From: Flavobacterium cheniae
GTDB taxonomy: Bacteria > Bacteroidota > Bacteroidia > Flavobacteriales > Flavobacteriaceae
Assembly (NCBI RefSeq): GCF_004363695.1
Contig: NZ_SNZC01000005.1
Span: forward strand, 1-64,000
DNA: 64,000 nucleotides
Direction of reading: 5' to 3'
The notes beneath the pieces are model-generated. The model had not been told where the DNA came from. It worked only from the letters and a program-made list of their open reading frames with translations, and searched no databases. This document shows positions 1-64,000 of the stretch, in pieces. A program made the position numbers and the translations under genes. Each line of letters opens with the position of its first letter. Within the stretch, counting starts at the first letter, position 1.

Positions 1-1328
1 GTATAAACTAATCCTACGTTTGTCCATGTTCCACCTGAAGTTGGTGTTCCGCCTAAGGCTGCAAATAACTGTGCATTTGTTGGTGTGGTTCCTTGGCATA
101 CAGTTAAAGTTCCATTACTTCCTGCATTTGGTGCACTACCTACTGTAACTGTAACATCTGAAGTACAAGATAAATCTGAAGCAGTCCATCTGAATACATT
201 AGCACCTAAAGAAAGGCCATTAACAACTGTATTAGGATTTGTATTTGAAACAAATGTACCAGTACCGGAAACAACACTCCAAGTACCCGTTGCAGGAGAA
301 GTAGCCGCAAGAGTTGTTGAAGTTACTGCACATAAAGCTTGATCAGGACCAGCATTACAAGAAAACTCAGTAGTAAAACTTCCTGCTTCTAAATAAACAA
401 CACTATCATAAGTTCCATCATTTACATCTGTAACAATTAATTTTATATGATACGTTTGACCTGGGGTTAAACCTGTCTGTGTTGCTGTCAAAATTCTTGT
501 GTTACCATTAAGTTGTGTTCCATCAATAGTTCCTAAGTATTCAGGTGTTGGGGTATTTTGTACCCAACTCCCATTAGCGGCAATACAATTGGCAGAACTT
601 GGAGCACCACCACTTGATCCAACAACTCCATTATTTACAGAATTTATAGATACTTCTGAACCATTAGATAAACGAGCAATATTTCTTGCATTATTAGTAA
701 AACCTTGGCCACCAGCAATTCCAGGACCACTTATTAAAAAACCGAATTTATCATTGTAAGAAGAACACTGATAATTAATAAAACCACTATTATCTGTGTA
801 TTCCTCTGAACCAAAAATATAACGAAATGTTACAGAATTCTCTACTGGAACAAAATCAAACTCTAATACTGCAGCATTAAAATAATTTTGTGCACCAGCC
901 AAGACATCTAAATCATTAATTCCTGCAGGGCAGCCTCCACCTTGTCTAATTTCACCTGCTGTACACGATGTATAACTTGTTGCCATCTGTCCTACAGAAC
1001 CCGGATGAACTCCTAATGTCAATGGAATAGTTGATGTGTGACCTGTAGTTAAAACAACTCCATTTGTAAAGCCTAATTGCGCTAAAGTTGTAGTTGCTGT
1101 TGAAAAATAACCTACTTGATATCTCGCAATACCTCCACTTACATCATTATAAACACCTCTAAATACAACATTTGATATTGTTGTCCCGCTTGTTGACGGA
1201 ACCAATACTCCATCCACTAACTGAGTTGGAGTATACAATGTATTGTTAATTGTAATTTGGGAATAGGTAGTTAAATATGTAAAGAACAAAATTATTGATA
1301 CTACTATTATTTTATAAAACTTCTTCAT
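1..1328 (-). CDS. Secreted choice-of-anchor L domain protein, 5' part only
   Basis: The gene runs off the left edge of the window, so only the N-terminal ~440 residues are visible, without the stop. The start is the ATG at 1328 (MKKFYKIIVVS), followed by a hydrophobic signal peptide ending near TTYSQ. Residues ~60-290 look like a choice-of-anchor L domain: LTTGHTS, a Cys pair near GGGCPAG, FDFVPVENSVTFRYIFGSEEY, then SYNDKFGFLISGPG. Proteins of this kind in flavobacteria are large, repetitive, T9SS-exported surface proteins. After the domain come Ig/PKD-like repeats rich in Thr, Ser and Gly with paired Cys (CNAGPDQALCAV, then SDLSCTSDV). It starts 3 bp after the stop of the upstream beta-helix gene on the same strand, so the two are probably co-transcribed. 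A role in adhesion or gliding is inference. The C-terminal sorting domain, if present, lies outside the window. Confidence 0.8.
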   Translation of the reverse strand, partial: MKKFYKIIVVSIILFFTYLTTYSQITINNTLYTPTQLVDGVLVPSTSGTTISNVVFRGVYNDVSGGIARYQVGYFSTATTTLAQLGFTNGVVLTTGHTSTIPLTLGVHPGSVGQMATSYTSCTAGEIRQGGGCPAGINDLDVLAGAQNYFNAAVLEFDFVPVENSVTFRYIFGSEEYTDNSGFINYQCSSYNDKFGFLISGPGIAGGQGFTNNARNIARLSNGSEVSINSVNNGVVGSSGGAPSSANCIAANGSWVQNTPTPEYLGTIDGTQLNGNTRILTATQTGLTPGQTYHIKLIVTDVNDGTYDSVVYLEAGSFTTEFSCNAGPDQALCAVTSTTLAATSPATGTWSVVSGTGTFVSNTNPNTVVNGLSLGANVFRWTASDLSCTSDVTVTVGSAPNAGSNGTLTVCQGTTPTNAQLFAALGGTPTSGGTWTNVGLVY

Positions 1329-1331
1329 TTT

Positions 1332-4300
1332 TTAGTTTTGATTTAAAATTTTAACTACTTTTTTTATACCGTTAATACAAGTTATATTTACAAGATAAAC
1401 CCCTGTAGACAAGTAAACATTTTTATTAAAAACAAGATTATTTTGCTCTAATTCGTCAAATGATATAAGCTTCCCATTAATATCAAATAATTCAATCTTT
1501 GAAAGTGGAATATTACTTGTAACTGTAAATTCCGAATTTAAAATAGCTGCTTGAATATTTATTTCTTCATCTTCAATTACATCCTCATCGGATCCATTTA
1601 ATTTATATACTACTTCAAATCTATTTAAGGTATTATCTGGATAAAAGAAATAAGCTGCTTGTGTTAAATCATGGTAAAAATTTAATTTTTTATCATGTAA
1701 ATAAATACTTTGTGTATTGAAAACGCCTTCTTTTTTACTTAAACTAATCGTTAACATAGTAGTTGGATTTGCTAACGAATAATCCAATTGAATTATGTCT
1801 GTAACTTCAAATTCAGGTTTTCCTTGAATAACTAATTTTTCATTTCCTAAAATAGAATAAAATTTAACTGGAGATAATGAATTTATCGGACCATCATAGG
1901 CTTCATCAAAATCGTTAGTTGCTCCAGGAAGATAACCCACTAATAATTCATTATATCGACCATTAGCATCAGCTAAACGCAACCAATATCTATCTTTTTC
2001 TTCATTTGCTCCACGATAAAATTGATTGTTACTTGGTATATCTTTTGTTCTTTGTTTATTGGTAAACAATACTGTTCCGTTCACTTTAGGACGCACCATA
2101 AAACCTTGAGCAGAAGCAATATAACCATTTGGCAAAATTCCATTTGGAGTTTGCGTTGTAGCACTTGGAACTCCAACACCTCCTGTTAAATTAAATGAAG
2201 CGTAATCTGCTTGTTGATAAAGTCCACTACCAGGATAAGGTGTATTGGCAGACCATAAATAAACGGTTCCATAAATTTTGTCTGCGTTTTCATTATAAAA
2301 ATCTTCAAACTTAATGGCACCTGGATAAGGATTACCTAACAATGTGAAATTTCTAAATGCATTATGCTCTGTATCATAATATTTAACAGTTGCATTATAA
2401 TTCCCATTATTTGATGTTCCTGAATAATTTAAAGTAATATTTGTTGGAGTGGTTCCTGCACTTGTTTTTACTCTTGTAATAAAACCCGTACCCACCGTTG
2501 GCTCACTTACTAATGATCTCCAACCTTGATAACTAAAATTCACACCATTAACACAAAAATCAGGATCCCAATAATATTTAATATCAAAATTGGTATTAAA
2601 TGTTGGAAGAATTGCATTGCTGACAGGCTTACTCCAATAAACATAATCCCAACGTATTTTATTTCCTGTACTTTTAGTAAAATTAATATTTGGAGTTACA
2701 ATAGGCTCATTATTTAAATCGTTTGGATGATTTACTTGAACCAAGTTACCTTTGCTTTTTACGTTTATTGTGCCATTATTGAAAATAGAATTTATGACGT
2801 AAACATAGGTTCCCAACTCATCTACACCAGCATTTAATTTACTGTCGATATCTATTACAAGTGTTTTTCCTGTTTTTACAGTCATTACACAAGCGTCAAT
2901 ATTACCATAAGTTGATGTATTATAGTCGTAATCAATAATTACATGTTCATCAATTGTTGGAATAGTTTTTCTTGACCATCCAATAGGTGTGCCTTTTGTA
3001 AATGTACCTAAAACAGTACTAGTTCCTGGGTTAGTAGTTTTAGCAACTCTAAAAGTCCCAGTTGTAGGAACAGCTGTAACTTTATAATATCCATTATATC
3101 CAGCAGGTGTAAATCCTTCAATTACAACCCAATTGCCGACAACTAAACCATGAGTAGCTTTTGTAAAAGTGATTACGGAAGTAGCCCATGTTGCTGCTGT
3201 AATAGTATTTGGTAGATTTGCTCCCTTATCAAAAGTTACTACATCTGTATTTGAGGCAGTTGTAGTTACATCTCCCCAAGTATTCAATGTTGAACAAATA
3301 AATGTTGCTGAAGCAGCGCCACAAGTACCAGTGAAACGATCGTTACAAATTGTTTGCGGCAAACCTACTGGAAGCATTGTTGAAAGTTCCGTATAATTAC
3401 CAGACATTTCTGGCCTTGAAATAGCAACTCCACTTCCGTCAGCTACAATATCACCATTAGCACCAAAACCTATTAATTGTTGGAATTTAATTTGTGCCGT
3501 TGGAAGATCTTGATTATGCAAATTTACTTGGGTACTTGAATAAACTGAGTTAAAAGTATTATTTTCTAAAATTATATCGAAAGGAGGAGTATTAGACCTA
3601 TCAAAGTTAATATCTTCACCTTTATCAGCTGCGTTATTATTAGTAAACGAACAAGATTTTATATTAATATTACATATTGGACTACTTGTATTAGTTATAG
3701 TAATTGCACCACCATCAGAAGAGGTTTCAGTTGTTGAATTATTTGAAAAACTACAATTAGAAATAGTTACATTCGAGTCCACTGAAGGACTAATTATTAT
3801 AGCTCCTCCTCCAAATGTACTACCCAAACCAGCAGTAATATTACTATCAAAACAAGAATTCAATATTGTCAATGTTCCTCCTTTATGAGCAATTGCACCT
3901 CCAGTTGTAGCACCATTTGCATCAAAAGTAGAATTTGTGATGGTTACATTTGCAGAGGCTCCTTGAATTAAAATTGCCCCCCCATCTAAAGCACTTATCA
4001 CATTATTATTCATGCTACAATTTTCAATATTAACAGTAGCATTATTTATTTTTAGAGCGCCTCCATAATTCGCTGAAGCTACTCTATTACATGGTAAAGA
4101 AGAATTCTTAATTGTAACACTTGTAGTTGAACCTGAAATATATAACGACCCTTGTCCTCCAGATCCAACGTTAGCGTAAATAATGACTTGATCAAAAATT
4201 ATTCCTGTTCCAGAAGAAATTGTCATAGCTATTCCATCAGATGCACAATCATATTTTGTTATTTGAATTCCTTTGAAAATTGCATCATTTGCAGTAAGAT

Positions 4301-4658
4301 TTCCCCATCTAACAGTACCAGATACAGAACCAGATTCAAAAATTGTATTTGCAGCTCCTGCACCAATAATTTGAATATTATTTTTATTAAATGCAATTGT
4401 TCCTGTACTAATATATGTTCCTGAATCAACATAAATTATATCTCCACTAGTTGCAATTGCATAAGCAGCAGCAAGTGTCAACTTTGGAGATGCAGCTGTT
4501 AAACCCGAATTTGTATCATTTCCAAAAGCCGAACAGTATACATCATTGATAGCTGAACCATCATTTACATATATATTGGCTGAAAACACATTCGTAAAGA
4601 AAAAAAGTGTTCCGAACAACAATAATTTGAATCTAATAGAGAGTAAAGTATTATTCAT
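1332..4658 (-). CDS. Secreted right-handed beta-helix protein with T9SS C-terminal sorting domain
   Basis: This 1108-aa protein has an N-terminal signal peptide (LLLFGTLFFFTNVFSA). Residues ~25-400 form repeated short strands of the pectate-lyase-like beta-helix type, with DGSAIND, AYAIATSGDIIYVDSGTY, and recurrent ITNSTF, ILNSCF and ISNCSF turns. The middle (~430-750) is a less repetitive Gly/Thr-rich region with aromatic motifs (YVYWSKPVSNAI). Near the end, SIYLHDKKLNFYHDL and LNRFEVVYKL, followed by a ~75-residue tail (LFDINGKLIS, STGVYLVNI, KKVVKILNQN), match T9SS cargo domains, most like the ChiA/type C group. It is therefore predicted to be secreted or attached at the cell surface. Substrate and role are unknown; polysaccharide binding or adhesion is possible. 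The ATG at 4658 follows a -7 element at 4713-4720 and heads a likely two-gene operon with the anchor-L gene. Confidence 0.82.
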   Translation of the reverse strand: MNNTLLSIRFKLLLFGTLFFFTNVFSANIYVNDGSAINDVYCSAFGNDTNSGLTAASPKLTLAAAYAIATSGDIIYVDSGTYISTGTIAFNKNNIQIIGAGAANTIFESGSVSGTVRWGNLTANDAIFKGIQITKYDCASDGIAMTISSGTGIIFDQVIIYANVGSGGQGSLYISGSTTSVTIKNSSLPCNRVASANYGGALKINNATVNIENCSMNNNVISALDGGAILIQGASANVTITNSTFDANGATTGGAIAHKGGTLTILNSCFDSNITAGLGSTFGGGAIIISPSVDSNVTISNCSFSNNSTTETSSDGGAITITNTSSPICNINIKSCSFTNNNAADKGEDINFDRSNTPPFDIILENNTFNSVYSSTQVNLHNQDLPTAQIKFQQLIGFGANGDIVADGSGVAISRPEMSGNYTELSTMLPVGLPQTICNDRFTGTCGAASATFICSTLNTWGDVTTTASNTDVVTFDKGANLPNTITAATWATSVITFTKATHGLVVGNWVVIEGFTPAGYNGYYKVTAVPTTGTFRVAKTTNPGTSTVLGTFTKGTPIGWSRKTIPTIDEHVIIDYDYNTSTYGNIDACVMTVKTGKTLVIDIDSKLNAGVDELGTYVYVINSIFNNGTINVKSKGNLVQVNHPNDLNNEPIVTPNINFTKSTGNKIRWDYVYWSKPVSNAILPTFNTNFDIKYYWDPDFCVNGVNFSYQGWRSLVSEPTVGTGFITRVKTSAGTTPTNITLNYSGTSNNGNYNATVKYYDTEHNAFRNFTLLGNPYPGAIKFEDFYNENADKIYGTVYLWSANTPYPGSGLYQQADYASFNLTGGVGVPSATTQTPNGILPNGYIASAQGFMVRPKVNGTVLFTNKQRTKDIPSNNQFYRGANEEKDRYWLRLADANGRYNELLVGYLPGATNDFDEAYDGPINSLSPVKFYSILGNEKLVIQGKPEFEVTDIIQLDYSLANPTTMLTISLSKKEGVFNTQSIYLHDKKLNFYHDLTQAAYFFYPDNTLNRFEVVYKLNGSDEDVIEDEEINIQAAILNSEFTVTSNIPLSKIELFDINGKLISFDELEQNNLVFNKNVYLSTGVYLVNITCINGIKKVVKILNQN

Positions 4659-4712
4659 AATCGTGTTGATTTAATTATTAGCAATTATTTAACATGCTGT
4701 TAATCATTTGTT

Positions 4713-4720
4713 CAAAAGTA
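4713..4720 (-). promoter_or_regulatory. Bacteroidetes -7 element TACTTTTG upstream of the surface-protein operon
   Basis: On the minus strand this reads TACTTTTG, an exact match to TAnnTTTG. It lies about 55 nt upstream of the beta-helix protein start and is the likely promoter for both T9SS surface-protein genes. A well spaced -33 TTTG is not evident. Confidence 0.55.
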
Positions 4721-4756
4721 AATAAAGAAGAATCACATAATTATACAAAAATTACC

Positions 4757-4764
4757 TATTTTTG
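4757..4764 (+). promoter_or_regulatory. Bacteroidetes -7 element TATTTTTG upstream of the helical-repeat gene
   Basis: TATTTTTG matches TAnnTTTG and sits 19 nt before the ATG at 4784. It is divergent from the surface-protein promoter at 4713-4720, so the 125-bp gap between the genes holds two opposed promoters. Confidence 0.5.
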
Positions 4765-4783
4765 GGTTTTAGAATAACATACC

Positions 4784-6265
4784 ATGATTATAAACGAAAG
4801 CAAAAAACTCATAGAATCAATGTCTATGAACGAAAAAAGATACTTTAAGATCTTTATCAATAAAAATATTTTTGGAAGTCAGAATAAATACCTATTACTT
4901 TTTGATATTATCAACAGTAACGAAACAATCTCTGAAGATACTTTAAAGAAACATGTAAAAGAACAAGATTATTCGGATAAAAACATTTCGTACGATATTA
5001 ATTATCTAAACAAAATTATACTTCGATCTTTAAACGAATTCCACCACGAGAAAACCATCAGTCTAAAACTTCAAAATCATATTAAGTCGGTTGAAATTTT
5101 ATTTTATAAAGGTTTATATGACGAATGCTTAAAAATTATTAGAAAAGCAAAAAAGTTAAGTCTCAAAAACGAAAATGAAATCTTAATTCTTGAATTACTG
5201 AATTGGGAAAAAAAATGCATGGGATATTCAAAAGGGTTCTACGGCGCCATGTCGGTTAATGAAAAAATTGATAATTACTTTAATTACATAAAAGAGAATA
5301 GAGAAATTACCGATTTATATTATCATAGTTACTTTTTAAAAAACAATGTAGGTAAAATGCCCTATGAAGGAATTGTCGAAGAATTCAATAAAATTATTGG
5401 AAATGCAATTTTTAAAAAAGATGGTTTAAGCCTACATTCTGTTCAATCAAAAATATTTTATTTTTTAACAATTGCTAACTATTTTCATGTTATCAATCAA
5501 AAAGATAGGGAATTACTCAACTTAGAAAAAACAATTGAAGTTTTTGACAATAATCCGTTTTATAAAGAAGAAAATCCTTTGGATTATATTTCTGTTTATA
5601 CCCGTGTAATTGATATCTACAAAAAAAGTGACGATGCCTCTTTTCATAACAAAATTGAAGCATTACGTGGATTTGAAAACATCTTAGACTTTCAAAAAAG
5701 TGTAGCGCAAGAGCGTATTTTCTTTCATACCAACCAAGCAGAATTAGAATTTTTAATTTTCAATAACAATTTTGAAGAAGGATTAAAAATGATGCAATTA
5801 GTTCTTAAATCGTTAAAAGAAAATAAATTTAATATTGAGCCTTATTATTTTATTGGCATGTATTATCAATTTGCATGTATCTTATTAATCAATAAAAACT
5901 TATCTCAAAGCTTAAAATATGTTAATCTAATTCTGAACGAATTTAAATTAGAAGATCGCCCTAAATCGTTCATCAAAACCGAGATTTTAAATCTTATTAT
6001 TCATTACGAATTAAAAAACTATAAATTAGTGTTGCATAATTATGCCACTTTTAATAAAAAATACAAACGTGTTTTTAAACTTAACTTTATAGAAAAAAAC
6101 ATCATTCAATTAATGGTTCAAATTTCGGAAAATCCATTTGGAACTAACGAAAACATTGAATTTAAGAAATTGCACGTTAAAATTCAGAAAAAAAATGATT
6201 TAGAGGATAGTATTTCAAATAAAATATATACAAAATATATAGAATCAAAATTGAAACATAATTAA
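4784..6265 (+). CDS. Hypothetical cytoplasmic alpha-helical protein (TPR-like), 493 aa
   Basis: I do not recognise a named family with certainty. The N-terminus (MIINESKKLIESMSMNEKRYFKIF) resembles a group of uncharacterised Bacteroidetes proteins that begin with a short winged-helix-like segment and continue as helical repeats. No signal peptide or membrane segment is visible. The sequence is rich in Lys, Asn, Glu and Leu, with amphipathic helices of TPR-like spacing (for example YDECLKIIRKAKKLSLKNEN and QAELEFLIFNNNFEEGLKMM). It is transcribed divergently from the surface-protein operon. Function is unknown; a scaffold or regulatory role is only a guess from the fold type. Confidence 0.6.
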   Translation: MIINESKKLIESMSMNEKRYFKIFINKNIFGSQNKYLLLFDIINSNETISEDTLKKHVKEQDYSDKNISYDINYLNKIILRSLNEFHHEKTISLKLQNHIKSVEILFYKGLYDECLKIIRKAKKLSLKNENEILILELLNWEKKCMGYSKGFYGAMSVNEKIDNYFNYIKENREITDLYYHSYFLKNNVGKMPYEGIVEEFNKIIGNAIFKKDGLSLHSVQSKIFYFLTIANYFHVINQKDRELLNLEKTIEVFDNNPFYKEENPLDYISVYTRVIDIYKKSDDASFHNKIEALRGFENILDFQKSVAQERIFFHTNQAELEFLIFNNNFEEGLKMMQLVLKSLKENKFNIEPYYFIGMYYQFACILLINKNLSQSLKYVNLILNEFKLEDRPKSFIKTEILNLIIHYELKNYKLVLHNYATFNKKYKRVFKLNFIEKNIIQLMVQISENPFGTNENIEFKKLHVKIQKKNDLEDSISNKIYTKYIESKLKHN

Positions 6266-6364
6266 TTTACAAATACTTACTTTTGCAAATTAAACCCTTT
6301 TTACAAGAAAGAAGTCTAGCTTAAAACTCTATTAACTTCGTTTCTAAAATTTGAATCAATTAAA

Positions 6365-7051
6365 ATGAAAGTCATTAAGTTTTTAATAGTTTTTTTTTCC
6401 TTTCTAAACGTTTCTATAAGTTATGCCCAATTAAAAACCATAACTGATAAAACCACTTACCCGTTTTGGATTAATGTTCCCGAAAAAGAAAGTACAGAAA
6501 AACAACCGATTCTAATTTTTCTACACGGAAAAAGTCTTTCTGGAACCGATTTGAATCGTGTGAGAAGATATGGTGTACTTCGCGCAATGGATAAAGGAAG
6601 AAAAATTCCAGCCATTGTTGTCGCTCCTCAATTAGCTAAAGGAAGTTGGAATCCTGATAAAGTTTTAGAAGTTATAGAATATGTAAAGAAAAACTACAAC
6701 GTAGACGAATCCCGAATTTATGTTTGTGGTATGAGTTTAGGCGGTTATGGAACTCTACATTTTGCAGGTAAACACGCTGATAAAATTACAGCAGCAGTTG
6801 CTATTTGCGGCGGTGGAAATGTTAGTGATGGCTGTAAATTAGCTACCATTCCACTTTGGATTCAGCATGGAGATATAGATTATATTGTGCCGCTTTCGGA
6901 ATCTCAAAAAGTGGCAAATGCGATTAGAAAATGTAATGAAAAAGCCAATCTAATCTTTTCGATTATCAAAGGTGGGAATCACGGAAACGTAGAACGCCTT
7001 TTTCATGAAGATGCTATGTACGATTGGTTATTCAAACAAAAAAGAGAATAA
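6365..7051 (+). CDS. Secreted alpha/beta-hydrolase, esterase or prolyl-oligopeptidase-like
   Basis: This 228-aa protein starts with a clear signal peptide (residues 1-21, FFSFLNVSISYAQ). The alpha/beta-hydrolase core shows the oxyanion-hole segment IFLHGKS, the nucleophile elbow GMSLGG (Ser124), an acid in QHGDIDYIVP (~Asp173) and the catalytic His in GGNHGNV (~206). The layout matches small PHB-depolymerase/feruloyl-esterase-like or dienelactone-hydrolase-like enzymes of about this length. The substrate cannot be read from the sequence; an exported carboxylesterase is the safest call. It lies 99 bp after the helical-repeat gene and 106 bp before the CIA30 gene, all in the same direction. Confidence 0.78.
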   Translation: MKVIKFLIVFFSFLNVSISYAQLKTITDKTTYPFWINVPEKESTEKQPILIFLHGKSLSGTDLNRVRRYGVLRAMDKGRKIPAIVVAPQLAKGSWNPDKVLEVIEYVKKNYNVDESRIYVCGMSLGGYGTLHFAGKHADKITAAVAICGGGNVSDGCKLATIPLWIQHGDIDYIVPLSESQKVANAIRKCNEKANLIFSIIKGGNHGNVERLFHEDAMYDWLFKQKRE

Positions 7052-7157
7052 TATCTTCCTTTTTTAAAATCAGATTTCACACTTAAACACTTCTAAACCT
7101 AAGGTTAAATTTCTTAGCAGATCAATTCATTTCTGTACTTTTATTAAAAATTACGAT

Positions 7158-7691
7158 ATGAAATTTCTAATTATTTTAGTTTTAACCCCTTTTATTATGA
7201 ATGATTTTCTACTTTTTGACTTCAATGAAAAAACCAATCCACGTGAATGGAGAATCATTGATGATGTTGTGATGGGTGGAATTTCAGACGGAAAGTTTAA
7301 AATTGATGAAAATGGAAATGGTATGTTTTTCGGAAGAGTTTCAACCGAAAATAATGGCGGTTTTTCATCGGTTCGTTATCAAATGAAAACCAAAGATATC
7401 AACGGTTTCTCGAAAGTTAGCATTCGATTAAAAGGCGATGGTAAAAATTATCAATTCAGAATAAAAGATGATATCAATTCTTACTATTCTTATATCACAA
7501 CCTTTGAAACTTCTGGAGAATGGGAAACAATCACACTTAATTTAAAAGATTTATATCCTTCATTCAGAGGTCAAACACTTAACTTACCAAATTTTGATGG
7601 TAAATTTTTAGAAGAAATTGTTTTCTTGATTGGCAATAAAAAAGATGAATCTTTTGAACTGAAATTAGATAAAATCGAATTAGTAAAATAA
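7158..7691 (+). CDS. CIA30 family protein
   Basis: A 177-aa protein matching the CIA30 domain (named after the NADH:ubiquinone oxidoreductase intermediate-associated protein 30): DDVVMGGISDG, FFGRVSTENNGGFSSVR, GDGKNYQFRIK and FLIGNKKDESFELKLDKIEL. This is a galactose-binding-like beta-sandwich. The N-terminus (MKFLIILVLTPFIMNDFLLF) is hydrophobic and could be a signal peptide or the first strand. In bacteria these proteins are common but their role is not established, and bacterial copies occur without complex I assembly partners nearby, as here. It is followed 40 bp later by the tRNA-dihydrouridine synthase, which has its own -7 element. Confidence 0.82.
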   Translation: MKFLIILVLTPFIMNDFLLFDFNEKTNPREWRIIDDVVMGGISDGKFKIDENGNGMFFGRVSTENNGGFSSVRYQMKTKDINGFSKVSIRLKGDGKNYQFRIKDDINSYYSYITTFETSGEWETITLNLKDLYPSFRGQTLNLPNFDGKFLEEIVFLIGNKKDESFELKLDKIELVK

Positions 7692-7719
7692 AAGAAAATA
7701 CGCAGCTTAAAAATTGTAT

Positions 7720-7727
7720 TATCTTTG
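7720..7727 (+). promoter_or_regulatory. -7 element TATCTTTG abutting the dihydrouridine synthase start
   Basis: TATCTTTG is an exact TAnnTTTG match ending 4 nt before the ATG at 7732. With usual spacing, transcription would begin at or next to the start codon, predicting a leaderless mRNA. It also decides the start: in-frame codons further upstream lie inside or before the promoter. Confidence 0.6.
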
Positions 7728-7731
7728 CTGC

Positions 7732-8676
7732 ATGAGTATTACATTATTATCTTCCCCTTTACAAGGATTTACCGATTTTAGATTTAGAAACGCTTTTCAC
7801 AAACACTTTGGTGGCATCGACACTTTCTATTCGCCTTACATCAAACTGAATGGAAAATTGGCGGTAAAAGGTTCGTACGAACGTGATATTCTTCCTGAAA
7901 ACAACTCTACTTTAGAAGTTATTCCACAAATTATAACGAATGATGCTGAAGAATTTTTATTTGTAGCGAAATATGTGCAACAATTCGGTTACAAAGAATT
8001 GAATTGGAACTTAGGTTGTCCATATCCAATGGTGGCAAAATGCGGTATGGGTTCAGGATTGATAAAAAATACCGACCAAATTGAACACATCTTAAAACGT
8101 GTTCACAATGAAACTGACATTATCGTTTCGATGAAAATGCGAATGGGTTATGAAAATCCAACCGAAATTTTAGATGTTTTCCCTATTTTAGAACAATATC
8201 CGATTAAAAATATCGCGATTCATGCTCGAATTGGCAAACAATTATACAAAGGCGGTGTCGATTTAGATTCGTTTCAAAAATGTTTAGATACTTCAAAACA
8301 GAAGATTTATTATAATGGTGATATTACTTCGGTAGCGAAATTTAAAGAACTACAAGAACGTTTTCCTTCTATTGATCATTGGATGATAGGAAGAGGCTTA
8401 ATTGCCGATCCATTTTTACCTTCGATGATTAAAAACGACACTACAGAATATCCGAAAAATAGATTGGAAATTTTTGAAGCTTTTCACGATGAAATCTACA
8501 GAGAATATGATGCGTATTTACAAGGTCCAACTCCTATTCGCATGAAAATGTTAGGGTTTTGGGAATACTTTTCAGAATCATTTTCTAATCCGCAAAAGAC
8601 TTTTAAAAAGATTAAAAAAGCAGGAAATAGTAAGAATTACGAAGCTGCTGTGAAAGAGATTTTTAAAAACGGGTAA
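7732..8676 (+). CDS. tRNA-dihydrouridine synthase
   Basis: A flavoenzyme that reduces uridines in the tRNA D-loop with FMN and NAD(P)H. The 314-aa protein starts MSITLLSSPLQGFTDF. It has the Dus signature ELNWNLGCPYPMVAKCGMGSGL, with the catalytic Cys in AKCGMG, then MKMRMGY, IHARIGKQLYKG, YYNGDI and MIGRGLIADPF for FMN binding. It is somewhat shorter than E. coli DusB/DusC; motifs are nearest DusC, but the exact uridine position cannot be told. An in-frame TTG 18 nt upstream is less likely because the -7 element TATCTTTG ends 4 nt before this ATG. The gene converges with mepB, with a 1-bp gap. Confidence 0.9.
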   Translation: MSITLLSSPLQGFTDFRFRNAFHKHFGGIDTFYSPYIKLNGKLAVKGSYERDILPENNSTLEVIPQIITNDAEEFLFVAKYVQQFGYKELNWNLGCPYPMVAKCGMGSGLIKNTDQIEHILKRVHNETDIIVSMKMRMGYENPTEILDVFPILEQYPIKNIAIHARIGKQLYKGGVDLDSFQKCLDTSKQKIYYNGDITSVAKFKELQERFPSIDHWMIGRGLIADPFLPSMIKNDTTEYPKNRLEIFEAFHDEIYREYDAYLQGPTPIRMKMLGFWEYFSESFSNPQKTFKKIKKAGNSKNYEAAVKEIFKNG

Positions 8677-8677
8677 T

Positions 8678-9190
8678 TTAAATTGAAAATATCCGTTTTA
8701 CCAATTCAACATCAACTAGTAAATTCTCTTTGATTTCAATAAAGTAATTAGCTTGCCAATCCTGAGTTTTTATGGCTTGTTTATTTTCGGGTTTATCCCA
8801 AGGTGCATAAACTCTAATGCCACGCTTTCCTCCATTATCATTTTGAGAAACAATTCCTTTAGCAATTAAAACCGATTTCGGAAAGATAAATTGACCGAAA
8901 TTTTCTGAATCTCGTACCGAAATAATCATAAAATCTAACGAATCACCAACGTCAAAAGGAGCTGTTATTCCTTCCTTATTTCGTTTCCAAATAGCAACAA
9001 ATTGTCCAATTTTTGTAGGTGTGATATTCGCAACTCGATATTGAATTTTATAGTTGTTCAATTCAAAAGAACAAGCTCCATAATTAGTGCTTTCTGAATT
9101 CCAAATAAGATTTTGAAGTTGAAAACCACATTCGTTATAAAGTAATTTTTCAGCAAGTTGCAAATCGGTTTGAAAACTTTCTGTCGCCAT
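8678..9190 (-). CDS. MepB family protein
   Basis: This 170-aa soluble protein matches the MepB family: CSFELNNYKIQYRVANITPTKIGQFVAIWKRN, FDVGDSLDFMIISV, GQFIFPKSVLIAKGI, GKRGIRVYAPWDKP. MepB was named from the staphylococcal mepRAB multidrug-resistance locus, where its function is not known. No MepA-type efflux pump or MepR-type regulator is nearby, so the name says nothing firm about resistance here. It overlaps nothing and lies 17 bp downstream of a small membrane-protein gene, with which it may be co-transcribed. Confidence 0.82.
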   Translation of the reverse strand: MATESFQTDLQLAEKLLYNECGFQLQNLIWNSESTNYGACSFELNNYKIQYRVANITPTKIGQFVAIWKRNKEGITAPFDVGDSLDFMIISVRDSENFGQFIFPKSVLIAKGIVSQNDNGGKRGIRVYAPWDKPENKQAIKTQDWQANYFIEIKENLLVDVELVKRIFSI

Positions 9191-9207
9191 TAATGGAATA
9201 ATTTTTT

Positions 9208-9555
9208 CTAAATTTTGAATCGATTACCTAATTTTTTACCAATCAAATAAGCAATTCCAATTCCTAAAATTAAAATCCAAAGATTCATGAAAATATAAAA
9301 CGTGTACGCTAATGGATTTTCAGTTGAATTGAAGCAATAACTTTCAATCAAAAAACAAAATTGGGTAGTTTCTTTAGAAAATAACGACAACGCAAAACTC
9401 ATCAAAAAAGTAATTCCGATAGCCGACAAAATATAAACCAAGTTTTTATTCATCGGTTTTTTACCTGTGGGTTGAAACACATTTCGTTCAACTTCAGTAC
9501 GTTTATTGTTCTGAAGTGACCAAATTACTTTTTTAGCTTCGTCGTCTACATTCAT
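9208..9555 (-). CDS. Hypothetical small membrane protein, 115 aa
   Basis: Not recognised. Two hydrophobic segments are clear: YILSAIGITFLMSFALSLF (~41-59) and TFYIFMNLWILILGIGIAYL (~85-104). Before them is a polar N-terminal ~35 residues (MNVDDEAKKVIWSLQNNKRTEVE) and after them a short basic tail (GKKLGNRFKI). Two Cys in the loop (TQFCFLIESYCFNS) could form a disulfide on the outer face. It sits between hisS and mepB on the minus strand and probably belongs to the same transcript. Confidence 0.6.
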   Translation of the reverse strand: MNVDDEAKKVIWSLQNNKRTEVERNVFQPTGKKPMNKNLVYILSAIGITFLMSFALSLFSKETTQFCFLIESYCFNSTENPLAYTFYIFMNLWILILGIGIAYLIGKKLGNRFKI

Positions 9556-9597
9556 ATCAAATTCTATTAAATTTCAACAACAAAGTTCTGATTTTAA

Positions 9598-10968
9598 TTA
9601 TTGTAATAACGTAACTAAAGTTGCAAAGTCTACTTTTTGTTGTTCGCCAGTCGCTAAGTTTTTCAAGCCAAATTCTTCTCGCTCTATTTCCGATTCTCCT
9701 ACAATTACGGCAAAAGGAATTCCTCTTCTATCGGCGTGTTTGAATTGTTTATCAATTTTTGATTTATCAGGATATAACTCAACTTTGATTCCTTTTTGAC
9801 GCAATTTACCGATGGCTTTCATCGAATACAAAGCTTCTTTGTCACCAAAATTTAAGAACAAGGCTTTTGAAGTCGCTAAAACAGCTTCTGGAAATAAACC
9901 AACTTCTTCCATTACCAAAGCAATTCGATCTAAACCAAACGAAATCCCAACACCCGACATATTTTTCAATCCGAAAATACCTGTTAAGTCATCATAACGA
10001 CCACCGCCACCAATCGAACCCATAGCCACACCTTTTGGCGCAGCGACTTCAAAAATGGCGCCAGTGTAATAATTTAAACCACGTGCTAACGTTACATCTA
10101 AATCTAAGAAAGCAGTTTGTAAACCTAAAGTCGTAACGTTATCACAAATGAATTGCAACTCGTTTACACCTTTCATTCCTTCTTCTGAATTCGCTAATAA
10201 TTGTGCTAATTTTTCTATTTTTTCATTGATGGTTCCAGTGAAATTAAACAATGGTTGTACTATTTCTATCGCCGTTTCCGAAATGCCTTTTTCTAACATT
10301 TCTTTTTTCACGCCATCCTCACCTATTTTGTCTAATTTATCTAACGCTACTGTAAAATCAATCAATTTATCCGAAGCACCAATCACCTCAGCAATTCCAG
10401 ATAATATTTTACGATTGTTAATTTTAATCGTAACGCCACCTAAACCTAACTGACTAAAAACCGAGTCATACAATTGCACCAACTCCACTTCTTGCCAAAG
10501 CGAATTCGAACCTACTACATCAGCATCACATTGATAAAACTCTCTAAAACGTCCTTTTTGAGGTCTATCAGCACGCCAAACGGGTTGAATTTGGTAGCGC
10601 TTGAACGGAAACTCGATTTCGTTTTGGTGTTGCACTACGTAACGTGCAAATGGAACCGTTAAATCGTAACGTAAAGCTTTTTCGGAGATATGACTTGTTA
10701 ATTTCAAACTATCTCTATTTTCCAATAAAGTAGCATCCGCTTTAGCCAAATAATCTCCCGAATTCAAAATTTTAAAAATCAATCGATCGCCTTCTTCACC
10801 ATATTTTCCCATTAAAGTTTCTGAGTTTTCAAACGAAGGTGTTTCAATAGGTTGAAAGCCAAATTTTTCAAAATTGGTTTTAATTGTACTGAAAATATAA
10901 TTGCGTTTCGCCACTTCTGCTGGTGAAAAATCTCGGGTTCCTTTTGGTATGCTTGGTTTTTGTGCCAT
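9598..10968 (-). CDS. hisS: Histidine--tRNA ligase
   Basis: A class II aminoacyl-tRNA synthetase that charges tRNA-His. The 456-aa length is normal for a bacterial HisRS. Visible motifs: KGTRDFSP at the start, motif 1 around [20 protein letters not shown], motif 2 in [21 protein letters not shown], the histidine-specific [13 protein letters not shown], and motif 3 in [13 protein letters not shown] and [15 protein letters not shown]. The C-terminal anticodon-binding domain begins near KALFLNFGD. The start ATG at 10968 gives the canonical [14 protein letters not shown]. Its leader contains a short direct repeat (10975-10985 and 10991-11001). Confidence 0.97.
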
Positions 10969-10974
10969 TTTTGT

Positions 10975-11001
10975 AATGTGTCAATTTGAAAATGTGTCAA
11001 T
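10975..11001. repeat. Direct repeat of AATGTGTCAAT in the hisS leader
   Basis: The 11-mer AATGTGTCAAT occurs at 10975-10985 and again at 10991-11001, separated by TTGAA, immediately upstream of the hisS start. It is probably a slippage-type microrepeat; no function is evident. Confidence 0.7.
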
Positions 11002-11130
11002 AAGACAATTCTGATTTTTTGCAATGCAAATATCGGATATATTACTGACTTCAAAAAATTATAAGACTAATTACTTTTTACTAATTACTTTTTTAATGTA
11101 ACAAAATAAATAATTTGTAGTCTTATAGTC

Positions 11131-12372
11131 ATGGTAGGATTATTTAAAGAAAATACAAAAATTGCGCTTGATTCCATTAGAAGTCAGGCTTTGCGTACTT
11201 CGTTAACGGTTATGATTATTGCTATTGGAATTACGGCTTTGGTTGGAATTCTAACAGTGGTTTCAGCATTAGAGAATACTATTTTGAAAGATTTTGCTTC
11301 TATGGGAGCCAATACTTTTTCGATAAGTCAATACGATTTTTCTTCTGAAATTAATCAAAACGACACCGAACAACGTGTCAATCCTATCATCAGCTATCCG
11401 GAAGCCAAATCATTTCAAGATAAATTTAGTTTTCCATTTACTACTACTTCCCTATCGTTTACGGCTGGTTCAGCTATTGAAGTAAAATATGGTGAAAAGA
11501 AAACTGATCCCGAAATTTCGGTTGTGGGTGTGGATGAAAATTTTTGTCCGAATAAAGGTTTAGAAGTTGTAAAAGGTAGAAATTTCAATTCATTTGATAT
11601 TTCAAATAACAATTATGTTTGTGTTTTAGGTTCGGATTTTGAAAAAGGTTTGTTTGAAAATATCAATCCGATTGATAAAACCATTTCGATCCGTGGTGCT
11701 AAATTCAAAGTAATTGGAGTTTTAAAAGAGAAAGGTTCAACATTTGGAAATAGTCAAGATTTACGTGTTTTGATTCCAACACAAGTAGCGCGTTCTTTAT
11801 TCTCTGCTCCTAATATCAACTACGATTTAGATGTAATGGTTACCAACGAAGGCTTGTTAGATGAAGCGGTTGATGACGCCATTATCACCATGAGAAGAGT
11901 TCGTAAATTAAGTCCCGTAGAAAAAGAAAATTTCGGAATTGAGCGTAGTGATGATTTGATTCAAACCTTACTTTCTAATACCGCAGTTTTAGGAATTTCG
12001 GCTTGGGTAATTGGAATTATTACCGTTTTTGGTTCTTCAATTGCATTAATGAATATCATGTTAGTTTCGGTTACTGAAAGAACACGTGAAATTGGAGTAA
12101 GAAAATCACTTGGTGCGAAACGAAGTACAATTGCATGGCAGTTTTTTACAGAAACATTAGTAATTGGCCAATTAGGTGGAATTGTTGGAATCTTATTTGG
12201 AATTTTGATTGGGTTTGCCATTGCGTCAGCAATTGGATTTGCTTTTGTAATTCCATGGATGGCGATTATTGCAGCATTTATTACAACCTTTATTGTAACG
12301 ATTGTTTCTGGATTATATCCTGCGATAAAAGCATCAAAATTAGATCCTGTGGAAGCGTTAAGATATGAGTAG
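11131..12372 (+). CDS. MacB/FtsX-type ABC transporter permease
   Basis: A 413-aa membrane protein with the MacB/FtsX layout. It has one N-terminal membrane helix (SLTVMIIAIGITALVGILTVVSAL, ~24-47), a periplasmic MacB core-like domain (~50-270), then three C-terminal helices (~282-305, ~335-365, ~368-393). FtsX-domain motifs VTERTREIGVRKSLGAKR and YPAIKASKLDPVEALRYE are present. Such permeases act with a separate LolD/MacB-like ATPase in lipoprotein or peptide transport or mechanotransmission. No ATPase or membrane-fusion gene is adjacent, so the partner must be encoded elsewhere. The gene is divergent from hisS and converges with prmC. Confidence 0.88.
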   Translation: MVGLFKENTKIALDSIRSQALRTSLTVMIIAIGITALVGILTVVSALENTILKDFASMGANTFSISQYDFSSEINQNDTEQRVNPIISYPEAKSFQDKFSFPFTTTSLSFTAGSAIEVKYGEKKTDPEISVVGVDENFCPNKGLEVVKGRNFNSFDISNNNYVCVLGSDFEKGLFENINPIDKTISIRGAKFKVIGVLKEKGSTFGNSQDLRVLIPTQVARSLFSAPNINYDLDVMVTNEGLLDEAVDDAIITMRRVRKLSPVEKENFGIERSDDLIQTLLSNTAVLGISAWVIGIITVFGSSIALMNIMLVSVTERTREIGVRKSLGAKRSTIAWQFFTETLVIGQLGGIVGILFGILIGFAIASAIGFAFVIPWMAIIAAFITTFIVTIVSGLYPAIKASKLDPVEALRYE

Positions 12373-12383
12373 TTAGTACAAAT

Positions 12384-13238
12384 TTACTTTTTACACTTAA
12401 TCATTCGATCATTCCCATAAATATCTTTTTTCAATTCGATATTTTTGAAACCTAGATTTTCTAGTAATTCAACGGTTTCTTTTCCTAAATATTGATTGAT
12501 CTCGAAGAATAACAATCCGTTTGGCGACAAATTTTCCAAAGCCAATTGCGCAATTTTTCTATAAAAAAGTAAAGCATCAGTATCTTCAACAAACAAAGCC
12601 AAATGCGGTTCGTAGTCCAAGACATTTTTCTTGATTTCTTGCTTTTCTAAATTGCGAACGTACGGCGGATTTGAAACAATGATATCAAAGCTTTTATTCA
12701 AATCTTCAGTTTCTAAAATATTGGTTTGAATAAAATGAATTTCAACTTTGTTAGACGCTGCATTTCTTTTAGCCACCGCTAAAGCTTTTTCGGAAACATC
12801 AATTGCGGAAACATTAGCATGAGGCAAATTTGTTTTTACTGAAATAGGGATGCAACCTGTACCAGTTCCAATATCCAAAATCTCTAACTTTTGACTTTGA
12901 ACTTTTGACTTTTGACTTTCAATAACCCATTCAACCAATTCTTCTGTTTCTGGTCTTGGAATTAAAGTATTTTCATTAACTTCAAATTTTAAGCCGTAAA
13001 ACCAAGCTTCTCCTGTGATATATTGAATGGGTTTTTCTTGCTGTAATTGAGCTAAAATAGCATTCCATTTTTCAATTGCTGCCTCTGAAAGTTCAAAATT
13101 TGGATTCAAAGCCACATCTACTCGCTTTAAATTATGCAAATATTCGGTTAGGATAAAAAAGAAACTTTCGATTTCTTGTTCGTCTTGAATGTTTTTTAAC
13201 GAATCAAAAAAGTGGGTTTTGTATTGTTTTAGTAGCAT
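12384..13238 (-). CDS. prmC: Peptide chain release factor N5-glutamine methyltransferase
   Basis: This SAM-dependent enzyme methylates the Gln of the GGQ motif in release factors. The 284-aa protein has an N-terminal helical domain (~1-110) with PIQYITGEAWFYGLKF and NENTLIPRPETEELVEW. Its Rossmann domain carries LDIGTGTGCIPI for SAM and the catalytic NPPY motif in FDIIVSNPPYVRN. The linker between the domains (ESQKSKVQSQKLEI) is encoded by a DNA microrepeat at 12886-12919. The start codon overlaps the stop of the upstream secreted-protein gene (TAATG), suggesting translational coupling. It converges with the ABC permease gene, 11 bp apart. Confidence 0.95.
   Translation of the reverse strand: MLLKQYKTHFFDSLKNIQDEQEIESFFFILTEYLHNLKRVDVALNPNFELSEAAIEKWNAILAQLQQEKPIQYITGEAWFYGLKFEVNENTLIPRPETEELVEWVIESQKSKVQSQKLEILDIGTGTGCIPISVKTNLPHANVSAIDVSEKALAVAKRNAASNKVEIHFIQTNILETEDLNKSFDIIVSNPPYVRNLEKQEIKKNVLDYEPHLALFVEDTDALLFYRKIAQLALENLSPNGLLFFEINQYLGKETVELLENLGFKNIELKKDIYGNDRMIKCKK
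12886..12919. repeat. Microrepeat of (AA)CTTTTGACTTT inside prmC
   Basis: Three imperfect copies of CTTTTGACTTT follow one another on the plus strand. In prmC they encode the low-complexity linker SQKSKVQSQK between the helical and catalytic domains, so the tract keeps the reading frame. Confidence 0.75.
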
Positions 13239-14149
13239 TAGAATCCGTATTTTTTTCTAATAAGTTCGTAAATATCTTTTTCTAATTGCCAAGGCGGTAA
13301 ACCAACAGCAATTCTTCGGTTATCTAAATTTTCAAAATCTTCAATTCTATCTTTTTTTACATTATTATAAATTCCGTATTGAAAAACACCATTACTTCTC
13401 AAATTGCTATCTATCAATTTTCCATAAATATCAGCTGGTGCTCTTCCTCTTCTTATTAAGTCAAGAAAAATAGGTTTCCAATATTCTGCTCTTTTTTTGT
13501 TGATATGAAAAACCAAAACTGATATTTCTGGATCAAATTCATCTGTATCATAACTACCAACTAGATTCACAGAATAATTCGGGTAACAATCACAATCGGT
13601 TACAATTTTTTTCAACTTATCAATATTGACACTATCTACAATTTTAGCTCCTTCAGCATCAAAGCCATTAGTTCTTACCCTTTGATCTTCTTTCTTCATG
13701 AAATTTAATTCTTTTCGTAAATTGAAATCAACTCTTTTGGAATAGTCATTAAAATATTTTTCAGCATTAATCTTAATTTTTTTCCATCTTTTAGAAGATT
13801 TTAATTCATTAAAAACAGAGTCATTTTCAATATAACTAAACTTTGTTCCATATTCTTTTAAGGTAAATTCAATATAATCTAACGCTTCGTTATTTTTCCC
13901 TAATCTAACTGCACATTCTGCTAAAATTTTTGGCTCATAAATCCCCATTTGATTCAATAACGGACAATTCTTTTCTGCTGTTTTTAATAAATCATAGGCT
14001 TTTTGATAATCTTCTTTCAAATATTCATAATGCGCCTGATAAACAAACTGATAATAATTATTGATATAATCATATTCTTCATTGATTTTCTTCTTCTGAG
14101 AAAAACCAACTACTGATATCAATAAAAAAACTAAAATTTTAATCTTCAT
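13238..14149 (-). CDS. Hypothetical secreted protein, 303 aa
   Basis: Not recognised as a named family. There is an N-terminal signal peptide (ILVFLLISVVGFSQKKK). Residues ~25-110 contain helical TPR-like pairs (YQFVYQAHYEYLKEDYQKAYDLL, LAECAVRLGKNNEALDYIEF). The C-terminal part (~175-303) has an acidic and aromatic segment (DCDCYPNYSVNLVGSYDTDEFDP) and a conserved-looking stretch (KPIFLDLIRRGRAPADIYGKLID). This last part loosely recalls DUF6624-type proteins, but I cannot confirm that. The stop overlaps the prmC start, so the two are probably co-transcribed. Periplasmic location is inferred from the signal peptide only. Confidence 0.55.
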   Translation of the reverse strand: MKIKILVFLLISVVGFSQKKKINEEYDYINNYYQFVYQAHYEYLKEDYQKAYDLLKTAEKNCPLLNQMGIYEPKILAECAVRLGKNNEALDYIEFTLKEYGTKFSYIENDSVFNELKSSKRWKKIKINAEKYFNDYSKRVDFNLRKELNFMKKEDQRVRTNGFDAEGAKIVDSVNIDKLKKIVTDCDCYPNYSVNLVGSYDTDEFDPEISVLVFHINKKRAEYWKPIFLDLIRRGRAPADIYGKLIDSNLRSNGVFQYGIYNNVKKDRIEDFENLDNRRIAVGLPPWQLEKDIYELIRKKYGF

Positions 14150-14165
14150 AAACTTAATCTTTATA

Positions 14166-14642
14166 CTATAATTTCTTCGTCATCCAAACTTCACAACTAT
14201 TATGACCAGTATTTCCCATTGGACCGCAGATATTTTCAAAACCTATTCGTTTGTATAGTTTTTGAGCTGTTGTCATAAAAGATAAGGTTTCTAAATAACA
14301 GATTTCAAATTCTTGAGTTTTGGCGAATTCCAAACACTTTTCAATAATTTTCTCCGCATAACCTGTTCCTCTAATTTCGGGAGCAAAATACATTTTTTGC
14401 AATTCACAAACTGAAGCATCTGCATTCTCTAAAGGAGCAACACCACAACCACCAACTACATTTCCATCATGTTCCACTACATAATAAACAGAACGAGAGG
14501 CTTGATAGACTTCGTATAAAGTATCTAAAATAGGGTCAGCATAAGCCGTTCCTACTTTTGGAGCATCTAATTCATGAAAAATATCACGAATTACCTTGGC
14601 AATCGACTCATTATCTTTTTGTTGGATTTCTCTAATTAGCAT
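14166..14642 (-). CDS. GNAT family N-acetyltransferase
   Basis: A 158-aa single-domain GNAT protein. The acetyl-CoA-binding motif A is visible as LQKMYFAPEIRGTGYAEKIIEKCLEFA, followed by the beta6-alpha4 segment ICYLETLSFMTTAQKLYKRIGFENI. The N-terminus (MLIREIQQKDNESIAKVI) is the usual GNAT first strand and helix. Substrate is unknown. The gene is divergent from ribD and 16 bp upstream of the secreted hypothetical protein, possibly heading an operon that ends with prmC. Confidence 0.88.
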   Translation of the reverse strand: MLIREIQQKDNESIAKVIRDIFHELDAPKVGTAYADPILDTLYEVYQASRSVYYVVEHDGNVVGGCGVAPLENADASVCELQKMYFAPEIRGTGYAEKIIEKCLEFAKTQEFEICYLETLSFMTTAQKLYKRIGFENICGPMGNTGHNSCEVWMTKKL

Positions 14643-14711
14643 AGCATTTTTATTGTTGGGTAAAAGTACGTAAATTGGTAGAATCGATTATTAAATCTAT
14701 CTTAAAAATAC

Positions 14712-14719
14712 TACTTTTG
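14712..14719 (+). promoter_or_regulatory. -7 element TACTTTTG directly before ribD
   Basis: TACTTTTG is an exact TAnnTTTG match that ends 4 nt before the ribD ATG. The spacing predicts that transcription starts at or within a base or two of the start codon (leaderless mRNA). It leaves no room for an FMN riboswitch in front of ribD. Confidence 0.6.
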
Positions 14720-14723
14720 TATT

Positions 14724-15767
14724 ATGACGACGCACGAATTTTACATGAAACGCTGTATTGAACTCGCCAAAAATGGTTTGGGAACTACGTATCCAAATCC
14801 GTTAGTAGGAAGTGTGATTGTTCACGAAGGTAAAATCATAGGCGAAGGTTGGCACAAAAAAGCAGGAGAACCACATGCGGAAGTAAATGCAGTGAATTCG
14901 GTAAAGGACAAATCTTTGTTAAAAGACGCTACGATTTACGTGAGTTTAGAACCGTGTAGTCATTTTGGAAAAACACCTCCATGTTGTGATTTAATTATTG
15001 CAAATGAAATTCCAAATGTTGTAATTGGTACCGTTGACCCATTTGCAAAAGTAGCTGGAAATGGCATCAAAAAACTAGTTGAAAGTGGCAAAAATGTAAC
15101 GATTGGTATTCTAGAAGACGAATGCAACGAACTCAACAAACGCTTTTTCACCTTTCATCAAAAGAAAAGACCTTGTATTATTTTGAAATGGGCAGAAACT
15201 GCTGATGGATTTATTGCTCCACTTTCGAAAGAAGAAAAAGCTCCCGTTTGGATTACAAATCCATATTCCAGACAATTGGTTCACAAATGGCGAACAGAAG
15301 AGCAAGCCATTTTAGTTGGAACCAATACCGTTTTAGACGATAATCCAAAATTAGATGCACGTGATTTTTCAGGAAATAATCCAATTCGAATTGTATTGGA
15401 TAAATCAGGCAAGATTTCTGAAAACTATCAGGTAAAAGACAATTTTCAAAAAACAATTTTCATCACTGAAAGCGAAAAATTCATTTCAACTGAAAATTGT
15501 ATCTATGAAAATGCTATCTTTGATATTCACCTAATTTCTTCAATTTGTGACATTTTGTATAAAAACAATATACAATCGGTTATTATTGAAGGAGGAAGCA
15601 AGACTCTCCAATCATTCATAGATGCGAATTTATGGGATGAAGCAAGAGTTTTTATTGGACAAACAACATTTCAAAACGGCACAACAGCCCCAAACATTTC
15701 CGGAAATCCGGTTGCTAGTTTTGACATAATGAATGATGAACTTAAAATTTTCAAGAATTATGATTGA
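14724..15767 (+). CDS. ribD: Bifunctional riboflavin deaminase/reductase RibD
   Basis: Catalyses two riboflavin steps: deamination of diaminohydroxyphosphoribosylaminopyrimidine, then reduction of the ribosyl side chain. The 347-aa protein has the N-terminal CMP/dCMP-deaminase zinc motif HAEVNA (His51, Glu53) with PCSHFGKTPPC (Cys78, Cys87). The C-terminal reductase domain starts near RPCIILKWAETADGF, with GTNTVLDDNPKLDAR and VIIEGGSKTLQSFI. ribH lies 38 kb away at 52731, so the pathway is scattered. The -7 element TACTTTTG ends 4 nt before the ATG. The last 8 bp overlap the start of the downstream HAD gene, indicating coupling. Confidence 0.96.
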   Translation: MTTHEFYMKRCIELAKNGLGTTYPNPLVGSVIVHEGKIIGEGWHKKAGEPHAEVNAVNSVKDKSLLKDATIYVSLEPCSHFGKTPPCCDLIIANEIPNVVIGTVDPFAKVAGNGIKKLVESGKNVTIGILEDECNELNKRFFTFHQKKRPCIILKWAETADGFIAPLSKEEKAPVWITNPYSRQLVHKWRTEEQAILVGTNTVLDDNPKLDARDFSGNNPIRIVLDKSGKISENYQVKDNFQKTIFITESEKFISTENCIYENAIFDIHLISSICDILYKNNIQSVIIEGGSKTLQSFIDANLWDEARVFIGQTTFQNGTTAPNISGNPVASFDIMNDELKIFKNYD

Positions 15768-16362
15768 AGCAATTATTTTTGATTTTGGCGATGTTTTTAT
15801 TGATTTGAACAAACAAGCTATTGACACTGAGTTTAGAAAATTAGGTTTAACCGCTTGGCATGACGATTTGGATGCTTTAAATAAAAAGTACGAAATTGGA
15901 AAAATTGACGAACTCGAATTCATACAAGGTTTTCAAAAACATTTACCAAATGCTGATTTAGCCGAAATTAGAGCTGCTTGGAATTCCATTTTAGGTGACT
16001 TCCCTTTATATCGATTGGAATTTTTACAAATGATTGCATCAAAATACCGATTATTTCTATTGAGCAATACCGACAATACTCACATTGAAAAATTTGAACA
16101 TAAAGAAGGCCAAACTTTTGCTCGCGATTTTTATAGTTGTTTTGAAAAAGTATACTTTTCATACGAAATCGGAATTCGTAAACCCGATGAAAATGCGTTT
16201 AAATACGTGATTAACAATCATAATTTGAATCCTAAAAAAACATTATTTGTAGACGACAAAAAAGAAAACACTGATATGGCTGAAAAGTTAGGTTTTCAAG
16301 TTTGGAATTTACAACCAGGCATTGATGATGTTGTGGAACTTTTTGATAAAAAATTAATTTAA
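15760..16362 (+). CDS. HAD family hydrolase
   Basis: A haloacid-dehalogenase-superfamily phosphatase of ~200 aa. Motif I is altered: the family DxDx(T/V) reads FDFGDVFIDL, with the nucleophile in DFGDV, as in the subgroup with DFGGV/L. Motif II is LLSNTD, the motif III Lys is in GIRKPDENAF, and motif IV is FVDDKKENTDMAEKLGF. A start at 15760 (MIEAIIFDFGD) places motif I at the N-terminus as usual and overlaps the ribD stop by 8 bp; an upstream in-frame ATG at 15733 would add nine non-conserved residues. In several bacteria a HAD phosphatase supplies the missing riboflavin dephosphorylation step, and the ribD overlap makes that attractive, but it is inference. Confidence 0.85.
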   Translation: MIEAIIFDFGDVFIDLNKQAIDTEFRKLGLTAWHDDLDALNKKYEIGKIDELEFIQGFQKHLPNADLAEIRAAWNSILGDFPLYRLEFLQMIASKYRLFLLSNTDNTHIEKFEHKEGQTFARDFYSCFEKVYFSYEIGIRKPDENAFKYVINNHNLNPKKTLFVDDKKENTDMAEKLGFQVWNLQPGIDDVVELFDKKLI

Positions 16363-16366
16363 CACC

Positions 16367-17227
16367 GTGATTTATTTATTACTGAGCATTGTATTTAATG
16401 CTGTTCTTTTTGTTATTATTAAACTCTTTGCCCGATTTAATATTGATGCATTACAGGCTTTAGTCGTAAATTACTTTGTTGCTTTTTTAGTGGGATTGTT
16501 CTTTTTAGATAATAGTCTTGCTCCAAAAGAAATTATCAGTCATGATTGGTTTAAAGGAAGTATTCTTTTGGGATTTGTTTTTATATCTACTTTTTATGCC
16601 ACAACATTAACATCTCAAAGAAACGGACTTTCGGTTGCTTCCGTTGCTTCTAAGATGTCGGTAATTATTCCAATTACATTGGGAGTTATTTTATATAATG
16701 AAAGTCTTGGATTTATCAAGATTATAGGAATACTTTTGGCGTTAATTGCCGTTTATTTCACTTCCAAAAAAGAAACTGGCGAAGTACAAAATGCCAACAA
16801 TTTACTTTTTCCCGTTTTAGTATTTCTTGGCGCTGGAACTATTGATGCTAGTTTAAAATATTTGCAAACCTATCATGTCCCTGCAAATCAAATTGGTTTA
16901 TTTTCATCTGTCACCTTCTTCTGTGCTTTTAGTGTTGGAATACTAACGATACTTTTCCTAACCATTCGAGGAAAAATTAAATTTTCAGGAAGAAATATTT
17001 TAGGGGGAATAGCTTTGGGCTTACCTAATTACTTTTCTTTGTATTATTTAGTGAAAATGTTAGAAGCAAAAGCTTTTCAAAGCGCTACTTTATTTACTAT
17101 TCATAATATTTCTATCGTTTTAGTTTCTACTTTTGTAGGCATTCTTTTTTTTAAAGAAAAAATTTCGCTTCGCAATGCATTCGGAATTGGATTAGCCTTA
17201 TTTGCCCTTTATTTAGTTACCTATTAA
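16367..17227 (+). CDS. EamA/DMT family transporter
   Basis: A 286-aa integral membrane protein with about ten hydrophobic segments in two homologous halves of five, as in the drug/metabolite transporter superfamily. Characteristic pieces are TLTSQRNGLSVASVASKMSVIIPITLGVILYNE at the end of the first half and FTIHNISIVLVSTFVGILFFKEKISLRNAFGIGLALFALYLV at the end of the second. The start is a GTG at 16367, four bases after the HAD gene stop, so this is part of the ribD-HAD-EamA-IMPACT run. Substrate is unknown. A vitamin-related role would fit the operon but there is no direct evidence. Confidence 0.87.
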   Translation: MIYLLLSIVFNAVLFVIIKLFARFNIDALQALVVNYFVAFLVGLFFLDNSLAPKEIISHDWFKGSILLGFVFISTFYATTLTSQRNGLSVASVASKMSVIIPITLGVILYNESLGFIKIIGILLALIAVYFTSKKETGEVQNANNLLFPVLVFLGAGTIDASLKYLQTYHVPANQIGLFSSVTFFCAFSVGILTILFLTIRGKIKFSGRNILGGIALGLPNYFSLYYLVKMLEAKAFQSATLFTIHNISIVLVSTFVGILFFKEKISLRNAFGIGLALFALYLVTY

Positions 17228-17228
17228 A

Positions 17229-17843
17229 ATGGATTTTTCAGAAAACGATTTATACAAAACCATAGATTTTCCGTCGGAAGAAGTTTTACTCAAAGAAAAA
17301 AACAGTAAATTCTTTGGCTACGCTATTCCTGTAACTTCTGAAGAAGATGTAAAAGAAAATTTAGAACGTTTGCGAAAAGAACATTTTTCGGCGCGTCATT
17401 GGTGTTATGCGTATCAAATTGGCACAGAGAAAATCCAATACCGCGCTAATGATGACGGCGAACCTAATAATAGTGCCGGCATGCCCATTTACGGACAAAT
17501 TCAGTCATTTGAAGTTACAAACGTATTAGTTGTAGTGGTTCGTTATTTTGGCGGCGTAAAACTCGGCGTTGGCGGCTTGATTTCGGCATACAAAACAGCA
17601 GCTCAAATGGCTTTAGAAAATGCAACTATTATTGAAAAAACAATTGACAAGCATTTTATCATTTCTTTTGGTTATGCACACATGAATAAAGTAATGCGAA
17701 TTATCAAAGAGAAAAATCTTCAAATCGTTTCTCAAAAAATGGAAATGGATTGCGAAATTGAAATTTCAATCCGTAAAAAAAATGTCCAAAATTTATTGGA
17801 CACTTTTGAAAGCTTGTATGAAATTAAATTAACGGAAATTTAA
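17229..17843 (+). CDS. YigZ/IMPACT family protein
   Basis: A 204-aa protein of the YigZ/IMPACT family. The N-terminal IMPACT domain (~15-130) shows EKNSKFFGYAIPV, ARHWCYAYQIG, ANDDGEPNNSAGMPIYGQI and VVVVRYFGGVKLGVGGLI, all hallmark motifs. The C-terminal ~65 residues form the small DUF1949-like ferredoxin fold. Eukaryotic IMPACT modulates translation through GCN1/GCN2; the bacterial role is not settled. It begins one base after the EamA stop, and its 3' end overlaps the convergent thioesterase gene by 4 bp. Confidence 0.92.
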   Translation: MDFSENDLYKTIDFPSEEVLLKEKNSKFFGYAIPVTSEEDVKENLERLRKEHFSARHWCYAYQIGTEKIQYRANDDGEPNNSAGMPIYGQIQSFEVTNVLVVVVRYFGGVKLGVGGLISAYKTAAQMALENATIIEKTIDKHFIISFGYAHMNKVMRIIKEKNLQIVSQKMEMDCEIEISIRKKNVQNLLDTFESLYEIKLTEI

Positions 17844-18250
17844 ACTTCTAGAAAAGAATATATCTTTTCAGAAACATAATTTGGAGGTGTCATTGGACGT
17901 CCAGTTTTCATGTCTACAAACACCAACATTGAGTAACCTGTTGTTAATAACTCATTCGCTTCATTATAGATTTCATAGTCAAATTCTATCTTCACAGAAG
18001 TCTGACTTTTAAAAATTGTTTTAACGGTTAGTAGGTCGTCATAGCGTGCAGGCTTTTTATAATTCATGGTTAAAGTAACTACAGGTAACATTACTCCGTT
18101 TTCCTCCATCCATTTGTAAGAAATCCCCATGTTTCTTAGCCATTCTACGCGTCCCATTTCAAAATATTGTGCGTAATTTCCGTGATAAACGACTCCCATT
18201 TGATCTGTTTCCGCGTAACGCACACGAACTTGAAATTGATATTCTCTCAT
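17840..18250 (-). CDS. Acyl-CoA thioesterase, YbgC/FadM hotdog family
   Basis: A 136-aa hotdog-fold protein of the 4-hydroxybenzoyl-CoA-thioesterase type. The active-site segment is RVRYAETDQMGVVYHGNYAQYFEMGRVEWLR, with the family's Asp in ETDQMGVVYHGNY. It continues with VTLTMNYKKPARYDDLLTV and TGYSMLVFVDMKTGRP. It would hydrolyse acyl-CoA or acyl-ACP thioesters in the cytoplasm; chain-length preference cannot be told. It is divergent from dnaA, so its promoter lies in the same 203-bp gap as the DnaA-box-like sites. Confidence 0.9.
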   Translation of the reverse strand: MREYQFQVRVRYAETDQMGVVYHGNYAQYFEMGRVEWLRNMGISYKWMEENGVMLPVVTLTMNYKKPARYDDLLTVKTIFKSQTSVKIEFDYEIYNEANELLTTGYSMLVFVDMKTGRPMTPPNYVSEKIYSFLEV

Positions 18251-18283
18251 ATTAAACTACTATTAAATTAATCTTAAAAAATT

Positions 18284-18356
18284 ATTCACAAGGCTTACAA
18301 TATTTTTTTTTAAAAATCAAGGTTAAAAAAATTTTTTTTACAGAATTTTGTTCACA
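18284..18356. promoter_or_regulatory. DnaA-box-like 9-mers upstream of dnaA
   Basis: TTATTCACA at 18284-18292 matches the DnaA-box consensus TTATNCACA, and TTGTTCACA at 18348-18356 differs at one position. Both lie on the plus strand in the AT-rich gap before dnaA. They are likely used in dnaA autoregulation. Two boxes are too few to call an origin on their own. Confidence 0.5.
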
Positions 18357-18378
18357 TATTTGCTATCCCAAATTATCC

Positions 18379-18400
18379 GAACAGAATATCCGTTCTGTTC
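18379..18400. promoter_or_regulatory. Perfect inverted repeat in the dnaA promoter region
   Basis: GAACAGAA (18379-18386) and TTCTGTTC (18393-18400) form perfect 8-bp arms around a 6-bp spacer TATCCG. The repeat is directly followed by ACTTTTG, a weak -7-like element. Its position, 54-75 bp before the dnaA ATG, suits a dimeric repressor or a regulatory hairpin. Confidence 0.5.
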
Positions 18401-18453
18401 ACTTTTGTAACCTATACAAAACTAAAATAAACAAGTAATAATTAAATGAATTT

Positions 18454-19881
18454 ATGACGAAAACTGCGCAATCGGTATGGAATAACTGTCTGTCTTTCAT
18501 AAAAGACAATATTCAAGATCAAGCTTACAAGACTTGGTTTGAACCTATACAGTCAGTTGAGCTAAACGATAACGCGTTGTCTATTCAAGTACCTAGTAAA
18601 TTCTTCTACGAATGGTTAGAAGAACACTATGTAAAATTATTAAAAGTAGCCCTAACTAAAGAATTAGGACCGGGCGCAAAGTTATTGTATAAAATTAAGA
18701 TGGAAAACACTTACGGTAATAAACTTCCATTTACAGAGCAAATTCCGAGTTATAACAGAACAGCGGTAAAACCTCAGGAAGTAGATGTGCCAATTGTGAA
18801 TAAAAATCCAGAATTAAAAAACCCATTTGTTATTCCTGGTATTCGTAATTTAAAAATCGAATCGCAACTTAATGCTAATTACAGTTTTGATAATTTCCTT
18901 GAAGGAGATTCAAACCGTTTAGCAAGAAGTGCAGGTATGGCGGTAGCTAATAAACCAGGTGGAACTTCTTTCAACCCATTATTAATTTTTGGTGGTGTTG
19001 GTTTAGGAAAAACGCACTTAGCTCACGCTATTGGGGTTGAAATCAAAGATAAATATCCAGAAAAAACAGTATTGTATATTTCAGCTGAAATATTCACACA
19101 ACAATATATTGATTCCGTTAAGAAAAATACACGTAACGACTTTATTCACTTCTATCAATTAATTGATGTTTTGATTATTGACGACGTACAATTCTTATCG
19201 GGTAAATCGGGAACACAAGATGTATTTTTCCACATCTTCAACCATTTACACCAAAACGGAAAACAAGTAATTCTTACTTCTGATAAAGCACCAGTTGACA
19301 TGCAAGATATTGAGCAACGCTTACTATCTCGTTTCAAATGGGGATTATCGGCTGAATTACACCAACCCGACTACGAAACTCGTATTTCTATCCTAAAAAA
19401 TATTTTATATAGAGATGGAGTTGAAATGCCTAATGACATTATTGAATATGTTGCTAAAAACATTAAATCAAACGTTCGTGAATTAGAAGGTGCTATTATT
19501 TCTTTAATTGCTCAATCTTCTTTCAACAAACGCGAAGTTACAATTGAATTAGCAAAACAGGTAGTTGAGAAATTCGTTAAAAATGTAAAACGTGAAATTT
19601 CAATTGATTATATTCAGAAAATTGTTTCTGATTATTTCCAATTGGATGTTGAAACCTTACAGTCAAAAACTAGAAAACGTCACGTTGTACAAGCTAGACA
19701 ATTGGCCATGTTCTTTGCTAAGAAATTTACAAAAGCTTCTTTAGCAAACATTGGTTCGCAAATTGGAGACAGAGACCACGCAACGGTACTTCATGCTTGC
19801 AAAACAGTAGACAATTTGGTTACTACCGACAAACAATTTAGAAAATTCGTTGACGATATCAACAAGAAATTATCGCTGTAA
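18454..19881 (+). CDS. dnaA: Chromosomal replication initiator protein DnaA
   Basis: The AAA+ initiator of chromosome replication. The 475-aa protein has domain I (~1-85, VWNNCLSFIKDNIQDQAYKTWFEPIQ), a linker, and domain III with Walker A GGVGLGKTHL, Walker B LIIDDVQFLS, sensor motifs near ILTSDKAP and LLSRFKWGL, and box VII. Domain IV contains the DNA-binding helix-turn-helix and signature DRDHATVLHACKTV. The start MTKTAQSVWNNC gives a domain I of normal length. Upstream lie DnaA-box-like sites and a perfect inverted repeat. The next gene starts 3 bp after the stop, as in other Flavobacterium genomes, where dnaA commonly marks coordinate 1. Confidence 0.98.
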   Translation: MTKTAQSVWNNCLSFIKDNIQDQAYKTWFEPIQSVELNDNALSIQVPSKFFYEWLEEHYVKLLKVALTKELGPGAKLLYKIKMENTYGNKLPFTEQIPSYNRTAVKPQEVDVPIVNKNPELKNPFVIPGIRNLKIESQLNANYSFDNFLEGDSNRLARSAGMAVANKPGGTSFNPLLIFGGVGLGKTHLAHAIGVEIKDKYPEKTVLYISAEIFTQQYIDSVKKNTRNDFIHFYQLIDVLIIDDVQFLSGKSGTQDVFFHIFNHLHQNGKQVILTSDKAPVDMQDIEQRLLSRFKWGLSAELHQPDYETRISILKNILYRDGVEMPNDIIEYVAKNIKSNVRELEGAIISLIAQSSFNKREVTIELAKQVVEKFVKNVKREISIDYIQKIVSDYFQLDVETLQSKTRKRHVVQARQLAMFFAKKFTKASLANIGSQIGDRDHATVLHACKTVDNLVTTDKQFRKFVDDINKKLSL

Positions 19882-19884
19882 TTC

Positions 19885-20337
19885 ATGGCTTCTAAAATCT
19901 TAATGGTTTGCTTAGGAAATATTTGCCGTTCTCCTTTGGCAGAAGGTATTATGCGCTCTAAACTTTCCGAAGATTTTATTGTGGATTCAGCAGGAACTGG
20001 AGGTTGGCACGCAGGTGAACTACCCGACAAACGTTCGATATCTACTGCAAAAAATAGAGGTTTAGACATCACCAATCAAAGAGCAAGACAATTCAAAAAA
20101 AGTGATTTTGATACTTTTGATCATATTTTTGTAATGGATAATTCCAATTACAAAGATGTTTTAGCTTTGGCACCAAATGAAGAAGCGAAATCGAAAGTCA
20201 AACTCATTTTAAACGAAATTTTTCCAAATGAAAACGTTGACGTTCCCGACCCTTACTACGGAGGTCAAGACGGATTTGAAAACGTTTTTGATATGTTAGA
20301 CCAAGCTTGTGAAGAAATTGCAAGAAAACTTAAGTAA
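19885..20337 (+). CDS. Low-molecular-weight protein-tyrosine-phosphatase
   Basis: A 150-aa protein with the LMW-PTP P-loop CLGNICRSP (CX5R; Cys9, Arg15) at the N-terminus and the general-acid Asp in VPDPYYGGQDGF near residue 120. The length is normal. Such enzymes dephosphorylate tyrosine on proteins, often together with a capsule BY-kinase, but no such kinase is present here. It follows dnaA by 3 bp and the methyltransferase gene by position, forming a tight three-gene run. Confidence 0.94.
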   Translation: MASKILMVCLGNICRSPLAEGIMRSKLSEDFIVDSAGTGGWHAGELPDKRSISTAKNRGLDITNQRARQFKKSDFDTFDHIFVMDNSNYKDVLALAPNEEAKSKVKLILNEIFPNENVDVPDPYYGGQDGFENVFDMLDQACEEIARKLK

Positions 20338-20344
20338 TAATATC

Positions 20345-21079
20345 ATGAAATCAAACACTTTAGGTAAACTATACTTAATTCCCATTACTTTATCCAACCC
20401 TGGAGAAACTACGGTAGTTCCTGAAGACGTTTTGCCTCAAACCATAAAGAGAACCATTGATTTTGTGGATTATTATATAGTTGAAAATGAGAAAACGGCT
20501 CGTAAATTCATCAAAAGTATTCATCCCGAAAAAAAACAACCTGATTTAAAGATTTCAGTATTAAATAAACACACAGAAATAGCTGAACATAACGAATTTA
20601 TTCAACCTTTATTAAGGGGTGAAAACATCGGATTAATGAGTGAATCTGGTTGCCCTGGAATTGCCGATCCTGGTGCTGTGATTGTGAAGTTAGCACACGA
20701 GAAAGGAATTCAAGTAGTGCCGTTAGTAGGACCAAGTTCGATTTTATTAGCATTGATGGCAAGTGGAATGAACGGACAGAGTTTCGCTTTCAATGGCTAT
20801 TTGCCAATCGATAAAAACGATAAAAAACAGGCTTTAAAGAATTTCGAACGTTTATCTCAGGATAAAAATCAGTCTCAATTGTTTATTGAAACGCCATATA
20901 GAAACAATAAATTAATGGAGGATTTGTTGCAAATTTTACAACCAAGCACTTATTTATGTGTAGCTTGTGATATTACTTTACCAACAGAATACATAAAAAC
21001 CAAAACAGTTAACGAATGGAAAAAAGAAAAGGCCGATTTGCATAATCGACCTTGTATTTTTATTATTCACAAAATGTAA
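20345..21079 (+). CDS. SAM-dependent methyltransferase, tetrapyrrole-methylase/RsmI-like
   Basis: A 244-aa protein of the tetrapyrrole (corrin/porphyrin) methylase superfamily, in the group near RsmI (16S rRNA 2'-O-methyltransferase). Motifs: GKLYLIPITLSNPGE at the start, GLMSESGCPGIADPGA, VVPLVGPSSILLALMASGMNGQSFAFNGYLP, and FIETPYRNNKLMEDLLQIL. It lacks the usual RsmI YESP motif, having ETPYRN instead, so calling it rsmI would be too strong. The ATG at 20345 is chosen because an upstream in-frame start at 20309 lies inside the phosphatase gene and adds unrelated residues. Convergent with the lysozyme-like gene. Confidence 0.85.
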   Translation: MKSNTLGKLYLIPITLSNPGETTVVPEDVLPQTIKRTIDFVDYYIVENEKTARKFIKSIHPEKKQPDLKISVLNKHTEIAEHNEFIQPLLRGENIGLMSESGCPGIADPGAVIVKLAHEKGIQVVPLVGPSSILLALMASGMNGQSFAFNGYLPIDKNDKKQALKNFERLSQDKNQSQLFIETPYRNNKLMEDLLQILQPSTYLCVACDITLPTEYIKTKTVNEWKKEKADLHNRPCIFIIHKM

Positions 21080-21081
21080 AA

Positions 21082-21729
21082 TTACTCTAAATTTACTTTA
21101 GCATTTGCATCTGCTTCAATGTGCGAAATATCGTAATTTGAAAATTTTCTGATGTAGCTTGATAACGATGTTCCAAAACCATCTTTGAAACCATTACGTC
21201 CATTACTTCTTAAATATTTCTTTACTGAACCTGCACCACCTAAATGGGCAGCGGCAACTAAGCCTGATTCTGTAATTTCAACACCATTAATAATTCTTCC
21301 TGAGTATTTTTGAATCTCTTTTCTTAATTCCCACTTGTTACGAGCTATTAAAGCTTCAAAAGCCTTATCTTGCCACACAGCATTACGTAAAAATTCTTGA
21401 AAATCATAAACACCTACAGTGCGTAGTGTACTTCTTCCGAATTGATATTTACCCATGTACCCGTAAGGATTCACTAAATGTAATATACCTCTTGACTCTT
21501 TATAAGCCATTTTTTGAGCAAAACCAGCAAATGATTTACCAACGTGTGGCACTTTAACTGGAATTACTACTTCTTCGTTTTCGTATTCATTTGGAACGTG
21601 GTATTTAATTACCTCTGAGTTCGACAAATGAAATCCTTCCAATTTTTCTTCTTTAAAGGTTATAAAACCTGAAGAAACGACTAAGACTAGGAGTGTCAAT
21701 CCTATAAAGTAAGACCTTTTTTTTATCAT
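21082..21729 (-). CDS. Lysozyme-like (transglycosylase-fold) exported protein
   Basis: A 215-aa protein with an N-terminal membrane or signal segment (YFIGLTLLVLVVSSGFITF). From ~75 there is a lysozyme-like domain: AQKMAYKESRGILHLVNPYGYMGKYQFGRSTL, with the Glu in YKESRG at the position of the catalytic acid, then ESGLVAAAHLGGAGSVKKYL. This pattern is seen in flavobacterial peptidoglycan-binding or transglycosylase-like proteins. It probably acts on peptidoglycan in the periplasm, and its neighbours mltG and dapF fit a cell-wall theme. Enzymatic activity is inferred, not shown. Confidence 0.75.
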   Translation of the reverse strand: MIKKRSYFIGLTLLVLVVSSGFITFKEEKLEGFHLSNSEVIKYHVPNEYENEEVVIPVKVPHVGKSFAGFAQKMAYKESRGILHLVNPYGYMGKYQFGRSTLRTVGVYDFQEFLRNAVWQDKAFEALIARNKWELRKEIQKYSGRIINGVEITESGLVAAAHLGGAGSVKKYLRSNGRNGFKDGFGTSLSSYIRKFSNYDISHIEADANAKVNLE

Positions 21730-21825
21730 GAATTGTTATTTCTCAGCGCCTGTCACCCATCTGAAATTACCGATGCAAATATACAAAAAAAATTACAATA
21801 TTGATTTACAGCATGTTAATAATTC

Positions 21826-22809
21826 CTAAAAGTAGATGAAATGACCTTTAAGTCCGTTATACTCATCGTATTGCAAAGTAGGTGCAGGAATTTTAATCGT
21901 GTTAAAAACAGAGAAAAGTGTCTTTAAAAAATGAGATTTTGTACTAATTTTCGTTAAGTCAACATCCAAACTAAGGTAAAATTGACGATATGGGTTTTGA
22001 ATGATTCCGTTTTCGATTGCTTCAGCATCATTTCCGTACAACATTCCCTCTCCACTATAACCAATTGCTAGGTTTAACCACTTGGGAATAAAGCTATCTT
22101 TTGTAAACGAATGAACGTTAAACGACAACCAATATGTTTGACCGTTGTAATCTTTTAAAATTTCTTCGTTAAAGGATGCTCCCAGAGTTTCAGGACGTTG
22201 TGAAGCGAATTTGGTTTGATGAAATGAAAACTTCGGTGTGATACGTTGTTCTTTCCAAAGTAATTCTTGAGAAACATACAGCGCCGTTCCCGAAACATTT
22301 GCAATAATATCGCCAGATGATGCTCCCCATTCTTGTGAAAAACCATCAAAAACCTCAACTACAGTTAAAAATCCTAATCCAAGAGTGGAACCATAAATGA
22401 GTTGTTCTTTTTTTGAAGCGCCACTCCATTGTAACATTTCAGCTCCTACCCTTCCTAAATGATAGGTAGAATATAGGTGTCCTAATTTATCCATTTGCAA
22501 CCACTGATTGTTATCATTAATAAAATGAAAATCAGATTTTGGATAATCTTTATACCAAAGTTGGTTTAAACCAATTAAAGTAGCACCCAAAGCAACAGAT
22601 TCACCAACATAAACGCCAGTTCTTCTTGGTTTATTGAGCGTATCAGAAGGTTTTAAGAAAGTATTGCTATCTGATTGCGCTTGAGAAAAAACAGACACAA
22701 ACAGAAAAACGAACAGCCAGCTAGTCCTGATTGCAATAAAAATCCTATGCTGAAAGCATAGATTGAAATGGAAAGCAGGAAAATGGTTTACTGATAAAGC
22801 CCAAGCCAT
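21826..22809 (-). CDS. DUF2279 family protein with odd N-terminus
   Basis: From about residue 45 the protein is a typical DUF2279 member: GVYVGESVALGATLIGLNQLWYKDY, MDKLGHLYSTYHLGRVGAEML, FDGFSQEWGASSGDIIANVSGTAL. The rest is beta-rich and ends in FIYF, as in outer-membrane-associated proteins. The signal peptide (SWLFVFLFVSVFSQAQ) is preceded by ~28 unusual residues when the ATG at 22809 is used. That stretch is encoded by a palindromic structured element on the opposite strand (22721-22785). Either translation begins at the upstream ATG, or a non-ATG start inside the element is used. I see no ATG between. Function of the family is unknown. Confidence 0.75.
   Translation of the reverse strand: MAWALSVNHFPAFHFNLCFQHRIFIAIRTSWLFVFLFVSVFSQAQSDSNTFLKPSDTLNKPRRTGVYVGESVALGATLIGLNQLWYKDYPKSDFHFINDNNQWLQMDKLGHLYSTYHLGRVGAEMLQWSGASKKEQLIYGSTLGLGFLTVVEVFDGFSQEWGASSGDIIANVSGTALYVSQELLWKEQRITPKFSFHQTKFASQRPETLGASFNEEILKDYNGQTYWLSFNVHSFTKDSFIPKWLNLAIGYSGEGMLYGNDAEAIENGIIQNPYRQFYLSLDVDLTKISTKSHFLKTLFSVFNTIKIPAPTLQYDEYNGLKGHFIYF
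22721..22785 (+). ncRNA. Flavo-1-like structured element, copy A
   Basis: CTAGTCCTGATTG opens the element and GGAAAGCAGGAAAATGG closes it. The outer stem TCCTG (22725-22729) pairs with CAGGA (22776-22780). The inner hairpin CTATGCT (22745-22751), loop GAA, AGCATAG (22755-22761) is perfect. A second copy at 39918-39999 shares the flanking boxes and keeps both stems with different bases. The pattern resembles what I remember of the Flavo-1 RNA motif (Weinberg and colleagues, 2010); identity is unverified. It overlaps the 5' end of the DUF2279 gene in antisense. Confidence 0.5.
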
Positions 22810-22822
22810 TCGCTCTTAAAAA

Positions 22823-23863
22823 TTAACGATCGATTCCTAATTTAGTAACCCACTCAGCATATTTTTTAGCATTTACTTGATGCGCTTCGTAGCTTGAAGC
22901 AAAGGCATGATAACCTGGTTTATCTGGATTTGCACAGAAATAAATATAATCGTGTTTTTCTGAATTTAAAACTGCATCGATAGCCGAAACATCAGGCATA
23001 GCGATTGGTCCTGGAGGCAAACCTTTATTTACATAGGTATTGTAAGGAGAATTAATTCGTAAATCGTTAAAGAAAACGCGTTTAATTTCTTGGTCAAAAT
23101 CGCCCGAACGTTTTTTGATTGCGTAAATAATGGTTGGGTCAGCCTGAAGTGGCATATCTTGTTTCAAACGATTTAAATAAACGCCAGCTACTGTTGGTCT
23201 TTCATCTACTTTTGCTGTTTCTTTATGTACAATTGACGCTAACGTATAAACTTGAATAGGTGTTAACCCTAAAGCTTTTGCTTTTTCTTTACGCTCATTA
23301 TTCCAAAAAATTCGGTATTCTTTAGCTAATTTTTGAGCAATTTTGTCCGCTGGTGTATTCCAATAGAACTCGTATGTATTAGGAATAAAAAGTGCCAAAA
23401 CAGTTTCTTCTGTTAATCCATTTTCCTCTAAAAAAGGTGTATTGGTAAACGCTACATCTAATTTTAAACTATCTGGTTCTAATTGGGTAGCTAAACGTTG
23501 TACTAACTTACCTAACGTTTCTTGATTGTTAAAAGCTACTTTTACAGGAACATTTAAACGTAAACTTCTTACCATATCAAAACTAGTCATGTCTTTTTTG
23601 AAAAGAAATTTTCCAGCTTTTACATTCGTACTATAATTTCTTGATGTGGCAACAAAATCAAATTTTTCAAAATCTTTTACCAATGGTTTAACGATTTCTA
23701 CTACTTGTTCATAAGTTGAATTTGAAGGAATGTAAACATAAACTTCGTCTTGTGAAAACTGTGTATTAGGTGTAAAAGCTTTGAAATATACATAAACACC
23801 AACTGCAGTTGCAACTACGATTCCGGCAACAGCGATTATTGAAATAAGTTTTTTTACGTTCAA
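22823..23863 (-). CDS. mltG: Endolytic transglycosylase MltG
   Basis: An inner-membrane murein transglycosylase that cuts nascent glycan strands and so sets their length. The 346-aa protein has one N-terminal membrane helix (ISIIAVAGIVVATAVGVYVYF), a LysM-like domain (~45-110), and the YceG domain with the catalytic Glu in ASIVHKETAKVDERPTVAGVYLNRL. It continues with MPLQADPTIIYAI, NSPYNTYVNKGLPPGPIAMP and YIYFCANPDKPGYHAFA. The length is normal. It lies 11 bp downstream of the GNAT gene and 13 bp upstream of the DUF2279 gene on the minus strand. Confidence 0.95.
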   Translation of the reverse strand: MNVKKLISIIAVAGIVVATAVGVYVYFKAFTPNTQFSQDEVYVYIPSNSTYEQVVEIVKPLVKDFEKFDFVATSRNYSTNVKAGKFLFKKDMTSFDMVRSLRLNVPVKVAFNNQETLGKLVQRLATQLEPDSLKLDVAFTNTPFLEENGLTEETVLALFIPNTYEFYWNTPADKIAQKLAKEYRIFWNNERKEKAKALGLTPIQVYTLASIVHKETAKVDERPTVAGVYLNRLKQDMPLQADPTIIYAIKKRSGDFDQEIKRVFFNDLRINSPYNTYVNKGLPPGPIAMPDVSAIDAVLNSEKHDYIYFCANPDKPGYHAFASSYEAHQVNAKKYAEWVTKLGIDR

Positions 23864-23874
23864 GGGATTATTTT

Positions 23875-24405
23875 TTAAATGTGATTGATTAATTGATATA
23901 AAATTTCGTCTTCGTATTGATTGTTGATTTTATTCCAATCTTTTTTTACTCCGATTTTCTGAAAGCCAAATTTAGTAAAAAGGGAAATACTAATTTCATT
24001 TTTTGAACCAATATTTGCATATAGTTGATGCAATTGCAATTGATTGAAAGCATAATTGATTACAAGTTGTAATGCTTCTGAACCAATTCCTGAATTTCGA
24101 TTGCTTTCGCTTGAAATGACAATTCCAACTCCCGCTCTATTATTTTTAGGATCAAAATCAAATAAATCGATTAAACCTACTGCTTCAAAAGTATCATTTA
24201 AGCAAATTGCTAAGCGCAATTGTTTGGCTTCATAAATATCTTGATGTGCATTTTCTAAATACTGACGAATCAAAAATCGACTATAAGGTGTTTGCGTGTT
24301 ACTTACATCCCAAACTGATTCGTTGTTTTCTATTTTGTAGATAAACTCTAAATCTTCAGGTTCGAGTGCGCGTAGGTATATGTTGGTTCCTTTTAATGTT
24401 ATCAT
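23875..24405 (-). CDS. GNAT family N-acetyltransferase, RimJ/RimL-like
   Basis: A 176-aa acetyltransferase. The start MITLKGTNIYLRALEPEDLEFIYKIEN is typical of RimJ/RimL-like GNATs. Motif A is near GVGIVISSESNRNSGIGSEALQLVINYAF, and the C-terminal TKFGFQKIG is the usual end. The ATG at 24405 is chosen: the frame stays open to an upstream start at 24441, but those 12 extra codons (FELVFELEFE) are just the translated microrepeat at 24406-24446. It sits between dapF and mltG; substrate is unknown. Confidence 0.87.
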   Translation of the reverse strand: MITLKGTNIYLRALEPEDLEFIYKIENNESVWDVSNTQTPYSRFLIRQYLENAHQDIYEAKQLRLAICLNDTFEAVGLIDLFDFDPKNNRAGVGIVISSESNRNSGIGSEALQLVINYAFNQLQLHQLYANIGSKNEISISLFTKFGFQKIGVKKDWNKINNQYEDEILYQLINHI

Positions 24406-24446
24406 TTCAAATTCAAGTTCAAATACAAGTTCAAAAATCAAAAATC
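24406..24446. repeat. Microrepeat TTCAAATTCAAG/TTCAAATACAAG before the GNAT start
   Basis: Two 12-bp units differing by one base are followed by degenerate copies (TTCAAAAATCAAAAATC). The tract separates the dapF stop from the GNAT start. A related tract with AGTTCAAATTCAAG precedes gapA at 59417-59460. Confidence 0.7.
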
Positions 24447-24458
24447 GTTACTCTTCAA

Positions 24459-25247
24459 TCAAAAATCTAAATCAATTTTTCCTTCAAAAACGAAAGTTGC
24501 TGGTCCGATTAAGAAAACATTGGTGTAATTTCCATTATCTACGTCAAATTGTACTTTTAATTTTCCGCCTTCAACATTCAAATCTATAATATTATTATTT
24601 GTTTTTCCGCTTTGATGCATCGCGATAGCAACTGCTGTTACGCCAGTTCCACAAGACAACGTTTCATCTTCAACACCGCGCTCGTAGGTACGAACCGCAA
24701 AAATATCATTTGCTAATTGATACACAAAATTGACATTACTTCCTGCTTTTCCATACAAATCAGAATAACGAATTTTTGCTCCTTCTGTTTTAATATCCAA
24801 TTCAACTAAATCATCTACCAATTGCACATGATGAGGCGAACCTGTATTTAAAAAGGTATAATCTTCATATTGATTAACTGTATCAACATCTTTCATTTGA
24901 AGCGCTACGATTCCTTCTGCATCGATAGTTGCGTAATGATATCCATCCACGGCTTCAAACTCGGCTTTGTTTTCGATAACGCCCATTTGTTTAGCAAAAG
25001 CGACTAGACATCTACCTCCATTTCCACACATTGAACTCTCGTTTCCATCCGAATTATAATAGACCATTTTAAAATCATATTGTGGATGGTTTTCAAGAAG
25101 AATCAAGCCATCACCACCTATACCGAATCTTCTATCACATAGTTGTGCTACAAGTTTGGTATTATTTTTAGGAAAAAACTCCGAACGATTGTCAATCATA
25201 ACAAAATCGTTTCCAGTTCCTTGATATTTATAAAATGTAAGTTGCAT
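24459..25247 (-). CDS. dapF: Diaminopimelate epimerase
   Basis: Converts LL- to meso-diaminopimelate for lysine and peptidoglycan synthesis, using a two-cysteine mechanism. The 262-aa protein has FYKYQGTGNDFVMIDNR at the start, the first catalytic Cys74 in SSMCGNGGRC, and the second (Cys199) in TLSCGTGVTAVAIA. The binding residues NTGSPHHV and YERGVEDET are present. The length is near the family norm. A -7 element TACTTTTG at 25265-25272 on the minus strand probably drives dapF and the GNAT-mltG-DUF2279 genes behind it. dapB, in the same pathway, is at 42437. Confidence 0.97.
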   Translation of the reverse strand: MQLTFYKYQGTGNDFVMIDNRSEFFPKNNTKLVAQLCDRRFGIGGDGLILLENHPQYDFKMVYYNSDGNESSMCGNGGRCLVAFAKQMGVIENKAEFEAVDGYHYATIDAEGIVALQMKDVDTVNQYEDYTFLNTGSPHHVQLVDDLVELDIKTEGAKIRYSDLYGKAGSNVNFVYQLANDIFAVRTYERGVEDETLSCGTGVTAVAIAMHQSGKTNNNIIDLNVEGGKLKVQFDVDNGNYTNVFLIGPATFVFEGKIDLDF

Positions 25248-25264
25248 TGTATAATTAATTTATA

Positions 25265-25272
25265 CAAAAGTA
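25265..25272 (-). promoter_or_regulatory. -7 element TACTTTTG upstream of dapF
   Basis: On the minus strand this is an exact TAnnTTTG match 17 nt before the dapF ATG. It lies in the divergent gap shared with the HtrA gene. Confidence 0.55.
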
Positions 25273-25371
25273 CGAATTATTAATAAGATGTTAAACATTG
25301 TTAATCGAGCGTTAAAGTGATTTTTTGGAATATTTTTTATTATAATTTTGAGTGAACAAAAATTAATACAT

Positions 25372-26754
25372 ATGAAAAAATTTGGAAGTTTATTTCTCGT
25401 ATCGCTCTTGAGTGGAGCCGTAACATTAGGTGCTTACAAATTCTTTTTAGAGCCAAATAATGCAGGAAAACTAACACTTGCATCACCTAATTATGCCAAA
25501 AATGTAAGTTTAGGCGCCGAAAATATTGATTTTACCGCAGCAGCCGAAAACACGATTCACGCTGTAGTTCACGTAAAAAACGTGAGTGTTTCAAAAGTAC
25601 CAAACAATCCTTTAATGGAGTTTTTCTATGGCTATCAAGGACCAAGAGAACAAACACAAATAGGAACAGGTTCTGGTGTTATCATTACCGAAGATGGTTA
25701 TATTGTAACCAATAATCACGTTATTCAAGATGCTACAGAATTAGAAGTAACGCTAAACAATAATAAATCCTACAAAGCAAAATTAGTCGGAACCGATTCT
25801 AAAATGGATGTCGCGCTTTTAAAAGTAGAAGCCGATGAAAAATTACCTTATGCGGTTTTTGGTGATTCTGATTCAATTAAAGTGGGAGAATGGGTTTTGG
25901 CAGTTGGGAATCCGTATAACTTGAATTCTACTGTTACAGCTGGAATTGTTTCGGCAAAAGCTAGAAATTTATCCAACAATGGAATTCAATCCTTCATTCA
26001 AACAGATGCAGCCGTAAATCCCGGAAACAGTGGTGGTGCATTAGTAAACACTCGTGGAGAATTAATTGGAATTAACACGATGATTTCTTCTCCTACAGGA
26101 AGTTATGCAGGATATTCGTTTGCTGTTCCATCGAATTTAACTCGAAAAATTATTGAAGATTTAATGCAGTTTGGAAATGTTCAACGCGGTGTTTTAGGTG
26201 TTGAAGGTGGCGAATTGAATTCGAATTACGCAAAAGAATTAGGTATCAAAGAAACACAAGGTTTCTATATTAATAAGGTGACTAAAAATTCGGGAGCTGA
26301 AAAAGCTGGATTAACCAAAGGTGATATCATTGTACAATTAGACGATAAAAAAATTAATGGTTTTGCCGAATTATCAGCTTACATTAATACAAAACGACCT
26401 AATGATGTCATTCAAGTAAGTGTTTTACGCGATGGAAAACAAAAAACACTTCCGGTTAAGTTGACTAAAAAAGAAATTTTAAATTACGAATTCAACGGAA
26501 TTGAATTTGAAGATCTTGATGCTGCTGATAAAAAACAATTCAACGTTAAAGAAGGTATCAAAATTAAGAAAGTCAACAATCCTGAATACGCGGAATACAG
26601 TGACATTTTAGACGGCGCTGTAATTTTAAGTATTGACGGAATCAAAGCGAAAGATATGGAAACCGTTTCAAGCTATTTGGCTAAGAAAGAAAATCAAAAA
26701 GCGCGTTATCAAATTATTTCTAAAAACGGTCAAATGTATAGCATCATCATGTAA
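25372..26754 (+). CDS. HtrA/DegP-type serine protease
   Basis: A periplasmic trypsin-like (S1C) protease with PDZ domain(s) that degrades misfolded envelope proteins. The 460-aa protein starts at the ATG at 25372; an in-frame TTG at 25348 would add eight residues ahead of the signal segment. The N-terminal hydrophobic stretch (SLFLVSLLSGAVTLGAYKFF) anchors or exports it. The catalytic triad is His116 (TNNHVI), Asp146 (SKMDVALL) and Ser220 (NPGNSGGAL). A PDZ domain follows (~260-370: QRGVLGVEGG to VQLDDKKING), and a second, degenerate PDZ-like part ends the protein. A strong terminator follows at 26779-26810. Whether it is DegP, DegQ or DegS in function cannot be told. Confidence 0.93.
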   Translation: MKKFGSLFLVSLLSGAVTLGAYKFFLEPNNAGKLTLASPNYAKNVSLGAENIDFTAAAENTIHAVVHVKNVSVSKVPNNPLMEFFYGYQGPREQTQIGTGSGVIITEDGYIVTNNHVIQDATELEVTLNNNKSYKAKLVGTDSKMDVALLKVEADEKLPYAVFGDSDSIKVGEWVLAVGNPYNLNSTVTAGIVSAKARNLSNNGIQSFIQTDAAVNPGNSGGALVNTRGELIGINTMISSPTGSYAGYSFAVPSNLTRKIIEDLMQFGNVQRGVLGVEGGELNSNYAKELGIKETQGFYINKVTKNSGAEKAGLTKGDIIVQLDDKKINGFAELSAYINTKRPNDVIQVSVLRDGKQKTLPVKLTKKEILNYEFNGIEFEDLDAADKKQFNVKEGIKIKKVNNPEYAEYSDILDGAVILSIDGIKAKDMETVSSYLAKKENQKARYQIISKNGQMYSIIM

Positions 26755-26778
26755 AATAATGCTGCCCAACTCATGTTT

Positions 26779-26810
26779 AAAACCAGACAAAAATAATGTC
26801 TGGTTTTTTT
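26779..26810 (+). terminator. Rho-independent terminator after htrA
   Basis: AAAACCAGACA (26779-26789) pairs with TGTCTGGTTTT (26797-26807) around a 7-nt loop, and a T run continues to 26810. It is a perfect 11-bp stem 24 bp after the HtrA stop. Confidence 0.88.
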
Positions 26811-26844
26811 ATTAAAAAAATTTTACGAAAACGATTGAAATCTA

Positions 26845-26852
26845 TACTTTTG
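26845..26852 (+). promoter_or_regulatory. -7 element TACTTTTG upstream of the extended GAPDH gene
   Basis: Exact TAnnTTTG match between the htrA terminator and the GAPDH gene, 25 nt before its ATG, giving the gene its own transcription unit. Confidence 0.6.
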
Positions 26853-26877
26853 CACTACAAACAACACATTTAATTTC

Positions 26878-28326
26878 ATGAGCAATATCTCTTTATACGA
26901 AAAAGAATTAGCTTTTCAGGCAGACAGAAGAAAAGCTGGTGTAGAATTCATTAAAATCATCAGTGATTTATGGTATGATAAATCAATCGAATTGGTTTTA
27001 TTCCGTAATCAATTGATCGATAAAAACGTAAGCGAAATCATCAACTTACACGAGTACGCTGGTGCTTTTGTTGAAAAACCAATCAACGTTTTTGACTCAG
27101 TTGAGATTGCAAGTGCTATTGTAGATTTAGATTTACCACCATCAAGAATTGATATTGGAAAATTAACTTACGAATATCATTTAGAAGACGACAAATACAA
27201 TGATGCAAAAGCATTCGTTATCGACAAATTAAAAAACGCTAAAAACTTCCAAGAAATTAAACCAAAAGATGTCGTGTTATACGGATTTGGTAGAATTGGT
27301 CGTTTATTAGCTCGTGAATTAATGTCGAAAATTGGAAAAGGACAACAATTACGTTTAAGAGCGATTGTAACTAGAGATAAAAATGATGCAGTTTTATTAG
27401 AAAAAAGAGCATCTTTATTACGTTACGATTCTGTTCATGGTGATTTCAATGGTTCGGTTATTGCAGATCCAGAAAACAATGCTTTATTGATTAATGGAAC
27501 AACGGTTCACATCATTACAGCTAACACACCAGAAGAAATTGATTATACAGCTTACGGAATTGAAGATGCTTTAGTTATCGACAACACCGGAGCTTTCACT
27601 ACAGAAGAAGCATTAAAACGTCATTTAACTTCAAAAGGAGCTGATAAAGTTTTATTAACGGCACCAGGAAAAGGAGTTCCAAATATCGTTTACGGAGTAA
27701 ATCATGAAGATTACAACCCAGACGAAGTGAGCATTTTCTCTGCAGCTTCTTGTACAACCAATGCGATAACTCCAGTTTTAAAAGCTGTTGAAGATACTTT
27801 AGGTGTGGTAAAAGGACACTTAGAAACGATTCACGCTTATACGAATGACCAAAACTTAGTAGACAACATGCACAAAAAATACCGTAGAGGTCGTGCTGCT
27901 GCTTTAAACATGGTCATTACCGAAACTGGCGCTGGAAGTGCTGTTGCAAAAGCTTTACCTGCATTAGCCGGAAAATTAACTTCAAACGCGATTCGTGTAC
28001 CTGTTCCAAATGGTTCATTGGTAGTATTGAATTTAGAAGTTGGAAAAGAAACTTCTATTGAAGAAGTAAACAACATTATGAAAAAATACGCTTTAGAAGG
28101 TGATCTTGTAGAGCAAATTAAATACTCTTTAAACAACGAGTTAGTATCTTCGGATATTGTAGGAACTTCTGCTCCTGCTATTTTTGATAGTAACGCAACT
28201 ATTGTTTCTGGAGACGGAAAAAACATTGTAATGTACGTTTGGTACGATAACGAATATGGTTATAGTCACCAAGTAATTCGTTTAGCTAAATACATTGCTA
28301 AAGTAAGAAGATATAGCTACTATTAG
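26878..28326 (+). CDS. Glyceraldehyde-3-phosphate dehydrogenase, N-terminally extended (482 aa)
   Basis: Oxidises glyceraldehyde 3-phosphate, or runs in reverse, with NAD(P). The GAPDH fold starts only near residue 131 (DVVLYGFGRIGRLLAREL), about 130 residues later than in canonical enzymes of ~335 aa. The preceding part is soluble and mostly helical. Catalytic Cys292 is in SAASCTTNAI, and His319 is in ETIHAYTND. At the end of the second strand, where NAD-specific enzymes have N-D, this protein has AIVTRDKND, so cofactor choice may differ. Long GAPDHs of this type occur in Bacteroidetes. A canonical 332-aa GAPDH is encoded at 59460. The gene has its own -7 element (26845-26852) and terminator (28344-28377). 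Confidence 0.93.
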   Translation: MSNISLYEKELAFQADRRKAGVEFIKIISDLWYDKSIELVLFRNQLIDKNVSEIINLHEYAGAFVEKPINVFDSVEIASAIVDLDLPPSRIDIGKLTYEYHLEDDKYNDAKAFVIDKLKNAKNFQEIKPKDVVLYGFGRIGRLLARELMSKIGKGQQLRLRAIVTRDKNDAVLLEKRASLLRYDSVHGDFNGSVIADPENNALLINGTTVHIITANTPEEIDYTAYGIEDALVIDNTGAFTTEEALKRHLTSKGADKVLLTAPGKGVPNIVYGVNHEDYNPDEVSIFSAASCTTNAITPVLKAVEDTLGVVKGHLETIHAYTNDQNLVDNMHKKYRRGRAAALNMVITETGAGSAVAKALPALAGKLTSNAIRVPVPNGSLVVLNLEVGKETSIEEVNNIMKKYALEGDLVEQIKYSLNNELVSSDIVGTSAPAIFDSNATIVSGDGKNIVMYVWYDNEYGYSHQVIRLAKYIAKVRRYSYY

Positions 28327-28343
28327 TAGATAGCAAAAATTTG

Positions 28344-28377
28344 AAAAGCTCTTGGTGAAAACTAAGAGCTTTTTTTT
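28344..28377 (+). terminator. Rho-independent terminator after the extended GAPDH gene
   Basis: AAAAGCTCTT (28344-28353) pairs perfectly with AAGAGCTTTT (28364-28373) around a 10-nt loop, followed by further T residues to 28377, 17 bp after the stop. Confidence 0.88.
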
Positions 28378-28471
28378 GTTTTTATCAAGATTGATTTTTG
28401 GTATATTTGATTGATTATTATTCTCTAAATTTCATTATATTTTAAAATTATAAAATCAACCTTTTGCCAAC

Positions 28472-28936
28472 ATGAAAAAAATTCTAATTATAATTGTATG
28501 TTTATTTCTTATAAACTGTTCAAAAGATAAATCTAAAACTTTTCCTATAATAATTAGTTACTCAATAAATGACTCTAATATTGACATCAAAAACAATTTC
28601 ACTATTTCAGTAATAAAAGAAAAAGACACCTTAATTTTTTACCCAAAAGACCAAATAATTAACTTCGAAAAGCTAAATGAGTTTAATAATTATATAATCA
28701 TTTTTAAGCATAATAAAAGATCGATTGTTTTTGATAATTTTTCAAACAAGATGTTAAATCCTTCTCAAAAAATGGAGTGGAAATTTGGAATTGAAAACCA
28801 ACCTTTTAATGTAGAAAATAAAATTTTATCAACAGAAGAATATAACGATAAAACCATAAAAGAGTTGGAATATATACAATTCAATCCTTTAGAATTTGGC
28901 GATGGAATTGAAAAAATTAACATAATAAGAGAGTAA
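28472..28936 (+). CDS. Hypothetical lipoprotein, 154 aa
   Basis: Not recognised. The N-terminus MKKILIIIVCLFLINCSKDKSK is a lipoprotein signal peptide with lipobox LINC (Cys16) followed by Ser-Lys-Asp. The mature part is Lys-, Asn- and Ile-rich with beta-strand character and no obvious domain. The base composition is even more AT-rich than its neighbours, which often marks lineage-specific genes in these genomes. It stands alone between two terminators. Confidence 0.65.
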   Translation: MKKILIIIVCLFLINCSKDKSKTFPIIISYSINDSNIDIKNNFTISVIKEKDTLIFYPKDQIINFEKLNEFNNYIIIFKHNKRSIVFDNFSNKMLNPSQKMEWKFGIENQPFNVENKILSTEEYNDKTIKELEYIQFNPLEFGDGIEKINIIRE

Positions 28937-28957
28937 TCAAAATAAAAAAATAATTTT

Positions 28958-29009
28958 CTATAAAAACAAAAAGCTCCTATTTTTCAATAGGAGCTTTTTG
29001 TTTTTATAG
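28958..29009. terminator. Bidirectional terminator with a 24-bp perfect stem
   Basis: Positions 28958-28981 and 28986-29009 are perfect reverse complements of 24 bases, separated by only TTTC. The core GCTCCTATT/AATAGGAGC is flanked by A and T tracts on both sides, so it can terminate the lipoprotein gene on plus and trxB on minus. Confidence 0.92.
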
Positions 29010-29017
29010 TATTGTAA

Positions 29018-29965
29018 TTACTCTTTCGAAGCAATATAACGTTCTGCATCTAATGCCGCCATACAACCTGTTCCCGCAGCCGTAATTGCCTGACGATATA
29101 CATGGTCAGCAGCATCACCTGCTACAAATACACCTGCTACATTTGTTTTAGAACTTCCAGGTACATTTACGATGTAACCTGTTTCGTCTAACGTAATGTA
29201 GTCCGCAAAAATATCTGTGTTTGGTTTGTGACCAATGGCTACGAAAAATCCTGTTGCTGGAATTTCAGTAATTTCACCTGTTGCTCTATTTTTTGCTTTA
29301 ACTCCAGTAACTACTTGTCCGTCACCTAAAACTTCTTCTGTTTCAGTATTCATTAAAATTTCGATGTTTTCAGTTTTTTGAACACGTTCAGCCATAATTT
29401 TAGAAGCTCTAAATTTATCACTACGAACTAACATCGTTACTTTTTTACATAATTTAGATAAGTAATGTGCTTCTTCACACGCACTATCTCCTGCTCCTAC
29501 GATTACAACTTCCTGATTTCTATAGAAAAACCCGTCACAAACCGCACAAGCTGAAACACCACCACCTAATTTTAAATAGTATTGTTCCGATTCTAATCCT
29601 AAATATTTAGCAGAAGCTCCAGTAGAAATAATTACCGTTTCTGCATGAATTTCTATGGTATCGTTAATCCAAACTTTATGAATATCTCCAGAGAAATCTA
29701 CTTTTGTAGCCCATCCATCACGAATATCTGAACCAAAACGTTTTGCTTGTTCTTGCAACTGAACCATCATTTCAGGTCCGGTTACGCCTTCAGGATATCC
29801 TGGAAAATTTTCAACTTCATTAGTTGTTGTTAATTGACCACCTGGTTGTTGTCCTTGATATAAAACAGGATTCATATTAGCTCTAGCCGCATAAATAGCT
29901 GCAGTATAACCCGCTGGACCAGAACCTATAATTAAGCATTTTACTTTTTCGATTGTATCTGACAT
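29018..29965 (-). CDS. trxB: Thioredoxin-disulfide reductase
   Basis: A flavoprotein that reduces thioredoxin with NADPH. The 315-aa protein has the N-terminal FAD motif IIGSGPAGYTAAIYAARA, the redox-active CAVCDG (Cys140, Cys143), the NADPH-binding VVIVGAGDSACEEA, and a C-terminal FAD segment GVFVAGDAAD. Size and motif order are those of low-molecular-weight bacterial TrxB. A -7 element TACATTTG at 29988-29995 (minus strand) lies 22 nt before the start. The 3' end runs into the shared bidirectional terminator. Confidence 0.97.
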   Translation of the reverse strand: MSDTIEKVKCLIIGSGPAGYTAAIYAARANMNPVLYQGQQPGGQLTTTNEVENFPGYPEGVTGPEMMVQLQEQAKRFGSDIRDGWATKVDFSGDIHKVWINDTIEIHAETVIISTGASAKYLGLESEQYYLKLGGGVSACAVCDGFFYRNQEVVIVGAGDSACEEAHYLSKLCKKVTMLVRSDKFRASKIMAERVQKTENIEILMNTETEEVLGDGQVVTGVKAKNRATGEITEIPATGFFVAIGHKPNTDIFADYITLDETGYIVNVPGSSKTNVAGVFVAGDAADHVYRQAITAAGTGCMAALDAERYIASKE

Positions 29966-29987
29966 AACTTTATTCTTTTAAGAGTAG

Positions 29988-29995
29988 CAAATGTA
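29988..29995 (-). promoter_or_regulatory. -7 element TACATTTG upstream of trxB
   Basis: Exact TAnnTTTG on the minus strand, 22 nt before the trxB ATG. Confidence 0.55.
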
Positions 29996-30076
29996 AGTTT
30001 TTAATTAAAATTATTTCTTAAAAATAGATTAGAATTCACTATTTCATAATAAACTAAATTTATTTTTAAAAAACGT

Positions 30077-30106
30077 TTTGAAAATAACAATATAGTTCTA
30101 TATTTG
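30077..30106 (+). promoter_or_regulatory. Promoter of tRNA-Pro: TTTG-N18-TATATTTG
   Basis: A -33 TTTG (30077-30080) and a -7 TATATTTG (30099-30106) are separated by 18 bp, and the tRNA begins 12 nt further on. This is the clearest complete Bacteroidetes promoter in the window. Confidence 0.75.
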
Positions 30107-30118
30107 CACTCACAAATT

Positions 30119-30193
30119 CGGGGTGTAGCGTAGCCCGGTTATCGCGCCTGCTTTGGGAGCAGGAGGCCGCAGGTTCGAATCCTGCCACCCCGA
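30119..30193 (+). tRNA. tRNA-Pro (anticodon TGG)
   Basis: The cloverleaf folds well. Acceptor CGGGGTG pairs with CACCCCG. The anticodon stem CCTGC/GCAGG encloses loop TTTGGGA, giving anticodon TGG. The T arm is GCAGG-TTCGAAT-CCTGC. The discriminator is A, and CCA is not encoded in full. It is preceded by a strong promoter and followed by a terminator. Confidence 0.95.
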
Positions 30194-30194
30194 C

Positions 30195-30222
30195 AAAAGA
30201 CCTTCAATTGAGGGTCTTTTTT
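30195..30222 (+). terminator. Rho-independent terminator after tRNA-Pro
   Basis: AAAAGACC pairs with GGTCTTTT around a short loop containing the palindrome TCAATTGA, followed by T residues to 30222, directly behind the tRNA. Confidence 0.85.
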
Positions 30223-30243
30223 CATTTATAAAAATCTGTTTTC

Positions 30244-30280
30244 TATCTGCGATGCAAAGCATCCGTTTTATCCGCGTTCC
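30244..30280. repeat. REP-like element, copy 1 (ATCTGCG-hairpin-ATCCGCGT)
   Basis: ATCTGCG (30245-30251) is followed by hairpin GATGC-AAA-GCATC (30251-30263) and then CCGTTTTATCCGCGT ending at 30277. A second copy with the same end boxes but a different hairpin lies at 56398-56435. The rest of the gap up to udk (30281-30387) shows only the udk -7 element TATTTTTG at 30354-30361. Confidence 0.6.
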
Positions 30281-30387
30281 AAAACCTATATTTTTTTAGC
30301 ATTTATTCCCAAAACTTTCTCATCAAAACAAAAAACACATAGAATATTATTTCTATTTTTGCTAAAACAATCAATTTAAGAATCTTT

Positions 30388-30996
30388 ATGCTAATTATTG
30401 GAATTGCCGGCGGTACCGGAAGTGGAAAAACAACAGTTGTACATCAGATTATGAATGAGTTACCTGCTACTGAGGTAGGTATTATTTCTCAAGATTCTTA
30501 CTACAAAGAAACGCATCATCTGAGTTATGAAGAGCGTACCAAAATTAATTTCGACCATCCAAGAGCGATTGATTTTGAATTATTAGTAGCACATCTTAAA
30601 GATTTGAAAGCTGGAAAAACTATTGAACAGCCAGTTTATTCTTTCGTTACTCACGATAGAACTGACGATAAAATCATCACACATCCAAGAAAAGTAATGA
30701 TTGTAGAAGGCATCTTAATCCTAACCAATCCAGAATTAAGAGATATGTTTGACATTAAAGTATACGTTCATGCCGATTCTGACGAAAGATTAATTCGTCG
30801 TTTAAAACGTGATATTGCAGAACGTGGTCGTGACATGGAAGAAGTTTTAAACCGTTATCAAAATACGTTAAAACCAATGCATGAACAGTTTATCGAACCA
30901 ACAAAAGCGTTTGCTGACATCATTATTCCAAATGACAAATACAACACAGTTGCTATTGATGTAGTGCGTGCTGTAATTAATCAAAGATTAGTATAA
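30388..30996 (+). CDS. udk: Uridine kinase
   Basis: Phosphorylates uridine and cytidine in pyrimidine salvage. The 202-aa protein has the P-loop GIAGGTGSGKTTVV at the N-terminus, QDSYYKE, NFDHPRAIDFELL, VEGILIL and RRLKRDIAERGRDMEEVLNRY, all standard uridine-kinase motifs, at normal length. It heads a run with the DivIC-like gene (stop and start overlap as TAATG) and mutAB. A -7 element TATTTTTG at 30354-30361 probably drives the run. Confidence 0.96.
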   Translation: MLIIGIAGGTGSGKTTVVHQIMNELPATEVGIISQDSYYKETHHLSYEERTKINFDHPRAIDFELLVAHLKDLKAGKTIEQPVYSFVTHDRTDDKIITHPRKVMIVEGILILTNPELRDMFDIKVYVHADSDERLIRRLKRDIAERGRDMEEVLNRYQNTLKPMHEQFIEPTKAFADIIIPNDKYNTVAIDVVRAVINQRLV

Positions 30997-31349
30997 TGAA
31001 AAAAATAAAGAATTTAATTGCCAATTATCCGTTCCTAAGGTTTTTAGTGAACCGTTATATTTTGGTATTACTTTTCTTTATTGTTTGGATGTTATTTTTC
31101 GACAATTATTCCTATTTAGAACATCGCGTTTTAGATAAAGAAATTGAAGAAATTGAAGATAACATTCAATATTACAAAACCGAAATCAAAAAAGACAGCG
31201 CCAATATAAAACACCTTAAAAATGATGATCGTGTTGAAAAATACGCTCGCGAAAAATATTACATGAAACGCGAAAACGAAGATATTTACATCATCGAATT
31301 TGAAGGCGAAAAGAAAGCTGAAACTGAAAAAACAACTAGTAACAATTAA
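30996..31349 (+). CDS. FtsB/DivIC-type septum formation initiator
   Basis: A 117-aa bitopic division protein. It has a short cytoplasmic N-terminus (MKKIKNLIANYPFLRFLVNR), one membrane helix (YILVLLFFIVWMLFFDNY), then a periplasmic coiled coil (LDKEIEEIEDNIQYYKTEIKKD) and the family's KNDDRVEKYAREKYYMKRENEDIYII. FtsB/DivIC partners with FtsL and FtsQ in the divisome. Its start overlaps the udk stop by one base, so translation is probably coupled. The Lys/Glu-rich tail has no clear structure. Confidence 0.9.
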   Translation: MKKIKNLIANYPFLRFLVNRYILVLLFFIVWMLFFDNYSYLEHRVLDKEIEEIEDNIQYYKTEIKKDSANIKHLKNDDRVEKYAREKYYMKRENEDIYIIEFEGEKKAETEKTTSNN

Positions 31350-31360
31350 ACATATAATTC

Positions 31361-32725
31361 GTGGCTAACAACAATTTATTTTCCGATTTTGAAGCCGTTT
31401 CTTCTAAACAATGGAAGCAACAAATTCAATACGAACTAAAAGGTGCCGATTACAACGAAACATTAGTTTGGGAAAGTCCAGAAGGAATAAAAGTAAAACC
31501 GTTTTATCACAATGATGAAACAGCAATAAATCTTGATGCCATTGTTCCAACAAAACCTTTTGCAATTGTTCAAAATATTTTTGTTCATGATGTTCAAAAA
31601 TCAAACGCTCGTGCGCTAGAAACGTTACAAAGAGGAGCTGAAAGTGTTCGCTTTACATTAGAAAACGATACGGTTTCAATTGAAGAATTAATGCAAAATC
31701 TTCCGCTGGAGAATGTGAATTATTATTTCAACTTACCTTTTCTTTCTGTTGAATTTTCGAATAATATCAATGATTTCAAGGCAAAAAACAATGCTAACAT
31801 CTTTATCCAAAACGATCCAATCGGTCAATTAGCAAAAGATGGAAATTGGTTTGAAAACCTTGAAAAAGATTTCGAAAAGCTAAATACAATTACTCCTAAA
31901 TTAACTGTTCCATTTTTAACTATTTCAAGTGGAATTTATCAAAATGCAGGAGCGAATATAGTACAACAATTAGTTTACACTTTAGCGCAAGCAAACGAAT
32001 ATTTCAATAGAATTCCAAACATCAACCAACCGATTACGATTGAAGTTGCGGTTGGAACGAATTACTTTTTTGAAATTGCGAAACTAAGAGCATTACGTCT
32101 TTTATTCAATACATTAGCATCAGAATACAATCATAATTTTGATTGCCATATCATCGCAACACCAACCAAACGCAACAAAACCTTATACGATTACAACGTA
32201 AACATGTTGCGAACGACTACTGAATGTATGTCGGCCATTTTAGGTGGAGCCGATGCAGTTGCGAATTTAGCTTACGATGCGATTTATCACAAAGACAACG
32301 AGTTTGGCGATAGAATTTCAAGAAACCAATTGTTAGTTTTAAAACACGAAAGTTATTTTGACAAAGTGAATAATCCTGCTGATGGTGCTTATTACATTGA
32401 AACATTAACAGAACAATTAGCAGAAAGAGCATTAGAATTATTCAAAGATATCGAGAAAAATGGTGGATTGATTTCGCAATTAATCGATGGAACAATTCAG
32501 AGAAAAATCAACGAAAGCGCACAAAAAGAACAAGAACTTTTCGATTCAGGGAAAGAAGTTTTATTGGGAACCAATAAGTATCCAAACAAAAACGACCAAA
32601 TGAAAAACGATTTGGAATTGTATCCTTTCGTAAAACAAAACGCCAGAAAAACGTTAATCACACCGATTATCGAAAAACGTTTGGCTGAAAAATTAGAACA
32701 AGAACGATTATCTCAAGAGCAATAA
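31361..32725 (+). CDS. mutA: Methylmalonyl-CoA mutase small (beta) subunit
   Basis: The non-catalytic subunit of B12-dependent methylmalonyl-CoA mutase. The 454-aa protein has the truncated mutase-barrel layout: [42 protein letters not shown], then the shared regions [20 protein letters not shown] and [24 protein letters not shown]. It lacks the B12-binding C-terminal domain found in MutB. The start is GTG at 31361 ([11 protein letters not shown]), 11 bp after the DivIC-like stop, and mutB begins 2 bp after its stop. Confidence 0.95.
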
Positions 32726-32727
32726 TC

Positions 32728-34854
32728 ATGAGAAAAGATATACAACATTTAGAATTAGGCAAAAGTGAAAAGGCAAAAGTAAAAAGTACAAGTGCTGATA
32801 ATTTTGCCACCGCTGAAGGAATCGAATTAAAACCAACTTATACTAAAGAAGATATTTCCGATTTAGAACACCTTGGTTTTGGCGCTGGTTTTGCACCAAA
32901 TTTACGCGGACCTTATTCAACCATGTACGTTCGCAGACCTTGGACGATTCGTCAATATGCGGGATTTTCAACTGCGGAAGAAAGTAATGCTTTTTACAGA
33001 AGAAACTTAGCGGCTGGACAAAAAGGTTTATCCGTTGCCTTCGATTTAGCAACACACAGAGGTTACGATTCAGACCACGAACGAGTAGTCGGCGACGTTG
33101 GAAAAGCTGGTGTTGCGATTGACTCGGTGGAAGACATGAAAGTGCTTTTCGATCAAATTCCGTTAGGTGAAATGTCGGTTTCGATGACGATGAATGGTGC
33201 GGTTTTACCTATCATGGCATTTTATATAGTGGCAGCGGAAGAACAAGGCGTTACTCCTAACCTATTATCGGGAACGATTCAGAATGATATTTTGAAGGAA
33301 TTCATGGTGCGAAATACTTATATTTATCCACCAACACCTTCGATGAAAATTATTGCGGATATTTTTGAATATACGAGTAAAAACATGCCTAAATTCAACT
33401 CGATTTCAATTTCGGGTTACCACATGCAAGAAGCGGGAGCTACTGCTGATATTGAATTAGCATATACTTTAGCAGATGGTTTGGAATACATTCGCACTGG
33501 TTTAGCGGCTGGAATGGATATTGATACGTTCGCTCCTCGCCTTTCGTTTTTCTGGGCGATTGGAATGAATCATTTTATGGAAATTGCAAAAATGCGTGCC
33601 GGTCGTATGCTTTGGGCAAAACTATTGAAACAATTCAATCCAAAAGACGAAAAATCATTAGCTTTAAGAACGCATTGCCAAACTTCGGGTTGGAGTTTAA
33701 CGGAGCAAGATCCTTTTAATAATGTGGCTCGAACTGCTATTGAAGCAGCCGCAGCAGCCTTTGGAGGAACTCAATCGTTACACACGAATGCTTTAGACGA
33801 AGCTATTGCTTTACCAACTGATTTCTCAGCTCGAATTGCTCGTAATACCCAAATCTTTTTACAAGAAGAAACCAAAATCTGCAAAACGGTGGATCCTTGG
33901 GCAGGAAGTTATTATGTAGAAAGTTTAACGGCTGAAATTGCTGAAAAAGCTTGGGCTTTAATTGAAGAAGTAGAAGAACTTGGCGGAATGACAAAAGCCA
34001 TTGAAGCTGGAATTCCTAAACTAAGAATTGAAGAAGCTGCAGCGCGCAAACAAGCGCGTATCGACAGCAGTCAAGATATTATTGTTGGGGTGAACAAATA
34101 CCGTTTGGAAAAAGAAGATCCGTTGCATATTTTGGATGTGGATAACCAAATGGTGCGCAAACAACAAATTGAACGTTTAGAGCAAATTAAAGCTACTCGC
34201 GATAACGCTAAAGTTGCCGAATGTTTAGCAAAATTAACCGAAAGCGCTAAAAATGGTGGTGAAAATTTACTATCTTTAGCAGTAGAAGCAGCAAGAAACA
34301 GAGCTACATTAGGCGAAATTAGTGATGCTTTAGAAGTAGTTTTCGGAAGATATAAAGCACAAATTAGAAGTTTTAGCGGCGTGTATAGTAAAGAAATTAA
34401 AAACGACGAAAGTTTTGAAAAAGCAAAACAATTAGCTGATGCTTTCGCGAAGAAAGAAGGTCGTCGTCCTCGTATTATGATTGCGAAAATGGGACAAGAT
34501 GGTCACGATCGTGGTGCGAAAGTAGTAGCAACAGGTTATGCCGATGTAGGTTTTGACGTAGACATTGGTCCGTTATTCCAAACGCCACAAGAAGCTGCCA
34601 AACAAGCGGTTGAAAACGACGTACACATTTTAGGCGTTTCTTCGTTAGCAGCGGGACACAAAACCTTGGTACCACAAGTTATTGAAGAACTAAAAAAATA
34701 CGGAAGAGAAGATATTATGGTAATTGTGGGTGGAGTTATCCCAGCACAAGACTACCAATTCTTATTCGACGCCGGAGCAGTAGCGGTTTTTGGTCCTGGA
34801 ACTAAAATTAGCGATGCCGCGATTACAATATTGGAAGTTTTATTGGAGGAGTAA
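32728..34854 (+). CDS. mutB: Methylmalonyl-CoA mutase large (alpha) subunit
   Basis: The catalytic subunit that interconverts methylmalonyl-CoA and succinyl-CoA with adenosylcobalamin. The 708-aa protein has the TIM-barrel domain ([72 protein letters not shown]). The C-terminal B12-binding domain carries the cobalt-ligating His in [11 protein letters not shown] and continues [15 protein letters not shown] and VGGVIP. Length is normal. The pair mutAB supports propionate and odd-chain or branched-chain degradation. A terminator follows 26 bp after the stop. Confidence 0.98.
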
Positions 34855-34880
34855 ACCTCATCTAATCAATGTACATCAAC

Positions 34881-34910
34881 AAAAAACCAGCCTAAAAGCT
34901 GGTTTTTTTT
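34881..34910 (+). terminator. Terminator after mutB
   Basis: AAAAAACCAGC (34881-34891) pairs perfectly with GCTGGTTTTTT (34898-34908) around a 6-nt loop, and the T run continues to 34910. It is A-rich upstream, so it may also serve the convergent TPR gene. Confidence 0.88.
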
Positions 34911-35439
34911 ATTTCTTACTTTTCTTTTTAGATTTTTCAGACTTGGTCTTTTTCTTAGGTTTTAAAAGTTCTTTTTTTGCCTTTAATCGCTTTTCAACCT
35001 CATCTGTTTCGTAAGTGTCATTGGTAAACGTATTCAATTTAACCTCATCGATTAATTTTAAAGCCTCTTTAATAGCTGCTTGACGTTCTAACAATTGAAC
35101 TTTCTTTAACAAAATCACCATTTTATTAATGCCTTTTATTGTCATTGCAAAGTCAATTAACTTGGAAGCTTCTTCATAATCTTCATTCAAAAGCAAGGTT
35201 TCTATATAATATGGATATACCGCTACGGCATCAATATTAATTGCCAGTGCTTCTTGAAAATAACGTTTTGCCTCTTCATAATTTTGTAATTGCTCTGTTT
35301 GAATTCTTCCATACAAACACAAAGCGGTTGTATTTTTTGAATCGTAGGACATCGCATAATCTAAAGATTCAATAGTTTCTTCCAAAGAATAAGGATAATT
35401 ATCTAAGGCTTGAAATAAGTATTTATCTATATTTTTCAT
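34909..35439 (-). CDS. TPR-repeat protein with Lys-rich tail, third gene of the rtcB operon
   Basis: A 176-aa soluble protein with TPR-like helix pairs: [56 protein letters not shown], and [24 protein letters not shown]. It ends in an extremely basic tail ([19 protein letters not shown]), as in RNA- or ribosome-binding proteins. Its start lies inside the last 17 bp of prfH, so it is translated from the same mRNA as rtcB and prfH. A role alongside RNA repair is suggested by this overlap, but I know of no characterised member. The terminator at 34881-34910 sits at its 3' end. Confidence 0.75.
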
Positions 35440-36115
35440 TTTTTAATTCGTTTTTTAATTGCTGTCGCACAGCTTTAAATTTCTTTTCTACTTTGAGTTT
35501 CTTAAAATCTGAACCTTCAAAAGTTCGTATCGGATTACCTCGTTCTACAGCTAATTGATTCGTCCATTGACTTTGAAATTGTTGTTTCAAAAGATTCAAT
35601 TGGGCTTCATTTAGTTTCAGTAATAAACGCTCAGTAGCTAATTTCTTGTTCTGATGTTGCGAACGTGAATCCATACTCACCACACTAATTCCTGTTGGTA
35701 CATGTGTCGCTCGAATAGCAGAACTCACTTTATTCACATGTTGTCCGCCCGCTCCAGAACTTCGCATCGCTTGATATTGAATGTCTTTTTCTGAAAATGC
35801 TAAAGATTGAATCGCATCCACTTCAAAAATTCCAATAAACCAGTTACTACGTTTGTGAAATTTTCTAAACGTACTTTTTCCAATCCATTGAATGGTTCCC
35901 ACCCATGAAGCAACAAACTCATCTGCTTCATTTCCTATAATTTGAACCATAGCCGATGCTACCGTTCCATTTTCTTGACCTGCTTCGTGTTGAAAAACAG
36001 TCGCTTTTAATTGTAAAGATTCTGCTTCTTGCAACACTTTTTTCAATACTTGGGCTACAACCCAAGTACATTCTGCAGGCCCTCTTCCTGAGGTAATTTG
36101 AATTATCTTTTCCAT
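35423..36115 (-). CDS. prfH: Peptide chain release factor-like protein PrfH
   Basis: A codon-independent release factor homologue of 230 aa. It has the catalytic GGQ (residues 123-125, [20 protein letters not shown]) that triggers peptidyl-tRNA hydrolysis. It lacks the codon-recognition domain of RF1/RF2. The N-terminal part ([38 protein letters not shown]) is specific to PrfH. Published work links RtcB2-PrfH pairs to rescue and repair of ribosomes cut in the 16S decoding centre by toxins such as colicin E3. I choose the ATG at 36115; an ATG at 36136 would lie inside rtcB and add MLEWTDK. The gap to the rtcB stop is one base. Confidence 0.93.
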
Positions 36116-36116
36116 C

Positions 36117-37508
36117 TTATCGGTCCATTCTAACAATTTTCGGTGTGAAAGTTCCTAACACATCTACTAATTCGGTTTGTAAATTCATAACAGTATGAAT
36201 GTTCTTGTACGCCATTGGTGCCTCGTCAATATTTCCACCAATCAACGTCACATCGTTATCTGCCAAGACTTTTTTAATCTGACTTTGGGTAAAAGTAGCT
36301 TTACATTTAGCTCTCGAAAACAAACGCCCAGCACCGTGAGAAGCCGATTGTAAACTGTCTTCGTTTCCTTTTCCCATTACAATAAATCCTGGCGCCGTCA
36401 TCGAACCTGGAATAATTCCCAATTGCCCTTTAGCTGCTGGTGTTGCTCCTTTTCGGTGCACAATGCATTCTTTGCCATCCACCATTTCTTTCCAAGCAAA
36501 ATTGTGATGATTTTCAATAGTTACCACAATGCGTTTTCCAAGTGCTTTAGCCAATCTTCTGTGAATATCTTCATGACACGCTTTGGCATACTCTCCCGCT
36601 AAATTCATAGCCATCCAATATTCTTGACCGTCATGCGTATTCAAATCCAACCAAGCTAAATGTTGTACATTTTTTGGTAACGGACATTGTTTACTTGCCA
36701 AATACGTATAATGTTTAGCAATGTTTGCACCCAATCCACGAGAACCACTGTGCGATAAAACCGCTACATATTCCTTAGCTTCTAACTTCCATTCTGGTAA
36801 CGGATGGTCTAATTTCACAATTCCGAATTCCACAAAATGATTTCCACCGCCTGACGAACCTAATTGTTTGTACGCTTTGTCTAACAACTGTTTTACCAAT
36901 GGAATTGTTTTGAATTCGTCTCGATAAAACACCTCGTGATCGGCTTTTATTTTGTGCGTTTCACTCATTCCGAATTTGGTATTGTCTTTCAAAATCGCTT
37001 GTAATTGATGGTCTTTCCCTTTGAAAAAAGACGCAGGCAAATCGAAAATCGACAAGCTCATTCTACAACCAATATCAACTCCCACTCCATAAGGAATCAC
37101 TGCATTTTCAGTTGCCAAAACTCCACCAATTGGTAATCCGTAACCTGAATGTGCATCAGGCATTAAAGCGCCTTTTACTGAAATTGGTAATTTTAAAGCA
37201 TCGTACAATTGAAACTTAGCTTGTTCATCAATTTCGTTTTCTCCAAAGATGGAAAAAGGTGCTCGAGTTGTTTTCAATTGATTGAATTTTACTTGAACTG
37301 GATTTACTAAACCTTCCGCTACTTTTCCCCAAGTGCCATCTCCTTTGAATTTTTCTGGATGCAGCAATACTTGTTTGGCTTCGGTTAAAATACTTTCCTT
37401 TTTTTCTCTTTTTCGATATCTGTTAATTTGCCCTAAGGCAATGTTTATTGCATTATTTTTTGGGAAGCCTAATTTGATTAAGTCTTTCCCAGATAGTTTA
37501 TTTCCCAT
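36117..37508 (-). CDS. rtcB: RtcB family RNA ligase (RtcB2-like)
   Basis: A GTP- and Mn-dependent ligase joining RNA 2',3'-cyclic-phosphate or 3'-phosphate ends to 5'-OH ends. The 463-aa protein has the metal-binding Cys148 in [27 protein letters not shown], the ENHHNF motif, and [14 protein letters not shown] with the His that receives [21 protein letters not shown] is also present. Pairing with prfH rather than with archease or rtcA marks the RtcB2-PrfH class, thought to repair damaged rRNA. The upstream 330-bp gap contains a 27-codon ORF and a strong terminator (37626-37662) in the same orientation, so expression may depend on read-through or on a weak promoter in the last 117 bp. Confidence 0.95.
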
Positions 37509-37625
37509 GATTATTTTAAAAATGATTCATAACAATGAACCGCAGTAAACCAAAAAGGCATACTTAGCACATTGCAATATTTTTGAATACGTTTCGGGAA
37601 ATTTTTTGAAGGTTCTAGAATAAAC

Positions 37626-37662
37626 AAAAAAAAGCCCGAAACTAAATGTCTTCGGGCTTTTT
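37626..37662 (-). terminator. Strong terminator between the 27-codon ORF and rtcB
   Basis: On the minus strand, AAAAAGCCCGAA (37662-37651) pairs perfectly with TTCGGGCTTTTT (37640-37629) around a 10-nt loop, and eight T residues follow. It lies 117 bp upstream of the rtcB ATG and 17 nt after the small ORF stop. The second arm plus the adjoining loop bases (GTTTCGGG) also matches CCCGAAAC at 37598-37591 (8 bp), an alternative pairing. Confidence 0.88.
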
Positions 37663-37679
37663 CATATATGTTTTTTTAT

Positions 37680-37763
37680 CTATGATTGCGTTAAGCCACG
37701 AAGAAGAGCCACACCAGTTCCTACTGATGAATTGCTTTGAGGTAATGATTTGAATACAAACAT
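37680..37763 (-). CDS. Candidate 27-aa small protein or leader peptide upstream of rtcB
   Basis: The ORF begins MFVFKSLPQS and ends ALLRGLTQS with a TAG stop. It has a full expression cassette: a -33 TTTG and -7 AATCTTTG with 21-bp spacing (37832-37800), a ~32-nt leader, and a strong terminator starting 17 nt after its stop codon. The peptide is mildly hydrophobic in the centre (SVGTGVALL) and has no run of a single amino acid as in classic biosynthetic leader peptides. It could be a leader ORF controlling rtcB-prfH by attenuation, a free-standing small protein, or part of an sRNA. I know of no characterised homologue. Confidence 0.45.
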   Translation of the reverse strand: MFVFKSLPQSNSSVGTGVALLRGLTQS

Positions 37764-37799
37764 TTTTCTTCGTTTTAAAAGGTTATTAATTTTCTGATG

Positions 37800-37832
37800 C
37801 AAAGATTTGGTTAATTTTTTCAATATTCCAAA
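37800..37832 (-). promoter_or_regulatory. Candidate promoter TTTG-N21-AATCTTTG for the 27-codon ORF
   Basis: On the minus strand TTTG (37832-37829) and AATCTTTG (37807-37800, one mismatch to TAnnTTTG) are 21 bp apart. It lies just after the nucleosidase-like stop at 37839 and points toward the small ORF and rtcB. Confidence 0.5.
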
Positions 37833-37838
37833 TAAATT

Positions 37839-38411
37839 TTAAAATTTCTTATAAATATGCTCATCCACCGCCATCACACCCTCTAAAAAATCAATACTTT
37901 TCACTTCTTCAAAAAAGTCGATTTCGGTTTCGTGAGGTAAAAAATCGGAGATGATGCGCACGATAAAATCTTGTGGTTTTTTTAAAAATTTAAAAGTGTA
38001 ATCTTCCATATTTACAACCGTTTTTTCGGCTAAATCGGTTGTTCTTACAAACTTGTCGGAAGTTAAGGAAGACAAACAAGGTAAATTTAACTTTGGCTTT
38101 TCGGTGATAATGGGTTTTCCGTTTTCAAACAAACCACCTTCGTAACCGTATAACGAAGCATTGGTAATTTCGATAGGTTTTCCTAAATGCAAATAATCAG
38201 GCAAATGGGCTTCTTTTCCAACTACAGCGGCAAAACCCATTAACACACAAATATCGTGTGTTGGCATTTGCATCATCGCCTTAGCCGTACTTTCACGACC
38301 AATTCCAGAAACAATTACTTCGTACGTATGATTCAAATTAGGAATTCGAGCTAAAGCGTTTAGGACTTTTTCTCGCTCAATTTCCATTGGTGTTAAGATA
38401 ATTACTTTCAA
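37839..38411 (-). CDS. Nucleoside phosphorylase/MTA-SAH nucleosidase-like protein
   Basis: A 190-aa protein of the PNP/UDP phosphorylase superfamily. The N-terminus MKVIILTPMEIEREKVLNAL, the VIVSGIGRESTAKAM segment, and VVNMEDYTFKFL (the ME/D pattern that contacts ribose in MTA/SAH nucleosidases) support the call. It is shorter than MtnN (~230 aa) and lacks a convincing catalytic Asp motif (SDxA) near the end, so activity or substrate may differ. A futalosine hydrolase-like role is another option. It is divergent from the aminotransferase gene, a possible link through methionine salvage. Confidence 0.7.
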   Translation of the reverse strand: MKVIILTPMEIEREKVLNALARIPNLNHTYEVIVSGIGRESTAKAMMQMPTHDICVLMGFAAVVGKEAHLPDYLHLGKPIEITNASLYGYEGGLFENGKPIITEKPKLNLPCLSSLTSDKFVRTTDLAEKTVVNMEDYTFKFLKKPQDFIVRIISDFLPHETEIDFFEEVKSIDFLEGVMAVDEHIYKKF

Positions 38412-38473
38412 AATCTAAGAATTAAACCACAAAATAAAGTAATTTGAAGAGATTAAAGCGTGTATATTTTTTA

Positions 38474-38481
38474 TATTTTTG
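38474..38481 (+). promoter_or_regulatory. -7 element TATTTTTG abutting the aminotransferase start
   Basis: Exact TAnnTTTG ending 4 nt before the ATG at 38486. As for ribD and the dihydrouridine synthase, this predicts a leaderless transcript, and it rules against the in-frame TTG start at 38444. Confidence 0.6.
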
Positions 38482-38485
38482 TTCC

Positions 38486-39613
38486 ATGTCAAAACTACCT
38501 AACATCACCACCAGTATATTTTCTGTAATGTCGCAATTAGCGAATGAACACGGAGCTATTAATTTATCGCAAGGATTTCCAAATTTCCCTGAAGACGAAC
38601 GTTTGTTGCAAATTTCGGAACGTATTATTCGAGAAAACATTCACCAATATACACCAATGGCGGGTTTGCCTTCGTTATTGGAAAAAATTGCGAATCAAAC
38701 TTTAAAACAATACGGTAGAAAAGTCAATACCGCAACTGAAATGTTAATTACCGCTGGCGCTACGCAAGGCGTTTTTACAGCAATTAACACGTTTGTGAAT
38801 CACGGCGATGAAGTGTTGATTTTAGATCCAAGTTATGACAGTTACGAACCTTCAGTTTTGGTTGCGGGTGGTAAACCAGTTCGTGTTTCATTAAATGATG
38901 ATTACACGCCGAATTTCAACCGAATTGAATCCGCAATTTCGAATAAAACTAAAATGATTGTCATCAATAATCCACACAATCCTACGGGAAGAATTTGGAC
39001 AGAAAGTGACTTTGAAGCTTTAGAAACCATTTTAGAAAAACATCCTCAAATTCTTATTTTGGGTGACGAAGTATACGAATATATTACGTTTTCGCAACCT
39101 CATATTTCATTTAATACACGTCCAAAATTAGTAGAACGAACGATAATTGCTTCTTCTTTTGGAAAATCGTTGCATGTTACGGGTTGGAAAGTGGGTTATT
39201 TAATTGCGACAGAAAATTTAATGTTCGAAATGAAAAAAGTGCATCAATTTTTGGTGTTCAGTGTGAATAGTTTTTCGCAACATGCTATTTCAGAATATTT
39301 GGATGTAGTTGATTTTAGCGAAGTTTCGAAAATGTACCAACGCAAACGCGACTTATTTCAAAACTTAATCAAAGACAGCCGTTTTGAGTTGATGCCTTGC
39401 GATGGAACGTATTTTCAAGTGGTGAATTACAATCAAATTTCATCTAAAAACGATGTGGATTTTGCTAAAGAATTGATTGTAAATCATGGAGTGGCTTCCA
39501 TTCCGATTTCCGTTTTTTACAATGATGCTACGGATAGACATATGCTTCGTTTTTGTTTCGCTAAAACGGATGAAACGTTAATTGCCGCGGCTGAAAAACT
39601 GAATCAGATTTAG
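38486..39613 (+). CDS. PLP-dependent aminotransferase, methionine/kynurenine aminotransferase-like
   Basis: A 375-aa class I/II aminotransferase. NLSQGFPNFPEDERLL and PMAGLPSLLEKIANQ are typical of the methionine/kynurenine aminotransferase group. The PLP-binding region includes AGATQGVFTAINTF, VINNPHNPTGRIW, LGDEVYEYITF, and the Schiff-base Lys in SSFGKSLHVTGWKVGY. The substrate is likely methionine, glutamine or an aromatic amino acid, with methionine salvage suggested by the divergent nucleosidase-like neighbour (inference). The start at 38486 is fixed by the -7 element 4 nt upstream. Confidence 0.9.
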   Translation: MSKLPNITTSIFSVMSQLANEHGAINLSQGFPNFPEDERLLQISERIIRENIHQYTPMAGLPSLLEKIANQTLKQYGRKVNTATEMLITAGATQGVFTAINTFVNHGDEVLILDPSYDSYEPSVLVAGGKPVRVSLNDDYTPNFNRIESAISNKTKMIVINNPHNPTGRIWTESDFEALETILEKHPQILILGDEVYEYITFSQPHISFNTRPKLVERTIIASSFGKSLHVTGWKVGYLIATENLMFEMKKVHQFLVFSVNSFSQHAISEYLDVVDFSEVSKMYQRKRDLFQNLIKDSRFELMPCDGTYFQVVNYNQISSKNDVDFAKELIVNHGVASIPISVFYNDATDRHMLRFCFAKTDETLIAAAEKLNQI

Positions 39614-39746
39614 GATTTTAGCATACAAGTCTGTGTAAAAATCTTTGCGAACATTGCGAAAAGCTTGACTGTTTTGCGCTAAAAAATAAAGTTTTCAACC
39701 TCTTGGTATTACTTTTTAGCTTACATTTACTAAAAACCTAGAAATT

Positions 39747-39857
39747 ATGGCAAAAAGTCAAGACGCGAAGAAAACCGCAAAGAAAGAACCTTTGAAAACC
39801 GCAAAAGAGAAAAAAGAAGAAAAACGAAATAAAAAAAATTCACCAAAGCGTGATTAA
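39747..39857 (+). CDS. Small Lys-rich basic protein, 36 aa
   Basis: An ATG at 39747 opens a 36-codon frame (MAKSQDAKKTAKKEP to NSPKRD) ending at TAA 39855-39857. More than a third of the residues are lysine, with Ala, Glu and Arg, so it is a highly charged helix without a hydrophobic core. Short basic proteins of this style, often beginning MAKSQ, are common in Bacteroidetes, some near cold-shock genes. Nucleic-acid binding is a plausible guess. A strong terminator begins 10 bp after the stop, supporting a real gene. The 133 bp upstream, after the aminotransferase stop, show no clear promoter. Confidence 0.6.
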   Translation: MAKSQDAKKTAKKEPLKTAKEKKEEKRNKKNSPKRD

Positions 39858-39866
39858 TACACCTCC

Positions 39867-39892
39867 AAACACGAATGATCTTCGTGTTTTTT
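39867..39892 (+). terminator. Terminator after the 36-aa gene
   Basis: AAACACGAA (39867-39875) pairs perfectly with TTCGTGTTT (39881-39889) around TGATC, followed by T residues. Confidence 0.82.
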
Positions 39893-39917
39893 GTTTTTTA
39901 TTCCCAAACGATTGCAT

Positions 39918-39999
39918 CTAGCCCCGATTGTAGTGAAAATCCATTTTGTAAAAGTCAAAAAAAAAATGCAAAATTATTGTAACGGAAAGCGGGAAACGA
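39918..39999 (+). ncRNA. Flavo-1-like structured element, copy B
   Basis: CTAGCCCCGATTG opens and GGAAAGCGGGAAAC closes the element. Outer stem CCCG (39923-39926) pairs with CGGG (39990-39993). Inner stem ATTTTG (39943-39948) pairs with CAAAAT (39969-39974) around an A-rich loop. Relative to copy A at 22721-22785, the outer stem T-A pair is C-G here and the inner stem is wholly different but still pairs. The remaining gap to parA (40000-40159) is AT-rich and I see no gene in it. Confidence 0.5.
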
Positions 40000-40159
40000 C
40001 GTTTAAAAAACGCCTAAAGTGTGGCTTCAAAATATTTTTATTTCGGTATTTTTCTGTCTCTAAATCAGTTAAGTTACACTTTAACCCATTGTTAACAAAA
40101 TTGCCTTGAAAAAACCATAAATAATTGTATTTTTACCACTTAAAATTTTTAACTATCAA

Positions 40160-40924
40160 ATGGGTAAAATCATTGCAATTGCCAATCAAAAAGGCGGTGT
40201 TGGTAAAACAACTACATCTGTAAACTTAGCGGCGTCTCTTGGTGTTTTAGAAAAGAAAGTACTTTTAATCGATGCAGATCCACAGGCTAATGCCAGTTCG
40301 GGTTTAGGAATTGATGTAGAAAGTGTGGAAATTGGTTCGTATCAAGTTCTAGAACATAGCGCAACACCTGAAGAGGCAACTGTTTCTTGTTCGGCACCAA
40401 ATGTTATGGTGATTCCGGCTCATATTGATTTGGTGGCTATCGAAATTGAATTAGTAGACAAAGAAAATCGTGAGTACATGCTAAAACAAGCATTAGAAAG
40501 CGTAAAAGATAAATACGATTATATTTTAATTGACTGTGCTCCTTCTTTAGGATTATTAACATTGAATGCATTAACAGCTGCCGATAGTGTGGTTATTCCA
40601 ATTCAATGCGAATATTTTGCATTAGAAGGTTTAGGGAAATTATTAAACACCATTAAAAGTGTTCAAAAAATACATAATCCTAATTTAGATATTGAAGGAT
40701 TGTTGTTAACCATGTACGATTCTCGTTTACGTTTATCGAACCAAGTGGTTGAAGAAGTTCAAAAGCACTTTAACGATATGGTTTTTGAAACGATTATTCA
40801 AAGAAATATCAAATTGAGCGAAGCACCAAGTTTTGGAGAAAGTATCATTAATTACGACGCTACTAGTAAAGGAGCTTCTAATTATTTGAACTTGGCTGAA
40901 GAAATTATTAAGAAAAATCAATAA
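40160..40924 (+). CDS. parA: Chromosome-partitioning ATPase ParA/Soj
   Basis: A Walker-type ATPase that drives origin segregation with ParB. The 254-aa protein has the deviant Walker A motif KGGVGKTTTSVNLAASL near the N-terminus, LLIDADPQANASSGLG, Walker B in YILIDCAPSLGLLTLNAL, and CEYFALEGLGKLLNTI. The short N-terminus without an HTH identifies the chromosomal Soj-like type. parB follows 8 bp later. I did not find an unambiguous parS site. Confidence 0.96.
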   Translation: MGKIIAIANQKGGVGKTTTSVNLAASLGVLEKKVLLIDADPQANASSGLGIDVESVEIGSYQVLEHSATPEEATVSCSAPNVMVIPAHIDLVAIEIELVDKENREYMLKQALESVKDKYDYILIDCAPSLGLLTLNALTAADSVVIPIQCEYFALEGLGKLLNTIKSVQKIHNPNLDIEGLLLTMYDSRLRLSNQVVEEVQKHFNDMVFETIIQRNIKLSEAPSFGESIINYDATSKGASNYLNLAEEIIKKNQ

Positions 40925-40932
40925 TAGAGAAG

Positions 40933-41832
40933 ATGACAAAAGCGGTAAAAAAACAAGCCTTAGGAAGAGGATTATCGGCTTTATTGAAAGATCCTGAAAA
41001 CGATATTAAATCGGTTGAGGATAAAAACGCAGATAAAGTAGTAGGAAATATTATTGAATTAGATATTGAATCGATTGAAATTAATCCGTTTCAACCGAGA
41101 ACCAATTTCAACGAAGAAACTTTACAAGAATTAGCCAAATCGATTAAAGAATTAGGCGTAATTCAACCCATTACTGTTAGAAAATTAGATTTCAATAACT
41201 ACCAATTAATTTCGGGAGAGCGACGTTTGCGTGCTTCTAAATTAATCGGATTGAAAACGATTCCGGCTTACATTCGTTTAGCAAATGACAACGAATCATT
41301 AGTTATGGCTTTGGTGGAAAACATCCAACGTCATGATTTAGATCCAATTGAGGTCGCTATTTCGTACCAACGTTTAATCGAAGAAATCAATTTAACGCAA
41401 GAAGAATTGAGTGAGCGCGTAGGTAAAAAACGTTCAACCATTACCAATTATCTTCGCTTATTGAAATTAGATCCAATTATTCAAACTGGAATGAGAGATG
41501 GCTTTATTTCGATGGGACACGGAAGAGCATTGATTAATATTGACAATCAAGATGTTCAAAGCGATATTTATCATAAAGTAGTAACTCAAAATCTTTCGGT
41601 TAGAGAAACAGAAGCTTTGGTTAAAAATTATCAAGATAGTTTAAAACCAAAAACCGCCAAACCTTCAAAAGGCAACTCATTTGACATCAAAGAAGATGAG
41701 AAAAAAGCTTTCGCTAACTATTTCGGAACAAAAGTTGATGTTAAAGTTGCGGGCAACGGAAAAGGGAAAATTACGATTCCTTTCCATTCAGAAGAAGACT
41801 TTAATCGTATCTTGAAACTAATTAATTCTTAG
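40933..41832 (+). CDS. parB: Chromosome-partitioning protein ParB
   Basis: A CTP-dependent DNA clamp that loads at parS sites. The 299-aa protein starts KKQALGRGLSALLKD (the ParA-stimulating N-terminus). It has box I/II motifs IEINPFQPRTNF, NYQLISGERRLRASKL, MALVENIQRHDLDPIE, the HTH around LTQEELSERVGKKRSTITNYLRLL, and a C-terminal dimerisation region. All are typical of Spo0J/ParB. Its stop overlaps the GTG start of the DUF5683 gene by one base. Confidence 0.97.
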   Translation: MTKAVKKQALGRGLSALLKDPENDIKSVEDKNADKVVGNIIELDIESIEINPFQPRTNFNEETLQELAKSIKELGVIQPITVRKLDFNNYQLISGERRLRASKLIGLKTIPAYIRLANDNESLVMALVENIQRHDLDPIEVAISYQRLIEEINLTQEELSERVGKKRSTITNYLRLLKLDPIIQTGMRDGFISMGHGRALINIDNQDVQSDIYHKVVTQNLSVRETEALVKNYQDSLKPKTAKPSKGNSFDIKEDEKKAFANYFGTKVDVKVAGNGKGKITIPFHSEEDFNRILKLINS

Positions 41833-42392
41833 TGAGAAAACTTCAATACATATTTATTTTAACTTGTCTTTTTCTAAGTTTTGAAGGGAGAGCACAAGAA
41901 GAGATTTCTTTGGTTCCAAAAGACACCGTGAAAGCAGTTATTGATCCTAATCGCCCAGCTAGAGCCGCTTTTTATTCGGCACTTGTTCCTGGTTTAGGTC
42001 AAGCGTATAATAAAAAATATTGGAAAATTCCGATTGTTTATGCTGGTTTAGGTGCTGGAATTTACTATTACAGTTTCAATCAAAATAAATATCACGAATA
42101 CAGAGACGAATACAAAAGAAGATTAGATGGAACTTCTGACCCTAATCATCCTATTTATGGAAGTTTAGACAACGATAGACTAATTCGTGCTCAAAAATTC
42201 CACCAAAGAAACAGAGATTTGTCTGCATTAATCACAGCTGGAATTTATATCTTAAATATAGTAGATGCTAATATCGATGCGCATTTAATGCAATTCAATG
42301 TTAATGACAATCTATCGATTAAACCAGACATGAATCAAAATCAAATGGATTACAGATTCAATTACGGAATGACACTAACCTATAGTTTTTAA
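41832..42392 (+). CDS. DUF5683 domain-containing membrane protein
   Basis: A 186-aa protein with signal peptide (YIFILTCLFLSFEGRAQ) and the DUF5683 core: PARAAFYSALVPGLGQAYNKKYWKIPIVYAGLGAGIYYYSFN, then LITAGIYILNIVDANIDAHLMQFNV and a beta-rich end. Flavobacteria commonly place this gene between parB and dapB. Function is unknown; envelope location follows from the signal peptide and two membrane-like segments. It starts with GTG at 41832, sharing one base with the parB stop. Confidence 0.88.
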   Translation: MRKLQYIFILTCLFLSFEGRAQEEISLVPKDTVKAVIDPNRPARAAFYSALVPGLGQAYNKKYWKIPIVYAGLGAGIYYYSFNQNKYHEYRDEYKRRLDGTSDPNHPIYGSLDNDRLIRAQKFHQRNRDLSALITAGIYILNIVDANIDAHLMQFNVNDNLSIKPDMNQNQMDYRFNYGMTLTYSF

Positions 42393-42436
42393 CAAAAAAT
42401 TGGGTAACTATTCAATCAATCCAACAACTAACTACT

Positions 42437-43147
42437 ATGAAAATTGCACTTTTAGGATACGGAAAAATGGGAAAAGTTATTGAAAGAATAGCTTTAGAAA
42501 GAGGTCATGAAATCGTATTAAAAAAAGACCAAAATAACACTTTTGAAGGTTTATTAAATGCCGATGTTGCTATCGACTTTAGTGTTCCAGATAGCGCCAT
42601 TGAAAATATTTCGGAATGTTTAAACAATGGAATTCCTGTTATTTCAGGAACTACAGGTTGGGTTGCAGACTATCCAAAAATGGTGAGCTTATGTGAAGCT
42701 AAAAACGGAAGTTTTATTTATGCTTCTAATTTTAGTTTAGGCGTAAATGTGTTTTTTGAATTAAACGAATATTTAGCCAAAATGATGGCCAATTTGAAAC
42801 AATACAACGTTTCAATGGAAGAAATTCATCACACACAAAAATTAGATGCACCAAGCGGAACAGCAATTACTCTTGCAGAAGGAGTTATTAAACACACTGA
42901 TTATTCTAATTGGACATTAGAAACACCAATTAGCAACGAAATACATATTGAGGCAAAACGCATCGAAAACGTTCCTGGAACGCATAGTATTTTCTATGAT
43001 AGCGAAGTTGACCAAATCGAAATCAAACACACCGCTCACAGCAGAGAAGGTTTTGCATTAGGAGCTGTTGTTGCTGCAGAATGGTTAGTGAATAAAAAAG
43101 GGGTTTTCACTATGAAAGATGTTCTTTTTAATGGCTCTAAGCTATAG
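42437..43147 (+). CDS. dapB: 4-hydroxy-tetrahydrodipicolinate reductase
   Basis: Reduces dihydrodipicolinate-type intermediates with NAD(P)H in the lysine/diaminopimelate pathway. The 236-aa protein has the dinucleotide-binding GYGKMGKVIE, VISGTTGW, the catalytic region MEEIHHTQKLDAPSGTAITLAEG, and IKHTAHSREGFALGAVVAAEWL. It is slightly shorter than E. coli DapB, as usual for Bacteroidetes. It is followed by lepB. The 79-bp gap holds imperfect repeats around GCTTTAGG and GCTTAAAGC but no clear signal. Confidence 0.96.
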   Translation: MKIALLGYGKMGKVIERIALERGHEIVLKKDQNNTFEGLLNADVAIDFSVPDSAIENISECLNNGIPVISGTTGWVADYPKMVSLCEAKNGSFIYASNFSLGVNVFFELNEYLAKMMANLKQYNVSMEEIHHTQKLDAPSGTAITLAEGVIKHTDYSNWTLETPISNEIHIEAKRIENVPGTHSIFYDSEVDQIEIKHTAHSREGFALGAVVAAEWLVNKKGVFTMKDVLFNGSKL

Positions 43148-43226
43148 GCTTTAGGCAACAAGAAATATAATAATAAATAAACAGAGCTTAAAGCATATTG
43201 CTTAACGCTTACAGCAAAATAAAATT

Positions 43227-44948
43227 ATGGAAATATCAGGTTGGTTAATCTTTATCTTATTAGTTCAAGTAATTCACGGAATTGGAACTTGGAAATTATA
43301 TGTAAAAGCAGGTAGAAAAGCATGGGAAGCGTTTGTTCCAGTATATAACGGAATTGTACTAATGCAAATCATCAACCGACCAAAATGGTGGATTTTATTG
43401 CTTTTTATTCCAGTTATTAACTTGTTTTTATTCCCAATTATTTGGATTGAAACGCTGAGAACTTTTGGTAAAAAATCAACCGTTGATATGGTTTTAGGTG
43501 TTGTTACATTAGGATTTTACATCGCTTATGTAAATTACACTCAAGAAACTACTTATCATGCCAATCGCGATTTAACTGCACCAAACAAAACAATGGATAC
43601 TTTAGGTTCGTTGTCTTTTGCAATTGTTGTTGCGACCTTAGTTCATACGTATTTTATTCAACCTTATACTATTCCAACGTCATCGTTAGAAAAATCGTTA
43701 TTGGTGGGTGACTTTTTATTTGTGAGTAAGTTTCATTACGGAGCAAGAACTCCTATGACTCCAATTGCTGCACCAATGGTTCATGATACTTTACCTATTG
43801 TAAAAGTAAAATCATATACTGCTAAGCCTTCATTGCCTTATTTCCGTTTTCCTGCATTACAAAAAATTGAACGTAATGATATTGTAGTTTTCAACTGGCC
43901 AGCTGATACTTTATTTCATATGTACAAAGCGGCTGATAAAAGATACGATAAGCCTATCGACAAGAAAACCAATTACGTAAAACGTTGTACGGCTATTCCT
44001 GGTGATAATTTTGAAATCAGAGATGGCATTATTTTTATTAACGGAAAAGAGTCCATACTTCCTGAAAGAGCGAAACCGCAATACTTTTATCTAATAAAAT
44101 CAAAAGATGCTTCTATTGATAATTTAAAAGAATTTTATCAGATTTCTGAGGGTTACCCTCTATTTGAAATTAAAAATGAAATTTGGGACAAACCCGAATT
44201 AAAAAATGAATTAATTAGTCAATATGCTTTTGAAGAAATATCAAGAGACACCCTAACTACAGCTATAACTGGACAAATTGATCAAGAAATTTACAATAAG
44301 TTAGGTTTAATGATTTCACCCAATTATTTCTATGGAAATCTTACTTTTGAAAAATTTGAAAAATTAAAATCTGATAGTAGAATTAGTTTTGTAAAACGTC
44401 AAATTAGTAAGGAAGCTGAAGATGGAATATTTACAGATATTCTAGATGGAAAACCTTCTTCTAAAAATAGTTGGAACAAAGATAACATGGGCCCAATTTA
44501 TATTCCAGAAGCTGGAAAAACCGTGGCCTTAAACAAAGAAAACTTACCGCTTTATAAAAAAGTAATTGGTGAATACGAAGGAAATGATTTAAAAGTAAAC
44601 GGTGATGAAATTCGTATCAACGGACAAATTGCAACTTCATATACTTTCAAACAAGATTACTATTGGATGATGGGAGACAATCGTCATAACTCATTAGACT
44701 CTCGTTATTGGGGATTTGTTCCTGCTGATCACATCGTTGGAAAACCAATTTTTATTTGGATGAGTATTGATGGTATCAACGATGGTCTTAAAAACTGGAG
44801 TATCCGTTGGGATAGATTATTTACAACGGTTAGCGGTGATGGTCAACCAAAATCATATTTCCAATATTTCTTAATTGCTTTAGCAGCTTACTTTGCTTTT
44901 GATTATTTTAGAAAAAAGAAGAAAAAGAAAGAAGAGAATAATGTTTAA
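43227..44948 (+). CDS. lepB: Signal peptidase I, long Bacteroidetes form
   Basis: Cleaves signal peptides from exported proteins. The 573-aa protein has three hydrophobic segments in the first ~110 residues (DUF5684-like), then the LepB membrane helix, catalytic Ser153 in IPTSSLEKSLLVGDF, the Lys252 general base in NYVKRCTAIPGD, and the C-terminal MMGDNRHNSLDSRYWGFVP. It is nearly twice the length of E. coli LepB, because of the N-terminal membrane region, a polar insertion of about 150 residues (~275-425), and a C-terminal membrane helix with a Lys-rich tail. Its stop codon lies in the left inverted repeat of the S23 cassette. Confidence 0.95.
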   Translation: MEISGWLIFILLVQVIHGIGTWKLYVKAGRKAWEAFVPVYNGIVLMQIINRPKWWILLLFIPVINLFLFPIIWIETLRTFGKKSTVDMVLGVVTLGFYIAYVNYTQETTYHANRDLTAPNKTMDTLGSLSFAIVVATLVHTYFIQPYTIPTSSLEKSLLVGDFLFVSKFHYGARTPMTPIAAPMVHDTLPIVKVKSYTAKPSLPYFRFPALQKIERNDIVVFNWPADTLFHMYKAADKRYDKPIDKKTNYVKRCTAIPGDNFEIRDGIIFINGKESILPERAKPQYFYLIKSKDASIDNLKEFYQISEGYPLFEIKNEIWDKPELKNELISQYAFEEISRDTLTTAITGQIDQEIYNKLGLMISPNYFYGNLTFEKFEKLKSDSRISFVKRQISKEAEDGIFTDILDGKPSSKNSWNKDNMGPIYIPEAGKTVALNKENLPLYKKVIGEYEGNDLKVNGDEIRINGQIATSYTFKQDYYWMMGDNRHNSLDSRYWGFVPADHIVGKPIFIWMSIDGINDGLKNWSIRWDRLFTTVSGDGQPKSYFQYFLIALAAYFAFDYFRKKKKKKEENNV

Positions 44949-45374
44949 TTGTTAAATCGTTTAATTGTTTAAAAGGAATGCATAAATTTTCATTTGAGAA
45001 ATTAGACGTTTGGATAGAGTCAAAAGAATTGACAAAATCAATCTATAATTTAACTCTGTCTTTTCCGGATAGTGAAAAATTTGGACTTGTTTCTCAATTA
45101 AGAAGAGCTTCTGTATCAATTTGCTCAAATATTGCAGAAGGAACTTCAAGAATTTCAGATAAAGACAAAGCTCATTTCATTTCTATGTCTTACAGTTCAA
45201 CAATGGAAGTATTAAACCAATTAATACTATCCTATGAATTAGAATATATTAGTGAAACCAATTATTCAAACTGTAGGAATCGAATAAATAGCATTACTAA
45301 TAAATTGAATTCCTTAAGAAATTATATCTTAAAAGATAAAAACTAAACAATTTAACGATTAAACAATTTAACAT
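44941..45374. mobile_element. S23/four-helix-bundle cassette bounded by 31-bp inverted repeats
   Basis: The left repeat 44941-44971 (starting ATGTTTAATTG) and the right repeat 45344-45374 (reading ATGTTAAATTG on the minus strand) are imperfect inverted copies, identical at 28 of 31 positions. Between them lies only the S23-family gene. The left arm covers the lepB stop and the right arm covers the S23 stop. The RNA could fold with the two ends paired, which is the architecture of 23S rRNA intervening sequences. Whether the unit moves is not shown here. Confidence 0.55.
44978..45346 (+). CDS. Four-helix-bundle protein, S23/23S rRNA intervening-sequence family
   Basis: A 122-aa protein of the IVS/S23 (four helix bundle) family: FEKLDVWIESKELTKSIYNL, LVSQLRRASVSICSNIAEGTSR, FISMSYSSTMEVLNQLILS, and ITNKLNSLRNYILKD. 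The family was first seen inside intervening sequences of 23S rRNA genes and is now known as a stand-alone gene in many Bacteroidetes; its biochemical role is unknown. No rRNA gene is near. The gene lies exactly between the two 31-bp inverted repeats of the cassette. Confidence 0.9.
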   Translation: MHKFSFEKLDVWIESKELTKSIYNLTLSFPDSEKFGLVSQLRRASVSICSNIAEGTSRISDKDKAHFISMSYSSTMEVLNQLILSYELEYISETNYSNCRNRINSITNKLNSLRNYILKDKN

Positions 45375-45379
45375 TTCAA

Positions 45380-45991
45380 ATGAACATCCTAATACATCCA
45401 ACTTATTTCCCATCAATTAGCCATTATGTGGCAATGCTTCAAGCGGATTCGGTTACGTTTGAAATGGAAGATAATTTCCAAAAACAAACCAACAGAAATA
45501 GGATGTATATTTATAGTCCAAACGGAGTTCAATTACTGAATGTTCCAGTAAAGCATGCTGTTGAAAAACATCAGAAATACAAAGACGTCAGAATTGAGAA
45601 CGATTTTGGATGGCAGAAAAACCATTTTAAATCCTTGGAAGCAGCTTACCGAACTTCGCCTTTCTTTGAATACTTTGAAGATGACTTTCGTCCGTTATTT
45701 GAAAAGAAACATGAGTTTTTGATGGATTTAAATTTAGAAGTTTTTCAATTAGTAAACGATTCATTAGGAATTAATATCCAACCCAAAAAAACTACTGAAT
45801 TCTTCCATGAAGCTTCTGATTATTCAGATTTCAGACATTTAGTAAACGGAAAAAAAGATACTACTCAAATAGAAGAATACACACAGGTTTTCAATGAAAA
45901 ACATGGCTTTATCAATAATTTAAGTATTCTAGATTTGTTATTTAACGATGGCAGATATGCCGTAGATTATTTGAAGAACCAACAACTTTAA
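45380..45991 (+). CDS. WbqC-like family protein
   Basis: A 203-aa protein resembling the WbqC-like family, which occurs in polysaccharide clusters and elsewhere. The N-terminus NILIHPTYFPSISHYVAMLQADSVTFE, with the following QKQTNRNRMYIYSPNGVQLLNVPVKH and FKSLEAAYRTSPFFEYFEDDFRPLF, fits that family. The exact reaction is not established. It starts 5 bp after the right inverted repeat of the S23 cassette. Before any cassette insertion it may have followed lepB directly. Convergent with the EEP gene. Confidence 0.82.
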   Translation: MNILIHPTYFPSISHYVAMLQADSVTFEMEDNFQKQTNRNRMYIYSPNGVQLLNVPVKHAVEKHQKYKDVRIENDFGWQKNHFKSLEAAYRTSPFFEYFEDDFRPLFEKKHEFLMDLNLEVFQLVNDSLGINIQPKKTTEFFHEASDYSDFRHLVNGKKDTTQIEEYTQVFNEKHGFINNLSILDLLFNDGRYAVDYLKNQQL

Positions 45992-45993
45992 TT

Positions 45994-47037
45994 TTATTTT
46001 TCTTCTTTTTTCTCCAAATTCAAGCGCGTTATTTGTGGGAAGTGATCGCTTTGAAAAAAGGTATCAATTGATTTAAATTGTTTTACCTGAATTGCATCAT
46101 CTACCAAGATAAAATCAATTCGGGCAGGATAATATTTGAAATTATACGATTTTCCAAAACCAGTTCCCGCTTCTTCAAAAGCATCTTTCATATCGCCTTT
46201 AATGGTTCTGTAAACATAGGAAAAAGCGCTGTTATTCAAGTCACTACAAATGATTTTTGGGTAAGAACAATTTTCGAAATGCTCACTTATAATCTCTGAT
46301 TGTTGTTGTTGTTTTCCAAAAGCTAAACTCAATCTTTTTAAGATAAACTTCGATTTAGCTTCATCAATTTTCTCATTAATATCCGCACTAATTTTAACCG
46401 ATTGCAAGTGAATACTATATACTCTAACCGTATCTTTTCCTTTTAATACATCCGCAAAAATAGCATTGTTAAAAGAATCCGGGAATTCAATTTCACCTTT
46501 GTTTATGATTTTGTAATTAGAATAAATGGCTTGCCCATATTTTAGGTTTTCACCATTCAATTTCACATAAGAATAAGGATATCGACTAAAATCGACATTA
46601 TCATTTGTAGTAAAATCTTGCAAACATAAAATATCAGGAGACTTCTCGTTTATTAGTTTTGAAATCTGCTCAGCCACATCGTCTTTAGGCAACCATTCAT
46701 AAATATTAAACAATCTAACGTTGTATGACATTACTTTGAAATCAGTATCTTCTTTGGGTAAATTCGTTTCTGAAAACTTATAAAAACGATTGATAAACGT
46801 AATTCCAAGCAACAAAGCTAATCCTGAAAGCAACATATAGCGCTTAAATTGCAACAACCAATAAACAAAAAAGAAGAAGTTTAAAATTAAAAACAAAGGT
46901 AAAATAAGCGTCAAAACACTTAAAAAAGGAAAAGCATTTGGTGCTAAAAAAGGGAGTGAATACGCAAGGAAAGTCAATACAGTTAAAACTATATTAAGAA
47001 AGAACATTATTTTACTCAACCATGTTTGTTCGCGCAT
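45994..47037 (-). CDS. Membrane-anchored endonuclease/exonuclease/phosphatase family protein
   Basis: A 347-aa protein with two or three N-terminal membrane helices (~8-80), then an EEP (DNase I-like) domain: FKVMSYNVRLFNIYEWL, SPDILCLQDFTTND (the family metal ligand position holds Gln instead of the usual Glu), VYSIHLQSVKI, IICSDLNNSAFSYVYR, and YPARIDFILVDD and QSDHFPQITRL for the catalytic Asp-His. The substrate is unknown; phosphodiester hydrolysis at the membrane is a family-based guess. It ends a minus-strand run mutL-rhomboid-rhomboid-EEP. Confidence 0.85.
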   Translation of the reverse strand: MREQTWLSKIMFFLNIVLTVLTFLAYSLPFLAPNAFPFLSVLTLILPLFLILNFFFFVYWLLQFKRYMLLSGLALLLGITFINRFYKFSETNLPKEDTDFKVMSYNVRLFNIYEWLPKDDVAEQISKLINEKSPDILCLQDFTTNDNVDFSRYPYSYVKLNGENLKYGQAIYSNYKIINKGEIEFPDSFNNAIFADVLKGKDTVRVYSIHLQSVKISADINEKIDEAKSKFILKRLSLAFGKQQQQSEIISEHFENCSYPKIICSDLNNSAFSYVYRTIKGDMKDAFEEAGTGFGKSYNFKYYPARIDFILVDDAIQVKQFKSIDTFFQSDHFPQITRLNLEKKEEK

Positions 47038-47040
47038 CGA

Positions 47041-47898
47041 TTACTTTCCTGCTTTAAATAGGAATTCCTTTTCTTCTTTTGTTAAACTATCATAACCCGA
47101 TTTACTGATTTTATCTAAAATATCATCAATCTGTTTTTGAGTCATATCTTTATTCTCTTGAAACGAATTTACGCCTTTTTTTGTTGTATTGCGATGTACT
47201 TTTTTAAATGGGGTTTTCTTTTTTGGTTTGAAAAGATTCGCAAAACCATCTAATACAGCTGAAAAAGGCTTTGTAATATCTGTACCTGATTGCAATAATT
47301 TTATGTAGATAAATCCGAATAAAGCTCCGCCTAGATGTGCTAGATGTCCGCCTGTATTATCTAACGGCATTTGAATTAAATCTACTAATAAAATCACAAA
47401 AGCTACATGCCATAATTTTACAATTCCAATTAACGGAATTCGCAACAACATAAAAGGTGCATAAGTAGCTGTAGCAATTAAAATAGCCATAATAGCACCA
47501 CTCGCACCAACTAACAAACCTGCTTTTCCAATAAAAATGTATGACATAACGAATGTAATTCCAGAGAAAATTCCACCTAAAACATACACACCAAACAATT
47601 GCTTATCTGTAAAACAGGTATTGAATAAACGTCCAGAAAAATGAAGCACCATAAGATTAAAAATCAAATGTAAAAATCCCGCATGAAAGAAATTGAATGT
47701 GATTAATGTCCAAGGTGTTCTAATGAACGTACCTAAATCAGATGACAAAGCAATCCATGTTGGAATTTGAAATTTCCCAACAGAAAAACTATAAAAAAAC
47801 ACCAACGAAAACAAGAAGAAACCTATGTTCCAAAAGATTAACTTTTGCACCATGCCTCCTGTTTTGTATTGTAGTTTTAAATCGTCTAAAATGTTCAT
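47041..47898 (-). CDS. Rhomboid family intramembrane serine protease (second copy)
   Basis: A 285-aa membrane protease with about six helices. The catalytic Ser is in LLVGASGAIMAIL and the His in GGHLAHLGGALFGF. The conserved FFHAGFLHLIFNLMVLHFSGR in helix 2 is the rhomboid H-x-x-x-N region. A soluble C-terminal extension (~210-285), rich in Lys and Thr, ends with QIDDILDKISKSGYDSLTKEEKEFLFKA, a helical segment found at the end of many Bacteroidetes rhomboids. It is 35 bp downstream of the other rhomboid gene. Confidence 0.93.
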   Translation of the reverse strand: MNILDDLKLQYKTGGMVQKLIFWNIGFFLFSLVFFYSFSVGKFQIPTWIALSSDLGTFIRTPWTLITFNFFHAGFLHLIFNLMVLHFSGRLFNTCFTDKQLFGVYVLGGIFSGITFVMSYIFIGKAGLLVGASGAIMAILIATATYAPFMLLRIPLIGIVKLWHVAFVILLVDLIQMPLDNTGGHLAHLGGALFGFIYIKLLQSGTDITKPFSAVLDGFANLFKPKKKTPFKKVHRNTTKKGVNSFQENKDMTQKQIDDILDKISKSGYDSLTKEEKEFLFKAGK

Positions 47899-47933
47899 CT
47901 TTTTTCTTTGTTCTTATTTCTATTTTCTAAAAA

Positions 47934-48683
47934 CTATCTATCCCAACGGTTTTGATTGAACTGATTTTTCTTCCAATACCACATCATGATAAAACCAATT
48001 AAAGCACCACCAACGTGAGCAAAATGGGCAATATTACCTCCAAAAAGACTAATTCCTGTCACCCCAGAAAATAAATCTAACAATACGATTACAGGAACAA
48101 AATATTTTGCTTTAACTGGCACAGGAATAAACATCATCATCAACTCAGCATTTGGAAACATAAAAGCAAAAGCAACTAATAAGCCATAAATAGCTCCAGA
48201 AGCTCCTACTGCCTGATTATTAAAGGCATCTCCCATTTGATTTACATAATTTTGAAGCAAAGCCGTATCAGAAGCATTAATATTTACACTATCTCCTTTT
48301 ATTAAAGTTTGAATATCTTGAACAGAAACGCCACTTTGGATTAAGAAATTTTGAGCGTCATGAAAGTAATAATAATTCACACCTGAATGAATTATGGCTG
48401 CTCCTAATCCACAAGAAAGATAGAAAAACAAAAACTTTTTTGCTCCCCAAAAATGTTCCAATGCACTTCCAAAAGAAATTAAAGCAAACATATTAAAGAA
48501 AATATGCATCAAACTTCCATGCATGAACATGTGTGTTATCGGTTGCCAAAATTTAAATCCATCGCTTTCAAAATAATGAAGCGACAATAATTCATTGGCT
48601 TGCGGCACTAAATAACTTCCTATAAAAAATAAAACGTTAATAATTAATAACTGTTTTACGGTATCGGTCATATTATTCATCAT
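47934..48683 (-). CDS. Rhomboid family intramembrane serine protease (first copy)
   Basis: A 249-aa membrane protein with six helices. It has the Ser in QAVGASGAIYGLLVAF, the His in AHFAHVGGALIGF, and MFMHGSLMHIFFNMFALISFGSALEHFWG in loop 1/helix 2. A ~60-residue insertion between helices (HDAQNFLIQSGVSVQDIQTL) is predicted to lie outside the membrane. The ATG at 48683 overlaps the mutL stop (ATGA), so translation is coupled. The two rhomboids in tandem look like an old duplication with different soluble extensions. Confidence 0.93.
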   Translation of the reverse strand: MMNNMTDTVKQLLIINVLFFIGSYLVPQANELLSLHYFESDGFKFWQPITHMFMHGSLMHIFFNMFALISFGSALEHFWGAKKFLFFYLSCGLGAAIIHSGVNYYYFHDAQNFLIQSGVSVQDIQTLIKGDSVNINASDTALLQNYVNQMGDAFNNQAVGASGAIYGLLVAFAFMFPNAELMMMFIPVPVKAKYFVPVIVLLDLFSGVTGISLFGGNIAHFAHVGGALIGFIMMWYWKKNQFNQNRWDR

Positions 48684-50536
48684 AGAGCAAATCTTTTATC
48701 TAAATCTTCTACCGTTAAGGTAATAAATGTGGGTTTTTGAAAAGGAGAAACATTTGGATCTTTACAAGCAAATAACGAATTTACTAAATTCTCTTGTTCT
48801 TTTCCTGTTAAATACGTTCCTGTTTTTACGGCCATACTTTTTGCCATTGATTTGGCAATACTATCGCTTTGTGAAAAACTACTTTCCGGAATTTCGTTTT
48901 GTAAATTACTAATTAATTCTTCTAGAACAATCGAAACTTCGCTTTCAGCCATTCCAATTGGCAATCCCGAAATCTGAACTGAATCGCTATTGAAAGCATC
49001 AAAAACAAATCCTGTATTTTCTAACGATGATTGTAATTCATTCAATAAAACCATTTCTTCCGAAGAAAAATACAATTCCAAAGGAAACAACAATTGCTGA
49101 CTCGATGCTTTTTGAACCGTAATGCTTGTTAGAAATTGTTCGTATAACACACGTTGGTGCGCTCTACCTTGATCGATAACTAACATGCCTGATTTTATAG
49201 CACTTACAATGTATTTTTTATGAATTTGATAAGTTGAAGAAGATATTGTTTCCTCAACCTCATCATCAAATAATTTTCCAGTTACTTCTTCGCTTTCAAA
49301 TGAAAACTGTTCTAATTCTTGTGTTTCTTGCTTTAATCCTACATATAAACTTTCCCAACTTGCAGTAGTGGTTTCTCTTTTATAACTTCCAAAAGAAGAA
49401 AGCGATTTAGCTGCAGGTTTATCATTCGCAAATGGATTAAAACTAGAATCCACTTGAATTGTAGGAAAATCAGCTTCTTTATCCTTGTATTGATAAGGTG
49501 TATCTAAATTGGAATCACGTTCAAAATCTAAAACGGGCGCTACATTAAATTGCCCTAAACTATGTTTTACTGCCGAACGCAAAATAGCATATAACGAATG
49601 TTCGTCGTCGAACTTAATTTCGGTTTTGGTTGGATGTATGTTGATATCAATCGTATGTGGAGGCACTTGCAAATACAAGAAATAACTCGGTTGATTGCCT
49701 TCTTTTAGCAAACCTTCATAGGCATTCATAATCGCATGATGCAAATACGCACTTTTGATGTATCTGTCGTTTACAAAGAAAAACTGTTCGCCTCTACTCT
49801 TCTTAGCGAATTCGGGCTTTCCAACAAATCCTGTAATATTGATTAACTCGGTCTCTTCTGAAACAGGCACTAATTTTTCATTGGTTTTTCCACCAAAAAT
49901 ATTGACGATGCGTTGGCGATAATTTGAACTTGGCAAATTATACAACTCACTTCCATTATGAATCAACGTAAATGAAATCGACGGATGTGCCATCGCTACA
50001 CGCTGAAATTCATCCATCACATGACGAAATTCTACCGTTTCCGATTTCAAGAAATTTCTTCGTGCTGGAATATTAAAAAAAAGGTTTTTAACCGCAAACG
50101 ACGTTCCTTTTGGTAAAACAGCCACTTCTTGTGTTACTAATTTACTGCCTTCAATTACGATATGCGTTCCTAATTCTTCTTGGTCTTGTTTGGTTTTCAT
50201 TTCCACATGCGCAATTGCGGCAATAGAAGCCAATGCTTCTCCACGAAAACCTTTGGTATGCAAATCAAATAAATCTTCCGCTTGGCGAATTTTAGAAGTA
50301 GCATGACGCTCGAAACACAAACGCGCATCAGTTGTATTCATACCTAAACCGTTATCAATTACTTGAACTAAGGTTTTGCCAGCTTCCTTAACTATTAATT
50401 TGATATCGGTAGCTTTAGCATCAACGGCATTTTCCAACAACTCTTTTACTACAGAAGCAGGTCGTTGAACGACTTCTCCAGCAGCAATTTGATTGGCAAC
50501 ATGATCGGGTAAAAGTTGAATTATACTTGCAGCCAT
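48680..50536 (-). CDS. mutL: DNA mismatch repair protein MutL
   Basis: A GHKL ATPase linking mismatch recognition to strand removal. The 618-aa protein has IIQLLPDHVANQIAAGEVVQRPASVVKELLENAVDAKA, VIDNGLGM, and TKGFRGEALASIAAIA. In the C-terminal domain the endonuclease motif is degenerate: DQGRAHQRVLYE replaces DQHAxxER, and the C-terminal CPHGR-type motif is not evident (SPFQKPTFI). Endonuclease activity is therefore doubtful. It is first in a run with the two rhomboid genes and the EEP gene. Confidence 0.96.
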   Translation of the reverse strand: MAASIIQLLPDHVANQIAAGEVVQRPASVVKELLENAVDAKATDIKLIVKEAGKTLVQVIDNGLGMNTTDARLCFERHATSKIRQAEDLFDLHTKGFRGEALASIAAIAHVEMKTKQDQEELGTHIVIEGSKLVTQEVAVLPKGTSFAVKNLFFNIPARRNFLKSETVEFRHVMDEFQRVAMAHPSISFTLIHNGSELYNLPSSNYRQRIVNIFGGKTNEKLVPVSEETELINITGFVGKPEFAKKSRGEQFFFVNDRYIKSAYLHHAIMNAYEGLLKEGNQPSYFLYLQVPPHTIDINIHPTKTEIKFDDEHSLYAILRSAVKHSLGQFNVAPVLDFERDSNLDTPYQYKDKEADFPTIQVDSSFNPFANDKPAAKSLSSFGSYKRETTTASWESLYVGLKQETQELEQFSFESEEVTGKLFDDEVEETISSSTYQIHKKYIVSAIKSGMLVIDQGRAHQRVLYEQFLTSITVQKASSQQLLFPLELYFSSEEMVLLNELQSSLENTGFVFDAFNSDSVQISGLPIGMAESEVSIVLEELISNLQNEIPESSFSQSDSIAKSMAKSMAVKTGTYLTGKEQENLVNSLFACKDPNVSPFQKPTFITLTVEDLDKRFAL

Positions 50537-50605
50537 TAAACTTATAAATGAATTTAGGTGAAATGCAAAAATAAAGAAATTATATGGGGTTTTCTTTATA
50601 AAAAA

Positions 50606-50637
50606 AATAAACCTATATAAAAATATATAGGTTTATT
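50606..50637. terminator. AT-rich terminator hairpin between the barrel gene and mutL
   Basis: AATAAACCTATATA (50606-50619) and TATATAGGTTTATT (50624-50637) are perfect 14-bp arms around AAAA. The gene upstream on the minus strand ends at 50656, so this probably terminates the barrel gene before mutL. Confidence 0.7.
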
Positions 50638-50655
50638 AATGACAAACTTTACAAC

Positions 50656-51534
50656 TTAAAAACTAAACTTGTACTCTAAATTCAAGACAAATGATCTAGT
50701 TAATCCATCAGGTCTAGCATCTCTTGTAATTAATGGTGAACCCAAATTAAATTCTAATGCATTTTTATTATTGATTAAATACTGAACCAACAAACTTGCG
50801 TTCAATGTTAAACCTTCAGATCCTTTAATCTCAATTTCCTGATTGGTAACATCTTCAAAAGTATCATTAGCTAAATGGTAGATTGGGAGCAAACTTGGGC
50901 TTAGTTTCCATTTATTATTTATTTCGTAGCTATATCCTACTCGCAATAATAAATCGGGCGCTCTTTTAAATTGATTTGTTGTAAAAAATTCGTTTGTACT
51001 TAATGGCTTAAAAAAAGTGTTTTTATTCTTATTCAGTGGCTGTTGATATCCCAGAGCAAAAAATAAATTATTATACTTTTTTGACACACCCAACACTAAA
51101 TCATATGTTCCCAAACTCGGTTGTAAGTCCATTGGTAAAGCAAAACCATTTTCTTTTACATTTCCATCTGAAAAGGGAATCTTAAGTCCTACACTTGCGC
51201 TAAGAGTTGGGGTAAACAAATAATCTGCAATGATATATCCGTCGGAGATTGCGCTTGAAGAAACAGCATCTTTGCTTTGACTGGTATAATTTATTCTTGT
51301 ACCAAGATTTATTTTTTCATTTATTTGATATTTGTATTCTAAGTACATACCAAATACAGATACATCAAAATCTGCGCTACCTTGATTGATTCCAAACTTT
51401 ATTGTGTGTTTTAAAGAATCAACCGATGTTCCGTATTTCATATTTTCAGAAGTACAAAATCCAGCATCACTGCAGCCTTGTGAAAATATATTATTTGACA
51501 CAAATACTATTAAAACAAATACAACTTTTTTCAT
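50656..51534 (-). CDS. Predicted outer-membrane beta-barrel protein, 292 aa
   Basis: A 292-aa protein with signal peptide (FVLIVFVSNNIFSQGCSDAG), alternating polar and hydrophobic strands throughout (IKFGINQGSADFDVSVFGMYLEYKY, LLLRVGYSYEINNKW), and a C-terminal aromatic strand (FVLNLEYKFSF), as in outer-membrane barrels. A Cys pair near the mature N-terminus (GCSDAGFCT) may form a disulfide. I do not recognise the family; transport of a small molecule is possible. It lies next to a Crp/Fnr regulator on the same strand, which may control it. Confidence 0.65.
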   Translation of the reverse strand: MKKVVFVLIVFVSNNIFSQGCSDAGFCTSENMKYGTSVDSLKHTIKFGINQGSADFDVSVFGMYLEYKYQINEKINLGTRINYTSQSKDAVSSSAISDGYIIADYLFTPTLSASVGLKIPFSDGNVKENGFALPMDLQPSLGTYDLVLGVSKKYNNLFFALGYQQPLNKNKNTFFKPLSTNEFFTTNQFKRAPDLLLRVGYSYEINNKWKLSPSLLPIYHLANDTFEDVTNQEIEIKGSEGLTLNASLLVQYLINNKNALEFNLGSPLITRDARPDGLTRSFVLNLEYKFSF

Positions 51535-51650
51535 CTTTTCGAAATAATTTAGTTAACTAGAAGACCTTTAATAATTCTTCATTTTAATTATAAAATGATG
51601 TTCAAAATTATATTCATAAAAATGAAAAAAATGTTAGCTAACTAACACAA

Positions 51651-52319
51651 CTAATTTTTATAAAGAATTATTTGTTTTCGTTCAAAAGTTAATACTTTTT
51701 CATCTTGAAGTTCATTGATTAAAATATTCAATATTGGTCTCGATAAACCAATTAATGAAGCTATATCTTTTTGAGTGAATGGATGCTTAATAACTGTGTC
51801 GCCAGAAACTGCATTTTTAAAGCCATAATCGTCTGCTAATTCTTTTAAGAATTCTAACAAACGTGTTTTTGCGTCTTTAAAAAGCATGATTTGCAATCTT
51901 CGCTCTAGCTTTTTAAATCGATAACCTATGAATTTATAAATAGAAATACTAAATTCAGTATTTTGACGTAATAAATCGTGTATTATATCTAAAGAAACAA
52001 CACAAGTTGAAACTTCATTATCAAGTGCTTGGGCAAATTCATTTCTCTTTTCTTGGCCCAAAATTGCTTTTTCACCAAAAATTTGACCCTTTGATAAAAT
52101 TGCAGTCGTTATTTCATCTCCATCTTCAGTTATGTAACCCACCTTTATTTTACCAGAATTAACCAAAAAAACTTTATTAGCAATATCATCTTCAAAATAG
52201 ATATAATCGCCTTTTTTAAAATAGTTAAAAGAGTGATCTTTCTTGTATTCGGTAAATTTATGCGGACAAAGAATTTGAAAAACATCAATATTGTCAAAAA
52301 ACCAAATGCTGTTATTCAT
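51651..52319 (-). CDS. Crp/Fnr family transcriptional regulator
   Basis: A 222-aa protein with an N-terminal cyclic-nucleotide-binding-like beta-roll (FKKGDYIYFEDDIANKVFLVNSGKIKVGYITEDGDEI, SKGQIFGEKAILG), a long dimerisation helix (~118-145), and a C-terminal winged HTH (HPFTQKDIASLIGLSRPILNILINEL). The N-terminus has a single Cys, so it lacks the four Cys of an FNR iron-sulfur cluster, and the cAMP-contact residues are not obvious. The ligand is unknown. Its start is separated by 2 bp from the stop of the next minus-strand gene upstream. Confidence 0.9.
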   Translation of the reverse strand: MNNSIWFFDNIDVFQILCPHKFTEYKKDHSFNYFKKGDYIYFEDDIANKVFLVNSGKIKVGYITEDGDEITTAILSKGQIFGEKAILGQEKRNEFAQALDNEVSTCVVSLDIIHDLLRQNTEFSISIYKFIGYRFKKLERRLQIMLFKDAKTRLLEFLKELADDYGFKNAVSGDTVIKHPFTQKDIASLIGLSRPILNILINELQDEKVLTFERKQIILYKN

Positions 52320-52321
52320 AG

Positions 52322-52615
52322 TTATTTTCTTCTAAAAATGGAAAAATCAAAATCGATTATAAAGAAAAATAGCAGTACCAAAATCAAGGCAATGATGATT
52401 ACTCTCATATTGAAAGATCTATTTTTTCTGTTACGACTACTATCACGTGCATCTTGCCATTGACCTCTGAAATCGTTATAACTCACTCCATCTCTATCAC
52501 GACGAATAGGTGAATCAAAATCAAACGGATTATCAACTGTTTTTCCTTGATAATGACGTGGTGTATAATTGAATTGCTTATTTTTTGGCATTCTACCTTT
52601 TCCAAACTTAATCAT
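52322..52615 (-). CDS. Hypothetical membrane-anchored protein, 97 aa
   Basis: Not recognised. The first ~65 residues are polar and Arg/Asp-rich (MIKFGKGRMPKNKQFNYTPRHYQGK, DSPIRRDRDGVSYNDFRGQW), followed by one C-terminal membrane helix (VIIIALILVLLFFFIIDFDF) and a short basic tail. This tail-anchored layout and its tight link to the regulator (2 bp) are the only clues. Function is unknown. Confidence 0.6.
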   Translation of the reverse strand: MIKFGKGRMPKNKQFNYTPRHYQGKTVDNPFDFDSPIRRDRDGVSYNDFRGQWQDARDSSRNRKNRSFNMRVIIIALILVLLFFFIIDFDFSIFRRK

Positions 52616-52681
52616 GTCGCATTATTTTTTTCAAATTTAGGGATTTTTACGCTTTTAACCTCCAAATTTTTGTTAACAAAA

Positions 52682-52703
52682 AATCCCGATGAAAATCGGG
52701 ATT
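52682..52703 (-). terminator. Terminator after ribH
   Basis: AATCCCGAT (52682-52690) and ATCGGGATT (52695-52703) are perfect arms around GAAA; read on the minus strand the stem is followed by TTTTTTG. It lies 28 bp beyond the ribH stop. Confidence 0.82.
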
Positions 52704-52730
52704 AGTATATTGATTTTAAAGGAAATCCTT

Positions 52731-53216
52731 TTATTTTCTATTCAAATCTACCATTTTAATTGCTGCAATAGCCGCTTCTACACCTTTATTTCCGTGTTTA
52801 CCTCCACTTCTATCTAACGATTGTTGCATGTTGTTATCGGTTAGCACGCAAAAAATGGTTGGTACATCGTATAAAAGATTTAAGTCTTTCATTCCTTGTG
52901 TAACACCTTCGCATACAAACTCGAAATGCATGGTTTCACCTTTAATTACACAGCCAATTACAATTACAGCGTCTAGCTCTAATTTTTCATGCATTTGACG
53001 TGCTCCGAAAATCAATTCGAAACTTCCTGGCACATTCCAACGGATGATATTTTCTGGTAAAGCACCACAATCTGTTAAAGCCGAGAAAGCTCCGTTATAC
53101 AAACCTTCGGTAACTTCTTCGTTCCATTCTGAAACAACAATCCCAAACCGAAAATCTTTCGCGTTTGGGATTGTGTTTTTATCGTAATTAGATAAATTTT
53201 TATTTTCTGTTGCCAT
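52731..53216 (-). CDS. ribH: 6,7-dimethyl-8-ribityllumazine synthase
   Basis: Condenses the pyrimidine and butanone-phosphate precursors in the penultimate riboflavin step. The 161-aa protein has FGIVVSEWNEEVTEGLYNGA, VPGSFELIFGARQM, VIVIGCVIKGETMHFEFVCEGVTQG, the catalytic His in GETMHFEF, and FCVLTDNNMQQSLDRSGG. This size forms the usual icosahedral or pentameric enzyme. It follows the TPR-protein gene by 2 bp. A terminator lies 28 bp after the stop. Confidence 0.97.
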   Translation of the reverse strand: MATENKNLSNYDKNTIPNAKDFRFGIVVSEWNEEVTEGLYNGAFSALTDCGALPENIIRWNVPGSFELIFGARQMHEKLELDAVIVIGCVIKGETMHFEFVCEGVTQGMKDLNLLYDVPTIFCVLTDNNMQQSLDRSGGKHGNKGVEAAIAAIKMVDLNRK

Positions 53217-53218
53217 TC

Positions 53219-54004
53219 TTATTCAGTCATTGCAATGAAAGCGTCAATATTCATTCCTTCTTTAGAAGTTTCATATTTTTCTTTAATCTCAACAAATAAT
53301 TTGTTTGCTTCTGCTTTTTTACCAGCAGTTAAAGATAATTGAGCCGCTTTGAATAAAAATCTTGGCGTAGTGAAATCATTTTCAGAAGCTTCAGCTGCTT
53401 TTTTGTAATGAGCAATTGCATCATCCACTTTATTAGTTTCCGACAAAGCATCTCCGATAGCTCCTAAAGCGATTGGTTTTAAAATAGCATCATCAGATTT
53501 AAATTTCTCTAAATAAGTAATAGCATTTTTAAAATCACCTAAGTTTAAGTAAGCCATACCAGCGTGGTAGTTAGCTAAGTTTCCAGCTGCAGTACCTTCG
53601 TATTGCTCAGCTACTCCTAAGAAACCTAATTTACCTTCACCACCTTTAAGTGCTAAATTGTATAAAGAATCATTTTTCTCTGTAGCATCAACAGCTTGTT
53701 GAAAATATTGTTGTGCTTGGAAAATTTCGTTAGCTGCTTTTTCTTCTTTTGGCTCAACAACAAATCTATTGAATAATAAATATCCTAAAGTTCCAATCGC
53801 AATTGCACCTACAATACCTAAAAGTACTTTTTGATTTTTAGCTACCCACTCCTCAGTTCTTGAAGCTTTCTCGTCTAAAGTATTAAAAACCTCAGCCGTA
53901 GTACTATCTTGTACATCAACTGCTTCTACTTCGTCAAACTCGTTTTCAACTTTAGCTTCTTCTGGTTTTGGAGCTTTGTATCCTCTCTTGTTATATGTTG
54001 CCAT
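53219..54004 (-). CDS. Membrane-anchored TPR protein (YfgM-like)
   Basis: A 261-aa protein with a charged cytoplasmic N-terminus (KRGYKAPKPEEAKVENEFDEVEA), one membrane helix (KVLLGIVGAIAIGTLGYLLFNRFVV, ~58-83), and a periplasmic TPR region (NYHAGMAYLNLGDFKNAITYLEKF, GDALSETNKVDDAIAHYKKAAEAS). This matches the bitopic YfgM-type/TPR proteins common in Bacteroidetes, proposed to assist exported proteins. It is divergent from recF and directly upstream of ribH. Confidence 0.82.
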   Translation of the reverse strand: MATYNKRGYKAPKPEEAKVENEFDEVEAVDVQDSTTAEVFNTLDEKASRTEEWVAKNQKVLLGIVGAIAIGTLGYLLFNRFVVEPKEEKAANEIFQAQQYFQQAVDATEKNDSLYNLALKGGEGKLGFLGVAEQYEGTAAGNLANYHAGMAYLNLGDFKNAITYLEKFKSDDAILKPIALGAIGDALSETNKVDDAIAHYKKAAEASENDFTTPRFLFKAAQLSLTAGKKAEANKLFVEIKEKYETSKEGMNIDAFIAMTE

Positions 54005-54139
54005 TTATATTAAATTTAATGAGGTGCAAAAATATAATTTTTATTAAAATTAAAAACCATTTTAGTATATATTTTTAACAAATTCGATTTACTTTTGCAT
54101 TAAGTCCTATTTTTAGTCCAAAATCAAAGTATATTTATT

Positions 54140-55219
54140 GTGTTTTTAAAACAATTATCGCTTCTTAACTATAAAAATTTAGCCCAAATCGAATTTGATT
54201 TTGACGCTAAGATTAATTGTTTTGTAGGGAAAAATGGCGTTGGAAAAACTAATATTTTAGATGCAATATATCATTTGGCTTATGGCAAAAGCTATTTCAA
54301 CCCTTTAGCAGTTCAAAACATCCGACATGGCGAAGAGTTTTTCGTGATAGATGCTTTACTTGAAAAAAACGGCAAAGAAGAAAAAATTGTTTGCAGTTTA
54401 AAAAAAGGACAAAAAAAAACCATCAAACGAAACGGCAAAGTCTATGATAAACTTTCCGAACATTTAGGTTTGATTCCATTGGTAATTATTTCACCTTCTG
54501 ATGCTGATTTGATTGTGGAAGGAAGCGAAACACGCAGGAAATTCATTGATAGCGTAATTGCAACTTTAGACAATACATATTTGCAATTGCTAATTCAATA
54601 TCAAAAAACGTTAGCACAAAGAAATGCTTTATTAAAATATTTCGCCTTGAATCAGACTTTTGACGCGGATAATTTATCGATTTATAACGAGCAATTGAGT
54701 AATTCTGGACAATTGATTTTCGAAAAAAGAAAACAATTTCTAGCTGATTTTATTCCAATTTTCGAACAACATCACACCAATATTTCGGGCGGAAATGAAA
54801 AAGTTGCTTTAAAATACGAAAGTCAACTATTTGAAAAAGATTTAATATCTCTTTTAGAAGAATCACTTCAAAAAGACCGAATTATTCAATATACTAGCGC
54901 TGGAATTCATAAAGATGATTTGATTTTTGAAATTGATGGTTTTCCGATTAAGAAATTCGGTTCGCAAGGCCAACAGAAATCATTTTTGATTGCTTTGAAA
55001 TTGGCGCAATTCGAGTTCATGAAAAAACAAAGTGGCGAATTACCAATCCTTCTTTTTGATGATATTTTCGATAAATTAGACGAAACACGTGTGCAAAAAA
55101 TTGTAACGATGGTGAATGATGCCGTTTTTGGACAAATTTTTATTTCTGATACTCATGCAGAACGAACAGAACTGATCATCAAAGAAACGCATCAATCGTA
55201 TAAAATATTTCCAATTTAA
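54140..55219 (+). CDS. recF: DNA replication and repair protein RecF
   Basis: An SMC-like ATPase that loads RecA at gaps. The 359-aa protein has [47 protein letters not shown] (Walker A), [20 protein letters not shown], the ABC signature [17 protein letters not shown], and [16 protein letters not shown] (Walker B). All are characteristic, and the length is normal. The start is GTG at 54140 ([14 protein letters not shown]). It is divergent from the TPR-protein gene and 37 bp upstream of murB. Confidence 0.96.
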
Positions 55220-55256
55220 AATTCATAATACTACATTTGAAAAAAATTATTCTACT

Positions 55257-56264
55257 ATGAATATTCAAACCAATTTCTCTCTAAAAAATTACAATACTTT
55301 TGGAATTGAAGCCAAAGCCAAACAATTTGTTTCTGTAAGTTCGATTGCAGAATTGAAAGAAGTTTTGACAGAAAACGACGATATTTTTATTTTGGGTGGC
55401 GGGAGCAATATGCTTTTAACACAAGACATCGAAAAAATAGTCGTTCATGTTAATTTAAAAGGAAGAGAAATTGTTGAAGAAAACGATGATTTTGCCATTG
55501 TAAAAGCTCAAGCTGGTGAGAACTGGCACGAATTTGTACTTTGGTGTATTGATCAAAATTTCGGCGGAATTGAGAATTTATCGTTGATTCCAGGAAATGT
55601 AGGCACAACTCCTATTCAAAATATTGGAGCTTATGGAGTAGAAATTAAAGATACGATGTTTTCGTGCGATGCTTTGAATTTGAAAACATTAGAAATTGAG
55701 ACTTTCACCAACGCACAATGCAAGTTTGAGTATCGTGAAAGTGTTTTCAAAAACGAATTAAAAAACCAATATATTATTACTTCGGTTTGTTTTAAATTGA
55801 CTAAGAAAAATCACAAAGTTTCTACCACTTATGGAGCTATTGAAACCGAATTACAGCATCAAAACATACAAAACCCAACACTAAAAGATGTTAGTAACGC
55901 TGTAATTGCCATTCGTCAAAGTAAACTACCTGACCCAAAAGAATTAGGTAACAGTGGAAGTTTCTTCAAAAACCCGATTATTGCAAAAGAAGCTTACGAA
56001 AAAGCAAAATCACTTCATCCCGAAATGCCGCATTATGTAGTTTCAGAAACTGAAGTAAAAGTTCCAGCAGGATGGTTAATTGAACAAGCAGGTTTTAAAG
56101 GAAAACGTTTTGGTGATGCGGGTGTTCATAAAAATCAAGCTTTGGTTTTAGTGAATTATGGAACCGCAACTGGAGCTGAAATTGTAGCCCTTTCAAGAAA
56201 TATCCAACAAACCATTTTAGAAAAATTTGGAATTGCAATAGAAGCGGAAGTTAACATTATTTAG
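55257..56264 (+). CDS. murB: UDP-N-acetylmuramate dehydrogenase
   Basis: An FAD enzyme that reduces UDP-GlcNAc-enolpyruvate in peptidoglycan synthesis. The 335-aa protein has NYNTFGIEAKAKQFVSV, FILGGGSNML for FAD, LSLIPGNVGTTPIQNIGAYGVEI, the catalytic Ser in NSGSFFKNPI, and GWLIEQAGFKGKRFGDAGVH. Length and motif set are those of the type I, E. coli-like enzyme. Same strand as recF. Confidence 0.97.
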   Translation: MNIQTNFSLKNYNTFGIEAKAKQFVSVSSIAELKEVLTENDDIFILGGGSNMLLTQDIEKIVVHVNLKGREIVEENDDFAIVKAQAGENWHEFVLWCIDQNFGGIENLSLIPGNVGTTPIQNIGAYGVEIKDTMFSCDALNLKTLEIETFTNAQCKFEYRESVFKNELKNQYIITSVCFKLTKKNHKVSTTYGAIETELQHQNIQNPTLKDVSNAVIAIRQSKLPDPKELGNSGSFFKNPIIAKEAYEKAKSLHPEMPHYVVSETEVKVPAGWLIEQAGFKGKRFGDAGVHKNQALVLVNYGTATGAEIVALSRNIQQTILEKFGIAIEAEVNII

Positions 56265-56397
56265 TTGGGAGTTGGGAGAAGGAAGTTGGGAGTTTAAAAT
56301 CTTTGTATTCTTTTTTAAACACATAGACACATTAGATTTGCTTTGTGTTGATTTTAGGTATTACACTTTTCATAGACAACATAAGAAATCCGCTTAA

Positions 56398-56435
56398 ATC
56401 TGCGTTTTGCATTAGCAAATCTGTCCTATCCGCGT
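56398..56435. repeat. REP-like element, copy 2 (ATCTGCG-hairpin-ATCCGCGT)
   Basis: ATCTGCG (56398-56404), then hairpin TTTGC-ATTA-GCAAA (56406-56419), then CTGTCCTATCCGCGT ending at 56435. The same boxes enclose a different hairpin in copy 1 at 30244-30280. The rest of this 313-bp gap holds a GGGAGTTGGGAG microrepeat (about 56268-56295), the phrase AAACACATAGACACATT, and a -7 element TAATTTTG at 56551-56558 for the next gene. Confidence 0.6.
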
Positions 56436-56550
56436 GCTAAATTTTTCAACTTTAACGATTTCTTACATTTCTTTAACCTGTGTTCCAAAAATTTTGAATT
56501 TGTTTTTTGAGATTTGTTTGGAATTTGGGATTTGTTATTTGGATTTTAAT

Positions 56551-56558
56551 TAATTTTG
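56551..56558 (+). promoter_or_regulatory. -7 element TAATTTTG upstream of the small membrane protein gene
   Basis: Exact TAnnTTTG match 19 nt before the ATG at 56578, with TTTG at 56538-56541 about 9 bp upstream and another TTTG at 56531-56534. It probably drives the small-protein-GT2-sigma run. Confidence 0.5.
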
Positions 56559-56577
56559 CAGTTCAAAATAGAAAAAG

Positions 56578-56781
56578 ATGAAACTTGTATTAGTAACCAT
56601 TGGACTTTTAGGACTTGCGTTTGCAGGTATCGCGATAAAAATTTGGGCAAAAAAAGACGGAAAATTCGCTGGAACTTGCGCTAGCCAAAGTCCGTTTTTG
56701 AATAAAGATGGAGAAAACTGCAGCTATTGTGGAAAAACTCCAGAACAAATGAAAGACTGCAACGAAGAATCGCACGCATAA
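56578..56781 (+). CDS. Small membrane or secreted Cys-containing protein, 67 aa
   Basis: A 67-aa protein with an N-terminal hydrophobic segment (LVLVTIGLLGLAFAGIAIKIW), then a basic stretch (AKKDGKFAGTC). The Cys-rich end (CASQSPFLNKDGENCSYC, then MKDC) has four Cys that could bind a metal or form disulfides. Flavobacterial genomes annotate close relatives as membrane or secreted proteins of unknown function. It starts the run small protein - GT2 - sigma factor, with the glycosyltransferase 12 bp downstream. Confidence 0.75.
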   Translation: MKLVLVTIGLLGLAFAGIAIKIWAKKDGKFAGTCASQSPFLNKDGENCSYCGKTPEQMKDCNEESHA

Positions 56782-56793
56782 TTTTACCCATTT

Positions 56794-57903
56794 ATGATAC
56801 TAACAATACTCTTAATCGCTTTTGCGGTTATCGTGTTTATTCAATTTATTTATTACCTTTTTATTTTCGGAAAATTCTCATTTGGTAAAAAAACCGAAGG
56901 AACTCCGAAACGTTTACCTATTTCCATTATTGTTTGTGCTAAAAACGAAGAAGAAAACATCAAAAAGTATTTTCAAACTTTGGTTACTCAAAACTATCCA
57001 GATTACGAAATTGTCTTAATCGACGATGCTTCGAGCGATGAAACTTTGGAATTATTTGAAAGTTACGAAAAACAATATTCGAATGTAAAATTGGTAAAGG
57101 TTGAAAATGTAGAAGCATTTTGGGGTAATAAAAAATTCGCGTTAACCTTAGGAATCAAAGCCGCAAAAAACGAGTATTTAGTTTTCACCGATGCAGATTG
57201 TTATCCAGCTTCAAACGATTGGTTGTTGCAAATTTCAACCCAATTTACCAAAGAAAAAACAATTATTTTAGGTTATGGCGCTTACGAAAAAGTCAAGAAT
57301 TCCTTCCTTAATAAAATCATTCGTTTTGAAACGATGTTAACCGCTACACAATATTTTTCTTGGGCAAAAATTGGCAAACCTTATATGGGTGTTGGTCGAA
57401 ATTTAGCTTATAAAAAAGAAGAGTTTTTCAATGTTCGTGGTTTTATGGATCACATGAAAATTCGTTCGGGCGATGATGATTTATTTATCAATCAAGCGGC
57501 TACGAAAAAGAATACTGCTATTTTATACACGCCAGAAAGTTTTACTTTTTCGGAACCAAAAACTACTTTTTCGTCATGGGTGTACCAAAAAAGAAGACAC
57601 GCTACTACTGCAAAATTCTACAAAGGATTTGATAAATTTCAATTGGGATTATTTTTCTTTAGTCAGTTTTGGTTTTTAGTTTTAGCGATTGTTTTATTAG
57701 CGTTTCAATTCCAATGGATGATAGTGACTGGAATTATTGTTTTTAGATATTTATTCACTTGGATTTCTTTAGGCTATGCCGCTGGAAAACTAAAAGAAAA
57801 AGATGTAATGTATTGGTATCCAATTATCGAAATTGTGCTTATCTTTACTCAACTAAGCGTATTTTTTAGAAACCTCATCTCAAAACCTGTACATTGGAAG
57901 TAA
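56794..57903 (+). CDS. Family 2 glycosyltransferase, membrane-anchored
   Basis: A 369-aa GT2. It has an N-terminal membrane helix (ILTILLIAFAVIVFIQFIYYLF) and a GT-A catalytic domain with ISIIVCAKNEEENIKKY, VLIDDASSDET, the DxD motif in VFTDADCYP, and GDDDLFINQ plus KRRHAT near the acceptor site. Two or three C-terminal membrane helices (~290-360) follow. This layout occurs in cell-surface polysaccharide or glycolipid synthases. Sugar and acceptor are unknown. Its last codons overlap the start of the sigma-factor gene. Confidence 0.9.
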   Translation: MILTILLIAFAVIVFIQFIYYLFIFGKFSFGKKTEGTPKRLPISIIVCAKNEEENIKKYFQTLVTQNYPDYEIVLIDDASSDETLELFESYEKQYSNVKLVKVENVEAFWGNKKFALTLGIKAAKNEYLVFTDADCYPASNDWLLQISTQFTKEKTIILGYGAYEKVKNSFLNKIIRFETMLTATQYFSWAKIGKPYMGVGRNLAYKKEEFFNVRGFMDHMKIRSGDDDLFINQAATKKNTAILYTPESFTFSEPKTTFSSWVYQKRRHATTAKFYKGFDKFQLGLFFFSQFWFLVLAIVLLAFQFQWMIVTGIIVFRYLFTWISLGYAAGKLKEKDVMYWYPIIEIVLIFTQLSVFFRNLISKPVHWK

Positions 57904-58457
57904 ATTCGGTCATTATTCAAGAAAATATTGAAAAGGCAAAAAAGGGAGACCAAGTTGCTTTCACATTTTTATTGGATTTTTTCTGGAATGAAGTCTATGG
58001 TTTCATGCTAAAACGCACCGAAAACGAAACCGACACAGAAGATATTGCGATTGAAACATTCGCGAAAGCGTTTGATAAAATCGCAACCTATAATCCCGAA
58101 TATGGTTTTAATACTTGGTTGATTGCGATTGCAAAAAATGTTCATATCGACATGCTTCGCAAAAAGAAATCGTCTTTATTTATTGAAATGAATGACGAAG
58201 AAGATCATCAAGCCTACAGCGTTGCCGATGATTCCAATTCTGCCGAAGATGAGTTAATTATCGAGCAAAATTTAGCCCAATTACTACAATACATCAAACA
58301 ATTGAAACCTGCTTATCAGGAAGTCATTCAAATGCGTTATTTTCAAGAAATGACCTATCAAGAAATGGCAGAACAAATTGATGAACCGCTCAACAACATC
58401 AAAATTAAACTACTAAGAGCTAAGAAATTATTGGCGGAGATTATTTCTGGGAAGTAA
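57894..58457 (+). CDS. RNA polymerase ECF-type sigma factor
   Basis: A 187-aa sigma-70 family protein with region 2 (FLLDFFWNEVYGFMLKRTENETDTEDIAIETFAKAF, with YNPEYGFNTWLIAIAKNVHIDMLRKKK) and region 4 (LKPAYQEVIQMRYFQEMTYQEMAEQIDEPLNNIKIKLLRAKKLL), separated by an acidic linker. It starts at TTG 57894, overlapping the glycosyltransferase gene by 10 bp; no ATG fits a full-length region 2. No anti-sigma gene is adjacent, so control may be transcriptional or by an unlinked anti-sigma factor. Targets are unknown. Confidence 0.88.
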   Translation: MEVNSVIIQENIEKAKKGDQVAFTFLLDFFWNEVYGFMLKRTENETDTEDIAIETFAKAFDKIATYNPEYGFNTWLIAIAKNVHIDMLRKKKSSLFIEMNDEEDHQAYSVADDSNSAEDELIIEQNLAQLLQYIKQLKPAYQEVIQMRYFQEMTYQEMAEQIDEPLNNIKIKLLRAKKLLAEIISGK

Positions 58458-58514
58458 ACTTCTAAACAAATCTTAAAACTTTACAATCTGTTATAGAAAT
58501 CCACCATTTCTAAT

Positions 58515-58522
58515 TATCTTTG
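58515..58522 (+). promoter_or_regulatory. -7 element TATCTTTG upstream of lipA
   Basis: Exact TAnnTTTG match 18 nt before the ATG at 58541. An in-frame TTG at 58520 falls inside this element, supporting the downstream ATG as start. Confidence 0.55.
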
Positions 58523-58540
58523 TCCATCAAAATTTTGATT

Positions 58541-59416
58541 ATGGACACGGCTATTGATAATGTTTTTCCACCAAGAGAACCCAAACCAAAATGGTTACGC
58601 GTAAAATTACCAACAGGTAAAAACTACACCGAACTTAGAGGTTTAGTAGACAAATACAAACTGAATACGATTTGTACTTCGGGAAGTTGTCCTAATATGG
58701 GCGAATGTTGGGGCGAAGGAACGGCAACTTTCATGATTTTAGGAAATATTTGTACGCGTTCGTGCGGATTTTGTGGTGTAAAAACTGGTCGCCCTGAAAC
58801 CGTGGATTGGGACGAACCTGAAAAAGTAGCGCGTTCTATCAAAATTATGAACATCAAACATGCCGTAATTACGAGTGTTGACCGTGATGATTTAAAAGAC
58901 ATGGGGTCGATTATTTGGGCAGAAACCGTGAAAGCAATTCGAAGAATGAATCCAAATACGACTTTAGAAACGTTAATTCCGGATTTTCAAGGTAACACAA
59001 GAAATTTAGACCGAATTATAGAAGTAGCTCCAGAAGTAGTTTCGCACAATATGGAAACCGTAAAACGTTTGACACGTGAGGTTCGTATTCAAGCGAAATA
59101 TGAAAAAAGTTTGGAAGTGTTACGTTATTTGAAAGAGCAAGGTATCAAAAGAACTAAATCGGGCATTATGTTAGGTTTAGGAGAAACAGAAGAAGAAGTG
59201 ATTCAAGTTTTACACGATTTAGCCGATGCAAAAGTCGATATTGTAACGATTGGTCAGTACTTACAACCAAGTAAAAAACATTTACCGGTTAAAGAATACA
59301 TCACGCCAGAACAATTCGCGAAATACGAACAAATAGGAAAAGAATTAGGTTTTAGACATGTGGAAAGTGGCGCTTTAGTGCGTTCTTCTTATCATGCGGA
59401 GAAACATATTCACTAA
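58541..59416 (+). CDS. lipA: Lipoyl synthase
   Basis: A radical-SAM enzyme inserting two sulfurs into octanoyl-lipoyl domains. The 291-aa protein has the auxiliary-cluster motif [12 protein letters not shown] (Cys45, 50, 56) and the radical-SAM CTRSCGFC (Cys71, 75, 78). It also has [38 protein letters not shown] and [13 protein letters not shown]. It has the normal C-terminal [14 protein letters not shown] with the Ser ligand in RSSYHA. The start at 58541 follows the -7 element at 58515-58522. Confidence 0.97.
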
Positions 59417-59459
59417 AAGTTCAAATTCAAGAACAATTTCAACTTCAAAATAAATAAAA
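59417..59459. repeat. TTCAA-rich microrepeat before gapA
   Basis: The gap between lipA and gapA begins AGTTCAAATTCAAG and continues with degenerate TTTCAA and CTTCAA units. It shares GTTCAAAT and AAATTCAAG with the tract at 24406-24446. Confidence 0.55.
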
Positions 59460-60458
59460 TTGAAAACAAGAATTGCTATTAATGGTTTTGGAAGAATTGG
59501 ACGTAATTTGTTCCGATTGCTTTTGAATCATCCTACTATCGAAGTAGTTGCCATCAACGACATTGCAGATAACAAAACAATGGCGCATTTGGTAAAATAC
59601 GATAGCATTCACGGTGTTTTGAATCATAAGGTTTCGTTTTCTGATGATTCGATTATAATTGATGATAAATCATTTTTATTTTTTCACGAAAGAGAAATCA
59701 AAAATTTAGATTGGAAATCGGCAAACGTTGATATTGTTATAGAATCGACGGGGAAATTCAAAACGTTTGAAGAGATTAACCAACATATTTTAGTTGGAGC
59801 GAAAAAAGTAATTCTTTCGGCACCGTCTGAAGTGGATGAAATAAAAACGGTAGTTTTAGGTGTAAACGAACACATTTTAGACGGAAGCGAAACTATTATT
59901 TCTAACGCAAGTTGCACGACCAACAACGCGGCTCCAATGATTAAAATCATTCAGGAATTGTGTGAAGTAGAACAAGCGTACATCACAACAATTCACTCCT
60001 ACACTACCGACCAAAGCTTACACGATCAACCGCATAAAGATTTACGCAGAGCTCGTGGCGCTTCGCAATCTATTGTTCCTACAACGACTGGCGCAGCAAA
60101 AGCATTGACTAAAATTTTTCCAGAATTAGAAGGAAAAATTGGTGGTTGCGGTATTCGAGTTCCTGTTCCAGATGGCTCGTTGACCGATATTACTTTTAAT
60201 GTCAAACGACAAGTTTCTATTGAAGAAATCAATCTAGCATTCAAAAAAGCAGCTGAAACGAACTTCAAAGGAATTTTAGATTATACGGAAGATCCTATTG
60301 TTTCTGTGGATATTATTGGAAATCAAAATTCATGTTTATTTGATGCTCAATTAACTTCTGTTATCGATAAAATGGTTAAAATTGTGGGATGGTATGACAA
60401 TGAAATTGGCTATTCTTCGCGATTAATTGACTTAATTACATTCGTTTCTAAAAAATAA
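59460..60458 (+). CDS. gapA: Glyceraldehyde-3-phosphate dehydrogenase, canonical (type I)
   Basis: The glycolytic NAD-dependent enzyme. The 332-aa protein begins KTRIAINGFGRIGRNLFRLLL with the NAD-type AINDI at the end of strand 2. The catalytic Cys is in ISNASCTTNNAAP and the His in TTIHSYTTDQ. RIPVPVPDGSLTDITF-type motifs (GIRVPVPDGS) and GWYDNEIGYSSR finish the family pattern. The start is TTG at 59460; there is no nearby ATG. A second, N-terminally extended GAPDH lies at 26878. Confidence 0.95.
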   Translation: MKTRIAINGFGRIGRNLFRLLLNHPTIEVVAINDIADNKTMAHLVKYDSIHGVLNHKVSFSDDSIIIDDKSFLFFHEREIKNLDWKSANVDIVIESTGKFKTFEEINQHILVGAKKVILSAPSEVDEIKTVVLGVNEHILDGSETIISNASCTTNNAAPMIKIIQELCEVEQAYITTIHSYTTDQSLHDQPHKDLRRARGASQSIVPTTTGAAKALTKIFPELEGKIGGCGIRVPVPDGSLTDITFNVKRQVSIEEINLAFKKAAETNFKGILDYTEDPIVSVDIIGNQNSCLFDAQLTSVIDKMVKIVGWYDNEIGYSSRLIDLITFVSKK

Positions 60459-60517
60459 AGTTTTTTATTATCGCTAAAAAACTTAAATTGCAGGGTTAAA
60501 TTTAACTCAGGCAATTC

Positions 60518-62728
60518 TTGATTAAACGACTTTTCATATTATTTCTACTCGTAACTATAAATGGTTACACGCAGTCTGTCTACAAAGATGCAGGAAAAAT
60601 AAGCGATAGTACCGACTACTATTTAGAGATTGGTCTTTTCAATAAAGAAGCTAAAAAATCCTATACAAAAGCTATTCTTTATACTGAAAAAGCAATTGAA
60701 TATGCCAAAGCAAATAACTTAAACAACAAACTTGCCGATTCTTATTTACAATTAGCGACCATTTTTTACGAACTTGAAAAAAATGATTTAGCTATTGATT
60801 ATTACATTAGAGCCATTAGCATTTACAGTAAAAGTGAACCTAAATCTAATATTGCGCTATCTTATTATGGTTTAGGAAAATGTTACCTTAAAAAAAACAA
60901 CATTGCTTATGCTGAAACCTATTTTGAAAAAGCTACTGTTATTTATAAAAAATTAAATTTCCTTGAAGCGATTGAATTAATCAATCTTCAAAAAGCTATC
61001 ATAAAAAAAGAAAAGGGAAATTATAACGAAGCTAGTAACATATTAAAAGGAGTTGTAGAAAATATTAGTGACGACGCTTTACTTAGTACAAAAACCGAAG
61101 CTTATATTCAGTTAGGAGAAATTGAAATTAATAAGAAAAATTATCCCCAAGCCATTAACTACTTAAACCTTGCTAATCAAACTAACGAAATAAATAATAA
61201 TGATTTTCAGCTTACTAAACGTATTTATAAACTTCTAAGCACTACTTACGAAAAAAATAAAAACATTTCAAATGCTAATCTCTATCTAAAAAAATACGCC
61301 AACATAACAGATTCTATTGGAAAATATTACAATAGCTATGTTGCTGAAAATACGGTTGATAAAATTCAGTTTGACAAACAACTAAAAACTATTGAACAAT
61401 TAGATAAAGAGAAAAAAAGCCAACAAAAAACCCTACGATTCTCAAAATTAATTAGTATTTTGAGTATTGCACTTATTTCGATTTTATCATTATTGAGTTT
61501 ATCGCTATACAAAAACAATAAAATTAGAATTAGTACTAATAAACTTTTAAAAGAAAAAAACAGAGAGTTAACTCTTGAAAAAGATAAAGCAGAAAGAGCT
61601 TCTAAAGCCAGAGCCGATTTCTTGTCAACCGTAAGTCACGAACTTCGTACACCTTTAAATGCCATAAATGGTATCACTTATCTTTTATTACAAGAAAAGC
61701 CAAAAGCTAGTCAGTTAAATTATTTGAAATCATTAGAATTTTCTGGAAACTATCTATTAAATTTCATCAATGATATATTAGAAATCAATCGTTTAGAATC
61801 GGATAAAGTGGTGATTGAAAAAATTAATTTTAATCTTTCCGAGTTAACTGAAAACATCGTTATTTCATTCAAAGAATTCATTCACGAAAACAATATCAAA
61901 TGTCACCTGAATGTTGATAAATCTATTGATTACAATTTAAAAGGCGACCCAACTAAATTATCTCAAATTCTTATCAATTTATTAAATAATGCAATTAAAT
62001 TTAGTAAGAATGGAGATGTGTGGTGTACCATCAAAAACAAACGAGAAACTAAAAATAATGTAACTTTATATTTCGAAATAAAAGATAACGGAATTGGTAT
62101 CCCAAAAGACAAACAAGATGCTATTTTCGATAGTTTTAGCCAAGGTTCGGTTGAAATTAATCGTACTTATGGCGGAACAGGTTTAGGGCTTTCCATTGTG
62201 AAGAAAATCTTAGAATTAATGGGAAGTGAAATTCACTTAACGAGTGAATCTGGCAAAGGAAGTGCTTTTAGTTTTGAATTAGAATTTGAAAAAGGAGTAG
62301 CTAATAAAACTAAGGAAATAGAAGCTAAGCCAGACTTAACTTTACTGAATAAGAAAAAAGTTCTTTTAGTTGAAGACAACAAAATCAACCAAATGATTAC
62401 ACAGAAAATGCTTGAAAAAAGAGGCATTTCTTGTAATATTATTGACAATGGTGAAGATGCCATTGAAGATGCAAAAGCAAATGATTACGACTTAATTTTG
62501 ATGGACGTTCACTTACCTGGAATCAATGGAACGGAAGCCACTAGCGAAATCAGAAAATTCAATAGTCATATTCCAATCGTAGCATTAACAGCAATCTCTC
62601 TGAATGAAAACAGAGAAATGCTCTTGTCCTATGGTATGAATGAAGTAATCACCAAACCTTTTGAACCAGAGCATTTCTATACAGTTGTTACCAAATACTT
62701 AACTAGTACTGAGCAATCAAATTCTTAA
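60518..62728 (+). CDS. Hybrid sensor histidine kinase/response regulator with TPR sensor
   Basis: A 736-aa signalling protein. The N-terminus (LFILFLLVTINGYTQ) is a signal peptide, followed by periplasmic TPRs (~25-285, LADSYLQLATIFYELEKNDLAIDYYIRA and others), one membrane helix (~307-331, SIALISILSLLSLSLY), and a coiled coil. The HisKA phospho-acceptor is His374 (STVSHELRTPLNA). The ATPase domain shows N-box LINLLNNAIKF, G1 DNGIGIP and G2 GGTGLGLSIVKKI. The receiver domain has DD in VLLVEDNK, Asp663 in LILMDVHLPG, and Lys in ITKPFEP. It starts with TTG at 60518. The last 26 bp overlap the convergent phosphorylase gene. Confidence 0.94.
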   Translation: MIKRLFILFLLVTINGYTQSVYKDAGKISDSTDYYLEIGLFNKEAKKSYTKAILYTEKAIEYAKANNLNNKLADSYLQLATIFYELEKNDLAIDYYIRAISIYSKSEPKSNIALSYYGLGKCYLKKNNIAYAETYFEKATVIYKKLNFLEAIELINLQKAIIKKEKGNYNEASNILKGVVENISDDALLSTKTEAYIQLGEIEINKKNYPQAINYLNLANQTNEINNNDFQLTKRIYKLLSTTYEKNKNISNANLYLKKYANITDSIGKYYNSYVAENTVDKIQFDKQLKTIEQLDKEKKSQQKTLRFSKLISILSIALISILSLLSLSLYKNNKIRISTNKLLKEKNRELTLEKDKAERASKARADFLSTVSHELRTPLNAINGITYLLLQEKPKASQLNYLKSLEFSGNYLLNFINDILEINRLESDKVVIEKINFNLSELTENIVISFKEFIHENNIKCHLNVDKSIDYNLKGDPTKLSQILINLLNNAIKFSKNGDVWCTIKNKRETKNNVTLYFEIKDNGIGIPKDKQDAIFDSFSQGSVEINRTYGGTGLGLSIVKKILELMGSEIHLTSESGKGSAFSFELEFEKGVANKTKEIEAKPDLTLLNKKKVLLVEDNKINQMITQKMLEKRGISCNIIDNGEDAIEDAKANDYDLILMDVHLPGINGTEATSEIRKFNSHIPIVALTAISLNENREMLLSYGMNEVITKPFEPEHFYTVVTKYLTSTEQSNS

Positions 62729-63515
62729 TTAAGTTTCTTACATGAGGTTCTGCTTTTTGAGCCGCTTGTAACACTTCTTCATGATTTACCTCTTCGATAT
62801 TTTCTTCATCACCCATATCAGTAATCACAGAAACACCAAAGCATTCCATATTCATATGTCGCGCTATAATCACTTCAGGAACGGTTGACATTCCTACGCA
62901 ATCTGCTCCTAAAGCTTTTACCATTTTATATTCGGCAAGCGTTTCAAATGTTGGCCCTTGTAACCCTAAATAAATACCTTTTTTTAAATCGATATTTAGT
63001 TCTTTAGCTAATTCAAATGCTTTAGCATTCATCGCTTTTGAATAAGGTTCACTCATGTTAACGAATCTTGGCCCAAAACGTTCATCATTATGACCACGCA
63101 ATGGGTGTTCAGGCATCATGTTGATGTGATCTGTAATCACTGCAACATCACCTATTTTATAAGATGGATTTACGCCACCCGAAGCATTGGAAACAATTAA
63201 TTTTTCAACACCTAAATATTTCATTACACGCACTGGAAACGTTACTTGTTTCATATCGTAACCTTCATAAAAATGAAAACGCCCTTGCATTGCCATCACT
63301 TTTTTTCCTTGAATGGTTCCAAAAACCAAAGCACCTTTGTGGCCTTGAACGGTTGAAACGGGGAAGTTTGGAATTTCCGTATAAGGTAATGTATGTTCAA
63401 TGGTAATATCCGCAGTAAATCCGCCTAATCCTGAACCTAAAATCACACCGTATTCTGGAGTAAAATTGGTTTTATTTTTAATATAACTAACTGTTTCTTG
63501 TACTTTGTCCCACAT
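62703..63515 (-). CDS. Purine-nucleoside phosphorylase, trimeric type
   Basis: Phosphorolyses inosine and guanosine in purine salvage. The 270-aa protein has GVILGSGLGGFTADI for phosphate binding, FPVSTVQGHKGALVFG, MQGRFHFYEGYDM, VSNASGGVNPSYKIGDVAVITDHINMMPEHPL, GPTFETLAEYKMVKALGADCVGMSTVPEVI, and VSVITDMG with the purine-contacting Asn replaced by Asp in the usual -SxxTNxA- position. This is the mammalian-like trimeric PNP group. It lies 3' of lpxK, whose end overlaps its start by 29 bp. Confidence 0.95.
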   Translation of the reverse strand: MWDKVQETVSYIKNKTNFTPEYGVILGSGLGGFTADITIEHTLPYTEIPNFPVSTVQGHKGALVFGTIQGKKVMAMQGRFHFYEGYDMKQVTFPVRVMKYLGVEKLIVSNASGGVNPSYKIGDVAVITDHINMMPEHPLRGHNDERFGPRFVNMSEPYSKAMNAKAFELAKELNIDLKKGIYLGLQGPTFETLAEYKMVKALGADCVGMSTVPEVIIARHMNMECFGVSVITDMGDEENIEEVNHEEVLQAAQKAEPHVRNLIKNLIAQY

Positions 63516-64000
63516 AATCTTCTATCGTTTTATCAATATTTGTATTTAAAAAAGCTGATTTTATTGGCAAATAGAACAATTGCGCTTTAGGCAATAATCC
63601 GTTTAAACGAACAAAATCTTTTTCTGTTGTAATTATTTTTCTTCCATTGGCTTTTGCCAAAATTTGCTCACAATCTTGTTTCGAAAAATGATGATGATCT
63701 GGGAAAACCAAAGTTTCATCAGATTCATTTTTTAGAAAATCGAAGAATAATTTAGGTTTTGCAATTCCGGCAACCAACACTTTACCTTCTGATTGAATTT
63801 CAGAAACCAACAATTGACTATCATTTCCAAAAACAAAATCGTCGTACTGAATTGTGGTGAAGAAAACTTGCTGCTTTACCTTTAACTTTTCTCTGATTTT
63901 CTGCTGTGCAATTTCGGACAAATCATTCGGACATTTTGTGACAATTATCATATCCGCTCTTTTTTTACCTGAAGAGGGTTCGCGTAAATTCCCGAAAGGC
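63487..64000 (-). CDS. lpxK: Tetraacyldisaccharide 4'-kinase LpxK, 3' part only
   Basis: The gene enters from the right edge, so only the last ~170 residues are present. The frame is open to the edge: PFGNLREPSSGKKRADMIIVTKCP matches the LpxK GNLREP and rAD-iIVTK region, and VLVAGIAKPKLFFDFL, VFPDHHHFSKQDCEQIL and KIITTEKDFVRL match the C-terminal half. LpxK phosphorylates the 4' position of the lipid A disaccharide at the inner membrane. The Met inside this stretch at 63951 is not the start. The end overlaps the purine phosphorylase gene by 29 bp. Confidence 0.93.
   Translation of the reverse strand, partial: PFGNLREPSSGKKRADMIIVTKCPNDLSEIAQQKIREKLKVKQQVFFTTIQYDDFVFGNDSQLLVSEIQSEGKVLVAGIAKPKLFFDFLKNESDETLVFPDHHHFSKQDCEQILAKANGRKIITTEKDFVRLNGLLPKAQLFYLPIKSAFLNTNIDKTIEDYVGQSTRNS

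Follow-up and report, generated by a model that had tools for sequence, protein, structure and literature searches.

A stem-loop cassette enclosing an S23 gene in the lepB–wbqC spacer of Flavobacterium cheniae: a candidate messenger-RNA counterpart of the 23S rRNA intervening sequence

Genes of the S23 family lie within intervening sequences (IVSs) of 23S ribosomal RNA; the account of the Coxiella burnetii IVS describes the protein as without known function and calls the function and origin of the IVS unclear (PMC4990558). The window analysed here, a 64,000-nucleotide (nt) stretch of Flavobacterium cheniae DNA, carries an S23 gene between two protein-coding genes, enclosed by ends that can pair. 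What kind of unit is this, and how does it come to lie there? An earlier note, made from the sequence alone, had read it as a free-standing unit of the IVS type whose paired ends enclose nothing but an S23 gene, a reading that our open reading frames (ORFs), Pfam assignments and the match between the arms support.

Architecture of the cassette

The spacer between lepB (43227–44948, forward strand), a signal peptidase gene and the upstream host gene, and a wbqC-like gene (45380–45991, forward strand; PF08889), the downstream host gene, is filled by a cassette of about 430 bp that consists of a left arm (44940–44971), the S23 or four-helix-bundle gene (44978–45346, forward strand; 122 amino acids) and a right arm (45344–45375). 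The genes were assigned by ORF and Pfam, the lepB product comprising Peptidase_S26 plus an N-terminal DUF5684; the arms, inverted partners of each other, have no strand. The left arm contains the lepB stop codon (TAA, 44946–44948), and the right arm begins with that of S23 (TAA, 45344–45346), as the earlier note had placed them, and the wbqC-like start codon lies 4 nt past the right arm. A possible ribosome-binding site, AAAAGGA (44971–44977, forward strand; found by eye), sits between the left arm and the S23 start codon, an interval too tight for a promoter. S23 is the sole gene between the arms: ORFs and Pfam reveal no transposase there, including none of the Y1 type, and no reverse transcriptase was found among the three neighbourhood proteins scanned with Pfam (LepB, S23 and the WbqC-like protein). 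An Rfam scan of 44700–45600 gave no family at the gathering score and no rRNA family, confirming that rRNA is absent from this place between lepB and wbqC; a weak match to a plant microRNA in the same interval was read as chance.

The two arms, separated by 372 nt, are complementary at 29 of 32 positions (91%); the 28 of 31 reported before describes this repeat with one base fewer. Their flank-against-flank score of 43 exceeds the best score of 34 among 2,000 dinucleotide shuffles of both flanks (0/2,000 as good), and the predicted RNA fold of the cassette pairs them (z = −4.9; 0/100 shuffles). Each arm is indeed a doubled word (GTTTAATTGTTAAA / GTTTAATTGTTTAA, spacing 16), or about four units of period 8, which in the left arm read GTTTAATT, GTTAAATC, GTTTAATT and GTTTA. 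The half-arm pattern with at most one mismatch occurs twice in the window, against 0.11 expected. With up to three mismatches, a 29-nt arm pattern has six matches genome-wide, the only exact ones being the two window arms. This rules out a genome-wide family sharing the exact ends; the proposed search for the 31-bp ends elsewhere in the genome thus uncovered no repeat family, each cassette having words of its own. The nearest carrier of the cassette differs from the window at two arm positions that are not partners, with no compensation, so this pair has no base-by-base covariation to show.

The S23 protein belongs to PF05635 (23S_rRNA_IVP), which it matches at 121.8 bits against a curated cut-off of 33.8. 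Its model has four helices with a mean pLDDT of 93.3, and the nearest solved structure, a close match, is the S23 structure 2gsc. The fold is common to the window protein and Avd of diversity-generating retroelements (PDB 4dwl, 8ub7), although sequence identity is only about 9%; 4dwl is more distant than 2gsc (TM 0.77 by query length, E = 0.048) and the bAvd Pfam match is below that family's cut-off. The likeness of PF05635 to Avd has been described (PMC10053308), and an S23 crystal structure is cited as a homopentamer (PMC4990558).

S23 genes are very common in the window's genus, with 146 of 150 genomes positive. No S23 match was found among 50,697 phage records, and plasmid relatives amount to 21 records, mostly from cyanobacteria (Nostoc, Calothrix and others). 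Several S23 matches in two genomes (G119 and G066) are split or contain stop codons and appear to be pseudogenes. A gene for a 'four helix bundle protein' that was listed among phage elements of Flavobacterium columnare lies 33 to 88 nt from its guanylate kinase and adenylyltransferase neighbours (PMC5524665, Table 5), a tight fit that resembles that of window-type S23 cassettes.

Arms, words and placement at other S23 loci

Arms recur around S23 genes, and the cassette is not a one-off. We scored the inverted match of the upstream 150 nt against the downstream 150 nt, with thresholds set after a first look, at 80 named S23 loci that are the best matches to an S23 alignment rather than a random sample; five near contig ends were dropped. 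Of the remaining 75 loci, 44 scored at least 24 and 32 at least 30; of 495 genes that neighbour S23 at these loci, 19 and 7 did so. The paired-end layout therefore extends to many S23 genes beyond the window, and many others (31 of 75, scoring below 24) are without arms at the thresholds used. When the flanks were lengthened a little, a score of at least 24 was reached at 47 of the 79 named S23 loci and at 76 of the 104 others. Nine control genes scored at least 28, four of them being S23 genes themselves as judged by eye from their translations; one high-scoring control (L166:8218-8763) has inverted flanks and a translation that, by eye, resembles a REP-associated transposase. Clear-armed S23 loci span Bacteroidota, Planctomycetes, Acidobacteria, Verrucomicrobia and one Nomurabacteria genome. 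Within the window's genus, among Flavobacterium-like genomes, 22 of 30 S23 loci scored at least 28, this set being the best-scoring S23 hits plus the two of the window genome after 2 of 32 were dropped as short. Four 23S rRNA words had no match in the S23 loci collected to that point, and no rRNA-resident S23 was found among them.

Cassettes also occupy a fixed position relative to neighbouring genes. Arms at a score of at least 28 were present at 101 of the 183 located S23 loci, some of which are orthologs, so that the counts are not independent. At these clear-armed loci the distance from the upstream stop codon to the start of the left arm has a median of +1 nt (10–90% range, −9.5 to +16). 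In each of the 96 loci that have an upstream ORF, the nearest such ORF is codirectional. The nearest downstream ORF is codirectional in 71 cases, starting a median of 7 nt past the right arm, and not codirectional in 13. Among named S23 loci the upstream gene is codirectional in 66 of 67, compared with 391 of 488 for other genes. An arm at the upstream stop codon together with a codirectional upstream gene places S23 cassettes for reading from that gene.

Short tandem words are characteristic of the arms, a strong tandem signal being present in 61 of 152 S23 flanks compared with 75 of 932 control flanks. Of periods 5 to 12, the 61 strong flanks favour 7 (41 flanks), followed by 8 (15) and 9 (5), and the 75 control flanks are mostly of period 7 or 8 too. 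A tandem signal was also found in 76 of the 101 armed cassettes, with periods of 6 (2), 7 (38), 8 (30) and 9 (6). The words are cassette-specific: an arm matches its own partner with a median of 39, compared with 10 for the arms of other loci. Across the 25 S23 cassettes found at the lepB–wbqC junction of different genomes, each arm's own partner fits best (0/5,000 permutations), a result that weakens to 141/5,000 without the window's clade of four; 10 of the 25 carriers have no arms at a score of 24.

Words nevertheless follow the S23 protein subfamily at unlinked sites, and some travel with it. We compared pairs of named loci whose flanks, over about 6 kb on either side, show no detectable homology; they make up 1,012 of 1,081 named pairs, their neighbours being varied and non-homologous. 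Words were held in common by 12 of the 71 such pairs with a protein similarity of at least 0.5, and by 10 of the 941 pairs below 0.5; over all pairs the correlation of protein with word is weak (Mantel rho 0.13, 2/1,000 permutations as high). In 400-kb samples, S23-less word hairpins were found in 0 of 184 spacers of the one S23-free sample (G095) and in 4 of 219, 3 of 237 and 5 of 207 spacers of three others; the absence from G095 is suggestive, in numbers too small to decide whether the hairpins depend on S23.

Turnover of cassettes and hairpins

Comparison of the lepB–wbqC junction among relatives covered 58 loci, in 53 of which wbqC adjoins. S23 lies in the spacer of 25 of these 53 junctions and is missing from 28, a ratio that is not a frequency, because carriers come from the top S23 hits in 398 genomes and non-carriers, separately, from the top WbqC hits in 60 relatives; the draw by WbqC hits contained 2 carriers in 30. 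On the WbqC tree the distribution needs 16 changes of presence, 9 of them forced by well-supported branches, compared with a mean of 18 for shuffled labels. S23 and WbqC divergence correlate (rho 0.46; 0/2,000 permutations as high), and the same S23 subfamily is found in all 25 genomes, which together argue that the window cassette is not a fresh insertion. It looks like an old resident that has been lost or exchanged many times. The earlier proposal of an insertion between lepB and the WbqC-like gene thus holds to the extent that S23 is absent from 28 junctions, and does not hold for a recent event.

Spacers of at least 55 bp account for 22 of the 28 junctions without S23 and the remaining six are shorter; one of these six (L036), mis-measured through a misplaced lepB stop, was left out of the count. 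Of the 22, 16 are hairpins whose words match S23 arms from other sites; among control spacers of comparable length the figure is 13 of 257. The two nearest S23-less relatives (G022 and G031) have a hairpin of different sequence at the junction. Repeats widespread without S23 genes had been named in advance as a finding against the cassette. Such S23-less word hairpins do exist; since those at the junction bear S23-type words, we read them as relatives of the cassettes.

Other sites in these genomes show the same alternation. At site B, G031 has a 450-nt S23 cassette, lying between a stop codon and the start codon that follows; five genomes (G333, G022, G262, G221 and G324, the last with a weakly matching right flank) have a spacer of 14–15 nt, and five (G000, G254, G011, G009 and G014) have 63–93 nt without S23; in G000, the window genome, this stretch is a clear hairpin whose word is a different one. 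G031 alone of these 11 genomes has S23 at the site, and G254 and G324, both without it, lie outside the group on the WbqC tree, so that a gain in G031 is the simplest reading; three genomes with only one matching flank (G026, G021 and G017) were left out. By eye, no target-site duplication is evident at site B. The empty 14–15-nt spacers (L329–L331) contain short palindrome-like stretches, one being TAGTTTAAACTA in L331, which resemble the words of the G031 cassette and are possible seeds of arms.

At site C, G031 carries an S23 cassette, G333, G262 and G221 a 75–77-nt hairpin of another word, and G000 and G022 only 14–16 nt. The adjoining site D has in G031 and G333 an S23-less hairpin whose words are those of the cassette at site C, a spacer of 38–39 nt in G022, G262 and G221, and an unrelated 477-nt stretch with a small ORF in G000 (G000:C2:668068-668540, L327). 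The second S23 gene of the window genome (G000:C2:463971-464276, L002) is of another subfamily and has hairpin-like flanking repeats, short pieces of which recur in relatives; it is absent from its site in all five relatives compared, where the spacers are 86–153 nt. From one related genome to another, the same spacer can thus carry an S23 cassette, a word hairpin that lacks S23, or next to nothing.

In one neighbourhood, a single S23 unit occupies different spacers in different genomes, one in G031 and a second in G333 and G022; identity is 77% and stops within or close to the arms. A move is the simplest reading, separate insertions being the alternative. A comparison of 51 loci of five genomes turned up no genome with near-identical S23 cassettes at two of its sites, and recent duplicates were rejected, the longest match between different sites of one genome being 78% over about 390 bp. 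In this check the protein motif missed 25 of the 51 loci and the arm list was partial; the DNA comparison covered all 51.

Explanations and related systems

We favour, with moderate confidence, the reading of the window cassette as a free-standing stem-loop insertion element of mRNA spacers, the counterpart of the S23-bearing IVS of 23S rRNA, with S23-less hairpins as its short derivatives. The main rival, which we think unlikely though worth weighing, puts the hairpins first: word hairpins would arise in place at gene 3′ ends, as terminators or processing sites that grow by slippage and template switching, and S23 would settle in their loops as a passenger that neither makes nor moves them. 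S23-less word hairpins with varied words at the same spacers are what it expects, as are the arrays of the same period that flank other genes, each site with its own words. It does not account for S23 subfamily and word travelling together at unlinked sites, or for one S23 unit at two spacers with homology ending at the arms. Position also speaks against it: S23 cassettes are flush with stop and start codons, whereas ordinary hairpins, those of S23-free spacers in the four sampled genomes, begin a median of 20–32 nt past the stop.

A second alternative makes S23 a resident regulator of both neighbours, the stem tuning the stability of the operon mRNA. The correlated divergence of S23 and WbqC at the junction and the codirectional, tightly packed placement would suit such a role, but at least nine forced changes of presence at that junction, the occurrence of S23 at site B in 1 of the 11 genomes compared and the varied, non-homologous neighbours of S23 (1,012 of 1,081 named pairs without flank homology) make it improbable. 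That AT-rich spacers full of quasi-repeats render the inverted match meaningless is scarcely credible: the window arms are AT-rich and built of short words, but none of the 2,000 dinucleotide shuffles equalled them and neighbouring genes of the same loci seldom show arms (19 of 495, compared with 44 of 75).

For the insertion element that we favour, we infer the following route of movement and role for S23. The element would sit between two genes and be read within the mRNA of the upstream gene, and S23 would be translated from this read-through message. The arms would fold into a stem and, by analogy with the Coxiella rRNA IVS, could be cut by a double-strand RNase; if the stem is cut out, the neighbours would be little disturbed. 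S23, Avd-like and probably a pentameric ring, may recognise the stem or its words and help the element to persist or spread, with the host supplying the enzyme for movement. The S23-less hairpins would be short derivatives of S23 cassettes, and the two arms of a cassette would evolve in concert.

More tentatively, and as a possibility that we hold less firmly than the reading of the window itself, S23 elements may form a widespread, unrecognised class of mobile stem-loops, with rRNA IVSs as its rRNA-resident members, S23 in mRNA spacers as the bulk and 7–9-nt repeat hairpins at bacterial gene 3′ ends as derivatives that lack S23; an S23 ring would then read the words as an Avd-like ribonucleoprotein cofactor. 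In searches of one open-access library we found no paper that links S23 cassettes of mRNA spacers to rRNA IVSs. A fixed habitat, turnover shared with hairpins and words that follow the protein open the way to direct tests of what S23 binds, and the same features bear on how IVSs entered rRNA and where intergenic heptamer repeats originate.

Several known systems share parts of this design. Insertion sequences and miniature inverted-repeat transposable elements (MITEs) are recognised by a transposase or a related full-length transposon, whereas the window arms enclose only S23 and recur exactly nowhere else in the genome. REP sequences and REPINs are short intergenic hairpins linked to a RAYT transposase gene that is flanked by the same hairpins, with non-coding copies elsewhere. 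S23 cassettes are like them in tying intergenic hairpins to an enclosed gene, with gene-less copies elsewhere, and differ in that this gene is S23 rather than a transposase and that the words vary by cassette.

The intergenic heptamers GGGAATC and GGGGA(T/C)T described in Xanthomonas and Nostoc are tandem, mostly of four units, lie on average 28 nt from the end of the 5′ neighbour and often form inverted pairs, mostly between aligned genes, with 70–75 inverted pairs per genome in two Xanthomonas (PMC4692102). They are described there as G-quadruplex repeats whose sites are not common to two species, with no general association with mobile elements and with surrounding loci that the authors consider more stable (PMC4692102). 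S23 arms are like them in having 7-nt tandem words and inverted pairs near the end of an upstream gene. The heptamers differ in that one word dominates a genome, and S23 has no mention in the main text of that study (PMC4692102). The Xanthomonas arrays near stop codons would, by this analogy, fit the S23-less form of the hairpins.

The closest counterpart is the 23S rRNA IVS of Coxiella burnetii, 428 nt long, in which heptamer repeats precede an S23 ORF in the loop of a 28-bp stem excised by RNase III, and whose S23 protein is inferred probably not to be made in vivo (PMC4990558). The window cassette lies outside 23S rRNA, and thus lacks the defining feature of an rRNA IVS; it occupies instead a spacer between protein-coding genes, as part of an mRNA, where it fits closely against stop and start codons, and its S23 start codon is unlike the rRNA case in having a possible ribosome-binding site. 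In architecture the two agree: in each, terminal inverted repeats make a stem whose loop holds an S23 ORF, the repeats being 28 bp in the IVS described for Coxiella and 32 nt in the window (29 of 32 paired; fold z = −4.9), each has short tandem words by the ORF, and their sizes, 428 nt and about 430, are nearly the same.
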